From [Collinsella] massiliensis (lineage in GTDB: Bacteria; Actinomycetota; Coriobacteriia; Coriobacteriales; Coriobacteriaceae), in contig CAPI01000011.1 of assembly GCA_000333815.1 (NCBI GenBank), positions 1-50,845 on the forward strand: DNA of 50,845 bases, written 5' to 3'. The notes under the pieces are model-generated. The model saw only the letters and a list, made by a program, of their open reading frames with translations. It did no database searches and was not told the origin of the DNA. The translations under genes were made by a program, and so were the position numbers. Positions 1 to 50,845 of the stretch are shown here, piece by piece; positions within the stretch are counted from its first letter, which is position 1; each line of letters begins with the position of its first letter.

Positions 1-14
1 TGACTCGCGCGCAA

Positions 15-155
15 GTTCGAGCTCCGAATCTGAGTGGGATTTGGGAATCGCTCAGTAGCCTCGCTATGCCCATCCTCGCTACCAGCGCTTTTTCTGATCA
101 GGACGTGCTGTCTACTCGCAGCTTCCCAAATCCCACTCAGATTCGGAGCTCGAAC
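15..155. repeat. ~140-bp palindromic element, copy 1
   Basis: The outer 33 bp (15-47 and 123-155) are a perfect inverted repeat beginning GTTCGAGCTCCGAATC. Inside, AGTAG near 54-58 can pair with CTACT near 112-116, and about 50 nt form the loop. Two related elements of 140 bp lie at 41754-41893 and 43195-43334. They share the GTTCGAG termini, a GTGGGATTT-type arm and the AGTAG/CTACT inner pair. This copy lies just beyond the terminator of the leftward ABC-transporter genes. No transposase is next to it. Confidence 0.8.
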
Positions 156-191
156 ACCTTCGCAGCCGCCCGCGCACGCCCCGCGTCGCAC

Positions 192-224
192 GAAAAACGG
201 GCGGATCCCGAAGAACCCGCCCGT
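192..224 (-). terminator. Rho-independent terminator of the ABC exporter operon
   Basis: On the minus strand an 8-bp stem (ACGGGCGG/CCGCCCGT) with a 12-nt loop is followed by TTTTCG. It lies 20 nt past the small ORF that follows the permease. Confidence 0.8.
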
Positions 225-243
225 CCCGAGCCGCGCAAAACCG

Positions 244-372
244 CTAGTCGCGATGCCACAGGCTCCGAAACGCCAGCCACAGCGCCACGGCCGCAGCGAC
301 CCATCCCAAAAGCGGCAACCAGGTATCAAAGAGCCCCTGCACCATGCCGTCCCAGCTCGCACCCATATGCAT
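244..372 (-). CDS. 42-aa single-pass membrane protein coupled to the permease
   Basis: A short frame starts at the ATG that overlaps the permease stop (TGATG, one-base overlap) and ends at TAG. It encodes 42 residues beginning MHMGASWDGM. A hydrophobic stretch (about residues 16-35, LPLLGWVAAAVALWLAF) is followed by a basic end, RSLWHRD. Its coupling to the permease and its place before the operon terminator suggest it is translated as part of the exporter operon, perhaps as an accessory peptide. I do not recognise a family. A start at the third codon (also ATG) is possible. Confidence 0.5.
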   Translation of the reverse strand: MHMGASWDGMVQGLFDTWLPLLGWVAAAVALWLAFRSLWHRD

Positions 373-2573
373 CACAGGCTGCGGCGGATGCGCGTGGCAT
401 CGCGGATGATGCCCTTGCTCATGAGGTACGTCACGAAGAAGTAACCGCCGTAGGCCACCACGAAGATGGCCGCGGTGAAGGCCGCCGCACCGCCGATCGA
501 GAACCCGCCGAACAGCTCGACGAGCTTGACGATCACCGAGAGCGCCACGCAGGAATGCGCCACCCCCAGCGCGAGCGGGAACACGAAGAACACCGTCTGC
601 TGCGCGAGCACGGAATGCGCGATGTCACGCCGCTCGGTACCGAGCTCGGAGAGGATGCGGTAGTTCTCGCTCGCATCCGCCACGCCCGAGAGCTGCTGGA
701 TGGTCACGATCGCCGCGCACGCCACTACGAGCACGAAACCGATGTAGATGGCCAGGTAGCTGATGAGGCCGTTCATGGAGTTCACGCTCTCGTAGCTCTC
801 GGTGCGCGTCGCCTCCGTGCCCCAGCTGCCGATGAGCTGCCCCTGGTCGTCCGTCACGTCGCCATAATAGCGGTACTCGTTGATGAAGGCGTCGCCCTCC
901 TCGGTCGAGATGCCGTCGGCGTAGTTGAGCAGCAGGTAGCTGTTGTACGGCGGCAGGTCGAGGCTGTCCACCAGGTCATCCGGCAGGATGATCGTGCCCG
1001 CGTTCATGCCGAACATCGCGTTGATGAACGTACTCGCGTCCTCGTTCACCTTGTCCTGCACCGGCTTGAGCACACGCCCGCCGATCTCGAGCTCGACGCC
1101 CTCCCGCAGCACCGCGTTGTACACGTCGTTCACCGTCGCGCCCATGTCCGAGGTGATGGTGTAGCCGTCCTCGCCCAAATCGATGGGCTCCAGCCCGCGG
1201 AAGCGCAGGTAGTCATTGTAATTGCTCTCCTTCACCACCATGAGCCCCTGCGTGGAGGCTTCGGAGTTCTCGGTGCCCGCCGGCAGATCCATGTGCACCG
1301 CGTCGCACAGCTCGTTCAGCGTCACGAGGGGCATGTGCTCGCCGCGCGGCGTCGAATCGTAGGCGTCGATCTGCACGTGCCTGCCCGCGATGGAGGCAAG
1401 GTCGAACGCGTGCTCCTCCGAGGTATCAAACGCCACCGTATCGTTCGCGCTCGCCTCGATGATGTCCACCGGGTCGGTCGCCGGCGCGTACCGCTTGCCC
1501 TCGCCGTCCTCGCTCGCGGAGAAGCTGTTCATCTCATCCGCGGTGTCCTGCGAGAAATACACAAGCGTTCGCGAGTAGTCCACCGGCGTGCCGCGTTCCA
1601 CGGTCTCGTTCATCACGCTCGCGAGCGACATGCCCGCCGTGACCGAGGTGATCGCCAGAAAGAGGATCATCGCGATCATGGCCATCGAGAAGCTCACGGT
1701 GTTCACTTTGGCCGCGAGCTGACGCATGGTGACCATGTTGAGGCCGCGCCAATACAGGCCGCGCGCCGCCTGGAGCACCTTGAGCAAAAAGCCCGAGAGG
1801 CCGAAGAAGAAGAGTATTGTGCCCGCTACGACCGTGATGGTGGTGATGAGGAAGCCCGTCATGGCCTCGGGCTCGCCGTCGTAGGGCAGGCCGTCGTGGA
1901 GCAGCCGCGCGTACGCCACACCGATGGCCGCCGCGCCCACGAGACACACCACGGCCGAGACCCAGGGGTTGCGCATGCGCACGACCTCGTTCTTGCGAGC
2001 CGCGCTCATGAGGTCGATGATCTTCGCCCGCGCCACCACGCGCAGGTTGAAGATGAGCGTCACGATGAAGATCGCCACGAGGCAGCCCACCGTGATCATG
2101 AAGGCGCCGAGCGAGAAGAAGAAGTGGAAATCGGCGATCTGCGTCTTGAAGATGCCCGCGGTGAAGAACACCATGAGCCACGAGAGGCCAAGTCCGCACA
2201 GGATGCCCAGCACGAGGGCAGCAGCGGACACGAAGAGCGTCTCCATGGCCATGATGAGCGCCACCTGGCCGCGGCTCATGCCGAGCACCTGGTACAGGCC
2301 GAATTCCTTCTTGCGGCGCTTCATGATGAAGTTATTCGCGTACACCATGAGGAAGCCCATCACGAAGCCCAAAAAGATCGTGAGCCCGCTGATGATGCCG
2401 CCGAGGGTCTCGCCCATGCCTGCGTTCTGCTCGGTGACGCCCGCGACGTCCACCTGGACGGAGATGGTGTTGAACGCATAGAACACCGTGACGGCAAGCG
2501 TGAGCGTGAGCAGGTAGATGAGGTAGTCCTTGCCTGCGCGGCGCACGTTGCCCAGCGCGATCTTACAGAGCAT
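372..2573 (-). CDS. Bce-type ABC transporter permease (FtsX/MacB-like)
   Basis: A 733-aa membrane permease of the BceB/YtrF group. These proteins, with a BceA-like ATPase, mediate resistance to peptide antibiotics or remove lipid-II cycle inhibitors. The N-terminus ([18 protein letters not shown]) is typical. Transmembrane segments follow at about 18-40, 55-75 and 110-300. A large extracellular domain covers about 330-600, and the last three segments lie near 615-720. This matches the ten-helix layout with the big loop between helices 7 and 8. It is somewhat longer than the usual ~650 aa. The start overlaps the ATPase stop by 11 nt, so translation is coupled. The sensor kinase usually found beside Bce modules is absent here; the nearest two-component systems are about 9 kb away. 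Substrate unknown. Confidence 0.88.
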   Translation of the reverse strand: MLCKIALGNVRRAGKDYLIYLLTLTLAVTVFYAFNTISVQVDVAGVTEQNAGMGETLGGIISGLTIFLGFVMGFLMVYANNFIMKRRKKEFGLYQVLGMSRGQVALIMAMETLFVSAAALVLGILCGLGLSWLMVFFTAGIFKTQIADFHFFFSLGAFMITVGCLVAIFIVTLIFNLRVVARAKIIDLMSAARKNEVVRMRNPWVSAVVCLVGAAAIGVAYARLLHDGLPYDGEPEAMTGFLITTITVVAGTILFFFGLSGFLLKVLQAARGLYWRGLNMVTMRQLAAKVNTVSFSMAMIAMILFLAITSVTAGMSLASVMNETVERGTPVDYSRTLVYFSQDTADEMNSFSASEDGEGKRYAPATDPVDIIEASANDTVAFDTSEEHAFDLASIAGRHVQIDAYDSTPRGEHMPLVTLNELCDAVHMDLPAGTENSEASTQGLMVVKESNYNDYLRFRGLEPIDLGEDGYTITSDMGATVNDVYNAVLREGVELEIGGRVLKPVQDKVNEDASTFINAMFGMNAGTIILPDDLVDSLDLPPYNSYLLLNYADGISTEEGDAFINEYRYYGDVTDDQGQLIGSWGTEATRTESYESVNSMNGLISYLAIYIGFVLVVACAAIVTIQQLSGVADASENYRILSELGTERRDIAHSVLAQQTVFFVFPLALGVAHSCVALSVIVKLVELFGGFSIGGAAAFTAAIFVVAYGGYFFVTYLMSKGIIRDATRIRRSL

Positions 2574-3351
2574 CGGAACCCTCCCCGCCCATCATGGCCA
2601 CGACGCCCATGATGCGATCGAAGAACTCCTGGCGGCTCGTGTCGCCGCGGCGGAGCTCGGTGAAGATGCGGCCGTCGCGGATGAAGAGCACGCGCTTGGT
2701 GTAGCTCGCGGCGAAGCTGTCGTGCGTGACCATGAGGACGGTCGCCTGGTAGCTGCGGTTCATGGTCTCGAAGCTCTCGAGCAGCAGGCGCGCGTTCTTG
2801 GAGTCGAGCGCGCCGGTGGGCTCGTCGGCCATGATGATGGCGGGGTCGGTCACGAGGGCGCGCGCCGCCGCCACGCGCTGCTGCTGGCCGCCAGAGAGCT
2901 GGTAGGGGTACTTGTCGAGCGTCTCCTGGATGCCGAGGCGCAGCGCGACCTCGCCCACGCGGGCAAGCGTCTCCTTCGCGGGCGTGCGGCTGATGGTGAG
3001 CGGCAGGGCGATGTTCTCGCGCGCGGTGAGGGTGTCGAGCAGGTTCGAGTCCTGGAAGATGAAGCCCAGCTGCTCGCGGCGGAACTTCGTGAGCTTCTGC
3101 GACTTCAGGCGCGTGACGTCCTCGCCGTTGATGAGCACGCTGCCGCCCGTGACCTTGTCGATGGTCGAGACGCAGTTGAGCAGCGTCGACTTGCCGGAGC
3201 CCGAGGCGCCCATGATGCCCACGAAATCGCCCTGGGTGACGGAGAACGAGACGTCGCGCAGGGCGTGCGTGACGTTGTTGCGGCTTCCGTAGACCTTCTC
3301 GATGTGGCGCACCTCGAGCACGGGATGCTGCGCCTGCGTGGAATACTCCAT
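2563..3351 (-). CDS. Bce-type ABC transporter ATP-binding protein
   Basis: A 262-aa ATPase partner of the adjacent permease. Walker A (GASGSGKST), Q-loop (FQDSNLL), signature (LSGGQQQR), Walker B ([11 protein letters not shown]) and the switch histidine (VTHD) are all intact. I chose the ATG at 3351 (MEYSTQ) because AAGGAAG lies just upstream; the in-frame ATG at 3372 (MTQGRKIM) has no comparable site. The permease start overlaps its end. The promoter is probably within the repeat-rich 3366-3520 gap. The family match is clear; the drug or peptide recognised is not. Confidence 0.92.
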
Positions 3352-3365
3352 GATCTTCCTTCCTT

Positions 3366-3514
3366 GCGTCATAAAGGGACGGGTTCAAAACGTTACTTTT
3401 TGCTACATTTGGGGACAGGCTTTGGTCCTGCCGCGCGGGGCGCCGCCCGATGCGTCATAAAGGGACGGGTTCAAAACGTTACCTTTTACATCACGTTGGA
3501 CCCGTCCCTTTTTG
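3366..3514. repeat. GGGACGGGTTC repeat locus 1
   Basis: Two 31-bp direct copies starting GCGTCATAAAGGGACGGG lie at 3366-3396 and 3452-3482. An inverted unit, GGACCCGTCCCTTTTT, lies at about 3499-3514. The second and third units can form a hairpin with stem AAAGGGACGGGTYC. This would also serve as a terminator for the leftward gene ending at 3528. The same core recurs at 13704-13803 and inside the coding sequence at 33912-33977. Confidence 0.75.
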
Positions 3515-3527
3515 CACGCGGGGCGGG

Positions 3528-3746
3528 TCAGCGCGATACGTTCCACAGCATAACAATCATGCCGAGGGACAGCACCGCCATCACGACGATCCAGATGAGC
3601 ATCTCGACGAGCGACATGCCCGCGCGCACCACCGGGTTCTTCGGCGCGGGTTGCGTCGGCCGGTCGTACGGGCTCGCATAGGCAAGCCCCGTGGTGCGCG
3701 CCGCGGTCGGGCGGAGTTCACGCTGCTGCTTGTTCGTGGTCTTCAT
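3528..3746 (-). CDS. 72-aa membrane protein with a prepilin-like motif
   Basis: The start MKTTNK follows a strong AGGAGG eight bases upstream; the in-frame GTG at 3755 is too close to that site. Residues 1-44 are polar and Pro/Arg-rich. They are followed by GMSLVEMLIWIVVMAVLSLG, a hydrophobic helix near the C-terminus. The G-M-S-L-V-E pattern, with Glu at +5 after a Gly, resembles a type IV prepilin cleavage site, but only 26-28 residues follow it. It could equally be a plain tail-anchored protein. It stands alone, with the ABC operon downstream and mutT-vsr divergent upstream. No family recognised. Confidence 0.65.
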   Translation of the reverse strand: MKTTNKQQRELRPTAARTTGLAYASPYDRPTQPAPKNPVVRAGMSLVEMLIWIVVMAVLSLGMIVMLWNVSR

Positions 3747-3874
3747 CCGAACCACCTCCTAAGCATATCCTCGCAGGAGGGGGTCGGCGGTGCCATCGAT
3801 TTGCCTTACGCTTGGATTGCGTTTTTGTAAGGTTTGCTACCATAGGGCACGCAGGCGAACGCGAGAGGAGCCCC

Positions 3875-4843
3875 ATGAAAACGATCCGCGTGGCAGCGGG
3901 GATCATCTGCGATGACGGGCGCGGCGAAGACCGCGCGGGCGGCGCGGAAGGCGCGGGCACGACGGTCAACGCAAACACGGCGGCCAACGCAGGCACGGCG
4001 GCGGGCGCACCCGCGGCCGCGTCCGAGCCCGCTGCCGATCGCGTGCTCGCCGTGCAGCGCGGCTACGGCGACATGAAGGGGCTCTGGGAGTTCCCAGGCG
4101 GCAAGCTGGAGCGCGGCGAGACCGCCGCGGACGCCTGCCGGCGCGAGCTCGCCGAGGAGCTCAAAGTGCGCATCACCGACCTGCAGGATATCTACACCGT
4201 GGAGTACGACTACCCCGATTTCCACCTCTCCATGGAGTGCTTCCTCTGCCGCATCGAGGAGGGCGAGCCCCAGAAGAGCGACCGCCAGCTCCAGATCCGC
4301 TGGGTCGAGCGGCGCTCGCTCGCCACGCTCACGTGGATGCCCGCCGACGTCGAGCTCGTCCACGCCCTCGCCGACGCCGAGAGCCGCGAGGACCTGCGCG
4401 CGCTCGCGAAGCGCCGCCATGACAGCCGCCATTCCATGCAGGGCAACAAGCGGCAGAACACCAAGCCCGAGCTGCTCGTGCGCCAACGCCTGCGCGCAGC
4501 AGGGCTCACCGGCTACCGCCTGCAGTGGAAGAAGGCACCCGGTCGCCCGGACATCGCCTTCCCGGGGCGCAAGGTCGCCATCTTCGTGAACGGCTGCTTC
4601 TGGCACCGCTGCCCGCACTGCAACCCGTCCATGCCGCGCCGCAACACCGAGTTCTGGGAGGCGAAGTTCCGCCGCAACGTGGAGCGCGACCAACGCGCCA
4701 TCGCGGAGCTCGAGGCCATGGGGTGGACGCCCATCACCATCTGGGAGTGCGAACTCAAGCGCGACCGCATCGACGAGACCATGGCGCGCGTCATCGAGCA
4801 GGTGCGCGCGGCGGAGCAACCGCGGCGGACGGGCAAGGTATAG
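3875..4843 (+). CDS. MutT/NUDIX hydrolase fused to Vsr mismatch endonuclease
   Basis: One 322-aa frame carries two DNA-maintenance domains. Residues 1-165 are a MutT-like NUDIX domain (8-oxo-dGTP pyrophosphatase type). Its box runs G76-KLERGE-...-RELAEE. An Ala/Gly/Thr-rich insert of about 40 residues (about 14-54) lies between the first strand and LAVQRGYGDMKGLWEFPGG. Residues 185-312 match very-short-patch-repair endonuclease: NTKPELLVRQRL, GRPDIAFPGRKVAIFVNGCF, H244, C246 and C249, TEFWEAKFRRNVERDQ and IWECELK. D226 is the expected catalytic aspartate. The start ATG has GAGAGGAG five bases upstream. Vsr normally acts at T:G mismatches made by deamination at cytosine-methylation sites, but no cytosine methyltransferase is in this window. 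No frameshift or stop separates the halves. Confidence 0.9.
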   Translation: MKTIRVAAGIICDDGRGEDRAGGAEGAGTTVNANTAANAGTAAGAPAAASEPAADRVLAVQRGYGDMKGLWEFPGGKLERGETAADACRRELAEELKVRITDLQDIYTVEYDYPDFHLSMECFLCRIEEGEPQKSDRQLQIRWVERRSLATLTWMPADVELVHALADAESREDLRALAKRRHDSRHSMQGNKRQNTKPELLVRQRLRAAGLTGYRLQWKKAPGRPDIAFPGRKVAIFVNGCFWHRCPHCNPSMPRRNTEFWEAKFRRNVERDQRAIAELEAMGWTPITIWECELKRDRIDETMARVIEQVRAAEQPRRTGKV

Positions 4844-5403
4844 GCACGGGGCGCAGACGCGATGGATAACCGGATGCGGCCACGGCAACGCCCCAGCAGC
4901 CTTCCCCAGCCCTCGCACCCATGGACGACCTCTGCCGAATCACTTAAGAACTACGGTAGACACGCGCCCCGCATCCATCGTTTCCGCAGGTAAATGGCCA
5001 TACCATGCTACGCACAGAACAGCATAAGCGTTTGTTATGTTATGCTGCGCACCCCGCCGGAGATAATGACAGCAACGCATTCGAGAGCAGCACTCGGGTG
5101 CGCGTTTAGGCGGTGAGCGGGGAGGCGCATCGTGCATTCCTCAGAAAACGCAGCAAGCACGGGCGTGCAGCAGCAAACCTCTCCCCGTGCTACCCGGATC
5201 TCCTTCCCCCCGACACAGAGATTCAGCCTCCCCGGCTCCACCGCCGTTGATTCTGCGCGCTTGCGCAAGCAGCGCTTACACCTTATGCATTCGTGGGACG
5301 TCGCCCGCGATGCGCTCGCCGTGGATCCGATCGACTTCATCGCGTTGCAGTAGCCCGCGGCACCGCGTCCGGCGCGCCCGGCGCCCAGCATCATCATCCA
5401 AAC
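4844..5403. other. Non-coding stretch, no convincing gene
   Basis: About 560 bases between the mutT-vsr fusion and the htpG terminator. A GTG-initiated frame at 5132-5353 (73 aa) has GGGGAGG six bases upstream, but its composition is unlike the neighbouring genes and I recognise nothing in it. An inverted repeat, AGCATAA...TTATGCT, at about 5021-5046 is the only other structure I see. Confidence 0.4.
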
Positions 5404-5431
5404 AAAAAGGCTCCCTCGTCGGGAGCCTTTT
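5404..5431 (-). terminator. Terminator of htpG (bidirectional form)
   Basis: AAAAGGCTCCC and GGGAGCCTTTT (5405-5415 and 5421-5431) make an 11-bp stem with a 5-nt loop. A T-run follows the stem on either strand. It lies 88 nt past the htpG stop. Confidence 0.85.
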
Positions 5432-5518
5432 CATATGAGCACTGCGGCCAGCGCGATGCGGCCGGTACGGGCGCGGCACACCGGCGCGGCACCGCGCCCG
5501 CCCCGAGACCCGCGCGCC

Positions 5519-7570
5519 CTACATGAGCGCGCACACGTTCGTCGCGAACGCCACGGGGTCCTCGGGCAGGATGCCCTCCACGAGCAGCGCCTGGTCGTAG
5601 AGCAGCCCCGCGTAGCGGCCGAGCTTCTCGGTCTCGCCCGCCTCCTGCGCGGCCACGAGCTTCTGGAACACCGGGTGCTGCGCGTTGAGCTCCAGCACGC
5701 GCTGCGTCTTGGGCAGCCCCGCGACCTCCGCTTCCGGCCCGCGCTTCAGCACCTTCTCCATCTCGAGCGAGAGCGGCCCCTCGGTCGTGGTGCACGCGGG
5801 CGCCTCGTCCTCGCCCACCAGGCGCGACGACACGGTGACCTTCTCCACGCGGTCGCCGAGGGCCTCCTTCATCGCGGCGAACAGGTCGCCGTGCTCCTTC
5901 GTGGCCTCCTCAGCCTGCTTCTTCTCGTCCTCGGTCGCCAGGTCGAGGTCGCCCGTCGCGACGTTCTTGAGCTCCAGATGCCGATCCTCGAGCTCCGGCT
6001 CGGCGCCATCGGCCACGGCCTTCGCCGCCGCCTCGCGCGCCGCCTCGTCCTCGTAGACCTTCGGCATGTCGCGCGCCACGTACTCGCGCATGGCCTGGAA
6101 CGTGAACTCGTCCACGTCCTGCGTGCACAGCAGCACGTCGTAGCCGCGTGCGAGCACGCCCGTCACCACGGGCATCTTGGCCAGGCGCTCGCGGTCGTCG
6201 CCGGCGGCGTAGTAGATGGCCTTCTGGCCCTCGGGCATGGCCGCGGCGTACTCGGCGAGCGTGACCAGCTTCTGCTCCTTGGCGCTCCAGAAGAGCAGCA
6301 GGTCGCCGAGCTCCGCCGCCTTGGCGCCGTAGCTGTTGTAGATGCCGAACTTGAGCCCGCGACCGAAGTTCTCGAAGAACGTCTCGTACGCCGCGCGGTC
6401 GTCGTCGCGCATGGCCTCGAGCTCGGAGGTGATCTTCTTCTCGATGCGGCGCGCGATGGCGTGGAGCTGGCGGTCGTGCTGCAGCGTCTCGCGGCTGATG
6501 TTGAGCGAGACGTCCTCGGAATCCACGACGCCGCGCACGAAGTTGTAGTAATCCGGCAGCAGGTCGGCGCACTTCTCCATGATCATGACGTTGGAGCTGT
6601 AGAGCGCGAGGCCCTTCTCGTAATCCTTGCTGTAGAGGTCGAACGGCGCGCGACCGGGGATGAAGAGCAGCGCGTCGTACTCGAGGGTGCCCTCGGCGTG
6701 GAAGCTGATGGTGCGCGCCGGGTCCTCGAAATCGTGGAACGTGATCTTATAGAACTCGTTGTAGTCCTCCTGGCTCACGTCCTCCGCGCGCTTCTTCCAG
6801 ATGGGCGTCATGGAGTTGATGGTCTCGAGCTCCTGGTACTCCTCGTACTCGGGCTTGTAGTCGTCGCCCGCGTCCTCGGGCTTGGGCTTCTCGCGCGTCT
6901 TGGTGACCATCATCTGGATGGGGTAGCGCACGTAGTTGCTGTAGCGCTTGATGAGGTCCTTGAGCGTCCACTCGGAGAGGAAGCGATCGTAGTTCTCGCC
7001 GGGCTCCGCGGGCTCGCCGGGCTGCGTGGGCTTCGCGGGCTCGTTGTCGCGCAGGGTGAGGATGACGTCGGTGCCGTGCTCCGCGCGCTCGCCGGGCTCG
7101 ATGGTGTAGCCCTCGAGGCCGTCGGACTCCCACACGTGCGCCTCGTCCTGGCCGTAGGCGCGGCTCACCACGCGCACGCGCTTGGCCACCATGAAGGCGG
7201 AGTAGAAGCCGACGCCGAACTGGCCGATGATGTCCACCGCGTCGCCCTGGTGCTCGGCGTTCTCCGCCTTGAACTCCTGGCTACCGCTGTGGGCGATGGT
7301 GCCGAGGTTCTTCTCGAGCTCCTCGGCCGTCATGCCGATGCCGTTATCGGAGACGGTGATGGTTCGCGCATCGCGATCGAAGGAGACGCGGATGGCCAGA
7401 TCGCCCTGGTCCACGTGCACCGAACCGTCGGTGAGGCTCTTGAAGTTGAGCTTGTCCACCGCGTCGGAGGCGTTGGAGATGAGCTCGCGCAGGAAGATCT
7501 CCTTGTTGGTGTAGATCGAGTTGATCATGAGGTCGAGGAGCTTTTTGCTCTCGGTTTTGAACTTGCGCAT
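5519..7570 (-). CDS. htpG: Molecular chaperone HtpG (Hsp90)
   Basis: A 683-aa cytosolic Hsp90 chaperone, somewhat longer than the common 610-650 aa. The N-terminal GHKL ATPase domain shows FLRELISNASDA (about 26-37), DNGIGM and the lid/G2 motif IGQFGVGFYSAFMV. The middle domain includes LNISRETLQ, and a dimerisation domain follows. The start MRKFKTESKKLLDLM is typical of the family. A GAAAGGAA site lies about 10 nt upstream, so spacing is slightly long. It is transcribed alone, with its own terminator at 5404-5431. A HAIR-like inverted repeat lies 71 nt upstream of the start, suggesting heat-shock control. Confidence 0.97.
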   Translation of the reverse strand: MRKFKTESKKLLDLMINSIYTNKEIFLRELISNASDAVDKLNFKSLTDGSVHVDQGDLAIRVSFDRDARTITVSDNGIGMTAEELEKNLGTIAHSGSQEFKAENAEHQGDAVDIIGQFGVGFYSAFMVAKRVRVVSRAYGQDEAHVWESDGLEGYTIEPGERAEHGTDVILTLRDNEPAKPTQPGEPAEPGENYDRFLSEWTLKDLIKRYSNYVRYPIQMMVTKTREKPKPEDAGDDYKPEYEEYQELETINSMTPIWKKRAEDVSQEDYNEFYKITFHDFEDPARTISFHAEGTLEYDALLFIPGRAPFDLYSKDYEKGLALYSSNVMIMEKCADLLPDYYNFVRGVVDSEDVSLNISRETLQHDRQLHAIARRIEKKITSELEAMRDDDRAAYETFFENFGRGLKFGIYNSYGAKAAELGDLLLFWSAKEQKLVTLAEYAAAMPEGQKAIYYAAGDDRERLAKMPVVTGVLARGYDVLLCTQDVDEFTFQAMREYVARDMPKVYEDEAAREAAAKAVADGAEPELEDRHLELKNVATGDLDLATEDEKKQAEEATKEHGDLFAAMKEALGDRVEKVTVSSRLVGEDEAPACTTTEGPLSLEMEKVLKRGPEAEVAGLPKTQRVLELNAQHPVFQKLVAAQEAGETEKLGRYAGLLYDQALLVEGILPEDPVAFATNVCALM

Positions 7571-7640
7571 GTGCTGCCGTTCCTTTCAAGCTTGCGTAGA
7601 TACCGAGCATCATGGTACCCGCTCAGCACGCGCATAAAAC

Positions 7641-7659
7641 CTAAGTGTCTAAGACTTAG
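7641..7659. promoter_or_regulatory. HAIR-like operator upstream of htpG
   Basis: CTAAGT-N7-ACTTAG is a perfect 6-bp inverted repeat with the 7-nt spacer of HspR-associated inverted repeats, whose published consensus is CTTGAGT-N7-ACTCAAG. Four of the six inner half-site bases agree. It lies 71 nt from the htpG start codon. Confidence 0.4.
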
Positions 7660-7681
7660 ATTATCTTCACGAGCGAATGCA

Positions 7682-7712
7682 ATGTAAAATAACCCCTGGG
7701 GTAAATTTACAT
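7682..7712. repeat. 31-bp CCCCTGGGG palindrome, copy A
   Basis: Near-perfect palindrome: ATGTAAAAT at one end, ATTTACAT at the other, with AACCCCTGGGGT in the centre. It is identical over all 31 bases to the copy at 11443-11473. It lies between the divergent htpG and LRR-protein genes, just upstream of the LRR gene promoter. Confidence 0.85.
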
Positions 7713-7726
7713 TCGGTTATTTGGCC

Positions 7727-7756
7727 TTGACCCCCCCCTCGCGCGCTCACTACACT
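7727..7756 (+). promoter_or_regulatory. Sigma-70-type promoter for the LRR surface protein
   Basis: TTGACC (7727-7732) and TACACT (7751-7756) are separated by 18 bp. The start codon is 52 nt downstream of the -10. Confidence 0.5.
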
Positions 7757-7807
7757 GGTAGCGACTGCACCACAATGCGCATACCTAGCTGGGAACTTGG
7801 GGGGACT

Positions 7808-10800
7808 ATGAGAAGGACGAGAAAACTGCTCGCAGCAATCATGCTCTGCGTGGTCGCACTGCTAGCACCCGCCATCGCATTCGCTGCGGCGGAAGGCTCG
7901 CTGGCAGCGACCCTTTCGAGCGATCGCGATAGCTACGCAGCAGGAGACACCGCAACGTTCACGCTCGAGCTCATCAACGACGGCACCGCGCCGATCACCG
8001 ACGTCGCGTATCGCTTCGAGCTCCCCGAAGGCGTGACGCTCGCAGAGGGTTCTCAGCTCAATGGCTCTATCAGCGCCATCGACGCCGGCAACAGCGCCGA
8101 AGCTGCCATCCAGGTCGTGCTGCCGGATCGCGAGCAGGGTGGGGAGCCCGGCGATACCGAGGATGACGGCGAGCAAACGCCTCCCTCCAGCGAGGACGGG
8201 CAGACAGGTAATGAGAGCCAGCCCGCAACGGATACGGGTGCTGCGGACACCGGCCTCCCGGGTACGGGCAACACCCTCGCCATCGTGGCGCTCGCGCTCG
8301 CCGCAGGCGGCTGCGTCGCGCTCTTCGCGGGCAAGCGCTTGCATAACTCGAACGCCTCACTCGTCATCATCGGTACCGTCGCACTCGCGGCTACGCTCGC
8401 TTGCGGCGCGATGACAAGCACGGCATACGCCGCCGAAGCCACTCAAACGCTCACCTGCAGCAAAACCGTCACGGTCGATGGCCAAGACCTCACCGTCCAG
8501 GCCACCATCACCTACATGGTTGCCGACGAGCCGGAAGAGCCCGATCCAGGCGACACGACACCCATCACGCGCGGCGAATGGCTCGCGAAACTCCTCAACG
8601 CGACGAATACCGGCGATTTCGAAGCCGATCCCGCCGCCGATGCTGCATGCCCCTTCACCGACATCGCGGACAGTCCGTATGCAGAGCAGATCAAGACCGC
8701 GTATGCGCTGGGTTCGCTACCCGATGACATCGCTAACGCGGACACGTTCTCCCCCGACGAGCCCGCTACGCGCGACTTCATGTTCTCGACCGCCATGCTG
8801 CACGCCGGCTTCTATGACACCGGTGCCGGCCTGGACGCCAGCGACGCGGATGCCGCAACCCATCCGAGCCTCCTGCAGATCGCGGTGGAGCAGGGCATCG
8901 CCGAGCTCGACGAGAACGGTGCGCTGCGCCCGCAGGATGCTGCCACGGTATCCGAGGCGGATACGGTCGCAGGGCGCATCGCCGCACTCGACTTCGACAC
9001 GGATGCGCCCGCCGGCGGCGACCCCGTCGTGAACTACGCGCTGCAGGATGACGTCATCCTGCTCGACTCCTGCGAGCAAATTGATGACGACAGCTTCGTG
9101 CTCGATGTCCCCTATGACGAGGTGGCGGGTGTTGAAACCCAGCAGGACGACAGCACCACCACGTACCGCGCCGCCCGCGCGCCCTTTAAGTTTCCCAGCG
9201 TGGGCAGCAAGGTCGCTTACCTGGGCGATGGCGAGGGCGATGAGGGCTTCGCGGGCACGGTACTCTCGCTGCACGCCTACGAGGACGGCAACCGAACGCT
9301 CTTCGATTACGCACAGGCCACAGACCCCAGTGAGATCTACCAGAGCATCGAGGTCACCGCCACCGATCAGGGCGACCGCCTGGCCAACGTCGAGCCCGTC
9401 GATGGCGCCACCATTCTTCCCGCTGATGGCGCGAGTGCCCAGCAAAGCGGGCGCGCCATCGACATCAGCGGCGAAGACGGCTTTACCATCTCCTTCGATG
9501 ACCTCAAGATCAAGGATGCCGGCTCCGTCTCGGGCTCGGTGAACATCATCCCCTCCATAGACGTTGATTTCGATTGGGAGTTCCCCGCCACCATCAAGCG
9601 CGCTCGCGCCGTGGTGAATCTCGACACCACGGTGAACGTCACAGCAGACTTTGATGGCGTGGACGAAACGGTCGATCTGCTCAAGCACCCCATCACCGTG
9701 CCTATCGCCTCGGGCGCCAACATCGCCTTCGACCTCAAGCTCCACATCAAAGCCGACGGCTCCGCTGAGGTGAACGTCGAGTTCGACCAGAAAATCGGCG
9801 CACGCTACCGCAACGACGCCTTCCAAAAGATCTCGAAGACCACGGTCGACGAGGAAAACACGCATTGCGCCGTGCGCGCCGAGTTCGCGCTGGGGGCTGT
9901 TCCCATCGTGCAGCTGCGCTTCACCAAGATCGGTCTCTTCGACATCTCCGCCGAGCTGGGCGGAGCCGGCGACGGCGAGGCCATCACCCGCACAACAGGC
10001 ATCACCTGCATCGACGCGAACGCCTATGTGTACGGCAGCCTGTCTGTGGGCACAAACACCAGCTGGATGAAGTGGGCACACCTCACCTACACCAAAGACG
10101 TTTGGAAACAGGGCTCCACGCCCTTCGAGGGATCTTGGCATTTCGAAAGCACTGGTAAGGATGGCGCGCTCGAACTTGTGGACGAATGCACGCAGAAGGA
10201 CGTCCCGGGAAGCAGCGCAACGCCCGCCGAGGACTTCGAGTACACCATCGAGAACGACGGCGTGCACATCGAGCGCTACATCGGCGACGATACCGAGGTC
10301 ATCATTCCCGCGAACATCGAGGGCAAGCCGGTCGTGTACGCATGCCTGGGCGTCGAGAGCAGCCTGTCCGGCATGTACCCCACGGCGAACAATGTTGAGC
10401 GCGTCTCCCTAGAGGAAGGCTCGCAGCTCGTTGAGTTCCGCATCTGGAACGAGAGCCAGGGCAGCGGCGTGGGCAATTGGGAATACAAACTTGACAGCCT
10501 CGACACCGGCAATGCCGAAAAGCTTGAGGTCATCTTCCTGGGCGACGATCGTCCCGTAGAACTTCTGCTAGGTAATTCACCCGACCTGCGCGAAGTCAGC
10601 GCGCTGCCGACGAACAACCTCGACCTGCGACAATATCGGTACTTAGAGACCGTGGAGGTCAGCAGCACATACACAAGCTGGGACAACCTCATAAGTGAGC
10701 TCAAGCTAGGTGACCATCCAAACCTCACCAAACTATATGTCTCCGGAACGGATATCAGCGAACTCGACCTTTCCGGGTGCCCGAATCTGACGGTATTGGA

Positions 10801-11377
10801 TATCGGTAGGACGCCCATCGAAACGCTTGATCTTTCAGGTTGTTCAAAACTCCAGGAACTCTGGGGCGATCAGTGCTCGCTCACTGCTCTGGACGTCTCC
10901 CACTGCCCCAAGCTCACACTCCTCAGCTTTGACAGCCCAGCTCTCACGACGCTCATGCTCGACAATCCCATGCTCGAAGATTTGCTCATCAGTGACACTA
11001 ACTTAAGTGAGCTCGATCTCTCAAGCTGCCCGAATCTCACTACGTTGACCTGTGTCAACAGCCCCATCGATGAGCTCGACCTCTCCGCTGTACCAAAGCT
11101 TGAAAGCCTTGACTGCCATGGCTGCGACCTCACCGAACTCGATGTGAGCGCGCTCAACAACCTGACGTCACTTGGCTGCTCAGACAACCAGCTCACGGAG
11201 CTCGACCTCTCCGGTTGCCCGCTCCTGGAAACGTTGGACTGCGAGAATAACCAGCTCACGGAGCTCGACATCAGCGTCTGCCCGAACCTGAGATTCCTGC
11301 ATTGCAAGAACAACCCCATTGAGGACACCTCGGCACTCGAGGAGTGGTTCCAGAACGGCGGCCAAGGCGAGATGTAA
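7808..11377 (+). CDS. Large secreted/surface protein: internal LPGTG, SLH-like, LRR repeats
   Basis: 1,189 aa from the ATG at 7808, which follows a GGGGGG site. In order: a signal peptide (1-28, ending AIAFAAA); a DUF11-like beta domain (about 30-105); an acidic Ser/Thr/Pro linker; LPGTG at 150-154 with a hydrophobic stretch and Lys-Arg, a complete sortase-type signal in mid-chain; a second hydrophobic segment (about 181-200) ending in AYAAE, which looks like another export signal; an SLH-like domain (about 248-325, ITRGEWLAKLL...PATR); a beta-rich region (about 340-820); and C-terminal leucine-rich repeats (about 920-1180, LSELDLSSCPNLTTL type). It is probably displayed at the cell surface. 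The order looks like two surface-protein reading units joined. No partner genes are adjacent. Family-level function unknown. Confidence 0.88.
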   Translation: MRRTRKLLAAIMLCVVALLAPAIAFAAAEGSLAATLSSDRDSYAAGDTATFTLELINDGTAPITDVAYRFELPEGVTLAEGSQLNGSISAIDAGNSAEAAIQVVLPDREQGGEPGDTEDDGEQTPPSSEDGQTGNESQPATDTGAADTGLPGTGNTLAIVALALAAGGCVALFAGKRLHNSNASLVIIGTVALAATLACGAMTSTAYAAEATQTLTCSKTVTVDGQDLTVQATITYMVADEPEEPDPGDTTPITRGEWLAKLLNATNTGDFEADPAADAACPFTDIADSPYAEQIKTAYALGSLPDDIANADTFSPDEPATRDFMFSTAMLHAGFYDTGAGLDASDADAATHPSLLQIAVEQGIAELDENGALRPQDAATVSEADTVAGRIAALDFDTDAPAGGDPVVNYALQDDVILLDSCEQIDDDSFVLDVPYDEVAGVETQQDDSTTTYRAARAPFKFPSVGSKVAYLGDGEGDEGFAGTVLSLHAYEDGNRTLFDYAQATDPSEIYQSIEVTATDQGDRLANVEPVDGATILPADGASAQQSGRAIDISGEDGFTISFDDLKIKDAGSVSGSVNIIPSIDVDFDWEFPATIKRARAVVNLDTTVNVTADFDGVDETVDLLKHPITVPIASGANIAFDLKLHIKADGSAEVNVEFDQKIGARYRNDAFQKISKTTVDEENTHCAVRAEFALGAVPIVQLRFTKIGLFDISAELGGAGDGEAITRTTGITCIDANAYVYGSLSVGTNTSWMKWAHLTYTKDVWKQGSTPFEGSWHFESTGKDGALELVDECTQKDVPGSSATPAEDFEYTIENDGVHIERYIGDDTEVIIPANIEGKPVVYACLGVESSLSGMYPTANNVERVSLEEGSQLVEFRIWNESQGSGVGNWEYKLDSLDTGNAEKLEVIFLGDDRPVELLLGNSPDLREVSALPTNNLDLRQYRYLETVEVSSTYTSWDNLISELKLGDHPNLTKLYVSGTDISELDLSGCPNLTVLDIGRTPIETLDLSGCSKLQELWGDQCSLTALDVSHCPKLTLLSFDSPALTTLMLDNPMLEDLLISDTNLSELDLSSCPNLTTLTCVNSPIDELDLSAVPKLESLDCHGCDLTELDVSALNNLTSLGCSDNQLTELDLSGCPLLETLDCENNQLTELDISVCPNLRFLHCKNNPIEDTSALEEWFQNGGQGEM

Positions 11378-11442
11378 CCCTACGGCAGCATACGCGAGAA
11401 CGAGCAGCGGCCTCTGCCCCATCCGGAGCACAGGCCGCTTCC

Positions 11443-11473
11443 ATGTAAAATAACCCCTGGGGTAAATTTACAT
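11443..11473. repeat. 31-bp CCCCTGGGG palindrome, copy B
   Basis: Identical to the copy at 7682-7712. It lies between two convergent genes and supplies the TAA stop (11468-11470) and last Met codon of the sensor kinase, so the palindrome overlaps coding sequence. Confidence 0.85.
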
Positions 11474-12889
11474 GGCGGGGAGCTGTTGGACGGGGAAGGT
11501 CACGGTGATGCAGGTGCCCATGCCCAGCTCGCTCGCTAGGTCGATGCTGGCGCCGTGGAACACCGCGGCGTGCTTCACGATGGCGAGCCCCAGGCCCGTG
11601 CCGCCGCGCGCCTTCGACCGGCTCTTGTCCACGCGGTAGAAGCGCTCGAACACCTTCTGCTGCTCCTCGGGCGCGATGCCGATGCCCGTGTCGATGACCT
11701 GGATATACGGCCGCCCCGCCTCGTCCATGCCGCAGCCGAGCGTCACCGTGCCGCCGGGCAGGTTGTAGCGGATCGCGTTGCTCGCCAGGTTGTACGCGAG
11801 CTCGTCGAGCAGCCGCGCCACGCCCATCACCATGGCGGGCTTCGTGTCCATGATGAAGCTCACCTCGTTGCGCTCCGCGAGCTGCTCGAGGCGCTGGCGG
11901 ATCGACTCGAGCATGCGCGGGATGTCGACCGGCTCGGTGGTGCCGAGCACCGCGGCCGACGTCTCGGAATCGGAACGCTCGGCCTCGTCGAGGTTGGAGA
12001 GGGTGAGGATGTCGTTCACGAGCGCGGTGAGGCGCCCCGCCTCCCGGTGGATGCGGTGACCGAAGTCGCGCAGGTCTGCTTCGTCGGCGACCATGCCACC
12101 GGCGATGAGCTCGGCATAGCCCGAGATGGTGGTGAGCGGGGTCTTGAGCTCGTGCGTGATGTTCGCGGTGAACTCGCGGCGCATGCGGTCGTTGTCGGCG
12201 AGCACGCGCATCTGCTGCTTGAGCGCCTGGCGCTGGCTCTCGATGCGGTCGAGCATGGGCGCCATCTCGGAGTACATCTTGTCGTCGTTGCGCTTGGGGT
12301 GGTCGAGGTCCACCTCGAGCAGCGGCGCGATGATCGCGTGGGCGGAGCGGCGCGCAGAGAAGAACGAGATCACGAGGAGCACCACAGCGAGGATCACGAG
12401 CGGCACCGCGAACGACATGAGGATCGCGAGCACGCCGTCCTGCTCCTGCGCGAGGCGGATGACCGTGCCGTTCTCGAGCCGAACGGCCTGGTAGAACATG
12501 ATCTCCCCGAGCGTGGAGCTCGAGCGCTCCGAGTACCCGGAGCCCGATTCGAGCGCCTGCGCGACCTCGGGGCGGCTGCTGTGGTTCTCCATCTCCGCGG
12601 CCGGCTCCTCGTTGTCGAAGATTACCGTGCCGTCGGGCGCGACGAGCGTCACGCGCACGCGGTCCGCCTCGAGGCGCTCGAGTAGGCTCACGTCATCCTC
12701 GGTCTCGTTGAGCATGGACGCGACGATGTGCGCCTCGTCGTACAGCTCGCGCCGCGAGATGTCGCTCACCTGGTTCTGCAGGTAGACGGCGCCCACCATG
12801 GTGAGCACGATCACCACGAGCAGCACGGTCACGAAGATCGTGCCGAACACGCGGCGGAAGAGCGATTTCTTGCTTCCGAGCGGACTCAC
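11468..12889 (-). CDS. Sensor histidine kinase (PhoR-like)
   Basis: 473-aa membrane kinase. TM1 is about 12-34 and TM2 about 154-177, with an extracellular sensor domain of about 120 residues between them (VRVTLVAPDGTVIFDNEE). The HisKA motif FTANITHELKTPL puts the phospho-acceptor at H246. N-box (NLASNAIRYN), G1 (DTGIGI), F-box (ERFYRVD) and G2 (GGTGLGLAI) are intact. The GTG start is supported by GGGGAG seven bases upstream. It lies 21 nt after its response regulator and would phosphorylate it. The architecture resembles PhoR/PnpS, but no phosphate genes are nearby, so the signal is open. The stop codon lies in a 31-bp repeat. Confidence 0.9.
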   Translation of the reverse strand: MSPLGSKKSLFRRVFGTIFVTVLLVVIVLTMVGAVYLQNQVSDISRRELYDEAHIVASMLNETEDDVSLLERLEADRVRVTLVAPDGTVIFDNEEPAAEMENHSSRPEVAQALESGSGYSERSSSTLGEIMFYQAVRLENGTVIRLAQEQDGVLAILMSFAVPLVILAVVLLVISFFSARRSAHAIIAPLLEVDLDHPKRNDDKMYSEMAPMLDRIESQRQALKQQMRVLADNDRMRREFTANITHELKTPLTTISGYAELIAGGMVADEADLRDFGHRIHREAGRLTALVNDILTLSNLDEAERSDSETSAAVLGTTEPVDIPRMLESIRQRLEQLAERNEVSFIMDTKPAMVMGVARLLDELAYNLASNAIRYNLPGGTVTLGCGMDEAGRPYIQVIDTGIGIAPEEQQKVFERFYRVDKSRSKARGGTGLGLAIVKHAAVFHGASIDLASELGMGTCITVTFPVQQLPAM

Positions 12890-12910
12890 ACGCGCGCTCC
12901 CCTCGCCTCG

Positions 12911-13591
12911 TTAGGCCGCATGGTCGGCGAAGCGATAGCCCACGCCGCGCACCGTCTCGATGCAGCCCGACCGGTCGCCGAGCTTCTGACGGAGCGTCTG
13001 CACGTGCACGTCGACCGTGCGCGAGCCGCCGTCGAAGTCCCAACCCCACACGCTCTGCAGCAGCGCCTCGCGGCTGAACACCACGCCGGGCTTGCGCATG
13101 AGGTACTCCAGGAGGTCGAACTCGCGGAGCGTGAGCTTGACGGGATTGCCGTCGACCGTGACCTCGCGGTGACTCGGCGAGAGCACGATGCCGGAATTGG
13201 AGAGCACGTCGGAGGTCTTCTTCGTCATGCCGCCGCGGCGCAGGAGCGCGCGGCACCGGCTCGTGAGCTCCATGAGGCTGAAGGGCTTGGTGAGGTAGTC
13301 GTCCGCGCCGCCGTCGAGCGCGACCACCTTGTCGAGCTCGGTATCCTTCGCGGTGAGCATCATGATGGGCACGGTCGCGGTCTCCTGGTCCGCGCGGAGG
13401 CGGCGGAGGATCTCGAGGCCGTCGGTGTCGGGCAGCATGATGTCGAGGAGCACCGCGTCGGGCACGCGGCGCGCCACGGCGGCCTTGAACTCGCTATCGT
13501 TCGAGAACCCCTCGGCCTCGATGCCCTGCTGGTGCAGGGCGTAGAGCGTGAGCCCGCGGATGTTGTCGTCATCCTCCACGTAATAGATCAT
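12911..13591 (-). CDS. OmpR/PhoB-family response regulator
   Basis: 226 aa from the ATG at 13591. The receiver domain has the acidic pocket VEDDDN, phospho-acceptor D50 (AVLLDIMLPDTDG) and K in LTKPF. The C-terminal winged helix (LTLREFDLLEYLMRKPG...TVRGVGYRF) binds DNA. An in-frame GTG four codons upstream (13603) is possible, but the GGGGTG site suits the ATG better. First gene of a two-gene operon with the kinase. Its promoter should lie in the 13592-13700 interval. Confidence 0.92.
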   Translation of the reverse strand: MIYYVEDDDNIRGLTLYALHQQGIEAEGFSNDSEFKAAVARRVPDAVLLDIMLPDTDGLEILRRLRADQETATVPIMMLTAKDTELDKVVALDGGADDYLTKPFSLMELTSRCRALLRRGGMTKKTSDVLSNSGIVLSPSHREVTVDGNPVKLTLREFDLLEYLMRKPGVVFSREALLQSVWGWDFDGGSRTVDVHVQTLRQKLGDRSGCIETVRGVGYRFADHAA

Positions 13592-13703
13592 CGGAAACGT
13601 CACCCCAAGAACAGCTGTGACCGTGAGTTTTCTTCATAGTACACGTTATGTATCGCGCTTCATGAGGCAGAAAGCACATTGTAAAGATAGCGTAAGCCGC
13701 CTT

Positions 13704-13803
13704 GAGTCATTGGGGACGGGTTCGTTTGACTCAGTGAGTCAAACGAACCCGTCCCCAATGTCTCGGTGAGTCAATTGAACCCGTCCCCAATGACTCCAAT
13801 GAC
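13704..13803. repeat. GGGACGGGTTC repeat locus 2
   Basis: A perfect 26-bp inverted repeat (13708-13733 and 13735-13760) has one central base and the core ATTGGGGACGGGTTCGTTTG. A third, partly diverged unit, TGAGTCAATTGAACCCGTCC, follows at about 13767-13796. It begins at the stop of the leftward kinase gene (13804) and may act as its terminator, though there is no clean T-run. Confidence 0.85.
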
Positions 13804-15081
13804 TCACAGGGTGATGGTGAAGACCGTCTTCTCCGGGGTGGAGGTGCACTCGATCGTGCCGCCGTGCGCGGTGACGATCTCCTTCGCGATGGCGAGCCCC
13901 AAGCCCGCACCGCCGCGGTTCGTGGCGCGTGCAGCGTCGAGCCGGTAGAACTTCTCGAAGATGACCTTGAGCTTGGGCTCCGGGATGGGGTCGCCGTGGT
14001 TCTCGAAGCGGATGACGACCCCCGTGCCGTCCCGACGCTCCGCCACGATGCGAATCGTCGTGCCCTCGTAGCTGTACGCGATGGCGTTGCGCATCACGTT
14101 GTTGAACACGCGCGCCATCTTGTCGCCGTCGATGAGCGCCTTGAGCCCCGGCTCGCACTCGATCTCCACGCGCTTGCCCTGCTCGGTAAGGATGGGATAG
14201 AACTCGTCCGCCACCTGCCCGAGCATGAGGCTCAGATCCACGTAGCCGCGCGTGAGCACCATGCCGTGGAAATCGAAGCGCGTGATGTCGAAGAACTCCT
14301 CAATGAGCGCGTCGAGCCGGTGCGCCTTCTCGAGCGCCACCGACGTGAAGCGCGACCGCTGCTCCACGGGCAGGTCGGGCGCCTCGTCGAGAAGCGACAG
14401 GTAGCCCACGATGCTCGCGAGCGGCGTCTTGAGGTCGTGCGCGAGGTAGGTCACGAGGTCGTCCTTGCGGCGCGCCTCGTTGCGCAGCGCCTGCTCGCCC
14501 GCGCGCCGCCGCTGGCGCACGAGGTTGATCGCGCTCTCCGCCTCCAGGTAATCGCCGTCGAGCTGACCCCAATCGTCCGGATGGTCGATGAGCCGGTCCG
14601 TGATGTGGCGCGCGATGGCTTCGTCCGCCTGCTGGTGTCCCCGTTCGAGCCCGTAATAATACAGCGCGCGACCCACGAAGAACGCGAGGCACACGGCGAG
14701 CGCGAGCAAAAAGCCGCAGAGCGAGAAGAGGTACCCCGCGCTGAAGAGGATGGGGAACTGGCTGTTCCCCATGATGAGGCCGCCCAAAAACAGCACGACG
14801 ATCCACGCCGCCCCGCCGAGCACGATGCAACGGCGCGCCTCGATATAGCGATCCACCACGAGGTAGCTCGCGAACAAGATCACCAAGATGGCAATCGGCT
14901 CGTCAGCTCCCAAGAGCATGACGAGCAAGACGAGCATCGTGATCGTGGCGAGTAGCTTGCTTGAGGTGAGCTTGAGGAGCTGCGAGATGAAGACGTTGCC
15001 CCCGAACGCCTCGGGGGCAAGTGAATCGGGATCCTGCGGCGCGCTCTCGGCAGGCTGGTTCGGCCGTGCGTCCATGCGCAT
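13804..15081 (-). CDS. Sensor histidine kinase (VanS-like)
   Basis: 425-aa kinase with four predicted membrane segments in the N-terminal part (about 43-58, 62-78, 88-104 and 112-140) and almost no extracellular domain. HisKA motif TYLAHDLKTPLASIVGYLSL, H215. N-box (NNVMRNAIAYS), G1 variant (ENHGDPIP), F-box (EKFYRLD) and G2 (GGAGLGLAI) are present. The ENHGDPIP G1 is the form seen in VanS-type kinases. The start lies 3 nt after the regulator stop; a second ATG two codons later is equally possible. VanS-like kinases control cell-wall genes, and the gene divergent from this operon is a D-Ala-D-Ala carboxypeptidase. Confidence 0.9.
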   Translation of the reverse strand: MRMDARPNQPAESAPQDPDSLAPEAFGGNVFISQLLKLTSSKLLATITMLVLLVMLLGADEPIAILVILFASYLVVDRYIEARRCIVLGGAAWIVVLFLGGLIMGNSQFPILFSAGYLFSLCGFLLALAVCLAFFVGRALYYYGLERGHQQADEAIARHITDRLIDHPDDWGQLDGDYLEAESAINLVRQRRRAGEQALRNEARRKDDLVTYLAHDLKTPLASIVGYLSLLDEAPDLPVEQRSRFTSVALEKAHRLDALIEEFFDITRFDFHGMVLTRGYVDLSLMLGQVADEFYPILTEQGKRVEIECEPGLKALIDGDKMARVFNNVMRNAIAYSYEGTTIRIVAERRDGTGVVIRFENHGDPIPEPKLKVIFEKFYRLDAARATNRGGAGLGLAIAKEIVTAHGGTIECTSTPEKTVFTITL

Positions 15082-15084
15082 CCC

Positions 15085-15780
15085 CTACCCTTCGATCGTG
15101 TACCCCACGCCCCAGATGTTCTTGATGAAGCGCGGGTTCTGTGCGTCATCACCGCTTTTCTCACGCAGGTGCCGGATATGCACCATGATCGTGTTATTCG
15201 ATCCCTGCATGAACTCCTCGTTCCACACCGCGCGGAACAGGTCCTCCACGGGCACGATGCGGCCGCGGTTCTCGGCAAGGTACAGCAGGATCGAGTACTC
15301 GATGGGCGTGCAGCGCACCGGCTTGCCGTCGACTGTGACGCTGTGCGCGTCGGGGTTGATCTCGAGGCCGTTGATGGAGATGATGCGCGACGTCTGCTCG
15401 TCGCGGCTCCCGTAGCTCGTGTACCTGCGCAGCTGCGCCTTCACGCGTGCGACGAGCACGAGCGGGCGGAACGGCTTCACCACGTAATCGTCCGCGCCGA
15501 GCGAGAGGCCCTCGATCTTATCGGCCGGCGCGCTGCGCGCGGTGAGCATGATGACGGGGTAGGTGTGGTCCGCGCGGATGGTGCGCAGCAGCTCGAACCC
15601 ATCGATGTCAGGCAGCATGACGTCGAGGATCGCGAGGTCGAACTCCCGGGTGAGGATGAGGTTCGCGGCATCCGCCCCGGTGTAGGCGAGCGTCACGTCA
15701 TACCCCTCGTTCCTGAGGTAGATTCCCACGAGGTCTGTGATGGTCTTCTCGTCGTCGACGACAAGGATGCGCAGCTTCAC
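15085..15780 (-). CDS. OmpR-family response regulator (VanR-like)
   Basis: 231 aa. The receiver domain begins MKLRILVVDDEKTITDLV. Phospho-acceptor is D53 (LAILDVMLPDIDG) and the signalling lysine is in VVKPFRP. The winged-helix domain spans about 130-229 (CTPIEYSILLYLAENRG, IWGVGYTIE). It starts at GTG with AAGGGAG about ten bases upstream. Operon with the VanS-like kinase, 3 nt apart. Divergent from the carboxypeptidase gene across 160 bp, an arrangement compatible with direct control of that gene. Confidence 0.93.
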   Translation of the reverse strand: MKLRILVVDDEKTITDLVGIYLRNEGYDVTLAYTGADAANLILTREFDLAILDVMLPDIDGFELLRTIRADHTYPVIMLTARSAPADKIEGLSLGADDYVVKPFRPLVLVARVKAQLRRYTSYGSRDEQTSRIISINGLEINPDAHSVTVDGKPVRCTPIEYSILLYLAENRGRIVPVEDLFRAVWNEEFMQGSNNTIMVHIRHLREKSGDDAQNPRFIKNIWGVGYTIEG

Positions 15781-15876
15781 CAGCGTTTCTCCCTTCCCCC
15801 ATTTGAAGTATTATGCCCGTGCACGCACCGGTGAAGCGTTCCCTCGCGCTCGTTAAGCAAGCCATAAGTTCCTCTA

Positions 15877-15885
15877 TGGTAGAAT
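15877..15885 (+). promoter_or_regulatory. Extended -10 promoter for the D,D-carboxypeptidase
   Basis: TGG-TAGAAT fits an extended -10 (TGnTATAAT). No good -35 is visible, as expected for a promoter needing an activator. It lies in the divergent gap facing the VanR-like gene, 55 nt before the GTG start. Confidence 0.4.
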
Positions 15886-15940
15886 GCGGCGGATGAAGAA
15901 CCCCTGTTGCCAAAACGCACATCGCAATCGGAGCATAATC

Positions 15941-17287
15941 GTGAATCGAGCCCAAGCCCTGCCGCTCGCGCGGCGCATCGCATGCACCCTGTGCGCGCTG
16001 CTCATATGCGCCGGCGCCTGCCTCGCCCTTCCCGTCGCCGCGCACGCCGAGACCCTCGAGACCGACGTCATCCTGGGGGAAACCGCCGAGGAGCGCGGCC
16101 TTGCCGCGAGCGACCTTCCCGACATCACCGCCCCGCACGCCATCGTGGTCGGCGCTGACGGCACCGTCTACTTCGAGCGCGCGGCGGACGACCAGGTAAA
16201 GATCGCCTCGCTCACGAAGCTCATGACCGCCATCGTCGCGATCGAGAACGCCGAGCCCACCGACACGATCACGGTCGACCACGCGGCCGCCACCGTGGGA
16301 GAATCGAGCGCGAACCTGCGCGAGGGCGACACGATGTCGCTCGAGGCGGCGCTCAAGGCGCTGCTCGTCCCCTCGGGCAACGACGCCGCCATGGCCATCG
16401 CCTCGAGTGTGGGCGCGCTCATGGATCCCGCGAGCGACGACCCCTACGGCGTGTTCGTCGATGCCATGAACGCAAAGGCCGCCGAGCTGGGACTCGGCGC
16501 CGTGTTCGCCAACCCCCACGGCCTCGACTTCGGCGCGTGGGAGGCGGACATGCACGCCTCGGCGCGCGACGTGGCTACGATGCTCGCCTACGCCATGCAG
16601 AGCGAGACGTTCCGCGCGGCGGACGGCTCGGGCGAGAACTCCATCACGGTGACCGGCGCGGACGGCGCCGAGCGCACCGTGACGTTCGAGGTGTGGAACA
16701 AGATCCTCGGGCAGGACGGCAACATCGGCGGCAAGACGGGGACGACGTACATCTCAGGCAAGTGCTTCGCGGGAACGTTCGTGCGCGACGGCGAGGAGAT
16801 CTACGTCGTGGTGCTCGGCTGCGCGGAGGACGCCGACCGCTTCGCCGACACGCTCACCCTCGCGAACTGGTACTACGACCACATGAAGACCGTCGAGGTG
16901 GTGCAAAGCGACTACACCACCATGGACGGCGCGGTGCTCGTGGCACGCGCGACGGATGCGGCCTGGACCGACAAGACCGCCGACGTGGTCGCCGCCGACC
17001 CGGACGCCACCGTGCGCGTGTTCGACCTGGCCGGCGAGCTCTCGCTCGATGTCGACCTCGAGGAGTTCTCCGGCGCGGTGCGCGCAGGCGATGCCGCGGG
17101 GACGCTCACGCTCTCCCAAGGGGACGAAGCCCTGGCCACCGTCGATTTGGTCGCGGCCGAGGACATCGCCGAGCCGAGCCCGCTCGAATGGCTGCTCGTG
17201 CAGTTCGACCGCTTCACGCGCTGGGTCACCGGCAAGCCGGGCAGCGCGCCCGCCGAGGTGCTCGCCGAGGTGCCGAGCCTGTCCTAG
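15941..17287 (+). CDS. D-alanyl-D-alanine carboxypeptidase (peptidase S11, DacA-type)
   Basis: 448 aa from the GTG at 15941. A GGAG site lies seven bases upstream, and the next residues form a clean signal peptide (LARRIACTLCALLICAGACL, cut near AHA-ET). The ATG at 15884 would put an odd Cys/Arg-rich tail before it. Low-molecular-weight PBP motifs are complete: S90-L-T-K, S145-G-N and K265-T-G-T-T. A beta-rich domain follows, then an amphipathic helix (LEWLLVQFDRFTRWV), the usual PBP5-type membrane attachment. It trims the terminal D-Ala from peptidoglycan stem peptides outside the membrane. It is divergent from a VanRS-like system. Confidence 0.93.
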   Translation: MNRAQALPLARRIACTLCALLICAGACLALPVAAHAETLETDVILGETAEERGLAASDLPDITAPHAIVVGADGTVYFERAADDQVKIASLTKLMTAIVAIENAEPTDTITVDHAAATVGESSANLREGDTMSLEAALKALLVPSGNDAAMAIASSVGALMDPASDDPYGVFVDAMNAKAAELGLGAVFANPHGLDFGAWEADMHASARDVATMLAYAMQSETFRAADGSGENSITVTGADGAERTVTFEVWNKILGQDGNIGGKTGTTYISGKCFAGTFVRDGEEIYVVVLGCAEDADRFADTLTLANWYYDHMKTVEVVQSDYTTMDGAVLVARATDAAWTDKTADVVAADPDATVRVFDLAGELSLDVDLEEFSGAVRAGDAAGTLTLSQGDEALATVDLVAAEDIAEPSPLEWLLVQFDRFTRWVTGKPGSAPAEVLAEVPSLS

Positions 17288-17365
17288 GGAAGCGGCACGC
17301 TGGCGCGCGAACCAGCCAGCCCGCAAAATCCAGCCCGCCTGGATGTGCCCCGGCCGCCCCGAGCG

Positions 17366-18607
17366 CTAGCTAAGCGAAGCCTCCGTGGCGAACAAGCCCT
17401 CCACCGGCGCTCCCGCTTCCTCGGGGCACACGAAGCACGTGCCCACGCCCGGTGCCGCGCCGTATTTTCCGTGGTAGTCGCTGCCGCCCGTCACGAAGAG
17501 GCCGTAGCGCCCGGCGAGCTCGAAGGCGAGCTCCCGGTCGCGCTCCGTGTGGTCGGGGTGGTACGCCTCGATGCCCAGAAGGCCCGCGCCCACAAGATCC
17601 GAGACGAGCGCCCAGGAATCGGTCTGCCCCGGGTGCGCGAGCACGGGCACGCCGCCCTGCTCGCGGATGGCGCGCACCGCGTCGATGGCGGACGGATAGG
17701 GGATGTCGCGGTTCGCCGGGCTCGCCCCCTTGAACCAGCAGGCATAGCAGAACTGGTAGTCCGGGTCGGTGTAGGGACGGTGCGTGAGCGTCTCCATGAC
17801 GTGCTGCTTGTAGACGCCGGTGCTCTCCCCCGCCGTGGCCACGACCTCATCGAGCGAGAGGTGCTTGCCCGAGAACTCGATGCCCTGGCGCTGGAGCACC
17901 CACGCCTGCCAGAGCGTGTTCGCCGTGCGCGCCGTGAGCGTGGGCGCGACGAGCCGCTCCACCGGGTCCGAGCCATCCTTGGTCGCGCTCAGGCCGAAGG
18001 CCAGGATGTGCACCTTGCGCCCCGTCGCCATGTCGCGCGCGGACACCTCGACGCCCGCGAGCACGGGGAAGCTCAGCTCTCGCGCCCGTTCGCGCACGTA
18101 CGAGAGGCGCGCGAGCGAATCGTGGTCGGTTATGGCGATGCGCGTGACGCCGACGGCGCGCGCCTCGGCGATGAGCTCGTCGACCGTGCGCGAGCCGTCC
18201 GAGAAGACGGAGTGCATGTGCAGGTCCCACGAGCCGACCACCGAGCGGCCGCTCACGGGATGCGGCGCCTCGTAGCGCGGCGACAAGCGCTTGACCGCCT
18301 GCTGCGCGGTGCGCACGGCGCTGCGCGCGGCGGTATCCGTCGCCTCGACCGTAGTCTGCCGCACCAGGTCGCGGAGCGCCCGGTCGGTCGCCTTGCGGAT
18401 GGCGCGCCCGGCCTTCGCCTGCTCGGCGGCCTCCTTCTTCAAGGCGCGCTTCTCGGCCTTCCGCGCGGCCTTGGCCTTCGCCTTGCCGGCCTTATCCGCC
18501 TTGGCTGCCTTGCTCGGCTTGGCTGCCTTGTCCGCCTTCGCGGCCTTCGCCGCCCGATCCGCCTTGCCGCTCAACGCCGCGCGCTTCTTCTCATCCGATT
18601 TCGCCAT
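17366..18607 (-). CDS. PHP-domain phosphoesterase with Lys/Ala-rich N-terminal tail
   Basis: 413 aa. Residues 1-75 are almost only Lys, Ala, Asp and Arg in short repeats (KADKAAKPSKAAKADKAGK), like histone H1 tails. Residues 125-413 are a PHP domain of the TrpH/YciV type, with metal-binding motifs DLHMHSVFSDG, ITDHDS, GVEVSA, HPG and the late SDYHGK. YciV-type enzymes remove 3'-phosphates or trim 5' RNA ends; the exact substrate here is unknown. The basic tail suggests nucleic-acid contact. Last gene of a leftward run after tatD, 97 nt away. Confidence 0.85.
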   Translation of the reverse strand: MAKSDEKKRAALSGKADRAAKAAKADKAAKPSKAAKADKAGKAKAKAARKAEKRALKKEAAEQAKAGRAIRKATDRALRDLVRQTTVEATDTAARSAVRTAQQAVKRLSPRYEAPHPVSGRSVVGSWDLHMHSVFSDGSRTVDELIAEARAVGVTRIAITDHDSLARLSYVRERARELSFPVLAGVEVSARDMATGRKVHILAFGLSATKDGSDPVERLVAPTLTARTANTLWQAWVLQRQGIEFSGKHLSLDEVVATAGESTGVYKQHVMETLTHRPYTDPDYQFCYACWFKGASPANRDIPYPSAIDAVRAIREQGGVPVLAHPGQTDSWALVSDLVGAGLLGIEAYHPDHTERDRELAFELAGRYGLFVTGGSDYHGKYGAAPGVGTCFVCPEEAGAPVEGLFATEASLS

Positions 18608-18704
18608 GCTGCCCCCTCGCCGACGGCTTTCTGCTTCGTGAGGTGCTTATACCCGCTCCGGGCGACATCGCGCCCCGAGGCGGCCGGCAAGCGCCCGGCG
18701 CACC

Positions 18705-19688
18705 TCACCCGGAGAACAGGGCGGTGGCGTTCTCCCAGGCAGCGCGCATGATAGCAGCGGGCTCCTCGCCCGTGCGCTCGCTGCGGTCCTGCGCGAGGGC
18801 GGTAGCGGTGAAGACGATGAGCGCCGGCTCGCACTCGATGCCGCGCAGGGGCTCGGGCGCCATGTAGGGGCAGTCGGTCTCGAAGAGGATGCGGTCGAGC
18901 GGGCACGCCGCGAAGGCCTCGCGGATGTCGGTGTTGCGCTTGAACGTCGCGGCTCCGCCAAACGCGATGCGGCAACCGAGCTCCACGAAGCGCTCCATGG
19001 TGGCGCGATCCTCGGTGAAGCAATGGAGCACGCAGCCCGCCGCGGGGATGCCCACCTCGCTCAGGACGCGGTACGCATCCGCGTGCGCCGCGCGCGCCTC
19101 GTCGGCGCCGTCGTTGCGCACGTGCAGCTCGACGGGCACGTTGCGCGCGCAGGCGAGCGCGAGCTGCTGCTCGAAGCAGGCGATCTGCACGTCGTGCGGG
19201 GCAGCCTCGATGTTGTCGTCCGCGTCGAAATGGTAGTCGAGGCCGATCTCGCCCACGCCCGCGCAACGGGGGTCGGCGAGCGCCTGCTCGACCGCGGTGA
19301 GCGTCTCGTCCGAGAAGGCGGGGGCGCCATAAGGGTGGACGCCCGCAAGATACGAGACGTCGGGCAGCTCGCGCGCCGGCATGCCGGCATCGGCCGTCTG
19401 CACCGTGGCGCGCGCCTGCCATTCTGTAAGCCTATGGCGGAACTCCTCGAGCGACATCTCGTCCGCGATAGGATCGAAGAGCGTCACGAGGCGGCGGACG
19501 CCCGCGCGACCGGCGCGCACGAGCACCTCGGCCGGGTCTTTCGACCAAAAGCACGTGAGGTGGGCGTGCGTGTCGAAGAGCGGCGCGGGCACGTCGGGCA
19601 CCGCGTATGCCTTGTCACCGCGCTTCGTGTGCTTGACGAACGCGAGCGGTTCCTGCGCCCCCAGCGGCTCCTGCTGCTCCGGGCTCAT
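18705..19688 (-). CDS. TatD-family metal-dependent hydrolase (DNase)
   Basis: 327 aa TIM-barrel amidohydrolase. It shows the metal motif FDTHAHLTC near residue 39, then GEIGLDYHF, the HVRN and HCFTED histidines, and ETDCPYMAP with the catalytic Asp. An N-terminal extension of about 35 residues precedes the usual start of the fold. TatD proteins are 3'-5' exonucleases implicated in DNA repair and turnover. The start overlaps the rsmA stop (ATGA), a coupling commonly seen for tatD and rsmA. Confidence 0.92.
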   Translation of the reverse strand: MSPEQQEPLGAQEPLAFVKHTKRGDKAYAVPDVPAPLFDTHAHLTCFWSKDPAEVLVRAGRAGVRRLVTLFDPIADEMSLEEFRHRLTEWQARATVQTADAGMPARELPDVSYLAGVHPYGAPAFSDETLTAVEQALADPRCAGVGEIGLDYHFDADDNIEAAPHDVQIACFEQQLALACARNVPVELHVRNDGADEARAAHADAYRVLSEVGIPAAGCVLHCFTEDRATMERFVELGCRIAFGGAATFKRNTDIREAFAACPLDRILFETDCPYMAPEPLRGIECEPALIVFTATALAQDRSERTGEEPAAIMRAAWENATALFSG

Positions 19689-20584
19689 CGGGCACCCTCC
19701 CCCGCCTCGGCAAGCGCGGCCGCAAGGCGCACGAAGTCCTCGACCGAGAGCGTCTCGGCGCGCGCGGTGGGCGCGATGCCCGTCTCATCGAAAGCGGCAT
19801 CGAGCGCCTGCTTGGCGAAGCCGTTCGCGCTCATGGAATTGCGGATGGTCTTGCGGCGCTGGGCGAACGCGGCGTCCACGACGCGCGCCACCTCCGCGGG
19901 ATCGATGCCGTCCCCGGCGACGCTCGCGGCCACGCAGGGCGTCTCGCCCGGCGCATAGCGGTCGAGCCGCACCACGGCGGAGTCCACGTGCGGGGCGGGC
20001 ATGAAGCAGCGCGGCGGCACCTCGAAGCGGCCCGTCACCCGTGCTTGCAGGGCGAGCTTCACGGTGCAGGCGCCGTAATCCTTCGAGCCCGGGTGTGCGG
20101 CGATGCGGTCGGCGACCTCCTTCTGCACCATCACGACGGCGCACTCGAGGGCGGGCATGCGCTCGAAGAAGTCGAGAATGATGGTCGCTGCCACGTTGTA
20201 GGGCAGGTTCGCGATGAGGTGCGTGGGCGCACCTCCCGCCGCCTCCTCGATGCGCTCGACCGGCACGCGCAGGGCGTCGCCCATGATATAGGTGAAGTTC
20301 GCGTGGTCCGCGGCGTGCGCGAAAAGCACGGGTTCGAGCGCGGAGTCCATCTCGATGGACACGACGCCCGCCGCCTCCTGCACGAGCGCGAGCGTGAGCG
20401 TGCCGATGCCCGGCCCCACCTCGAGCACGCGCTCCGCGCCCGTGAGCTCAGCGAGCTCGCAGATGCGCTCGATCACGTGGTTGTCGATGAGGAAGTTCTG
20501 GCCGAAGCGGTGCTTGGTGGCCAGGCCGAACTCGTCGAGCAGCTCGCGCGTGGCGGTGAGGTTGGCAAGCGGGGACGTGGTCAC
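19685..20584 (-). CDS. rsmA: 16S rRNA dimethyladenosine transferase RsmA (KsgA)
   Basis: 299 aa. It dimethylates the adjacent adenosines A1518/A1519 in the 3' hairpin of 16S rRNA during 30S assembly. SAM-binding motif I is VLEVGPGIGTLT, preceded by the family N-terminus HRFGQNFL. The catalytic motif IV is NLPYN. The small C-terminal helical domain ends about residue 285. It sits between metG and tatD, a common bacterial order. Its stop overlaps the tatD start. Confidence 0.96.
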   Translation of the reverse strand: MTTSPLANLTATRELLDEFGLATKHRFGQNFLIDNHVIERICELAELTGAERVLEVGPGIGTLTLALVQEAAGVVSIEMDSALEPVLFAHAADHANFTYIMGDALRVPVERIEEAAGGAPTHLIANLPYNVAATIILDFFERMPALECAVVMVQKEVADRIAAHPGSKDYGACTVKLALQARVTGRFEVPPRCFMPAPHVDSAVVRLDRYAPGETPCVAASVAGDGIDPAEVARVVDAAFAQRRKTIRNSMSANGFAKQALDAAFDETGIAPTARAETLSVEDFVRLAAALAEAGEGAR

Positions 20585-20679
20585 GGTCTTCTCCCGATGG
20601 TAGGGACGGCCCCGCCGCGCTGCGATGGAGCCGTCAGATCACAACATATGAACGCTTCAGGAAACCTTGCAGCGAGCGC

Positions 20680-22302
20680 CTAGTCCACCAGGCGCGGGAA
20701 GAGCGGCTCGCCCTTCTCGACCGGCGCGCCGCCCGCGAGGCCGCCCCAAGCGCAGGCGGCGGCAAGGTCGGCCGTCGGCGCGGGATCAAGCGAGAGGCGA
20801 CGGCGCACCTCGGCGGAGATGCGCGGCATGAACGGGTCGTAGAGCTCGCTCGCGATGCGGATGACCTCGAGCAGGTTCCAGATCACGCTCGCGAGCTCGT
20901 CCACCTTCTCGGGATCCTTCGCGAGCGCCCACGGCGCCATGTCCTCGATGTAGTGATTCGCGGCGGAGACGATTTTGAGCACCTCGGCCGTCGCGCCGCT
21001 GTAATCCATGGTCTCTATGCACGCGGCGTAGCGCTCGAAGATGCCGTCGCAGGCGTCGCGCAGCGGGCTCGGCTCATCGAAGCTCGCGGGGCGCGCGGGC
21101 GCGCACCCATCGAAGTACTTCATGCTCATGTTGAGCGTGCGGGAGACGAGGTTACCCCAGCTATTGGCCAGGTCGGCGTTGTAGACCTGGCGCATGCGGC
21201 CCCAGCTGATGGGCGAGTCCGCGCCATGCGTCACGTCGCTCATGAAGTAGTAGCGGTACGCCTCCACGCCCAGAAGGTCGATGACCTCCTCCGGCGCGAT
21301 GGCGTTGCCGCGGCTCTTGCTCATCTTCTCGACCTTGCCGGTCTCCTCGTTGCGCACGGTGAGGAAGCCGTGGACGAAGACCTTCTCCGGCAGGGGCAGG
21401 CCCGCGGCCATGAGAAGCGCCGGCCAGATGACGCAGTGGAAGCGGATGATGTCCTTGCCCACGACGTGGCACTGCGCCGGCCAGCGGTACGCGAGGGTCT
21501 CGGCCGCCTCCTCGCCCTCCGCGCCGTACCCGACGGCGGAGAGGTAGTTGATGAGCGCGTCGACCCACACGTAGGCGACGTGCTTCTCGTCGAACGGGAA
21601 CGGCACGCCCCAGTCGAACGTGGAGCGGCTAATGGAGAGGTCCTTGAGGCCGCCCTTCACGAAGGAGATCACCTCGTTGCGACGCGTCTCGGGCTGGATG
21701 AAGTCCGGGTGCGCCTCGTAGAAATCGAGGAGCGGCTGCTCGAAGGCGGAGAGCTTGAAGAACCAGCTCTCCTCCTGGATGCGCTCGAGCGGGCGGTCGC
21801 AATCCGGGCAGAGCGGGTGCTCCGGGTCGGCCGGAGCCTCGCCGGCGGCGACGCGCTCCTCCTCGTGGTGGCGCACCTGCGTCTCGGTGAAGTACGTCTC
21901 GTCCGGGCGGCAGTACCAGCCGTCGTAGGCATCCTTGTAGATGTAGCCACGGTCGAGGAGCGCCTTCAGGAACTTCTGGACAGCCGCGATGTGGCGCGGC
22001 TGCGTGGTGCGGATGAAGTCGTCGTTGGAGATCTCGAGCGTCTCCCACAGGTCGCGGAAGGCGGGCTCCATGGAGTCGCACCACGCCTGCGGGGTATCGA
22101 AGCCGTTCTTCTCGGCCGCCTCGGCCACCTTCTCGCCGTGCTCGTCCATACCGGTGAGGAACTTGACGTCATACCCGCAGGCACGGCGGAAGCGCGCCTG
22201 GACGTCGGCGAGGATCGTGCAGTACGCCGTGCCCAGGTGCGGCTTGGCGTTCACGTAGTAGATGGGGGTGGTGATGTAATACGAGGGCTTCGTGTGCTCC
22301 AT
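20680..22302 (-). CDS. metG: Methionyl-tRNA synthetase
   Basis: 540 aa class I synthetase, from the ATG at 22302 (MEHTKPSYYITTPIYYVNAKP). AAGGAG lies nine bases before it, and the in-frame ATG ten codons upstream lacks a site. The HIGH motif appears as HLGTAY and the KMSKS loop is KMSKSRGN. The connective domain keeps CRPD...CPDCDRP cysteines. The anticodon-binding helical domain ends at the C-terminus without an EMAP/Trbp111-like extension, so this is the short form. First of the metG-rsmA-tatD-PHP run; the gap to rsmI holds an ATGATAAAAA repeat. Confidence 0.96.
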   Translation of the reverse strand: MEHTKPSYYITTPIYYVNAKPHLGTAYCTILADVQARFRRACGYDVKFLTGMDEHGEKVAEAAEKNGFDTPQAWCDSMEPAFRDLWETLEISNDDFIRTTQPRHIAAVQKFLKALLDRGYIYKDAYDGWYCRPDETYFTETQVRHHEEERVAAGEAPADPEHPLCPDCDRPLERIQEESWFFKLSAFEQPLLDFYEAHPDFIQPETRRNEVISFVKGGLKDLSISRSTFDWGVPFPFDEKHVAYVWVDALINYLSAVGYGAEGEEAAETLAYRWPAQCHVVGKDIIRFHCVIWPALLMAAGLPLPEKVFVHGFLTVRNEETGKVEKMSKSRGNAIAPEEVIDLLGVEAYRYYFMSDVTHGADSPISWGRMRQVYNADLANSWGNLVSRTLNMSMKYFDGCAPARPASFDEPSPLRDACDGIFERYAACIETMDYSGATAEVLKIVSAANHYIEDMAPWALAKDPEKVDELASVIWNLLEVIRIASELYDPFMPRISAEVRRRLSLDPAPTADLAAACAWGGLAGGAPVEKGEPLFPRLVD

Positions 22303-22401
22303 GCTGGGAATCTCCTTGCGTGGTCGTGGCATCTAGGGTGATAGTTTACCGCATGGCGAGTGGGTTCGTCGCGCGCGGGGCGCAGCGCGTCGCAACCCAA
22401 A

Positions 22402-22457
22402 ATGATAAAAAGCAGACAGGCTGGTTTTTATCATTTAGCAAGCCGGGTTTTTATCAT
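22402..22457. repeat. ATGATAAAAA inverted/direct repeat unit
   Basis: ATGATAAAAA (22402-22411) is inverted against TTTTTATCAT (22425-22434), and a third TTTTTATCAT follows at 22448-22457. Units 2 and 3 share the preceding GG. It lies 8 nt past the rsmI stop, so it may double as a terminator or 3'-end hairpin. Confidence 0.7.
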
Positions 22458-22464
22458 GCTCACC

Positions 22465-23373
22465 TCAAGAGCCCTGCACCTCGAGGACGAGGGCGTAGAC
22501 CTCGCGGCGACGGCGGGAATAGCGCTGGGAGAGGCGCTTCGCGATGGCGGAGGCGGGCTCGCCAGCAGCAAGGGCATCCGCGATGTCGCGGCGCAGGGCG
22601 GCATCGGCATCCGCAGCCTCACCTGGTGTCCCCACGGCTGCCGCAGCGGGCGCGCCGGCCGCAAGCGCCACGAGCTCGTCCGCGGCGGGCGGCGCCACCA
22701 CGAGCACGATCTCGCCCTTCACCTGGTCGCGCGCAGCGACATCGGCGAAGAGCTCGGGTGCGGGCAGGCGGAGCACCTCCTCGTGGAGCTTCGTGAGCTC
22801 ACGGCAGAGCGCGGCCTCGCGCGTCGGGAACACGGCGGCGACGGTCTCGAGCGTCGCGGCGATGCGATACGGGGATTCGTAGAAGATGAGCGCCCCGGGC
22901 ACCGCAGCGAGCTGCCGCAGCCGCCGCTCGCGCTCGCCCGCCCGGCGCGGCAGGAAGCCCTCGAAGAAGAAGTGGTCGCAGGGGATACCCGATGCCACGA
23001 GCGCGGTCGCGCAGGCAACGGGGCCGGGCACGACCTCGACGGCGACCCCCACCGCGCGCGCAGCCTCCACGAGCACCTGCCCGGGGTCGGAGATGCCCGG
23101 CATGCCGGCATCCGACGCGTACGCGAGCACCTCACCCGCCTGCATGCGCTCGACAAGTCCCTCCGCACGCGCGGCGATCACGTTCTCATCGCAGCGCACG
23201 AGCGGCTTCTCGACGCTGATGTGCGCGAGCAGCTTTCCGGTGACGCGCGTGTCCTCGCAGCACACGGCATCGGCGCGACGAAACGCCTCCGCCGCGCGCG
23301 GACTCAGATCTCCCAGGTTCCCGATGGGCGTGCCCACCACGATGAGCCCGCCCTGCTCCACAGCGCTCGCCAC
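22465..23373 (-). CDS. rsmI: 16S rRNA 2'-O-methyltransferase RsmI
   Basis: 302 aa tetrapyrrole-methylase-fold enzyme that 2'-O-methylates C1402 in 16S rRNA. It has GGLIVVGTPIGNLGDLSPRA near the N-terminus, then CCEDTRVTGKLL, the SAM-site motif YASDAGMPGISDPG and the family motif FFFEGFLPRR. The C-terminal third is Ala-rich. The start is uncertain: GTG at 23373 with GGGGAAG very close, or GTG at 23361 (MEQGGL). It begins 10 nt after the GH5-like gene, so the two are probably cotranscribed. Confidence 0.92.
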   Translation of the reverse strand: MASAVEQGGLIVVGTPIGNLGDLSPRAAEAFRRADAVCCEDTRVTGKLLAHISVEKPLVRCDENVIAARAEGLVERMQAGEVLAYASDAGMPGISDPGQVLVEAARAVGVAVEVVPGPVACATALVASGIPCDHFFFEGFLPRRAGERERRLRQLAAVPGALIFYESPYRIAATLETVAAVFPTREAALCRELTKLHEEVLRLPAPELFADVAARDQVKGEIVLVVAPPAADELVALAAGAPAAAAVGTPGEAADADAALRRDIADALAAGEPASAIAKRLSQRYSRRRREVYALVLEVQGS

Positions 23374-23383
23374 GGCTTCCCCG

Positions 23384-24448
23384 TTAGTCGAGCATGCCGC
23401 GCTCGAGCGTGCCGAGCGCGACGCGCGCGTCCCATGCCGCAATGCGCTTCTCGGTCTTCCACGTTTGGAAGAACCAGCCGCGCGCCTTCGCGAACGAGGC
23501 CATCTGGCTCGCGATGAACACGCGCTCGAACGCGGCGCGCCCCTCCGGCGTGATAGACGTGTTGGTGAAGACCGCGGCACCCGACCATTCGCCCACGATC
23601 GCCGGGAAGCCGGAGGCATGCGCCTCGTCGATGAGCCGGCGGTTGCGCGCGATGGCATGGGAGAGGCCGCTCGGCGTGGTGATGTCGAGCGCCATATCGT
23701 CGCGATAGTGGTAGAGATGGATGTCCATGCAGACATTGCGGTACTTGCCGCCGCTCATGAAGCGCTTCCACGCCTTGGGGTGGCCGGAGGCGGAAAACAC
23801 GACCATCTTGGTCTCGGGCATGTGCAGGCGCACGATCTCGTAGGCGTCGCGGTAGAAATTGCGCAGGTAGTGGCTCGGGATGCCGTTCGAGGTGCGGAAG
23901 AGCCCGGTGCGCACGCTCATGATGGGCGTATCGAGCAGCTCGATGCCGATGAGCTCGGCGCGCATGCCGTAGCGGGTCGCCAGCTGGTCGAGGACGGAAA
24001 GCGCGATGTGCCGGCCGTTCGTCGAGGAGTGCCAGTCGGCGGTGGACTCCGGCGTGCTGCGCGAGTTGTTCGAATCGCCCTGGCCGCCGGGGACCGTCGC
24101 GAGATCGAGCAGGACGCGCATATCGTATTTCCGCGCCCACTCGAACGCACGGTCGATGTAGTCGACGGCGGGGATGTACACCTCGGACTCGCCTTGGGAA
24201 CCGAAGGTGTACCACGGCACCGGCAGGCGGACGGCGTTGAGCCCGATAGCCGCCATGCGCCGGAAATCGTTCTCGGTGATGAACGTCTCGTAGTGCTGGC
24301 GGATGCGCTCGTTGTACGCGACGGAACCCATGGCGGTCTGGAGCTCCACCTCGTTCGTCGCGCCGGTTGCAGCGAACAACGAGGGCGTTACCCATGGCTC
24401 GGGGATGAACCAGCCCGCCAGGTTGACTCCGCGGATCCTTTCCATCAT
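23384..24448 (-). CDS. GH5-like (exo-1,3-glucanase type) protein lacking the acid/base Glu
   Basis: 354 aa, no signal peptide, so predicted cytoplasmic. The N-terminus GVNLAGWFIPEPWVTPSLF and the strand NAVRLPVPWYTF are typical of GH5 exo-beta-1,3-glucanases. IHLYHYRDD, the nucleophile strand IVGEWSGA and GWFFQTWK also match. The usual beta-4 motif L-N-E-P, whose Glu is the acid/base, reads L-L-D-T-P here (codons GAT ACG at about 23927-23932). The nucleophile Glu is kept. It may be inactive, transglycosylating, or use another residue. The second of two adjacent ATG codons (24445) fits the AGAGG site better. Followed 10 nt later by rsmI. Confidence 0.82.
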   Translation of the reverse strand: MMERIRGVNLAGWFIPEPWVTPSLFAATGATNEVELQTAMGSVAYNERIRQHYETFITENDFRRMAAIGLNAVRLPVPWYTFGSQGESEVYIPAVDYIDRAFEWARKYDMRVLLDLATVPGGQGDSNNSRSTPESTADWHSSTNGRHIALSVLDQLATRYGMRAELIGIELLDTPIMSVRTGLFRTSNGIPSHYLRNFYRDAYEIVRLHMPETKMVVFSASGHPKAWKRFMSGGKYRNVCMDIHLYHYRDDMALDITTPSGLSHAIARNRRLIDEAHASGFPAIVGEWSGAAVFTNTSITPEGRAAFERVFIASQMASFAKARGWFFQTWKTEKRIAAWDARVALGTLERGMLD

Positions 24449-24556
24449 GTCCTCTTTTCCGCCCTGGAGACGCGCTCCCGCATGGCTTCGTCGTTCGCGT
24501 TGACCTTTGAGTATACCGTCTCGTTCCCACTTTATCGGATATTCGAGCTTTTTGCC

Positions 24557-24584
24557 TTGACGGGCACGTTCAATTTGGTATAGT
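24557..24584 (+). promoter_or_regulatory. Promoter of tRNA-Phe
   Basis: TTGACG (24557-24562), 16-bp spacer, TATAGT (24579-24584), 24 nt before the mature tRNA 5' end. Confidence 0.7.
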
Positions 24585-24608
24585 TATCAAGCTGTTAAAC
24601 GCAGCCCC

Positions 24609-24684
<76 letters not shown>

Positions 24685-24696
24685 TCGCATTCGCAG

Positions 24697-24727
24697 ATAG
24701 GCGGCCTTCGTGGTCGCCTATTTTTTT
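24697..24727 (+). terminator. Terminator of tRNA-Phe
   Basis: ATAGGCGGCC/GGTCGCCTAT hairpin with a TTCGT loop, then seven T residues. Confidence 0.9.
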
Positions 24728-24752
24728 GACTGTCCCGGGCGGAGCCGCCGCC

Positions 24753-25100
24753 CTAAGGTATCGAGAACCGCTCAAGCACCGATGCCGCGCCGCGGCATGC
24801 GAGCATGCGCCATGGCTCCACGGCCCGGCACACCGCGAGCACCTCCCCCGTCTTGGAGAGGAATGCGATGTCGAGCGCGCGGTGCATGAAGCACGTGTGC
24901 ACCGCATGGCAGCGGGGAAATCCCATCACCACCTCCCCAGGGGCGCCGGCCGCCCCATACGAGCGGGGGATCATCCCGGCGAGCCGGGCAAGCGGCGCCT
25001 CGGCAACCACGAGGCACGCAGGCTCCCAGCCCAGCATCCGCAGGGCGCGCCTGAACCCATACGGGTCGAGCGCGCACCGCGCCACCTTTCCCTCATCCAT
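24753..25100 (-). CDS. DUF192-family protein at the end of the Tad operon
   Basis: 115 aa from the ATG at 25100 (MDEGKVARC), which has GAGGGGG six bases upstream; the ATG at 25115 lacks a site. The pattern RLAGMIPR...FPRCHAVHTCFMHRALDIAFLS matches DUF192, a small beta-barrel family of unknown function. It lacks the signal peptide that many DUF192 proteins carry. It follows the last TadE-like gene by 16 nt and faces the tRNA-Phe terminator. Its place suggests a link to the pilus, but no role is known. Confidence 0.8.
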   Translation of the reverse strand: MDEGKVARCALDPYGFRRALRMLGWEPACLVVAEAPLARLAGMIPRSYGAAGAPGEVVMGFPRCHAVHTCFMHRALDIAFLSKTGEVLAVCRAVEPWRMLACRGAASVLERFSIP

Positions 25101-25116
25101 GCCGAACCCCCTCATC

Positions 25117-25626
25117 TCACATCACGACCCCCGGCCGCCATGGATCGACGACGACCTCGCGGACGTGCTCGAGCGCGACCGGCGCGCCCATGTCGACGCC
25201 GGCGATGGAAAGCCTGCTCGGCCATGGCTCAAACCGCATGACGCAGCGATACGTCCGCTGGCCGCCGACGAGCGAGAAGACCGAGCCGCCGCCGTCCCCG
25301 TCCTCGAGGCACGTCACCTCGATATCGACGTCGTACGACCCCATCGCGTCGGCAAGTGCGCCTGCCACATCATCCGAGACCGCCGACGCTGCATCGCCGA
25401 ACCCACTGGGGGCGACGGCGTGGGCGAGCACGATGTCGGGGGCGACGCGGTCGAAGCGCGCGGACGCCGCAAGGAAGACCATGACGTTGTAGGTGATGAG
25501 CGCGAGCACGATAAGCACCGGCACCACGACCGCCATCTCGACCGTCGCCTGCGCCCGCTCCTCGAGCAGGCGGCTGCCGAGCGCACGCGCGCGGCGCGAC
25601 CATCTGCCTGAACCCTCGCCCGCCAT
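25117..25626 (-). CDS. TadE-like pseudopilin 3
   Basis: About 169 aa. A basic N-terminus is followed by LLEERAQATVEMAVVVPVLI and a hydrophobic helix, the TadE layout, in which Glu lies five residues after a peptidase cleavage position. The remainder is a soluble beta-rich domain with two cysteines. I chose the ATG at 25626 because GGAGG lies nine bases upstream; the ATG at 25632 overlaps the previous stop (ATGA) but is only three bases from that site. Likely a minor pilus or assembly subunit processed by a prepilin peptidase encoded elsewhere. Confidence 0.8.
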   Translation of the reverse strand: MAGEGSGRWSRRARALGSRLLEERAQATVEMAVVVPVLIVLALITYNVMVFLAASARFDRVAPDIVLAHAVAPSGFGDAASAVSDDVAGALADAMGSYDVDIEVTCLEDGDGGGSVFSLVGGQRTYRCVMRFEPWPSRLSIAGVDMGAPVALEHVREVVVDPWRPGVVM

Positions 25627-25628
25627 GC

Positions 25629-27707
25629 TCATCCACCTCCCCCGACGATGCCCACCACATCCCCCACGCGCACCGTGAGCGGGATCGTGACCCCTCCCGG
25701 CAAGGGAATCTCCGCGATGGTGATGGTCGTATCGAGCAGGCGCTCGCCCACGTCGTATTCGAGCGCCTCGAGGAGCGCCGCCGGATCCGTGCTGCCCACG
25801 GGCAGCGACCGCAGCAGCTCCTGTGCATCGGAGAGCCCGGGAACATCGGCATGGGCGAGCACGTTGGCACTATCGGTTAGCACGGGCTTCATCGAGCTCA
25901 GGTCGACGGGCTCGAACCCCAGGGCGCTCACCGCGCCGTCGATGCGATTCCCCATCCAGGTCGCGAGCGGGCCCAGGCCGAGCATCGAAAGCCCTCCGAG
26001 CAGGTCGTCCATGAGTTGCGAGAGCCCCTCGGCCACATCGCCGTACGCGATGAGCAGCTTTCCCCACAGCCCCATCACGTCGTCGATGAGCCCCACGGCA
26101 CCGCCCCCGCCCGTCCGCGATGAGAGCGACGAGAAGAACGAGGCGAGGACGTTGCTCTCATCGGTCGCCTCGTCGGGCGCGAGCACCGCCGCGGAGATGG
26201 CGCCGCGCATCTCGCCCTCCGGCTGGGCGGCGAAGGAGGTCGAGAGTTCCTCGGGCGCTTCCGTCGCGTTTGAGACCACCACCGCGACCACGCCGCATCT
26301 CCCCGGCGGCGCGATATGCGGCCGGTGGGCGGCAAGCGTCTCGAGCGCCGCATCGAAGGCATCGGCCGCGTCTTCGCTCGCGCCGCGTGCTTCGCGCTCG
26401 AGTTCGATCTCCCGCCCGCGGCACGCGGCGTAGTCCTCGAGCGCGAGCGTGAACTCCCGGAGGTGGCATTCGTATCCGTTGTCGATGGATGTGGAGGCAG
26501 CGGGAACCCTGCCCACGTCGCCGATGCCGAACGCGCAGGTCGGGCACTCCTTGATGCGCCCTGCCTCTGCGTCCGCGAGCGACCCCATGCCGGCAGACGC
26601 CCCGGTCGCGCCCGGGCATTCCAGGGAGTAGTGAAGCGTCCTTCCCCTCGATTCCTGGGTCGTCGGCCACTCGGCATCGGTATAGAGCGTCGTGTTCCGC
26701 GCCTCATCGGTGTTCTTCGGAAGCAGCGGGACCGAGATGGTCACGCCGGTTTCTGTCTCGATCACCGCCGCCGTGGCGAACTGCTCGGACGCATATGCGT
26801 AGAACGCCTTGCGGGCAGCGGAATCCGCCGCCGCCTCGACGCCGCTCCCCTCGGGAGCCTCATGCGCGTAGCGCCACGCGTAGTACGCGCGCGTGCGGTC
26901 GAGCGCGACGTTCGGATCCCAGGTCAAGCTCGAGGCGTAATCGGGGTTTTCGGCCGCCGAGATGCCGGACAGGCTGCCCGCGCGCTCCTGCATGTTGCGA
27001 CCATCCCTTCCGCAGTCGGCGAGCCAGGCCGCCTCCTTCGCGCGCGCGGTCTCCTCCTGCGCCTCGGTGAGCTCGTCTGCCGCCACCTCGAGCTCGCCCG
27101 AGGTCGCCTCGAGTTCATCGGTCGCGACCTCGTTGCCCTCGAGCGCAGGGAACTCCGAGGCGGAAGCGGTGGGGACAGCGAGCGCCGTCCCTGTGTATGT
27201 GGTCGCCTCACCCGACTGCGCGGAGCACGTGCGCGTTCCGTTCGCCGCCACGAGAAACGGCAGGGACGATTCGAGCGTCTGCAGGCCGCGCGAGGCGGAT
27301 GCCGCGAAGTCGTTCCGCGCATCGAGCATGCGAATCCCCGCGTCGATCGTCTGCGGCGCGAGCGCGTTGGCCCCGGGGATGAGGAGGCCAACGAGGCCGA
27401 CGCCCGTCACGCAGATCCCCGCCAGCCCCATGCTGAGCACCGCGGCGTCGAGCACCGTTGCCGTCGTATGGTACGACGAGACCACGTTCGCGCCCGCGAG
27501 CGCCGTCGCGTCGGCGCTCACCTGGACATCTCCTGAACGCGACATGCTCCAGATGCCGCTCGCGACCGCGAACAGCAGCGACAGCGTCACGAGGATCGAC
27601 ACGGCGGCCGCCAGGCTCGTGTACGCCCCCTCCTCGATGAACAGGTCAATCCCACCGCGCAATCCATGCCTCGTAGTCCCCCTCGAGCCATTCCGGTCTG
27701 CCTGCAT
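25629..27707 (-). CDS. TadG-like pilus assembly protein
   Basis: 692 aa. One N-terminal membrane segment (about 31-51, SLAAAVSILVTLSLLFAVAS) precedes MSRSGDVQVSADATALAGAN. That motif is typical of the TadG/DUF2134 N-terminal domain, where protein is held outside the membrane. The rest is a long extracellular region with an acidic, Glu/Ala-rich helical part (about 190-235) and four clustered cysteines (LECPG, IKECPTC). A Gly-rich C-terminus follows. The start overlaps the preceding TadE-like gene by 62 nt but has GGAGG six bases upstream. An internal TTG would avoid the overlap. It probably helps anchor or assemble the Flp pilus. Confidence 0.75.
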   Translation of the reverse strand: MQADRNGSRGTTRHGLRGGIDLFIEEGAYTSLAAAVSILVTLSLLFAVASGIWSMSRSGDVQVSADATALAGANVVSSYHTTATVLDAAVLSMGLAGICVTGVGLVGLLIPGANALAPQTIDAGIRMLDARNDFAASASRGLQTLESSLPFLVAANGTRTCSAQSGEATTYTGTALAVPTASASEFPALEGNEVATDELEATSGELEVAADELTEAQEETARAKEAAWLADCGRDGRNMQERAGSLSGISAAENPDYASSLTWDPNVALDRTRAYYAWRYAHEAPEGSGVEAAADSAARKAFYAYASEQFATAAVIETETGVTISVPLLPKNTDEARNTTLYTDAEWPTTQESRGRTLHYSLECPGATGASAGMGSLADAEAGRIKECPTCAFGIGDVGRVPAASTSIDNGYECHLREFTLALEDYAACRGREIELEREARGASEDAADAFDAALETLAAHRPHIAPPGRCGVVAVVVSNATEAPEELSTSFAAQPEGEMRGAISAAVLAPDEATDESNVLASFFSSLSSRTGGGGAVGLIDDVMGLWGKLLIAYGDVAEGLSQLMDDLLGGLSMLGLGPLATWMGNRIDGAVSALGFEPVDLSSMKPVLTDSANVLAHADVPGLSDAQELLRSLPVGSTDPAALLEALEYDVGERLLDTTITIAEIPLPGGVTIPLTVRVGDVVGIVGGGG

Positions 27708-28143
27708 AGCTCACCTCCACGCGCATCTCGACATCCCCCCATCCGTTCGTCTCCCCCAGCGCGCCCGCGAACGCCCCGAGGACGGGCAGCGGGGTGACCG
27801 CGCCCGAAATCGCCACGCTCACCCGCCCCTCGCCCGCATCGGATGCGCTCAGCTCGATGTCCCACGCCTGCGAACCTCCCGCGTGGAAGATCGAGAGGTC
27901 GGGGACGGCCGCGAGGCGCCGCAGCGCGAACGCTTCGCAGCCATCCTGCGTCTCGTCGCCCGCGGTGATCATGAGCCGCGCCGTCTCGCTCGCCGCCGCC
28001 TCCATCACCGAGCGCGTGTGCAGCATGCACAGCGGCTGCAAGGCGAGCAGGAGCACCGTGAGGAACGCCGGGAGCAGCAGGGCGGCCTCGACCGTCGCCT
28101 GCGCCCGGTCCTCGCGCGCGAGCGCACCCATCATTCGCGTCAT
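27646..28143 (-). CDS. TadE-like pseudopilin 2
   Basis: 165 aa from the ATG at 28143, with AGGGGGG eight bases upstream. LAREDRAQATVEAALLLPAF and the following helix match the TadE leader. The C-terminal domain is small and beta-rich (VSVAISGAVTPLPVLGAF). Neighbours on both sides carry the same RAQAT(V/L)E motif. Probably a minor pilin or pilus-base protein. Confidence 0.82.
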   Translation of the reverse strand: MTRMMGALAREDRAQATVEAALLLPAFLTVLLLALQPLCMLHTRSVMEAAASETARLMITAGDETQDGCEAFALRRLAAVPDLSIFHAGGSQAWDIELSASDAGEGRVSVAISGAVTPLPVLGAFAGALGETNGWGDVEMRVEVSYAGRPEWLEGDYEAWIARWD

Positions 28144-28167
28144 ATCCCGCACCCCCCTCGCGCATGC

Positions 28168-28455
28168 TCAAAACAATGCGATATCGAGCACGCCCAACCC
28201 GTCGAGCGCATGCGAGCAGGCGTCCTCCACCAGCCGCGCGAGCACGCCCTGCTCCCCCGCGCGCCAGAGCAGGGCGACCCCGGAGATGAGCGCCATGAGC
28301 GCGAACAGGGTCAGGGCATATTCGAGCGTCGCCTGGGCGCGTTCCTCCCGCGCGAGGTGTCGCAGAGCGCTCACGGTTCGTGCCGACGCTCCCCCGTGGA
28401 CACGCCGCGCGGCCATGCCCCCCAGCACGCGTTGCGCACATGCACGCATACGCAT
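28168..28455 (-). CDS. TadE-like small pseudopilin 1
   Basis: 95 aa if started at the ATG at 28455; two nearby ATG codons (28455 and 28449) share one AAGGAGG site. The basic N-terminus precedes LAREERAQATLEYALTLFAL, closely resembling both Flp (GQGTTEYA) and TadE proteins. About 40 residues follow the helix. Its size puts it between Flp and TadE. It may be a second pilin or a minor subunit. Confidence 0.78.
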   Translation of the reverse strand: MRMRACAQRVLGGMAARRVHGGASARTVSALRHLAREERAQATLEYALTLFALMALISGVALLWRAGEQGVLARLVEDACSHALDGLGVLDIALF

Positions 28456-28474
28456 CAACCTCCTTGCTTGCACC

Positions 28475-29134
28475 TCATCGCGAGCCCGTGTCCTCCGGGG
28501 CAGACGATGCGCTCATGCGCGCGATCCGCGCCGTCGACGAGGCATCTCCTTCCTCGGCTGCCACGACGATGACGTCGACCCACCCCTCCGCGTTGAGAAC
28601 GATGCCGCCCCATGCGTTGCCCTTCAAATCCAGGTAGCCGCTTGTCATGAGCTGGCACCCAGCCGTGTCGCGGTACGTGCGGAGCACGTCGGCGGCGAGC
28701 TCGTCGATGGGCTCATCGGCCGTCCACATACACGATGCCTCTCCCTGCGCATCCGCCGCCGCGGAGCGCTCGAGCACGCTCAAGAACGTACTCGCATCGA
28801 CCGGGGCGGCATCCGATTCATCTGCGAGCTCATCGCCCGCCGCGGCATCGCTTCCCGCTTCCCGATCACCCTTTGGCTCGGCCGCATCACCCGACGCGTC
28901 GGAGCCCTCCGCAGCACGGGACGAGCCCGCCTTCGCCTGCGGGGTCGGCTCAGCCTGATCGGAGGCAAGCCCGCCGGTCGCCCCGGTAATATACCCCGCG
29001 CCCAGCACGAGTGCGCACAACGCCGCGAGCACGCAGAACATGGGGGCGAGCCAGCGCCCGCGCAGGCGATCCCGCCCCCGAGCCGCCTTTGAGGCGGCCG
29101 GCTCGCCCGCCCCGCGCGCGGCGCCATCCGTCAC
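28475..29134 (-). CDS. Single-pass membrane protein of unknown function in the Tad operon
   Basis: About 219 aa. A basic cytoplasmic N-terminus (~30 residues) is followed by one membrane helix (LAPMFCVLAALCALVLGAGY). Then comes an acidic Ser/Ala/Asp/Glu linker of about 55 residues and a compact C-terminal domain (STFLSVLERS...NAWGGIVLNAEGWVDVIVV). No known family recognised. The GTG at 29134 gives a GTGA overlap with the flp stop. An ATG at 29167 inside flp has AAGGTG upstream and would add 11 residues. Operon position suggests a pilus accessory role. Confidence 0.7.
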   Translation of the reverse strand: MTDGAARGAGEPAASKAARGRDRLRGRWLAPMFCVLAALCALVLGAGYITGATGGLASDQAEPTPQAKAGSSRAAEGSDASGDAAEPKGDREAGSDAAAGDELADESDAAPVDASTFLSVLERSAAADAQGEASCMWTADEPIDELAADVLRTYRDTAGCQLMTSGYLDLKGNAWGGIVLNAEGWVDVIVVAAEEGDASSTARIARMSASSAPEDTGSR

Positions 29135-29358
29135 AGGCTGTTGATGCCGCTTGAGATGGCGTTCCATAGCTCGCTCACCTTGTCGCGGAAGGCGATGATC
29201 GCCAGGATCGCGATGACCACGAGCACGCCCACGAGGATCGCATACTCGGTCGTCCCCTGGCCGCTTTCCTCCTGAGCAAGCGAACGCATCCTGCGCAATC
29301 CGCGAGACGCCCCGCAGGCCACCTTGCTACCGAACCCGTGCAGTACCCGTTTCTCCAT
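29131..29358 (-). CDS. flp: Flp-family major pilin
   Basis: 75 aa. A 33-residue basic leader ends at Gly, then QGTTEYAILVGVLVVIAILA. That is the Flp hallmark of cleavage after Gly, Glu-Tyr at +5/+6 and a single hydrophobic helix. It is followed by a short tail (FRDKVSELWNAISSGINSL). GGAGG lies five bases before the ATG. It would be cleaved by a TadV-type prepilin peptidase, which is not encoded in this window, and polymerised by TadABC. It lies between tadC (10 nt) and the unknown membrane protein, which overlaps it. Confidence 0.93.
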   Translation of the reverse strand: MEKRVLHGFGSKVACGASRGLRRMRSLAQEESGQGTTEYAILVGVLVVIAILAIIAFRDKVSELWNAISSGINSL

Positions 29359-29368
29359 ACGAACCTCC

Positions 29369-30001
29369 TTACACCATGCCGCTCGCCGCGAGCAGCGGAC
29401 CCACGATGGAAAGCAACAGCGCCGGCAGGATGAGCGTCCCGGTCGGGATGAGCAGCTTGACGGGTGCGCGCTCGATCTCGCGCTCGACGTGCGCCCGGTG
29501 CGCCGCCCGTATCTCGCGCCCCTGCGCGGCAAGCGTCTCGGACAGTGGCGAGCCCAGGCTGAGTGCCTGGTCGACCGCGATGCCGAACGACTCCAGCGAC
29601 CGCTCGCCGAGGTCGCGCGCCACGCGTTCCAGCTCCTCCCCGCGCGTCGCGATGCCCATCTGCCACGACAGGCGAGCCCGCTCCATGCGCTTGGCAAGCG
29701 CGCTGGAGCGATGGGCGCAGAAGAGCTCCAGGGCGGCATCGAACGACAGCCCGGCGGAGAGCCCGAGGCGCACGACATCGATCATCTCCGCGATCTGGCC
29801 AAGCGTTGCCTCCTGCGCCGCCCTCGCGCGGCGCGGCCTCATGCGAGCGCGCATCGAGCGCCGTATATGCGCAAACGTGCGTTCCGCGCCCACGAGGCCG
29901 CGGCGCAGCATCGAGGCCGCCCACGCGCGATCGGCCGCGCCGAAACCCGTCAGCAGCCAGCAGAGCCATGCCGAGAGCACCCCGGCAACCACCACACCCA
30001 T
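29369..30001 (-). CDS. tadC: Tad inner-membrane platform protein TadC
   Basis: 210 aa type II secretion F-domain protein. The motif EMIDVVRLGLSAGLSFDAALE and SLGSPLSETLAAQGREIRAAHR mark the F-domain. Hydrophobic segments lie near 1-22 and at the C-terminus (VKLLIPTGTLILPALLLSIV). With TadB it forms the membrane platform moved by the TadA ATPase. It follows tadB by 6 nt. Confidence 0.9.
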   Translation of the reverse strand: MGVVVAGVLSAWLCWLLTGFGAADRAWAASMLRRGLVGAERTFAHIRRSMRARMRPRRARAAQEATLGQIAEMIDVVRLGLSAGLSFDAALELFCAHRSSALAKRMERARLSWQMGIATRGEELERVARDLGERSLESFGIAVDQALSLGSPLSETLAAQGREIRAAHRAHVEREIERAPVKLLIPTGTLILPALLLSIVGPLLAASGMV

Positions 30002-30007
30002 TCCGCA

Positions 30008-31063
30008 TCACCCCACATCGATGCGCATGATGCGCCGGATGATGACCCATGCGCAGGCATCGAGCACCAGCGCCACGGCCACGCAGCCCGCGCCGACCGG
30101 CGTGGCGAGACCGTTTCGAAAGTCAACCGAAACCGCTGCGAGCGCGCCGACCATGGCGATGGGCATCAAAGCGACGAGTCGGGCCGACATGCGCGCCTGG
30201 GATGTCTTCACGTCCAGCTGGCGCATGAGGGCGATGCGCTCACCCGCCATCTCCGCCGCCTCCGCCAAAAGTTCCCGGAGCGGTGCCCCGGTGCGCTGCG
30301 AGACCTTGAGGGCGAGCGATACGAGCCCGAGACCCGGGGCGGGAAGGCGAGCAAGCAGGTCGTCCAGGGCATCGGATGCGGAGATGCCGCAGTCAACGGC
30401 GCATGCCACGCGGAGAAACTCGCCGCGAACCGGCTCCTCGGCATGGCTCCCCACGAAGCGCATGCCCTGCGCGAGCGTATGGCCCGAGCCGAGCGCGATC
30501 GCGAGGGCTGCGAACGCCTCGGGCATCGCCGACGCGATGCGCTGGCGCTCCTCGCGCGCCCGCCGCGCCGCGCGCACCACCAGGACGATGGCGATAGCAG
30601 CAGCGCCCGCGGCAAACCCGATGACGCCGCCCAGCGCGAGCACGCCCGCCATGCCGCCCAGACAGAGCGCGGCGACGAGCATGCCCCGCTGCAGTTCCGT
30701 CTCAGCCCGGGTATGCAGGGACAACGGCGGAGCATCCGCCGCTTCCACCGCGTCGTCCGCCGGGCACGCCTTCGCCGTGCCGCGCGGCGCTTCCGCCCCG
30801 AGCACGCGCATCGCCCGCGCATACGCCTTCGTCCGCGCGAGCTCGGCGCAGCACGCGCGCATCACAGCGGTGTCGCACACGCACGCGGGAACCGCCGCAC
30901 CCAGGCGGCGAAGCGCGGATCGCACGGCATCGCCCGCCCCGCGCGAACACGCCGCGGACCCGATGCCGCTGCCAACGCCCCGTCGCACGCCCGTTCCGCC
31001 CAAGGCGCCATACACGCCCGCCGCCGCGAGCGCGGCCGTCATCATGGGCACATAGTCCGCCAT
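30008..31063 (-). CDS. tadB: Tad inner-membrane platform protein TadB
   Basis: 351 aa from the ATG at 31063, with GGAGG upstream; a longer open frame reaching 31141 is not supported. An N-terminal helix (YVPMMTAALAAAGVYGAL) and a soluble part with four or five Cys (about 60-95) precede a helical hairpin (about 128-165). The F-domain (MPEAFAALAIALGSGHTLAQGM...SQRTGAPLRELLAEAA) and two C-terminal helices follow. It overlaps tadA by 22 nt, so translation is coupled. Confidence 0.9.
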   Translation of the reverse strand: MADYVPMMTAALAAAGVYGALGGTGVRRGVGSGIGSAACSRGAGDAVRSALRRLGAAVPACVCDTAVMRACCAELARTKAYARAMRVLGAEAPRGTAKACPADDAVEAADAPPLSLHTRAETELQRGMLVAALCLGGMAGVLALGGVIGFAAGAAAIAIVLVVRAARRAREERQRIASAMPEAFAALAIALGSGHTLAQGMRFVGSHAEEPVRGEFLRVACAVDCGISASDALDDLLARLPAPGLGLVSLALKVSQRTGAPLRELLAEAAEMAGERIALMRQLDVKTSQARMSARLVALMPIAMVGALAAVSVDFRNGLATPVGAGCVAVALVLDACAWVIIRRIMRIDVG

Positions 31064-32373
31064 GCCTGCACCTCCTCGCTCGTGAGTGCGCCGGAACGAA
31101 GCCCTTCCTCGATGAACGGGGGTTCGCGCACGAGCTCCCACGTCCCCGTCGCGCGATCGAACGAAACGTACCGTTCCAGCTTCACGCCGCCGTGTTCCGC
31201 TCTGCTCACCCCGGAATACGACGACACGAATCGCCTGCCATCCGGGTGCCGTTCCGACATGACGATCCCGTCCAGCGCCATCGCCACCTGCTCTTCGATG
31301 AGTTCCGAGGGCAGGTTGATGCCGTAGCGCGCGAGCAGGACGAGACGCACGATCGCCTCATCCTCCGTCCCCGCATGCAGCGTCGTGAGTGACCCGTCGT
31401 GGCCGGTGTTCATGGCCTGGAGCATGTCGATGCACTCCGCGCCGCGCACCTCGCCCACCACGATGCGATCGGGCCGCATGCGGAGCGCGTTCGTCACCAA
31501 GTCGCGGATACTCACCGCGCCCTCGCCCTCGATGGACGCGGCGCGCGCCTCGAGCCGCACCACGTGCGGGTGCCGGGAGAACTTGAGCTCTGCGGAATCC
31601 TCGATGGTCACGATGCGCTCGCCGGTGGGTATCTCGCACGAGAGCGCGTTGAGCAGGGTCGTCTTGCCCGAACCCGTGCCGCCCGCGACGGCAAGATCCT
31701 GCCGCAGCGCGACGGCGCACGACAGCAGGCGCGCGTACCAATCGGGAAGCGAGCCGAGCCTGACGAGCTCCGCGAGCGAGCTGATGCGATCGGAGAACTT
31801 CCTGATAGTGAGCACGGGGCCGTCGATGGCCACGGGTGGAACCACCGCGTTGACGCGATACCCGCTCCGCAGGCGCGCGTTCACGATGGGGCTCCGCTCG
31901 TCGACGCGGCGCCCGAGCGGCGAGAGAATCCGATCGATGAGGATGCGGATCTGCTCGTCATCCTCGAACAGGGCGCCCAAGGGGTGCAGGGTGCCCTTGC
32001 GCTCGAAAAAGGCCGAGCCGCACCCATTCACCATGATCTCGCTCACCGATTCATCCTCGAGCAGCGCTTGGAGCGGCCCTAAGCCCACCACGTCGTCGAG
32101 CGCCTCGTTCACGATGAGCTCGCGCTCCCCGTCGTCCAGGTCTTCGCGCACCTGGGCGTTGAGCACGGCCTCGATCGCGGGGCGCAGCTCGCCGCGCGCC
32201 TGGTCCGCGTCCGTATCCGCCACGATGCGCGCGACCTCATCGAACCCGATGCGCTCCAGCGTCTCGCGCTTCACCGACCGCAGCGCCGCGCGATGCGCTG
32301 TGGAGCGCGCACCATCGCGCTTCCGGGGCCGTCCCGCTGCCCGAACGACCTGCGCGCGCTGCAAAACGCTCAT
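31042..32373 (-). CDS. tadA: Tad pilus assembly ATPase TadA (CpaF)
   Basis: 443 aa secretion ATPase. The N-terminal domain includes GLGPLQALLEDESVSEIMVN. Walker A is GGTGSGKT (231-238), followed by the Asp box (IEDSAELKF), Walker B (RPDRIVVGEVRGAE) and His box (GHDGSLTTLHA). It powers pilin assembly from the cytoplasmic side. The start overlaps the tadZ stop (ATGA), and the end overlaps tadB. Confidence 0.95.
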   Translation of the reverse strand: MSVLQRAQVVRAAGRPRKRDGARSTAHRAALRSVKRETLERIGFDEVARIVADTDADQARGELRPAIEAVLNAQVREDLDDGERELIVNEALDDVVGLGPLQALLEDESVSEIMVNGCGSAFFERKGTLHPLGALFEDDEQIRILIDRILSPLGRRVDERSPIVNARLRSGYRVNAVVPPVAIDGPVLTIRKFSDRISSLAELVRLGSLPDWYARLLSCAVALRQDLAVAGGTGSGKTTLLNALSCEIPTGERIVTIEDSAELKFSRHPHVVRLEARAASIEGEGAVSIRDLVTNALRMRPDRIVVGEVRGAECIDMLQAMNTGHDGSLTTLHAGTEDEAIVRLVLLARYGINLPSELIEEQVAMALDGIVMSERHPDGRRFVSSYSGVSRAEHGGVKLERYVSFDRATGTWELVREPPFIEEGLRSGALTSEEVQAWRTMCP

Positions 32374-33794
32374 GCCGCCTCACCCACGTTCTTCCATGGC
32401 AGGCGCAGCCGCTTGCGACCCGCATCCACGCCCCGCGCCTCGATGCGCAGCGCATCCTCCGGCAGCGTGCACCCCAGCTCGCGCAGGACGCGCACGGCAA
32501 GAACCTGCACGCTCTGGGCGAACGGGGTCTGCGCCCGCGCTGCCTCGTCCATATGACCGATCTCCGCGAGCCCCGCGAGGTCGCCGCCGCCATCCATGAC
32601 GCGCGCCTTCGAGCTCAGCGCCGCCGCCATCTCGATGCGCATGGCCATATCCTCTGGACATGAGCGCGCGCCGACTCGATTGACCACGCAGGTCATGCGC
32701 GTGCGCGGGAGGCCGAAGCGCCCCGCCAGGGAGATGGCGCGCTGCAGCGCGGGAGCCGTGCCCGTCGCGCCGTCGGCGACCATGAGGCACCGGTCGCACT
32801 GGGACACCGCTGCGGCGACCGCATCCGTCCACGTCGCCGAAGTATCGACGATCACGACGTCCGCCTCGGCCCGAAGCACCTCGAGCAAGACCTCGACCGG
32901 TTTCCCGAGCAGCTCCGCCCGCTCTGGTACGCCGATCGGCCCCCAGACCGTCAACCCGGGGGCGACGCGCATCGACGCGCGCACGATATCGGCCTCCGAA
33001 AGCGAGCCCGATGAAGCTGCCTGGACGATTCCCTCCAGGTCGCGGGGCTCTTCCACGCCCAGCATCCCGTAGGCATCGCCGAACATGAGGTCGAGGTCGA
33101 CGAGCGCGGCGCGCAGCCCCATGCGGGCCGCGTCGCACGCCATCGCCGTCGCGATCGTGGTCTTGCCCACGCCCCCGCGGCCGGAGGCGACGCACACGAC
33201 GGGCGCGCGATGCTTCGGCCGGTCGCGTTCCCACGGCGCCTTGGCACGCGGGCGCGGCTGATTGTCCGGCTCATCCAGGTCGTCCACGCCGTTCGGACGA
33301 CTCACGCCCTCTGAGGCGGCGACCCCCGGTACCGCCTGTGCACGCTGCGCCTCCTTCGGCACCGCAGCAGCCTCGCGGCCGTCCTCAACCTGCTTCTCCG
33401 AAGCGGCTCCTTCGTTGTCCCCAGCCTGTTTCTCCGCAGGCGCCTCCGCCGCACCCACGCGGCGAGCCTCCTCAAGCGGCACGACCTCATCGGCGCCCGC
33501 ATAGAACAGCGGGGCGATGCGCGCCGGATCGATCGCTTCCACGAGCGCCACAACGCGACCCGTGCCATCGGTTCGCACGATGCGCTCAACAAGCGCCGCA
33601 TGGGCTTCGATACCAAGGCCCCGCGCGAGCACCATCGTCCCCGCGACCTTGGCATCGAGCGCGCCCGCTATGCGCCCGAGCAGCTCGAGATCGTCGACGC
33701 GCAGCACGCATGCCCCGCGCTCCCGCAGCTCGATCTCCCGCTGCACGGCCGGGTACTCCTCGCAGGTGCAGTATGCGAACCATAACGGCTTCAT
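32370..33794 (-). CDS. tadZ: TadZ/CpaE-like ParA-MinD ATPase
   Basis: 474 aa. An N-terminal receiver-like domain (1-110) and a charged, low-complexity linker (about 110-195) precede a MinD/ParA ATPase domain. Its deviant Walker A is GRGGVGKT (205-212); AALVDLDLMFGD and VVIVDTSATW follow. TadZ proteins place the Tad machine in the cell. Overlaps by four bases with both rcpC upstream and tadA downstream (ATGA at each junction). Confidence 0.9.
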   Translation of the reverse strand: MKPLWFAYCTCEEYPAVQREIELRERGACVLRVDDLELLGRIAGALDAKVAGTMVLARGLGIEAHAALVERIVRTDGTGRVVALVEAIDPARIAPLFYAGADEVVPLEEARRVGAAEAPAEKQAGDNEGAASEKQVEDGREAAAVPKEAQRAQAVPGVAASEGVSRPNGVDDLDEPDNQPRPRAKAPWERDRPKHRAPVVCVASGRGGVGKTTIATAMACDAARMGLRAALVDLDLMFGDAYGMLGVEEPRDLEGIVQAASSGSLSEADIVRASMRVAPGLTVWGPIGVPERAELLGKPVEVLLEVLRAEADVVIVDTSATWTDAVAAAVSQCDRCLMVADGATGTAPALQRAISLAGRFGLPRTRMTCVVNRVGARSCPEDMAMRIEMAAALSSKARVMDGGGDLAGLAEIGHMDEAARAQTPFAQSVQVLAVRVLRELGCTLPEDALRIEARGVDAGRKRLRLPWKNVGEAA

Positions 33795-34612
33795 CGCGCA
33801 TCCCCTCCAAGTTCTGTGCTCGTGTCCTGCGCATCCGCTTCCGCATCGGGCGCCTCGTCCGTATCCTCGGGAGCTGCAGCCCCTTCCGAATCCTTTGCAT
33901 CCTCGGCCGCTGATGAGTCATTTGAACCCGTCCCCGATGACTCCGATGAGTCATTTGAACCCGTCCCCAATGACTCATCGACGCCGGAGCCGGGCGCGAC
34001 CAGGCTGACCGTCCCCTGTGCCACGGCCGCGAGCAGCTCAGACACGCGGTCGGGCTCCACGGCGAGCGTCACCCAGCTCAGGTCGCCGGATGCTCCGCCC
34101 GCCTGCTCGGCGCTCGTATCGATCACGGTCGCCCGGCATATCCGGTCCGCGAGCCCCGCGCCCGAAAGGTAGACATCGACGGCATCTCCCGACGCGACCG
34201 AACCCCCGACGGCATGCGCCGGGTCGACGGCAACCGATACCGCCACCGCGCCCTCGGGAACCTCGAGCCCACCCGTTCGCTCTTGGAAATACACCGGGCA
34301 GAGCACCGCGCGCTCGGGCACGCTGGAGCTCACGCGCTTTCCCACGACATCCTCGATCGACGTCGCCGCGCCCGCGGGCAGCAGCCCCGCGACCCAGTCC
34401 TCCATGCGCACATCGCCCTCGTCGAGCGTCTCGCCCGCCGCGATGTCGTGCGACGCCACGCACACGCTCACGACGTCCCCGCCGTAAGATGCGAGCAGGT
34501 CTTGGCGCTCGCGTTCCGCCTCGGCGCGTATGGACGAGCCGTACCACGAGACCAGCACGAGCACCAGGACTCCCGATACCGCGCTCAGCGCAAACCGAAC
34601 CCCACGCCTCAT
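33791..34612 (-). CDS. rcpC: RcpC/CpaB-like SAF-domain pilus assembly protein
   Basis: 273 aa from the ATG at 34612 (MRRGVRFALSAVSG), preceded by GGGGGTGG. There is one N-terminal membrane helix. The SAF domain (VVSVCVASHDIAAGETLDEG, about 46-110) and the CpaB/RcpC domain (GAVAVSVAVDPAHAVGGSVA) lie outside the membrane, perhaps binding the cell wall. The last ~55 residues are acidic and disordered. They contain the tandem repeat GTGSNDSSESS/GTGSNDSSAAE, which is the translated form of an intergenic repeat family. First gene of the Tad operon. No RcpA secretin gene is present, as expected for a monoderm. Confidence 0.85.
   Translation of the reverse strand: MRRGVRFALSAVSGVLVLVLVSWYGSSIRAEAERERQDLLASYGGDVVSVCVASHDIAAGETLDEGDVRMEDWVAGLLPAGAATSIEDVVGKRVSSSVPERAVLCPVYFQERTGGLEVPEGAVAVSVAVDPAHAVGGSVASGDAVDVYLSGAGLADRICRATVIDTSAEQAGGASGDLSWVTLAVEPDRVSELLAAVAQGTVSLVAPGSGVDESLGTGSNDSSESSGTGSNDSSAAEDAKDSEGAAAPEDTDEAPDAEADAQDTSTELGGDAR
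33912..33977. repeat. GGGACGGGTTC repeat locus 3, in frame within rcpC
   Basis: Two tandem 33-bp units (33912-33944 and 33945-33977) with core TTTGAACCCGTCCCC. The period is 11 codons, so the frame is kept. Same family as 3366-3514 and 13704-13803. Confidence 0.85.
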
Positions 34613-34710
34613 CGTCCACCCCCGTCCGTACGGCCCTGTCCGTAGCCCCATTGTCGGGAGCCACGCGGAGCTGCCGGGAGAGAACTTCAGAAAGTCCGTC
34701 ACGACCTTGC

Positions 34711-34782
34711 AAAAGCCTTGTCGCAATCTGGCAGGGCGTGCCAGAAACGTGCCAGAACCAGCCGGTTGGGCGACAAGCTTTT
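34711..34782 (-). promoter_or_regulatory. Nested inverted-repeat element in the Tad operon leader
   Basis: An outer stem AAAAGCCTTGTCGC (34711-34724) pairs with GCGACAAGCTTTT (34770-34782) apart from one bulged base. Inside lie TCTGGCA-GGGCG-TGCCAGA (34727-34745), an extra half-site TGCCAGA (34750-34756) and AACC-AGCC-GGTT (34756-34767). As RNA it could fold into a branched structure; as DNA the repeats could be operator sites. It ends 98 nt before the rcpC start. I do not recognise a riboswitch class. Confidence 0.5.
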
Positions 34783-34904
34783 CTAAAGCGCTTCACGCCG
34801 CGCTGACCTGCGCAATCGATTAAAAAATGCAGTTTTCCTTGCTATGTATGCACGCGACGCTGCGCACATTTCCCCACGCGCGCCCGAGCGGCCCCGCCCG
34901 CCCC

Positions 34905-36056
34905 CTACAGATGGATATCCGGGTCGAGGCTCTGGGAGCTCACGCGCATCTCCTCGGCGAGGCCGCGGAACACCTCGAGGCGCAGCTCGTCGATCTCACC
35001 CGCCTCGACCGCCGCACGCACCGAGCACCCCGGCTCATGGGTGTGCGTGCAATCGTTGAAGCGGCAGCCGCGCGATGCGACGACGACCTCGGGAAACGTC
35101 CGCGCGAGGCCGCGCTCGTGCCCCACGAGCGGCAGGCTCCGCAACCCGGGCGCATCGGCGATGACTCCGTTCTCGCCCGGCAGCTTCACCATCACGCGCG
35201 CCACCGTGGTATGCCGACCGGCATCGTCGCGCGCGCGGACCGCGCCCGTCTCGAGCGCCTCGTGCCCGAGCAGCGCGTTGAGCAGCGTCGACTTGCCCGC
35301 GCCCGATTCCCCCAGAATCATCGCGCAGGTCTTCGGCGGGACGCAGGAGCGTACCTCGTCGAGGCCCGCACCCGTCGCGGACGAGGTCACGACCACGCGC
35401 ACCCCCTCGCCCACGAGCCGCCGGACGCGCCCGAGCTCGCGCGCGAGCCCATCGGCATCGCAACGGTCTGCCTTCGTGAGCACCATGACCGGCGTCGCGC
35501 CGCAATCCTCCGCGAGCACGAGCGACCGGGCGATGCGGCCCAGCAGCACCTCGCCGGCACCGAGCGGCTGCACGATGAGAATGGTATCGACGTTCGCGCA
35601 CAGCACCTGGCGCTCGCCCCGGTTCTTGCCGCGCCAGCGCTCGAACACCGTGCGCCGGGGCAGGACGTGCTCGATCACGCCCATATCGTGGCCGGGGGCA
35701 AGGCGCACCGCCACCCAGTCCCCCACGGCGGGCAGCAGGACCTCCTCCTCACCGCGGCGCTTGGCGAAGCCCACGGCGTGCTCGGCGCGCAGCGTCTCGT
35801 GCTCGGTTGCCACCAAGGGAAACCCGCGGTCGAGGCGCACGACGCAGCCGAGCCGCATCTGCGCGGGGTCCTCGGCGGTCGCGCAGAACGCGTCGAAGGC
35901 GGCGCGCTGCGCATCGTCGAGCCGCAGATCGTCGAAGGCGGGCACGTCGTGCAGCGCATCGATCTTCGGGAGCGCGGCGACCACCTGCGCCTCGCTCGCA
36001 GCAGACGACCGGCGCCTCCCGCCGCGCGCCGACATTTTACGTGCCCGCTTCGCCAT
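34905..36056 (-). CDS. rsgA: Ribosome small subunit-dependent GTPase RsgA
   Basis: 383 aa circularly permuted GTPase that helps mature the 30S subunit. A basic N-terminal tail precedes the OB domain (VGDWVAVRL). Permuted GTPase motifs follow in order: G4 (LTKAD), G5-like (TSSATG), G1 (GESGAGKST), G2 (GRHTT) and G3 (DAPG). The zinc-binding knuckle C-x4-C-x-H-x4-C (CRFNDCTHTHEPGC) is intact. The tail (1-22, KRARKMSARGGRRRSS) is longer and more basic than usual. It starts 9 nt after the zinc-ribbon gene. Confidence 0.95.
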   Translation of the reverse strand: MAKRARKMSARGGRRRSSAASEAQVVAALPKIDALHDVPAFDDLRLDDAQRAAFDAFCATAEDPAQMRLGCVVRLDRGFPLVATEHETLRAEHAVGFAKRRGEEEVLLPAVGDWVAVRLAPGHDMGVIEHVLPRRTVFERWRGKNRGERQVLCANVDTILIVQPLGAGEVLLGRIARSLVLAEDCGATPVMVLTKADRCDADGLARELGRVRRLVGEGVRVVVTSSATGAGLDEVRSCVPPKTCAMILGESGAGKSTLLNALLGHEALETGAVRARDDAGRHTTVARVMVKLPGENGVIADAPGLRSLPLVGHERGLARTFPEVVVASRGCRFNDCTHTHEPGCSVRAAVEAGEIDELRLEVFRGLAEEMRVSSQSLDPDIHL

Positions 36057-36065
36057 ACCCAGCCG

Positions 36066-36647
36066 TTAGCCCACGATCAGCGGGACGCCGCAGTCCGCGC
36101 AGAAGTTCATGTCGTCGTCCCAGATCTTGCCGCACTGCGGGCAGCGCTTGTGCACCTCGACCGGCTCGGGCGCGAACAGCTCCTCGACGGGATGCGCGCA
36201 CCCAGGGCAGAACTTGAAGTGCGGCTCGATGACGCTACCGCACACGGGGCAGATCAGGGTCTCCGCAGGCTGCGGGGCGGGCTCCTCGGCCGGCGCGGCT
36301 TCCTCGACGACGGCCGCGCCCGCGGCTTCCACCACGACCTCGCCCGCTGCCTGCGCCTCGGCCTCCGCCTGCGCGGCAGCCGCCAGCGCTGCGGCCTCTG
36401 CCGCCTCGCGCGCACGGACCTCCTCGATGCGGGCATGCAGCCCGGCAAGCTGCTCGTCCAGCTCGGCGATGAGCTGCCGCTTCGCCTCGATACCAGCCTC
36501 GAGCTGCGCGATCGACGCCTGCGTCTGCTCGATGAGCAGCTTCTCGCGCTCGACCTCGGCCGTCGCGTCGTCGACATCGGTGTGCGCAGCCGCTAGCGTG
36601 CGCTCGAGCTCGGCGACCTGCTGCTCAAGCTCCTGAATCTCGTCCAT
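36066..36647 (-). CDS. Coiled-coil protein with two C-terminal zinc ribbons
   Basis: 193 aa from the ATG at 36647 (MDEIQELEQQVAELE), with GGAGG nine bases upstream. Residues 1-80 form a long coiled coil and 80-128 are Ala/Glu-rich. Then come two treble-clef ribbons, CPVCGSVIEPHFKFCPGC and CPQCGKIWDDDMNFCADC. No catalytic motif is visible. Such proteins are often scaffolds or nucleic-acid or ribosome contacts, but no function can be assigned. Probably cotranscribed with rsgA. Confidence 0.8.
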   Translation of the reverse strand: MDEIQELEQQVAELERTLAAAHTDVDDATAEVEREKLLIEQTQASIAQLEAGIEAKRQLIAELDEQLAGLHARIEEVRAREAAEAAALAAAAQAEAEAQAAGEVVVEAAGAAVVEEAAPAEEPAPQPAETLICPVCGSVIEPHFKFCPGCAHPVEELFAPEPVEVHKRCPQCGKIWDDDMNFCADCGVPLIVG

Positions 36648-36910
36648 TGCCAACCGCCTCCCATGCGCGGGCGCGTCCGCCAGCCTTCGCGCCCCATCAA
36701 GCGTACCGTTGCGCCTATTGTCTCACGAAGCGCCCCGCCCGCGCGCCTGAACTCCGTTTGGATACACACGGCCGCGAGTCCCGTACCGCCCCCCCCCGGC
36801 GCGAAGCGCCCGAGCCCGCCACAACTCCGTGCCTTCCACTGCCCTACCACCGCGTCCATCCCGCGCGCGAGCGAAGCGATGCGCGCGCCGCCGCCGATAG
36901 CGAAAACGAA

Positions 36911-36991
36911 GGGGCTCCCCGGGGCTTCCTCCGAGCGATTCCGCAGCCGCGAAGCGGCGAGGACAAGCGAGGAGGAAACCCGGGGAGCCCC
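36911..36991 (-). terminator. Long hairpin downstream of the P-type ATPase
   Basis: GGGGCTCCCCGGGGCTTCC (from 36911) pairs with GGAAACCCGGGGAGCCCC (to 36991) over about 20 bp. An inner GCCGC-GAA-GCGGC hairpin lies in the 38-nt loop. On the minus strand it is followed by TTCGTTTTC and lies 31 nt past the ATPase stop. It is larger than a usual terminator and could be a mobile palindrome. The rest of 36648-36910 shows no gene. Confidence 0.6.
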
Positions 36992-37021
36992 GAGTGGGAC
37001 GGTTATGTCACGCGGCGGCGC

Positions 37022-39703
37022 TTACTTCTCCTTCTCCACCGCGCGCATGATGGCCTTGTAGATCTCCACGAGCGGGATGATCAGGAAGCCGAGCGCGAGC
37101 GCCGTGATCATGCCCTTGGGCTCGAGGTGCTCCACGCCGAAGAAGATCATCGAGAGCGCGTCGACCTCGACCACGATGAGCGTGAGCACGAGCGCCAGGA
37201 ACGCGGCACCCCACAGCCACTTGTTCTGCTTCTTCATATGGAAGATGCTGGCGCGGCGGCTGCGCATGTTGAAGCAGTGGAAGATCTCGACCATGTTGAG
37301 CGTGATGAACGCCATCATGACACCCTCTTCGTCGGCCATGCTGGTCGCGAGCTGGCTGAGGTCGATCTCGCCCAGGTCGAAGTACACGCCGCAGAAGAAG
37401 CTGACGAGCACGAGCACGGTGATCATGAGGCCCTGCACCACGGTGTCGAAGCCCATGTGGCCGGCGAACACGCCGTCGGAGGCATTACGCGGCTTGCGCT
37501 TCATCACGTCGCCCTCGGCGTCCTCCATGCCGAGCGCGAGCGCCGGGAAGCAGTCGGTCACGAGGTTCACCCAGAGCAGCTGGATGGGCTGGAACAGCGT
37601 GAAGCCCATGAGCGTGGCCGCGAAGACCGAGAACACCTCGGCGAGGTTCGCGGAGAGCAGGAACTGGATGACCTTGCGGATGTTGTCGTAGATGCGGCGA
37701 CCCTCTTCGCAGGCGTTGATGATCGTGGCGAAGTTGTCGTCCGCGAGCACCATGTCGGCGACGTTCTTGGTGACGTCGGTGCCGGTGATGCCCATGCCGA
37801 TGCCGATGTTCGCGTGCTTGATGGACGGGGCGTCGTTCACGCCGTCGCCGGTCATGGCGACGATCTTGTCGCGCGACTTCCACGCCTCGACGATGCGCGT
37901 CTTGTGCTCGGGCTGGACGCGCGCGTACACGCCGTACTGCTCGATGCGCTCGTCGAGCTCCTCGTCGGACATCTTGTCGAGCTCGACGCCGGTGATGGCC
38001 TGGTCGCGGCTCTCGACGATGCCGAGGTTCTTCGCGATGGCCACGGCGGTGTCCACGTGGTCGCCCGTGATCATGACGGTGCGGATGCCCGCGCCGTGCG
38101 CCTCGGCGATGGCCGGGGCCACCTCGGGACGCTCGGGGTCGATCATGCCGGAGAGGCCGCAGAACACGAGGTCGTGCTCGAGCGCCTCGGCGCTGAAGTC
38201 GACCGGCTTCTCCATATAGGTGCGGCTGGAGAGGGCGAGCACGCGGAGCGCCTCGTCGGCCATGGCCTTGTTGGCGGCAAGCAGCTGCTCGCGGCGCTCG
38301 TCGGTCATGGGGACGACCTCGCCGTCCTGCCAGATGTGCGTGCAGAGGTTCAGGATGACGTCGGGCGCACCCTTCGTGTACTGCTCGAAGCTGCCGTCGG
38401 CCTCCTCGACCACCACGGACATCATCTTGCGGCCGGAATCGAACGGGGCCTCGCCCACGCGCGGGTGCTCGACGTCGAGCCCGGTCATGCCGGCCTTGGC
38501 GGCGTCGTTCACGAGCGCGCACTCGGTGGGCTCGCCCACGGCCTCGCCGGCCTCCTCGTCCCACTTCGCGTCGGAGCACAGCGCCATGCCGGCGAGCAGC
38601 TTCTCCTCGGAGGAGGCGAGCTCGTGCTTCACGACCGTCATCTTGTTCTGCGTGAGGGTGCCGGTCTTATCCGAGCAAATGACCTGCGTGCAGCCGAGCG
38701 TCTCGACGGCGCTGAGGTTGCGGATGATGGCCTGGCGCTTCGCCATCTTGGTGACGCCGATGGAAAGTACGATGGTCACGACGGCGACGAGGCCCTCGGG
38801 GATGGCGGCGACGGCGAGCGACACGGCCACCATGAAGGTGTCGAGCAGCATGTGCGGCTCGGCCATGACGGTGCCGAAGCCGGCGCGGAGCACGTCGACG
38901 GCGAAGACGACCACGCAGATGACGATGACCAGGACGGTGAGGATCTTCGAGAGCTCGGCGAGCTTCATCTGGAGCGGCGTGAGCTCTTCCTTGGCGTCGT
39001 TGAGGGCGCCGGCGATCTTGCCCATCTCGGTGTCCATGCCGGTGCTGCAGACCACGGCCTTGCCGCGGCCGTACACCACGGTGGAGCCCATGTAGCACAT
39101 GTTCTTGCGGTCGCCGAGCGGCACGTCGTCGGAATCCTTGTCGAGGGTGATGGCCTCGGTGCTCTTCTCCACCGGGACGGACTCGCCCGTGAGGGCGGCC
39201 TCCTCGATCTTCATGGACGCGCTCTCGAGCACGCGGCAGTCCGCGGGCACGGCGTCGCCGGCCTCGAGCAGGATGATGTCGCCGGGCACGAGATCGGAGG
39301 AATGCAGGGTGATCAGCTTACCGTCGCGGATGACCTTGGACTGGGCGGCGCTCATCTCCTGCAGGGCGGCGAGCGCCTCCTCGCTCTTGGCTTCCTGGAT
39401 GACGCCGAGGGCGGAGTTGATGATGACGACCGCCATGATGATGATGACGTCAGCCCACTCGGACTCGCCCTGGATCATGCCGGTCACGGCCGAGATGACC
39501 GCGGCGACGATGAGCATGATGACCATGGGGTCGGCCATCTGCTGGAAGAAGCGGATCCACAGCGGCGTCTTCTCTTCTTCCTTGAGCTTGTTGGGTCCGT
39601 ACTTCGCTTCGCGCTTCTGCGCTTCGGCCGAGGTGAGACCCGTTTCCGCATTCGTGGACTGCTCTTTGAGCACGTCCTCTGTGGAAGCAAGGTATTCCTT
39701 CAA
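37022..39703 (-). CDS. Calcium-type cation-transporting P-type ATPase
   Basis: 893 aa from a TTG start at 39703 (MKEYLASTEDVL), chosen because GGAGG lies seven bases before it; no upstream ATG has a site. P2-type (PMCA/SERCA-like) layout: cation ATPase N-domain, actuator motif TGES, M4 AIPEGL, phosphorylation motif SDKTGTLTQNK, hinge MTGDGVNDAPS and M6 NLVTDCFPALALGME. It probably exports Ca2+; Mn2+ cannot be excluded. Monocistronic, divergent from pyk, with a long hairpin after it. Confidence 0.93.
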   Translation of the reverse strand: MKEYLASTEDVLKEQSTNAETGLTSAEAQKREAKYGPNKLKEEEKTPLWIRFFQQMADPMVIMLIVAAVISAVTGMIQGESEWADVIIIMAVVIINSALGVIQEAKSEEALAALQEMSAAQSKVIRDGKLITLHSSDLVPGDIILLEAGDAVPADCRVLESASMKIEEAALTGESVPVEKSTEAITLDKDSDDVPLGDRKNMCYMGSTVVYGRGKAVVCSTGMDTEMGKIAGALNDAKEELTPLQMKLAELSKILTVLVIVICVVVFAVDVLRAGFGTVMAEPHMLLDTFMVAVSLAVAAIPEGLVAVVTIVLSIGVTKMAKRQAIIRNLSAVETLGCTQVICSDKTGTLTQNKMTVVKHELASSEEKLLAGMALCSDAKWDEEAGEAVGEPTECALVNDAAKAGMTGLDVEHPRVGEAPFDSGRKMMSVVVEEADGSFEQYTKGAPDVILNLCTHIWQDGEVVPMTDERREQLLAANKAMADEALRVLALSSRTYMEKPVDFSAEALEHDLVFCGLSGMIDPERPEVAPAIAEAHGAGIRTVMITGDHVDTAVAIAKNLGIVESRDQAITGVELDKMSDEELDERIEQYGVYARVQPEHKTRIVEAWKSRDKIVAMTGDGVNDAPSIKHANIGIGMGITGTDVTKNVADMVLADDNFATIINACEEGRRIYDNIRKVIQFLLSANLAEVFSVFAATLMGFTLFQPIQLLWVNLVTDCFPALALGMEDAEGDVMKRKPRNASDGVFAGHMGFDTVVQGLMITVLVLVSFFCGVYFDLGEIDLSQLATSMADEEGVMMAFITLNMVEIFHCFNMRSRRASIFHMKKQNKWLWGAAFLALVLTLIVVEVDALSMIFFGVEHLEPKGMITALALGFLIIPLVEIYKAIMRAVEKEK

Positions 39704-39890
39704 ATGTATCCCTCCTGATACATAGGAACGACGGGCGCAGATGCGCCCCGATACGACCATGGCTCCCGATCATAATTCCAGGAAGGCAAGGGCTCGCCAC
39801 GTAAACTTATATATTAGCTGAATTGAGATCGGGGTAGCAGTAAAATCCTGCCTTTTTGGGCTGCGGAACAAGCGGCGCTGGGTCGCACCG

Positions 39891-39921
39891 ATGTAAAAAC
39901 ACCCCAGGGGTAATTTTACAT
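39891..39921. repeat. 31-bp CCCCAGGGG palindrome, copy C
   Basis: ATGTAAAAAC-ACCCCAGGGG-TAATTTTACAT, matching copies A and B in length, ends and core. It lies between the divergent ATPase and pyk genes. Confidence 0.85.
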
Positions 39922-39983
39922 GGGATGCCGGTTGGCCGACCGGCGCGACCTTTCGCCCAAATCCACGAAAGCGCCTCGATTTT

Positions 39984-40052
39984 GGTAATAAATCGGTAAT
40001 CGGTCGAAATTCTCCGATGAACGGCGTATTTCGAGCCCGTTTCACCTATAAT
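39984..40052 (+). promoter_or_regulatory. Promoter region of pyruvate kinase
   Basis: A consensus TATAAT sits at 40047-40052, 55 nt before the pyk ATG, with no clear -35. Two GGTAAT direct repeats (39984-39989 and 39995-40000), 11 bp apart, lie upstream and could be a regulator site. Nothing else is evident in the 39704-40107 gap apart from palindrome copy C. Confidence 0.4.
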
Positions 40053-40107
40053 GCACACACCAGAAAGACGTATCGAGCCGTTTACGACACCGATAATGGA
40101 GGTCTGC

Positions 40108-41580
40108 ATGTATAAACGCACGAAAATCGTCTGCACGATGGGACCCGCCTGCGACAACGACGAGACGCTGCGCGAGATGATGAAGGCGGGTATGAATATC
40201 GCTCGCTTCAACTTTTCCCACGGTGACTACGCCGAGCACCACGAGCGCATCGAGCGCGTCCGCCGCATCGCCGCCGAGCTCGACATGACGATCGGCATCC
40301 TGCTCGACACCAAGGGTCCCGAGGTCCGCACCGGCCTGCTCGAGGGCCACAAGAAGGTCGCCGTCAAGACCGGTGACAAGATCATCGTCACCGCGCGTCC
40401 CACGTCCGAGGACTTCCTGGGTAACGCTGGCCACATCTCCCTCGACTATCTCGACCTCCCCAGCGAGGTCGAAGCCGGCTCGCGCATCCTCATCGACGAC
40501 GGCATCGTCGAGCTCGTCGTGGAGAGCGTCGACGGCCAGGACATGCACTGCGTCGTCAAGAACGACGGCGAGATCGGCGAGCGCAAGGGCGTGAACCTCC
40601 CCAACGTCGAGATCGGCCTGCCCGCCATTACCGAGCGCGACCGCGCCGACATCCTCTTCGGCCTGAAGGAGGGCATCGACTACATCGCGGCCTCCTTCAT
40701 CCGCAACGGCGCCGCCGTGCGCGAGATCCGCGAGCTCTGCCGTGAGAACGGCGGCGAGCACGTGGGCATCTTCCCCAAGATCGAGTGCGCGCTGGGCGTC
40801 CAGAACTTCGACGAGATCCTGAAGGCGTCCGATGGCATCATGGTCGCCCGCGGCGACCTGGGCATCGAGATCGCGCCCGAGCTCGTGCCGCACCTGCAGA
40901 AGAAGATGATCAAGAAGTGCAACGCCGCGTACAAGCCGGTCATTACCGCCACGCAGATGCTCGACTCCATGATCCGCAACCCGCGCCCCACGCGCGCCGA
41001 GGTCGCCGACGTCGCCAACGCCATCTATGACGGCACCGACGCCGTGATGCTCTCCGGCGAGTCCGCGGCCGGCAAGTACCCGGTCGAGGCCGTGCGCATG
41101 CAGGCGAGCATCGCGCACGAAACCGAGCAGTACCTGGGCCTGCACGCCGAGCTCAAGGTGCCCGAGGGCAGCCAGAGCACGCGCGTCATCAACAACGTCG
41201 TGGGCCTCTCAGCCGTGAACATGGCCACCACCGTGGGCGCGAAGTGCATCATCTGCCCCACCACCACCGGCCGCACGGCGCGCCTCATCTCGCATTTCCG
41301 CCCCGCCGTCCCGGTCGTGGCGTTCTCGCGCCACCAGTGGGCCGTGCAGAAGATGCTCATGTACTGGGGCATCGAGCCGCACCTCGCCGCCATCACGCAG
41401 GGCAGCAGCGTCGACGACACGGTGGCCAAGGCCATCGAGACCGCCAAGGAGCGCGGCTACGTGGAGCCCGGCGACGTCACCGTCGTGACCGTCGGCGACC
41501 CCAAGACCGCCGTCGACTCCACCCTCGGCGACGGCAAGCGCAGCTCAACGAACGTGGTCTACGTCGCTCAGGTGCGCTAA
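40108..41580 (+). CDS. pyk: Pyruvate kinase
   Basis: 490 aa from the ATG at 40108 (MYKRTKIVCTMGPACDN), with GGAGG five bases upstream. It converts phosphoenolpyruvate and ADP to pyruvate and ATP at the end of glycolysis. TIM-barrel motifs are RFNFSHG, DTKGPEVRTG, IFPKIECALG, MVARGDLGIEI and the TATQMLDSM loop; SGESAAGKYPVEAV follows. The C-terminal allosteric domain (GRTARLISHFRPAVPVVAF) is complete. Monocistronic. Confidence 0.97.
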   Translation: MYKRTKIVCTMGPACDNDETLREMMKAGMNIARFNFSHGDYAEHHERIERVRRIAAELDMTIGILLDTKGPEVRTGLLEGHKKVAVKTGDKIIVTARPTSEDFLGNAGHISLDYLDLPSEVEAGSRILIDDGIVELVVESVDGQDMHCVVKNDGEIGERKGVNLPNVEIGLPAITERDRADILFGLKEGIDYIAASFIRNGAAVREIRELCRENGGEHVGIFPKIECALGVQNFDEILKASDGIMVARGDLGIEIAPELVPHLQKKMIKKCNAAYKPVITATQMLDSMIRNPRPTRAEVADVANAIYDGTDAVMLSGESAAGKYPVEAVRMQASIAHETEQYLGLHAELKVPEGSQSTRVINNVVGLSAVNMATTVGAKCIICPTTTGRTARLISHFRPAVPVVAFSRHQWAVQKMLMYWGIEPHLAAITQGSSVDDTVAKAIETAKERGYVEPGDVTVVTVGDPKTAVDSTLGDGKRSSTNVVYVAQVR

Positions 41581-41753
41581 GCGCGACTGACGCCGGGTAG
41601 CGCATGGCAGATGCGTGCGCCCCGCGAGCACTTGACCCTTTTACGCCCCGTATGGCAGACGCCGTGAGCGTCGAACCCGTTTTTTCGATGTCCGAGAAGC
41701 GGGTTACGCCATGCGGGGCGGTTCTGTTTTCAAATGGGAGCATTGCTGCGGAC

Positions 41754-41893
41754 GTTCGAGCCTTGATACTGTGTGGGATTTCGGAAATGCCGAGTAGAGA
41801 CTCGATTCTCTTGGCAAAACCGCAGCTTACAGACACTCGTGATGGCCGTGTACTCGGTCCCTGGCAAATCCCACTCAGTTTCGAGCCCCGAAC
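41754..41893. repeat. ~140-bp palindromic element, copy 2
   Basis: The left arm starts GTTCGAGCCTTGATACTG and the right arm ends CTCAGTTTCGAGCCCCGAAC. The arms pair imperfectly over about 30 bp, with an inner CCGAGTA/TACTCGG pair. It is in the same orientation as copy 3. The right arm overlaps the last codons and stop of the leftward gene at 41875. Confidence 0.8.
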
Positions 41894-42990
41894 TTGCTTT
41901 GCTCCCTCGACACACGCTGAATCTCCCCGAGATTCCACCAATCTATCGACAAATCCGCCAGCAACGATCGCTCTGCGCGCTTGAGCCCTTTGCTTTTTGG
42001 CTTCAGGTCGACATGCAATAGCCCGGCAATGCACTTCGCCGTGTCATCCAGATGGTATTCGTCTTTGAGCTGCCGCGAGCGCAGGCGCAAAACAGTGTGC
42101 CCCATACTCTGGAGCGCCATCGCTCGGTTATCATCCTCTGCAGCCCGCTCTCCACCGTGATAGGCATTTCCCTGGCACTCGACGATAAGCGGAGGGCGCC
42201 GCTCGTCACCTTCGAAATACAAATCCGCAAAGCACGTCCGCTCGGTGCATATCCTTCTGGCCTGAGCAGATAGCGGTATCGGATGGTTAAGCTCGAGCGG
42301 AGCAAAGCCTTGCCCGCCCCGGCGCCTCGGCATACCCAGGAGCATTGCCGCCCGCACCTCGAACGGCGACGACGCCATGCCATACACGTCGCGAGCAGCT
42401 GCTTTGAGCCTGCCCACTCCCGGCACTCCCTCCACGCTCGAAACGAAGCGATTGAAATCGTTCCACTGGATAAGGGGAGGACGCTTCCATAAATCCGTGA
42501 GGTCGCCGTCGGCATCCAAAGCTGGAACCCATCCGTCTACCGTAGACAGCGTATTCGAATCTATCTTGCTTTGGAGAGCCTCCCGCACCTCCTCCGTAGG
42601 CCTATACACCGTGAAGTTGCCCATGAACTCGTATAGCAGCATGGTGAGCTGATGCGTGGAAAGCCAGCGTCCCAGGCTCATGAGCGTAAACATCGGTGAT
42701 GTTACCGAGAAGCCATGCTCGGTATCCCAGATCATCCCAGGAAGAACCTCGTTCGCCCATACGTGGTATATGAACGAATCCGAGGGGTAACCCACGCGCT
42801 TCTCTGATATAAGCAAGTGAAACGGCGGAGCCATCGATCCGCACGGGCTCTCGCCGGCGTTTGCGCTCCGCGCAACCCAACGCTTTCCCTGCTCGTAATC
42901 GAGGTCGAGATAGTGCTCATATAGAGCGTGTACCTCAGGGGGAGTCCTGAAGTACTTGAGAGCCGTTGTATGTGAAAAGACCGCGCACAT
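41875..42990 (-). CDS. DUF559/Vsr-like PD-(D/E)XK protein with AbiEi-like N-terminus
   Basis: 371 aa. The N-terminus VFSHTTALKYF recalls AbiEi-type proteins. Residues 208-310 (SSPFEVRAAMLLGMPRRRGG...ICTERTCFADLYFEG...LIVECQGNAYHGG) look like a DUF559/Vsr-like nuclease fold. Candidate metal ligands are D256 and E271-C-Q273. GC is clearly lower than the neighbours, suggesting transfer. Its final residues (FGARN) and TGA stop lie inside element copy 2, so the original C-terminus may have been replaced. Copy 3 lies upstream in the same orientation. No restriction or methylase partner is nearby. Function unknown; defence or toxin-antitoxin is a guess. The ribosome site is weak. Confidence 0.75.
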   Translation of the reverse strand: MCAVFSHTTALKYFRTPPEVHALYEHYLDLDYEQGKRWVARSANAGESPCGSMAPPFHLLISEKRVGYPSDSFIYHVWANEVLPGMIWDTEHGFSVTSPMFTLMSLGRWLSTHQLTMLLYEFMGNFTVYRPTEEVREALQSKIDSNTLSTVDGWVPALDADGDLTDLWKRPPLIQWNDFNRFVSSVEGVPGVGRLKAAARDVYGMASSPFEVRAAMLLGMPRRRGGQGFAPLELNHPIPLSAQARRICTERTCFADLYFEGDERRPPLIVECQGNAYHGGERAAEDDNRAMALQSMGHTVLRLRSRQLKDEYHLDDTAKCIAGLLHVDLKPKSKGLKRAERSLLADLSIDWWNLGEIQRVSREQSKFGARN

Positions 42991-43194
42991 GAGCAGAGCT
43001 TAGCAACCGGACAAACGGATTGGCTCCTGAACGAAAAAGTATTCACGCGCGACCTTGCACGTATCTGACACGGGGATGACAGATTATCATCGTCGCAGGT
43101 AGATGCGTTGTTATTGTGGCAGTTTTTGTAATACCAGTGGTTCTTCGATTTTTAGATTATGCACAGCGGCGGTGCGTCGACCCGAAGAAAAGAT

Positions 43195-43334
43195 GTTCGA
43201 GCCTTGATACTGTGTGGAATTCCGGAAATGCCGAGTAGCCGCCCGCGCGTCACAGGAAACGACCAGCTCACATCGAGCCGAACCGAGCCTCTACTCACGC
43301 GATGGAAAATCCCACACAGTATCGAGGCTCGAAT
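43195..43334. repeat. ~140-bp palindromic element, copy 3
   Basis: GTTCGAGCCTTGATACTGTG at the left and CACAGTATCGAGGCTCGAA at the right form a nearly perfect terminal inverted repeat, with inner GAGTAG/CTACTC. It shares GGAAATGCCGAGTAG and a central CAGCT-C/T-ACA with copy 2. The 42991-43194 interval beside it is AT-rich and holds no gene that I see. Confidence 0.8.
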
Positions 43335-43404
43335 GTGTTCGGGGGCCACGCAGCACGGCCAACGCGGCCGCAGCCAGCGCGGCCAGCACGGCCAACACGC
43401 CCAC
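43291..43404 (-). CDS. Possible 37-aa hydrophobic peptide ending in element copy 3
   Basis: A GTG four bases after the stop of the upstream gene opens a frame reading MGVLAVLAALAAAALAVLRG (a membrane helix), then a tail encoded by the palindromic element. The GGGGTAGGG just before it could be a ribosome site. The Ala/Leu run may simply be GC-rich repeat sequence. Low certainty. Confidence 0.25.
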   Translation of the reverse strand: MGVLAVLAALAAAALAVLRGPRTHSSLDTVWDFPSRE

Positions 43405-43408
43405 GGCC

Positions 43409-44257
43409 CTACCCCAGCCGCTCTGCCAGGAGCGCGTCGGCACGGTCGACCACCTCGGCGAACACCGAATCGAAGAACTCGTCGGTGAGCAGGCGATACG
43501 GCTGCTGCACGGACGGCGGCACGTTCGTGCGCACAATCTCGTGCGCCACGCCGATGGTCATGAGCAGCGTCCGCTCGTCGATCGCGTACTGCGGAAACGC
43601 GGCTGCGGTCGCGGCGAGACGCGGGGTGAGGCGCGGCACGGAGTCGATGGCGAGCGTCTTGCCGAACGCATCGAAATCCCCCTGCTTCTTGATGCGGAAC
43701 TGCTCGCTCGGGGTGATGCCCTCGCGGTCGAGGAACTCGTTCACCCGCGTGTTCCACAGGCAGTCCGCAAGCAGGTGCACCCAAACGCCCAGCTCGAAAT
43801 CGAGCAGCGAGCGCGCGATGTCGGCGGGGGCGATCGCCGCATCGAGCGGGCTGCCCTCACGCGCCGGCTCGGGAGCACCCTCGTAGCGCTGCGGGTAGTG
43901 GGTCCGGCTCACGCGGTCGGCCTCGCGCTTGAGTGAGGAGGCGGCGATGACCGGCCGGCACTCCCCCGCCACCCGCGCGCCCTCCAGTCCCTCCGCCGTG
44001 AGCGCAGCAGCGGCCGGCACCACGTACGCATCCCAAAACTCCTGCTCACGCGGCTTGGGGATGAACGCCGGCTCCGCGAAATGCGTGATACGGTACGCGA
44101 TGGGGTGCTCCACGCCCGGCACCATGTACCCTACCGGGATGTCCGGCGTGAGGCTGCCCAGCAGAAACGCGTTGCGGTCGAGCACCGTGCGCGCCACGGC
44201 GCCCTCGCGCGCGAGCAGGCGCTCCGCGTGCGCGATATGGATATTCCAGCTGGGCAC
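43409..44257 (-). CDS. Zinc-dependent phospholipase C-like protein (PF00882 type)
   Basis: 282 aa from the GTG at 44257 (MPSWNIHIAHAERLL), with GGGAGG upstream; a TTG five codons earlier is less likely. NIHIAHAERLL, NAFLLGSLTPDIPVGYM, ITHF and GVWVHLLADCLWNTRVNEF fit the Zn-dependent phospholipase C/S1-P1 nuclease fold. The spaced His and Asp residues would bind metal. No signal peptide, so probably intracellular. The reaction is not established. It lies downstream of pheT beyond a strong hairpin and is followed by element copy 3. Confidence 0.75.
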   Translation of the reverse strand: MPSWNIHIAHAERLLAREGAVARTVLDRNAFLLGSLTPDIPVGYMVPGVEHPIAYRITHFAEPAFIPKPREQEFWDAYVVPAAAALTAEGLEGARVAGECRPVIAASSLKREADRVSRTHYPQRYEGAPEPAREGSPLDAAIAPADIARSLLDFELGVWVHLLADCLWNTRVNEFLDREGITPSEQFRIKKQGDFDAFGKTLAIDSVPRLTPRLAATAAAFPQYAIDERTLLMTIGVAHEIVRTNVPPSVQQPYRLLTDEFFDSVFAEVVDRADALLAERLG

Positions 44258-44274
44258 GTGCCCTCCCCTCAAAG

Positions 44275-44311
44275 GGGCGGCGACCCAACGCCTGGCATCG
44301 GGTCGCCGCCC
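44275..44311 (-). terminator. Hairpin terminator after pheT
   Basis: A 12-bp stem GGGCGGCGACCC/GGGTCGCCGCCC with a 13-nt loop, 21 nt past the pheT stop. The T-run on the minus strand is short, so it may be partly read through. Confidence 0.65.
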
Positions 44312-44331
44312 ATCACGTTACTGCCGCGAAC

Positions 44332-46803
44332 TTAGCCGCGCACCTCGCCGCCGACGGCCTTGGTCACCTTCGCCACGAGCTTCTGATGCACGCGCTCGAC
44401 CTCCTCCGAGGTGAGCGTGTGGTCGTCCGCTCGGTACGTGAGCGCGAACGCCATGGACTTCTTGCCCGCGCCCACGCGCTCCTCGTCGCGGTACACGTCG
44501 AACAGGCGCACGTCGCGCAGGAGCTTGCCGCCCGCCGAGCGCAGCCGGCGCTCGAGGTCCTCGTAGGTCACGGCCTCGTCGACCACGATCGCCAGGTCGA
44601 CATCGACCGACGGGAACATCGAGAAGTCCTGGTAGGCCTGCTGGTCGCGCGCGCACTTCATGAGCGCCTCGAGGCTCAGCTCGAAGGCGACCACGGGCAG
44701 CGCGATGTCGTAGGCCTCGCGCACGGCGGGATGGATCTCGCCCACCCAGCCGAGCTCGACGCCGCCCGCGAGCACCTCGGCGCCGCGCCCGGGCTGCAGG
44801 AACGCGAAGCGCTCGCCCTCCGCGGGACGGAAGCGCACCTTCTCCACGCGCAGCTGGGAGAGCAGCTCCTCCACCACGCCCTTGCCGTCGAAGAAGCGCA
44901 GCGGCTTGTACTTCTGGTTCCACGTCACGTCGCCCCACGCGCCGGACAGCACGCCGGCGAGCGCATGGCGCTCCTTGGGCAGGCTCGCGTGCTCGCGGCC
45001 GCAGAACAGCGTGCCCATCTCGTACAGGTGCACGTTCGCCGTGCCGTGCGCGCCGTTATAGGCCACGGACTGCAAAAGCCCGGGCAGCAGCGAGCGGCGC
45101 ATCTCGGTCTGCTCGGCCACGAGCGGGTTCATGAGCACCACGGGCAGGCCGCGGCCCTCGGCGCTCATGCGCGTGCGCTCGAGGTCGCCGGGGGCGGCGA
45201 ACGAGTACGTCGTGGTCTCGTTCAGGCCGCAGGAGCGCATGATCGAACCGATGCGGCGAAGCAGCCGCTGGTCGTGCGTGAGGCCGCCGATGTGGTTCTT
45301 CGCGGCGGGGATGGTCGCCTCGACGCGGCCCATGCCCCACAGGCGCAGCACCTCCTCGATGAGGTCGATCTCGCGCTCGAGGTCGGGGCGGAACGTGGGC
45401 GGCACCACGCGGAACACGGGCTCGCCGTCCGCCTCCGCGCGCTCGACCGCGCAGCCCAGGCGCGTGAGCGAGCGCTCCACGAACTCCGGCTCGATCGGCG
45501 CGCCGCAGATGAGCTCGACGCGGCTCTGGCGCAGCGTGAGCTCGGGCGGCTCGATGGGCGACGGGTACACGTCGATGGCGCCGGAGATGACGGTCGCGCC
45601 GCAGCACTCCTCGAAGAGCGCCGCCGCGATGGCCGAGACCTGGTCGCAGCGCGTGCGGTCGACCTGGCGCTCGTAGCGGATGGACGCCTCGGAGATGAGC
45701 GCGAGGTCGCGGCTCGTGCGCGAGATGTGGCTCGAATCGAAGCACGCGGCCTCGAGCAGCACGTCGTGCGTCGTTTCGTCGATCTCGGAGTCGAGAGAGC
45801 CCATGACGCCGGCGAGGCACACGGGGCGGTTGCCGTCGTCCGTGATGACGCACATGTCGGACGAGAGCTCGCGCTCCTGGCCGTCGAGCGTCACGATCTG
45901 CTCGCCGTCGCGCGCGGCGCGGACCACCACGTGCCGACGGCCGTCGCGCTCGGTGAGCTTGCCGAGGTCGAAGGCGTGGAGCGGCTGGCCGGTGAGCATC
46001 ATGACGTAGTTCGTGACGTCCACGACGTTGTTGATGGGGCGCATGCCCGCCGCGGTGACGCGCTCGGCGAGCCACGCGGGCGAGGGGCCGATCTTCACGC
46101 CGCGCACCACGCGCGCGGTGTAGCGGCTGCAGAGCTCCGGGTCGGCGATGCGCACGTCCACGATGTCGTCCACGTGTACGGAGGTGTCCTCGCACTGGAT
46201 CTGCGGGAGCTCGATGTGCGTGTCGCGGTCGAAGATGGCGCCCACCTCGCGCGCGATGCCCACCATGGACAGGCAATCCGGGCGGTTCGGCGTGATCTCG
46301 CAGTCGAGCACGGTGTCCGAGCTGCCGTGGTACTCGGCGAACGGCACGCCCACGGGAGCGTCCTCGGGCAGGATCATGATGCCGGAGTGGTCGCCGGAGA
46401 GCCCCAGCTCGCGCGCCGAGCAGTTCATGCCGCAGCTCACGACGCCGCGGAGCTTGCTCTTCTTGATCTTGACGCCGCCGGGCAGCTCCGCGCCCACGAG
46501 CGCCGTGACGATGTGGTCGCCCTGCTCGAAGTTCTGCGCGCCGCACACGATGGTGAGCGGCTCGGGCTCGCCGTCCTCGCCCAGGTTGCAGCGGCCCACG
46601 TCCACCTTGCACACCCACATGTGGTCGGAGTCGGGGTGCGGCTCCTTCGAGACCACCTGCGCCGTGACCACGTGGTCGAACGCCTCGCCCACGGTATCGA
46701 TCGACTCGACCTCCGTGCCGGTGCGGATGAGCTCGGCGGAGAGCTCCTCCGGCGGCTCCGGCACGTCGATGAGCGTCTTCAGCCAGTTATACGATACTTT
46801 CAT
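44332..46803 (-). CDS. pheT: Phenylalanyl-tRNA synthetase beta subunit
   Basis: 823 aa, standard size. The N-terminus MKVSYNWLKTLIDV leads to the tRNA-binding OB domain (PHPDSDHMWVCKVDVG, about 55-165). The B3/B4 editing domain, B5 domain (PRPEL-like LTLRQSRVELICG) and catalytic-like core (RLLRRIGSIMRSCGLNETTTYSF) follow. A C-terminal ferredoxin-fold anticodon domain (FPSVDVDLAIVVDE) ends the chain. It pairs with PheS as an alpha2-beta2 tetramer. It follows pheS by 56 nt, which contain a 31-bp palindrome. Confidence 0.97.
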   Translation of the reverse strand: MKVSYNWLKTLIDVPEPPEELSAELIRTGTEVESIDTVGEAFDHVVTAQVVSKEPHPDSDHMWVCKVDVGRCNLGEDGEPEPLTIVCGAQNFEQGDHIVTALVGAELPGGVKIKKSKLRGVVSCGMNCSARELGLSGDHSGIMILPEDAPVGVPFAEYHGSSDTVLDCEITPNRPDCLSMVGIAREVGAIFDRDTHIELPQIQCEDTSVHVDDIVDVRIADPELCSRYTARVVRGVKIGPSPAWLAERVTAAGMRPINNVVDVTNYVMMLTGQPLHAFDLGKLTERDGRRHVVVRAARDGEQIVTLDGQERELSSDMCVITDDGNRPVCLAGVMGSLDSEIDETTHDVLLEAACFDSSHISRTSRDLALISEASIRYERQVDRTRCDQVSAIAAALFEECCGATVISGAIDVYPSPIEPPELTLRQSRVELICGAPIEPEFVERSLTRLGCAVERAEADGEPVFRVVPPTFRPDLEREIDLIEEVLRLWGMGRVEATIPAAKNHIGGLTHDQRLLRRIGSIMRSCGLNETTTYSFAAPGDLERTRMSAEGRGLPVVLMNPLVAEQTEMRRSLLPGLLQSVAYNGAHGTANVHLYEMGTLFCGREHASLPKERHALAGVLSGAWGDVTWNQKYKPLRFFDGKGVVEELLSQLRVEKVRFRPAEGERFAFLQPGRGAEVLAGGVELGWVGEIHPAVREAYDIALPVVAFELSLEALMKCARDQQAYQDFSMFPSVDVDLAIVVDEAVTYEDLERRLRSAGGKLLRDVRLFDVYRDEERVGAGKKSMAFALTYRADDHTLTSEEVERVHQKLVAKVTKAVGGEVRG

Positions 46804-46829
46804 CTCATCGTCCTTCTCAACTATGCTGC

Positions 46830-46860
46830 ATGCAACAGTACCCCAGGGGTTTTTCTACAT
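46830..46860. repeat. 31-bp CCCCAGGGG palindrome, copy D (diverged)
   Basis: ATGCAACAGTACCCCAGGGG then TTTTTCTACAT. The core and length agree with copies A-C, but several arm bases differ. It lies between pheS and pheT and touches the pheS stop. Confidence 0.7.
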
Positions 46861-47936
46861 TAGAACTGGTTCAGGAAGCGCATGTCGCCGGTCATGAGCG
46901 TGCGCAGGTCGGGCAGGTCGTAGCGAAGCGCCGCGACGCGCTCGACGCCGATGCCGAACGCGAAACCGGTGTAGCGCTCCGGGTCGACGCCGCAGTTCAC
47001 GAGGACGTTGGGGTCGATCATGCCGCAGCCCAGGATCTCGATCCAGCCGCTGTGCTTGCAGAAGCTGCAGCCCTTGCCGCCGCACGCGTGGCACGACACG
47101 TCGAGCTCGCAGCTCGGCTCGGTGAAGGGGAAGAAGTGCGGACGGTAACGCGTCTTGCGCTCCGGGCCGAACATGGCCTTGGCGAAGTAGTCGAGCGTGC
47201 CCTTGAGGTCGCCGAAGGTGATGCCCTCGTCCACCACGAGGCCCTCGACCTGGTTGAACTGCGGCAGGTGGCAGGCGTCGGCCGTGTCGGGGCGGTACAC
47301 CGTGCCCGGGACGATCGCGTAGATGGGCGGCTTCTGGTGCTCCATGATGTGGATCTGCGTGCCCGAGGTCTGCGTGCGCAGCAGCACGTCGGACTCGCCG
47401 TGCGCGTGCTCCTCCGGGTGCGGCACGCTGCCGGGCGCGTTGTCCACCACGTAGAACGTGTCGCGCGCGGAGCGGCTCGGATGGTCCATCGGGGCGTTGA
47501 GCGCGGTGAAGTTGTACCACGAGGTCTCGACCTCGGGGCCGGCCTCCACGGTGTAGCCGATCCCGCAGAACACGTCCTCGATCTCTTCCTTGATCTGGTT
47601 GATGAGGTGCGCGTGGCCGATCGTGGGGTGCGCGCCGGGCAGCGTCACGTCGACGGCCTCGGTGGCCATGAGCTGCTGCATGGCCTGGCGCTTGAGGTCG
47701 CCCTGCGCGTGCTCGATGAGCGACTCCGCCATGCGGCGCAGCTCGTTCGCGCGCTTGCCCAGCACCGGGCGCTCCTCCGGCGCGACCTTGCCCATCATGT
47801 GCATGACCTGCGTGATCTCGCCCTTCTTGCCGAGCAGCGCCACGCGCGCCGCCTCGAGCGCCGCCGCGTCGTTTGCCGCGGCGATCATGTCTTTCGCACG
47901 CGCCTCGAGCGCGTCGAGCTCTTCTATCAAGCCCAT
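46860..47936 (-). CDS. pheS: Phenylalanyl-tRNA synthetase alpha subunit
   Basis: 358 aa from the ATG at 47936 (MGLIEELDALEARAKDMI), preceded by GAGGGAG. An N-terminal coiled coil binds tRNA. Class II motifs include HPTIGHAHLINQIKEEIEDVF, TVYRPD...HLPQFNQVEGLVVD and the motif-3 region GFAFGIGVERVAALRYDL. A Cys cluster (CHACGGKGCSFCKHSGW) is present as in many bacterial PheS. First gene of pheST, under T-box control. Confidence 0.97.
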   Translation of the reverse strand: MGLIEELDALEARAKDMIAAANDAAALEAARVALLGKKGEITQVMHMMGKVAPEERPVLGKRANELRRMAESLIEHAQGDLKRQAMQQLMATEAVDVTLPGAHPTIGHAHLINQIKEEIEDVFCGIGYTVEAGPEVETSWYNFTALNAPMDHPSRSARDTFYVVDNAPGSVPHPEEHAHGESDVLLRTQTSGTQIHIMEHQKPPIYAIVPGTVYRPDTADACHLPQFNQVEGLVVDEGITFGDLKGTLDYFAKAMFGPERKTRYRPHFFPFTEPSCELDVSCHACGGKGCSFCKHSGWIEILGCGMIDPNVLVNCGVDPERYTGFAFGIGVERVAALRYDLPDLRTLMTGDMRFLNQF

Positions 47937-47994
47937 GAACTCCCTCTTCCTCATCGCTTCGCGCGCCAGGGGCACGCGCGTTTCCCGATAGAAC

Positions 47995-48244
47995 AAAAAA
48001 CCGTCCCTGGGACGAACCCAAGGACGGCATAGTTACCGCGGTACCACCTTGATTGGCTGCCGGATGTCTGCCCGGCATGCCCGCTTTTGCCCGTTCTCGC
48101 TCGGGCTGGCGGCTTCCCTACTCAGCTTGCGCGCGCTGCCGAAAACCGGCTGGTGCACGGCCGTTCAGGTCGCTGCTCGGGAGTGAACGCTGCGTCCTTG
48201 CCCCCGCAGGAAGGCTTTCAGCCGGTGACCCTCCCTCTCTGTGC
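47995..48244 (-). promoter_or_regulatory. T-box riboswitch leader of pheST (Phe specifier)
   Basis: Reading leftward, AGAGAGGGAG (from 48240) opens stem I. The specifier UUC (gaa at 48185-48187 on +) is followed by A and by the closing CUCCC. The T-box sequence AAGGTGGTACCGCGG lies at 48037-48051. A terminator CCGTCC...GGACGG plus six T (47995-48028) follows, which the antiterminator would replace. Uncharged tRNA-Phe should raise pheST expression. A possible -10 TATCAT lies at 48290-48295. Confidence 0.93.
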
Positions 48245-48359
48245 GGCGACGCGGCGGGCGCAACCCTCTCCGTCAACGCGTTGGTCGAAATGATAGCACA
48301 GGCGTCCCCTCCGCGCAGCATGTCTTTGCCGCAGGTGCCACCGCTCCGCCGTGCTCGCG

Positions 48360-48890
48360 CTACACGCTGCCGCCCCGGGCATCCTCGCTCTGGGACTCGT
48401 CGCCCCGGGTGCCCTTGCCCGCAGATGCCGTCTGGCCCCTCATGGCCTCGGCAACTTCCTCGATCAAGCCATCGGGTATGCGCACCGTATGGATGCAGCT
48501 GACCCCCTCACGCTCGCAGAGCGCGTTCAGCCCCTTGTCAAGCGTGAGCAGCGTCGCCCCGTTCCGGCGGGCGAGCACGAAATAAAACATGTCGTAGATC
48601 GAGTGGTTGAGACGCAGCGATTCCGAGAACGCTTCCTCGTACAGGGCTTCCACATCGGTAAACTCGTCCACGAGGTCAAGCGCATCGGCAATGATCGCGC
48701 GAGCTTCAGCCTCATTGGTAAGCTCAGCTCGAACGTATTTCGTCATGGCGCTCCCCACCTCGGCGAATATGAGATCGGGCGCGACGACGCGCGAAGAACC
48801 GTGCATTGCGAGAAGCGACCTGAGCTCGTCTCCCTTCTCGGTATGACGCGCCATCTCGACGGCGGCGCTGCAATCGATCACCATCTTCAT
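48360..48890 (-). CDS. PIN-domain toxin (VapC-like)
   Basis: 176 aa. MKMVIDCSAAVEMARH, LIFAEVGSAMTKY, YDMFYFVLARR and TLLTLDKGL carry the acidic residues of the PIN RNase site. The start overlaps the antitoxin stop (ATGA). The C-terminal ~25 residues (GQTASAGKGTRGDESQSED) are an extra disordered tail. As a VapC-type toxin it would cleave tRNA or rRNA; the target is not known. Confidence 0.88.
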   Translation of the reverse strand: MKMVIDCSAAVEMARHTEKGDELRSLLAMHGSSRVVAPDLIFAEVGSAMTKYVRAELTNEAEARAIIADALDLVDEFTDVEALYEEAFSESLRLNHSIYDMFYFVLARRNGATLLTLDKGLNALCEREGVSCIHTVRIPDGLIEEVAEAMRGQTASAGKGTRGDESQSEDARGGSV

Positions 48891-49243
48891 CGCTCGTCCC
48901 TCATCTCGCGCACAATATCGACCACGGACGGAAAGCCGTCGGGGACGGAAAACGGCTCGCGCTCGTCGATGCGCTCGAACACCTCGCGCCGACGCTCGAG
49001 CCGCGCCTCGGCTGCCGCCCGGCTCCGACACCACTCGCGATATCCCGGCTCCCAGGGGCGCGGGATGGGAGGAATCCCTGCATCGACCACCGCCTGCACC
49101 TCCTTCTCGCGCTTGCGGCGCGCCAGGAAATCCTCGATCGCGACGAGCGCCTGCTGCGAGATGCTGCGATGCTCCTCGTCGGCACACGCCTTGAGCTCCT
49201 CGTATACCTCCGGTGGGAAATCCCGCACCTGTAGCGCTGGCAT
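48887..49243 (-). CDS. Ribbon-helix-helix antitoxin (VapB/FitA-like)
   Basis: 118 aa from the ATG at 49243 (MPALQVRDFPPEVYEELK), with AAGGAGG five bases upstream. Residues 3-38 are an RHH/FitA-type DNA-binding domain (EEHRSISQQALVAIEDFL). The longer C-terminal part (REWCRSRAAAEARLERRR) would bind the toxin. Overlaps the PIN gene by four bases. Paired GCATGC sites just upstream suggest self-repression. Confidence 0.85.
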   Translation of the reverse strand: MPALQVRDFPPEVYEELKACADEEHRSISQQALVAIEDFLARRKREKEVQAVVDAGIPPIPRPWEPGYREWCRSRAAAEARLERRREVFERIDEREPFSVPDGFPSVVDIVREMRDER

Positions 49244-49254
49244 AGCTTCCTCCT

Positions 49255-49282
49255 TGCATGCGTTTTGCATGCATATATCATA
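49255..49282 (-). promoter_or_regulatory. Operator/promoter of the toxin-antitoxin pair
   Basis: Two GCATGC palindromes (49256-49261 and 49267-49272), 11 bp apart (one helical turn), lie next to a TATGAT -10-like sequence at about 49277-49282 on the minus strand. They lie 12 nt before the antitoxin start. Confidence 0.55.
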
Positions 49283-49328
49283 TCAGTGCGTCGAACGTGG
49301 AACAAGCAGTGGGCTGGCGCAGCGATGT

Positions 49329-49358
49329 AAAAAGGCGCCCGACCAAATGCCGGGCGCC
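49329..49358 (-). terminator. Terminator of the choloylglycine-hydrolase-like gene
   Basis: GGCGCCCG/CGGGCGCC stem with a 9-nt loop, followed on the minus strand by TTTTTAC. It lies 41 nt past the stop at 49399. Confidence 0.85.
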
Positions 49359-49398
49359 TCCAAGCAATGCGATGCCAAAAACCTACCGGGCAGCCGCG

Positions 49399-50559
49399 CT
49401 ACTCGGCGAGGCTCACCGTATACGTGTTCTCGTAATCCATGCCGGTGGCGATGGTCGCCGTGCAATCGTCCAGGTTATACACCACGGACCACTGCGTCGC
49501 GCTCTCCTCGCCGCGACTGTTGGTGTGCGGCTCCTGCGCGCAGGCGGCCAGCAGCCCCATGGCGTCCTCCTCGCTGAGCACGCCGTCGGCCGCAGTGAGG
49601 CCGCTCATCACGATCTCGTAGCGGTCCTGGCCGCCGCCGAAGTCGTAGTCGCCAGGCGTGAGCAGGAAGTTCGTCGCCGCCATATACGTCTGGCCCTCGG
49701 CGGGGGTGCCCGCGGTCGTAGCGTCATCGGCCTCGAGCACCGAGAGCTCGTCGTCGATGTACTCCACCACCACGGTACGGCCGCTCGCGTCGGCGATCTG
49801 GAAGTGGTAGCAGCTGTTCGCACTCGAGTGCATGTCATACTGCCCGAGCAGCTCGAGCGCCTCGTCCACCGTGGCGCACTTGTCGAGCATGAGGCGGATG
49901 GCCGTCGTGGTGGTGATGTCAACCTTGTTGGTCTGCTGATCCGTGGGGTCGGTGTCGATGAGCAGCACGCCCACGGCGAGCCCCTTCTCGTTCACTCCGT
50001 CGAGCGGGGCGTAGGGCGCGGCGAGCGCCGTGATGCTCGAGGTGGGCGAATCGGGCAGCTTCTCCTCGCCGTAGCCGAGGAAGCCCAGGTTCACCATCGA
50101 GATGCTCGCGTAGCCGTTGTCGGGATCGGTGCGCACGAGCATGCTCGGCGAATACGTGAGGTCGAAGTTGCGGCCGAAGATGTCGTCGCCCTCCGGCGTC
50201 ACGGCGTTGAACGTGGAGCACGCGAGATCGGGCAACTCGATGGTGACGGGCAGGCCCTTCATGAGGTGCTGGACCACGAAGTCGATGAGCTCGGCGTCAT
50301 TCGAGGCGCCGCCCTGCTCCAGGAACTCATCGATGCCGTAATCTCCCTGGTAGGTCATGGTGTAGAACGGGTAGTCGTTCACCTTCTTGATCGAGGCGAC
50401 GGTGGCGATCTCGTTGCGGAACATGAACGCGAGGCCGGCAACCGCGATCACGACGAGCGCCACGAGCGCGATGATGACGCGGACGACGATGCGCCGCGCG
50501 CGGCCGGGACGCTTGGCGCCGCCAGTGGCACCCGTTCCAGACGTATTCTCTTCGGACAT
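49399..50559 (-). CDS. Membrane-anchored choloylglycine hydrolase-like (linear amide C-N hydrolase)
   Basis: 386 aa from the ATG at 50559 (MSEENTSGTG), with GAGGGGG five bases upstream. The cytoplasmic tail is basic (KRPGRARR) and one membrane helix covers 24-47. An extracellular linker leads to C114-STFNAVTPEGDDIFGRNFD, the nucleophile and following strand of Ntn hydrolases of the choloylglycine-hydrolase/acyltransferase group. GLAVGVLLID and the late TNFLLTPGDYDF match further. In bile salt hydrolases the Cys is residue 2 after Met removal. Here it lies about 67 residues beyond the helix, so self-cleavage may be needed. The substrate could be a bile salt, penicillin-like or N-acyl amino-acid amide. 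Confidence 0.8.
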   Translation of the reverse strand: MSEENTSGTGATGGAKRPGRARRIVVRVIIALVALVVIAVAGLAFMFRNEIATVASIKKVNDYPFYTMTYQGDYGIDEFLEQGGASNDAELIDFVVQHLMKGLPVTIELPDLACSTFNAVTPEGDDIFGRNFDLTYSPSMLVRTDPDNGYASISMVNLGFLGYGEEKLPDSPTSSITALAAPYAPLDGVNEKGLAVGVLLIDTDPTDQQTNKVDITTTTAIRLMLDKCATVDEALELLGQYDMHSSANSCYHFQIADASGRTVVVEYIDDELSVLEADDATTAGTPAEGQTYMAATNFLLTPGDYDFGGGQDRYEIVMSGLTAADGVLSEEDAMGLLAACAQEPHTNSRGEESATQWSVVYNLDDCTATIATGMDYENTYTVSLAE

Positions 50560-50845
50560 TGATTCCCCCTCAGATTCGACGTGCACCTTCGCTGCTCGTG
50601 GCCGGAACACGCGCCCGCGCGCCTGCCAGCCGTGATGCAGCGGCGCATCATCCTAACATGATTCGTCATTTTGCTGACGTTATTTATAATTTCGTCAAAT
50701 TGAGGGAGGGGGTATGGGCCTCCTCGCGCCAGCGGAATACCAAATGGCGCGAAACGAGCGGTTTATGCGGGGGTAGCAGAGTAGCCGGCAAAGTCGCGGC
50801 GCTGTTACCTGCACTTTCGTTGGCGCGCACCGCCCTGATACTTCC
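50560..50845. other. Upstream region, no clear gene
   Basis: AT-rich around 50660-50700, with two TTCGTCA repeats (near 50671 and 50693) flanking TGACGTTATTTATAAT. This could hold the promoter and operator of the leftward hydrolase gene. On the plus strand a 20-codon frame (50714-50776, MGLLAPAEYQ) has a strong GAGGGAGG site, but it is too short to judge. Confidence 0.35.

Follow-up and report, generated by a model that had tools for sequence, protein, structure and literature searches.

Why should a nucleotide-pool hydrolase and a mismatch endonuclease be encoded by a single gene? This question is raised by a locus in a window of 50,845 nucleotides (the whole stretch of DNA analysed, from contig CAPI01000011.1 of [Collinsella] massiliensis). 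An open reading frame at 3875–4843 on the forward strand (ATG at 3875, stop codon at 4841–4843), preceded immediately by a good ribosome-binding site (gagaggag), encodes a 322-aa protein. The initial annotation described this protein as one chain carrying NUDIX and Vsr domains with both active sites intact. The first point is borne out by the reading frame and profile matches, and the second by the catalytic residues kept in both halves (see below). The NUDIX hydrolase domain (3875–4375, forward strand; residues 1–12 and about 55–167) is matched by the Pfam families NUDIX_4 and NUDIX (PF14815 and PF00293) over residues 55–162, with E-values of 2e-17 and 1e-16, above the cut-offs. The Vsr endonuclease domain (4421–4813, forward strand; residues about 183–313) is matched by Pfam Vsr (PF03852) over residues 185–245 (E 2e-19; 69.5 bits against a cut-off of 27) and by TIGR00632 vsr of NCBIfam, whose cut-off of 97.85 bits it exceeds with 111.4 bits. 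The closest solved structures are 3GWY and 3R03 for the NUDIX half and E. coli Vsr (1cw0, 1vsr and 1odg; E 3e-21 for 1cw0/1vsr) for the Vsr half. In the AlphaFold model both domains are folded well (mean pLDDT 85), the strands and helices of the NUDIX domain having high pLDDT; a pTM of 0.60 makes their relative orientation uncertain.

The NUDIX domain was also said to contain a low-complexity insert of ~40 residues, which we confirm at residues about 16–52 (~37 residues; 3920–4030, forward strand) as an Ala/Gly-rich loop between strands 1 and 2. Its DNA consists of 9-bp and 18-bp tandem repeats, pLDDT is below 50 across residues 21–48, and the alignment places it in the [Collinsella] massiliensis genome only, as it is missing from the relatives examined. 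The insert is a tandem-repeat expansion and is predicted to be disordered; a functional role was ruled out, given a repeat expansion in a single genome and the predicted disorder.

Relatives were searched for in 60 Coriobacteriales genomes (37 from the Coriobacteriaceae and 23 from other families of the order). A single open frame spans both domains in each of the 33 genomes sampled from five Collinsella-like genera of the Coriobacteriaceae (hereafter g1–g5), and in 30 of these the fusion was read from the DNA itself. This rules out an assembly artefact that wrongly joined two genes. The initial annotation also pointed to separate genes in close relatives as evidence against a genuine fusion: none were found in g1–g5, and only in a divergent genus of the same family (g6) are NUDIX and Vsr separate genes at different loci. 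Wherever its surroundings were read, the fused gene is flanked by htpG and by a gene for an FtsX-type ABC transporter. Its N-terminus, MKT(V/I)(R/H)VAAGII, is kept in relatives, and the interdomain linker ranges from about 0 to 110 residues. According to the trees of both domains the fusion arose once (support of 100 for the NUDIX clade and 98 for the Vsr clade, from a quick method on few columns), and the nearest relatives of the fused Vsr are Vsr proteins of the Eggerthellaceae. The dN/dS ratios (NG86), at about 0.1–0.4, suggest that each domain is under purifying selection. We found no report of a NUDIX–Vsr fusion in the open-access literature, a collection without most subscription papers; the architecture may already be listed in protein databases.

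The Vsr half has the hallmarks of its family. The catalytic residues E25, D51, H69 and D97 (E. coli Vsr numbering) are kept in 114/114 aligned Vsr sequences, the F67/W68 wedge is kept in the aligned homologues, and nearly all zinc ligands (C66/H71/C73/C117) are kept, with Cys or His at the H71 position. All of these are shared with E. coli Vsr (V.EcoKDcm), from which the fusion differs in its attached NUDIX domain, its lack of dcm linkage, the absence of a Dcm-type genome signature, and Asn239 (4589–4591, forward strand), aligned with the catalytic-pocket residue His64; this Asn may be over-represented in our homologue set, since some loci were fetched with the peptide FVNGCFWH, but it is present in the window protein itself. 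His64 is not invariant in the Vsr family, and since active Vsr enzymes of relaxed specificity have Asp here, Asn239 does not exclude membership. V.NgoAXIII of Neisseria, one such enzyme with Asp in place of His64, acts on T:G in all contexts, and Caulobacter VsrA, likewise changed at His64, is unlinked to its methylase, as is the fusion; both differ from the fusion in having Asp rather than Asn and hosts with MutS/MutL, and the available parts of these sources mention no NUDIX domain (PMC6116569; PMC12907096). By analogy, the fused Vsr may act in many sequence contexts, as suggested by the Asn-bearing pocket together with the lack of linkage to a Dcm-like methylase. The suspicion that its specificity might depart from the Dcm type has gained support.

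This lack of linkage requires some qualification. The initial annotation had reported no cytosine methylase nearby and proposed a search for dcm-like genes elsewhere in the genome. No C5-methyltransferase (PF00145) is present on the contig of the fusion, but the search revealed PF00145 genes in the same genome on two other contigs (C77 and C42). Across the sampled Coriobacteriaceae, no C5-methyltransferase was detected in 10 of 37 genomes; fusion-bearing genomes without a detected one include G011, G012, G015, G022, G023 and G029, each at least 98% complete. The fused gene appears to be freed from a partner methylase because it persists in such genomes. A Dcm-type VSP signature was not seen in the genome comparison: CTAG is 0.45–0.52 in two fused genomes versus 0.55 in a Vsr-free member of the order, and CCWGG is about 1.0, with no excess. 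Dcm-coupled VSP repair is not indicated: no cognate C5-methyltransferase adjoins the gene, and neither CTAG nor CCWGG differs clearly from the Vsr-free relative.

The group also appears to be devoid of canonical mismatch repair. Among the 60 Coriobacteriales genomes, MutL (PF01119) was found in none, and neither MutS domain I (PF01624) nor NucS (PF01939) gave a credible match: the single MutS match (G025) consists of two partial domains in a 3249-aa frame and was judged not to be MutS, while weak NucS matches in 13 genomes (about 20–27 bits) are short and partial and were judged not to be NucS. This agrees with a 2017 report that all analysed Coriobacteriia are without NucS and MutS–MutL (PMC5290159). 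Combined with the presence of Vsr in 37/37 sampled Coriobacteriaceae, methylase-free genomes included, this absence would fit a surrogate repair function, in which a fused Vsr of relaxed specificity, with an attached sanitiser, handles replication T:G errors in any context and partly replaces MutS/MutL/NucS. Vsr corrects towards C:G and does so without strand discrimination, so that T:G mismatches from replication errors would be repaired to the wrong base about half the time. Moreover, the other Coriobacteriales families, which are also without mismatch repair, have Vsr in only 9 of 23 sampled genomes, and there it tracks the C5-methylase (6/9 versus 2/14; Fisher p 0.02, relatedness not corrected). 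We thus consider surrogate repair quite improbable.

In the NUDIX half, the Nudix box GKLERGETAADACRRELAEELKV (4100–4168, forward strand; residues 76–98), identified by sequence and by alignment to E. coli MutT, follows the pattern G-x5-E-x7-REUxEE, with the catalytic Glu and Arg intact and the final, non-catalytic Gly replaced by Lys; the Glu and Arg residues are kept in 71/71 aligned rows. Asn119 is the base-recognition residue in the MutT structure. The equivalent position is Asp in 69 of the 71 rows; like the Asp of NudG and 3GWY, it is part of a PAD motif. The fusion has in common with the 5-Me-dCTP pyrophosphatases (i.e. 3GWY, E. coli NudG (Orf135) and mycobacterial MutT2) a Nudix box and an AD motif near the C-terminus, and with 3GWY a YPDF/M motif; it differs from them in being joined to an endonuclease, is about 27–33% identical to them, and might share their substrate to judge from such resemblance. 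Against a profile built from 31 fused NUDIX domains, 3GWY has the highest score (83.9 bits; margin about 7–11 bits) and E. coli MutT takes fourth place with 72.9 bits, and Bacteroidales homologues of the fused NUDIX score 122 bits with 3GWY versus 77 with MutT (profile). In Foldseek, 3R03, the MutT2:5mdCTP complex and 3GWY all precede E. coli MutT. Pairwise identities are 39% (3R03), 34% (E. coli MutT) and about 33% (3GWY), and in the NUDIX tree the reference enzymes sit on long branches without resolved placement. We know of no characterisation of 3R03. By profile score, the nearest characterised relative thus seems to be the 5-methyl-dCTP pyrophosphatase 3GWY, which is a lean rather than proof. 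This enzyme (Q5LBB1 of B. fragilis) hydrolyses 5-Me-CTP, 5-Me-dCTP and 5-HM-dCTP with kcat/Km of 4–7e6 (4.8e6 on 5-Me-dCTP; PMC5158307).

These comparisons bear on a simpler explanation, namely that a MutT-type 8-oxo-dGTP sanitiser and a T:G-repairing Vsr were joined merely to co-express two antimutators. The fused NUDIX has MutT-like features: it shares a homologous fold and the 34% identity above with E. coli MutT, from which it differs by having a nuclease as partner domain, and it is the best match in its genome to the MutT 8-oxo-dGTPase equivalog TIGR00586, the next match reaching only 33 bits. Since the genome encodes no other protein this close to MutT, activity on 8-oxo-dGTP is possible. 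However, its 78.7 bits fall below the equivalog cut-off of 97.9 (no protein exceeds it in any of the 15 genomes searched), Asp replaces MutT Asn119, and 5-Me-dCTP enzymes outrank E. coli MutT in both profile and fold searches. We therefore regard the antimutator explanation as unlikely, though it is the strongest competitor. The earlier claim that the two halves guard against different lesions (8-oxo-G and deaminated 5-methylcytosine) is probably wrong and weakly supported at best, given the missed MutT cut-off and a profile that favours 3GWY.

NUDIX–Vsr pairing recurs in the Bacteroidales and, with the genes around it, lends independent support to a connection with 5mC. The order to which a Prevotella locus (L047) belongs was represented by 247 genomes, in which this NUDIX subfamily has 11 copies: five have a Vsr gene no more than 10 kb away, compared to a rough chance expectation of 1.5% each, and the remaining six have no Vsr nearby. 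L047, from a Prevotella MAG, is itself an in-frame NUDIX–Vsr fusion of independent origin, and L059 and L111 have NUDIX followed by Vsr in tandem. Neighbouring genes include C5-cytosine methylases (L154 and L155 by Pfam, L059 by sequence motifs) and McrBC-type genes (L153 and L163 by Pfam, L105 by sequence); L047, L059, L105 and L111 were chosen by similarity and are illustrations, not frequencies. The m5C methylases near some copies further count against the antimutator explanation. Two side observations concern these loci. In rumen Prevotellaceae L163 (genome G063, contig C5, 129000–140000) and L105, the McrBC-type genes adjoin Vsr genes, that of L163 being of the DUF2357-PDDEXK_7 type. Genome G063 contains at least three Vsr copies.

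McrBC-type neighbours also raise the prospect of an anti-phage module, whose NUDIX part would drain 5-Me- and 5-HM-dCTP while phage DNA, if modified or mismatched, would be nicked by the nuclease part. Consistent with this, the NUDIX half is matched (6e-38) by PDC-S07, a candidate single-gene defence family in PADLOC, and 3GWY hydrolyses 5-HM-dCTP too (PMC5158307). By contrast, all g1–g5 genomes sampled carry the gene, at a conserved locus adjoining htpG where read and not in an island, and a viral sequence scan returned 60 loci, nearly all with Vsr alone and no full fusion among the matches. A dedicated defence role is thus very improbable, and the least probable of the explanations considered. 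Separately, because 4031–4378 matches PDC-S07 closely while belonging to an ordinary-looking NUDIX subfamily, some defence calls by PADLOC in gut bacteria may be housekeeping NUDIX genes.

Our preferred reading, held tentatively and at slightly below even confidence, is that the fusion is a conserved bifunctional guard that acts on 5-methylcytosine in two steps: (i) the NUDIX half, as a 5-methyl-dCTP pyrophosphatase type, would clear 5-Me-dCTP (perhaps also 5-HM- and 5-OH-dCTP) from the pool, keeping 5mC from random incorporation into DNA; and (ii) the Vsr half would cut one strand on the 5' side of the T in T:G mismatches arising from 5mC deamination, after which Pol I and ligase would restore C:G. 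This reading builds on the conserved fusion, the catalytic residues and purifying selection in both domains, the lean towards 3GWY, the altered His64 position and the recurrent pairing in the Bacteroidales. The fused genomes without a detected C5-methyltransferase argue against the 5mC guard, since 5mC would there need a source in salvage or phage DNA; the missing genome-wide VSP signature and the low identity to 3GWY also count against it. Pool cleaning is normally separate from mismatch nicking, and a conserved single chain together with an independent fusion in the Bacteroidales suggests that removal of 5-methyl-dCTP and repair of T:G are functionally linked, a connection of which we found no earlier report in the literature searched. 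The fusion is also a candidate for how gut Actinomycetota without MutS–MutL and NucS limit transition mutations.

Several other features of the window deserve mention. Directly upstream of the fusion gene and divergent from it, a small ORF (3528–3755, reverse strand) encodes 75 aa with one hydrophobic stretch (MSLVEMLIWIVVMAVLSLGMIVML), and its product is similar to small membrane peptides or prepilin-like ones. Between this ORF and the ABC transporter genes, at 3365–3514, there appears to be a small repeat element of the intergenic region: a pair of 37-nt direct repeats, separated by 86 nt and 97% identical, accompanied by an inverted partner of 19 nt that contains AAAGGGACGGGT. On the 3' side of htpG, an ORF at 7721–11377 (forward strand) encodes a surface-type protein of 1218 aa whose leucine-rich repeats follow the pattern LTxLDxSxCPxLxxL.

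Follow-up and report, generated by a model that had tools for sequence, protein, structure and literature searches.

Elements and genes at the locus

The window, i.e. the whole 50.8-kb stretch of DNA analysed here, belongs to a 2.33-Mb genome (G000) assembled in 135 contigs, of which it is number 125. Between pyk and a gene for a Zn-dependent phospholipase C-like protein (Zn-PLPC-like gene), it carries a gene for a predicted nuclease with a copy of a palindromic element on either side; two further copies lie elsewhere in the window (Table 1). Each complete copy spans about 140 nt: an asymmetric core lies within an inner GAGTAG...CTACTC pair, which is itself framed by inverted outer arms; the arm type of the window is GTTCGAGCCTTGATACTGTGTGGGATTT. 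A repeat search placed copies at 41751-41797/41845-41893, 43192-43238/43286-43334 and 12-155, and a covariance model gave spans of 41753-41895, 43194-43336 and 13-156, plus 50739-50845. When the whole window was scanned for palindromes (span 110-190, score ≥16), two places were returned, both of them element copies.

Table 1 Positions of the elements, their parts and the neighbouring genes in the window.
Feature	Position	Strand	Remarks
Element copy 1	15-155	+	Dispersed; same arm type as copies 2 and 3; no such gene adjoining within the window
pyk	40051-41580	+	Pyruvate kinase; conserved neighbour
Element copy 2	41754-41893	-	3' of the nuclease gene; repeat search and covariance model
Copy 2, arms	41754-41781 and 41866-41893
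Copy 2, inner motifs	41792-41797 and 41851-41855		GAGTAG and TACTC
Copy 2, core	41815-41829	-
Nuclease gene	41875-42990	-	371 aa; AbiEi-like N-terminal part (about 1-205), predicted Vsr/DUF559-type nuclease (about 206-328)
Element copy 3	43195-43334	-	About 205 nt 5' of the nuclease gene; core diverged
Copy 3, arms	about 43195-43221 and about 43306-43333
Copy 3, inner motifs	43233-43238 and 43291-43296		GAGTAG and CTACTC
Zn-PLPC-like gene	43409-44272	-	Conserved neighbour; Pfam match weak, below cut-off
Element copy 4	50739-50845	+	Truncated by the contig end, 3' end missing; covariance model, E = 8.4e-6

The original prediction described two copies in direct orientation, about 1.3 kb apart, enclosing a single gene of lower GC content. 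The orientation is correct because the core of copies 2 and 3 lies on the same (minus) strand; the two copies are 1301 nt apart, and the GC content is about 0.53-0.60 in the gene interval vs. 0.66-0.72 on both sides. The gene is bracketed without being fully enclosed, since its 3' end, with the stop codon, runs 19 nt into the right arm of copy 2.

Other repeats are present in the window as well. Shorter REP-like palindromes (TGAGTCATTGGGGACGGGTTC...) form clusters of alternating orientation at 13703-13806 and 33914-33986 and may be the counterparts of Y1/RAYT-type genes that this genome also contains. Another repeat family is represented by four copies of the 31-nt palindrome ATGTAAAATAACCCCTGGGGTAAATTTACAT (7682-7712, 11443-11473, 39891-39921 and 46830-46860), and a similar sequence is present in the interval of locus L233 in G004, another genome of the genus. 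At 3365-3487, TGCGTCATAAAGGGACGGGTTCAAAACGTTA... occurs as two 37-nt copies (97%), 86 nt apart, and 63-nt repeat units in register, leucine-rich-repeat-like by eye, occupy positions 10997-11311.

Among Pfam families, the window protein matches MTES_1575 and DUF559 only, with DUF559 above the cut-off (21.7 vs. 20.6 bits); the eight members on which our family profile (A1) was built match these two families, with single weak matches to DUF2726 and RAP. NCBIfam yielded no match for the window protein. In the AlphaFold2 model (mean pLDDT 84.8), residues 206-328, approximately, align with I-Bth0305I (3r3p; Z = 9.8, 95 aligned residues, 2.4 Å), NGO0050 (Z = 8.9) and Vsr (1cw0; Z = 8.4, 100 aligned residues, 2.9 Å). 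The C-terminal part is predicted from this model to have the fold of the Vsr/DUF559 nuclease superfamily, complete with conserved acidic and histidine residues: all 118 members retain E211, D256, E271, H278 and R289, the first four of which are candidate catalytic residues. The best structural match of residues 1-205 is AbiEi (PDB 6y8q; 120 aligned residues, 3.4 Å), with Z = 6.9 within the full model and Z = 6.8 when the N-terminal part is modelled alone (next match, 4.7); the similarity is moderate, and the alignment spans AbiEi residues 67-195, i.e. mostly the C-terminal part, and mostly outside the winged helix. When the full model is compared, mitoribosomal and other unrelated chains score as high as Z = 9, which means that a Z value does not by itself prove kinship, and Foldseek gave no match to the model at E ≤ 0.001. 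Both labels originally attached to the gene product, DUF559-like and AbiEi-like, agree with these matches. No match to the protein was detected by tblastn in phage records, and one strict pattern had no match in viral contigs.

Association of the nuclease gene with palindromic elements

A homologue of the nuclease gene lies in the interval between pyk and the Zn-PLPC-like gene in three of the five genomes of the genus, namely, G000, G004 (65% identical) and G002 (48% identical), and in the latter two a ~140-nt palindrome is present on either side, as in the window. The arms differ by species, being GTTCGCCCGCCGAGTATGAGCGGGATTCG in G004 and GTTCGAGGCTCGAGTCGGAAGGTTTTT in G002. In G001, exactly one element and no gene are found between pyk and the Zn-PLPC-like gene (zn287); in G003, neither the nuclease gene nor an element is found beside the Zn-PLPC-like gene, and pyk is replaced by another neighbour. 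Comparison of the pyk-pheT interval had been proposed as a check on the suggestion that the two copies and the gene form a one-gene cargo cassette. The cassette does not hold up in this comparison. The observation named as refuting it, a gene conserved at its place with no copies around it, was not made, as elements flank the gene in all three genomes that retain it; yet the gene stays in place with each species' own arms, and the copies are evidently partner sites, not a vehicle. As for the single-copy scar that was sought, the G001 interval does contain one element and no gene; the arms of this lone element are those found next to the member that G001 has elsewhere, so that loss by recombination is possible. 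In large Collinsella clusters, the gene and its flanks also stay in place.

A search of 65 genomes of the family (Coriobacteriaceae) with the A1 profile gave 122 matches at E ≤ 1e-60 (summed over genomes) in 59 of them. From most of these matches, down from the top ranks, and from named contigs, we assembled 103 distinct loci in Coriobacteriaceae and neighbours, 93 with strong members and 10 with weak ones. A palindrome (span 110-190, score ≥16) lies within 400 nt of the gene in 66 of the 93 strong members (41 of the 53 cluster representatives) and in 1 of the 10 weak paralogues. As controls, 93.1 kb of sequence lying more than 1 kb away from the gene gave no palindrome in the same scan, nor did the member flanks after dinucleotide shuffling (five shuffles). 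When the palindromes are combined with matches of a covariance model (R1), an element is found at 85 of the 93 members (49 of 53 clusters), including one locus (L014) where it is about 1.1 kb from the gene; at the other 8 members, neither method detects one. R1 was trained partly on member loci, and among the 70 untrained loci it matches 59. At weak DUF559-type paralogues of the same genomes, R1 had no match (0/9). In two other families of the order, with 25 member loci unused in the definition, palindromes were found at 20 (one of these, at L279, is possibly another repeat) and R1 matches at 13. The palindromes at the gene are not due to chance, and we consider it highly probable that the two form a genuine pairing.

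The elements follow a common rigid plan, in which private arms surround GAGTAGAC/GTCTACTC at about ±28 and a core, TTACCT|GCGGTTTTG, sits at the exact centre of symmetry. In nearly all elements, the core stands at offset −6 relative to this centre, with GTAG at −30 and CTAC at +26/+27. The arm sequences have nothing evident in common across elements. Across 36 elements, 82.7% of the arm cells are paired vs. 56.2% in shuffled arms, and double changes number 291 vs. 100.6 (reached in 0 of 500 shuffles); when the partner is slid by one column, pairing falls to 37-38%. In the main arm helix, there are 12 G-U cells vs. 194 double changes. The variable stretch that separates the inner motifs from the core shows no self-complementarity beyond chance (stems of at least 6 in 1 of 36 elements; 4% in shuffled sequence). 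Given that G-U cells are rare and inner self-complementarity is lacking, double-stranded DNA half-sites fit these data better than a structured RNA; no Rfam family was found at the elements at the gathering threshold, and the structured-RNA reading was rejected. The arms are shared in all 125 protein pairs that are at least 85% identical, and among pairs below 75% identity, only 1 of 2074 reaches the same arm score.

Dispersal of the elements and joint change of arms and N-terminus

At least tens of element copies are dispersed in each genome; counts obtained with R1, in which both strands are included, are lower bounds. The window genome alone contains 16 complete copies of the window arm type. 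Within the family, R1 elements were detected in 64 of the 65 genomes, the exception, G061, also being devoid of members. Among 396 genomes of Coriobacteriia, members are present in 81 and elements (E ≤ 1e-6) in 104; elements occur in 77 of the 81 genomes with members vs. 27 of the 315 others, a contrast inflated by shared ancestry. Thus, 4 genomes have members without elements, and several of the 27 with elements only belong to genera with members. By a crude ORF caller, 21 of 28 copies are intergenic, and upstream copies often lie 20-250 nt ahead of the start codon.

Genome G025 encodes five strong members with five arm types, and 44 of its element sites were read. For four of these members, the arms also occur in copies distant from the gene; for the fifth, L109, the 44 sites include no matching copy except its own. 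In addition, there is a 14-copy arm family, CAAAAATGACGGAAATGC (L318-L329 and others, grouped by eye), for which none of the five strong members is a cognate.

At the sites compared, we found no target-site duplication or clean empty site, and no known transposase tied to the elements. Three candidates for marks of mobility were rejected: the precise 173-nt indel between L136 (positions 879-1052) and L144 comprises other sequence adjoining the element; the element present only in G004 (L230 vs. L219) has diverged surroundings; and L268 (NZ_OY725722.1), a 1785-bp circular 'plasmid' of C. aerofaciens with an N-terminally short relative, is not an excision product because it is joined, as judged by eye, to transposase-like sequence and contains no element. 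L268 looks like an assembly chimera. The loops between the arms are strongly diverged among copies of one genome, which indicates that the arms and the core are held by constraint and argues for old sites under selection and against recent copying.

For three element sites of the window genome, G004 also has an element at the orthologous position. At the best-aligned of these (L227/L231), a 7-bp block has changed on both arms with complementarity kept (TACTGTG/CACAGTA vs. GTATGAG/CTCATAC). A change that also involves the protein is seen between L077 and L099, orthologues in one locus whose aligned stretches are 93-95% identical. In 25-residue windows, residues 76-357 of these proteins are about 80-100% identical (about 90% over this part), and residues 1-75 fall to 36-68%; in the upstream element, the outer arm TTTTCGGAAGT is kept and the inner arm is different. 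Of the 138 protein pairs with at least 78% identity beyond residue 78, 7 have a divergent N-terminus; they all differ in their arms and represent one evolutionary event (L099 vs. seven orthologues) in one contiguous tract. None of the pairs with an N-terminus at least 75% identical differs in its arms. The arms have changed in place and in a coordinated manner, and the N-terminus and the arms have changed jointly, both as established computationally; with a single event in a single tract, the joint change is due in part to physical linkage. These comparisons of protein and arm sequences suggest that the part of the protein that reads the arms is probably the N-terminus. The rigid plan, the privacy of the arms, the association with the gene and the dispersal are likewise direct computational observations.

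Known systems, alternatives and interpretation

REPINs resemble these elements in length and inverted layout. As with RAYTs and REP/REPIN palindromes, and with TIRtrons (PMC3733652), palindromic repeats stand on both sides of a chromosomal gene and recur elsewhere in the genome; further likenesses are the protein-specific repeat type and the GTAG-like motif. By contrast, the enzyme here is not a HUH/Y1 transposase (no HUH/Y1 domain was found in the window protein by Pfam) but is predicted to be of the Vsr/DUF559 type, its N-terminus being AbiEi-like. The arms differ too: they are private, show Watson-Crick pairing on both sides and are separated by about 90 bp, with the fixed asymmetric core in between. 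Identity with RAYTs was rejected, given the lack of a Y1 domain and that G001, with no Y1 match, still has the system. AbiEi, the antitoxin of the AbiE type IV toxin-antitoxin system, is the closest structural counterpart of residues 1-205 and acts via inverted repeats, but the N-terminal part here is fused to a nuclease, and no AbiEii (DUF1814) toxin was found among the window neighbours, which are pyk, the Zn-PLPC-like gene and then pheT. The catalytic domain has the predicted fold of the EDxHD homing endonuclease I-Bth0305I and of Vsr; unlike a homing endonuclease gene, the gene here is intergenic, its site is uninterrupted, intact elements are present on both sides, and there is no sign of an intron or intein at the gene. 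Profiles of DUF559 and REase_MTES_1575 (Pfam) match the C-terminus, and the weak DUF559 paralogues of the same genomes differ in having no element. No description of the pairing was found in the open-access literature searched, including passages of PMC3733652, PMC8040213 and PMC7319586, with subscription papers outside this scope.

The main alternative, although we consider it rather unlikely, is that the protein is mostly a DNA-binding regulator or chromosome organiser, the elements are selected operators or anchors, and nuclease activity is conditional, for example on stress or phage. The age of the sites, with free loops and constrained arms, the coordinated change of arms in place, the mostly intergenic position (21/28 by a crude ORF caller) and the frequent location of upstream copies shortly before the start codon would all suit an operator, as would the precedent of AbiEi, two monomers of which bind two 23-bp inverted repeats in their own promoter for autoregulation (PMC7319586). 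It is harder to reconcile with a regulator that the putative nuclease residues are invariant in all 118 members, that several mutually private systems coexist in one genome (five in G025), which is unusual for a housekeeping architecture factor, and that a fixed asymmetric core is superfluous for simple operator binding. A toxin-antitoxin or self/non-self defence function, in which the nuclease spares its own palindromes, or is kept in check by them, while incoming DNA is attacked, appears improbable. The AbiEi-like part, the nuclease domain, the several variable systems per genome and a specificity module altered as a whole are in line with defence; against it, the neighbours, pyk and the Zn-PLPC-like gene, include no toxin that could act as partner, the interval is a conserved housekeeping one, no phage record has a match, and PADLOC has no family for the window protein, with weak 'HEase' matches (E 0.016-0.046) in two of three relatives.

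It is very improbable that the elements are MITE- or REP-like sequences spread by another enzyme, e.g. RAYT-type Y1 transposases, with the nuclease gene a mere neighbour. Y1 transposase genes are indeed present in four of the five genomes of the genus, and REPs bear GTAG tags (PMC3733652), comparable to the GAGTAG of our elements; yet G001, without a Y1 match, has members with elements, R1 matches none of 8 Y1 loci, and the arm type tracks the nuclease lineage, with an element at 85 of 93 members. We assign the lowest probability to a one-gene cargo cassette between two direct repeats: the same orientation of the two copies and the single element without a gene in G001 are compatible with it, but the persistence of the gene in three of five genomes with different flanking arms, the gene-arm matching across the order and the large Collinsella clusters with gene and flanks in place all argue otherwise.

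The reading that we favour, with confidence slightly above even, is a vertically inherited two-part system of a nuclease and its palindromes. The nuclease would recognise a private pair of inverted arms of about 15-30 bp, some 90 bp apart and symmetric around two GAGTAGAC half-motifs and the fixed asymmetric core; its gene would adjoin one or two such sites, with more cognate sites across the chromosome. The N-terminal domain would read the arms as double-stranded DNA, and the nuclease would cut at or near the core; cutting followed by repair could then allow the elements to be copied or kept. RAYTs are thought to copy or keep REPINs in a like manner. The promoter-side copy may also autoregulate the gene, which is plausible because AbiEi binds two inverted repeats and autoregulates its own promoter. 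By analogy, the two-part system would resemble a REPIN-RAYT pair in its behaviour, with an unrelated nuclease in place of the RAYT and with cleavage and mobility as putative activities. Several observations weigh against this reading: the sites compared yielded neither a target-site duplication nor a clean empty site, the loops are strongly diverged within a genome, the joint change of N-terminus and arms is a single event, L109 and the 14-copy arm family of G025 lack counterparts among the sites and strong members read, members and elements do not coincide in 4 and 27 genomes of Coriobacteriia, respectively, the similarity to AbiEi is moderate, and 8 of the 93 members show no element. There is about an even chance that this is a new class in Coriobacteriales, in which an AbiEi-like reader joined to a Vsr-like nuclease maintains private dispersed palindromes, private pairs coexist, and specificity is exchangeable as a module comprising the N-terminus and the arms.

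If true, REPIN-like biology would have been reinvented without a transposase. In bacteria, the known example of an enzyme inherited vertically alongside a population of dispersed palindromes is the REPIN/RAYT pair, the persistence of which is debated; an unrelated enzyme with the same genomic layout would make the question of persistence testable by comparison. The many natural, mutually private protein-site pairs would constitute a data set for reading nuclease DNA specificity. Furthermore, a large group of DUF559-type proteins to which no function is assigned in common gut bacteria would gain an identity, and the ~140-bp intergenic sites in these genomes are shown to be constrained sequence, not filler.
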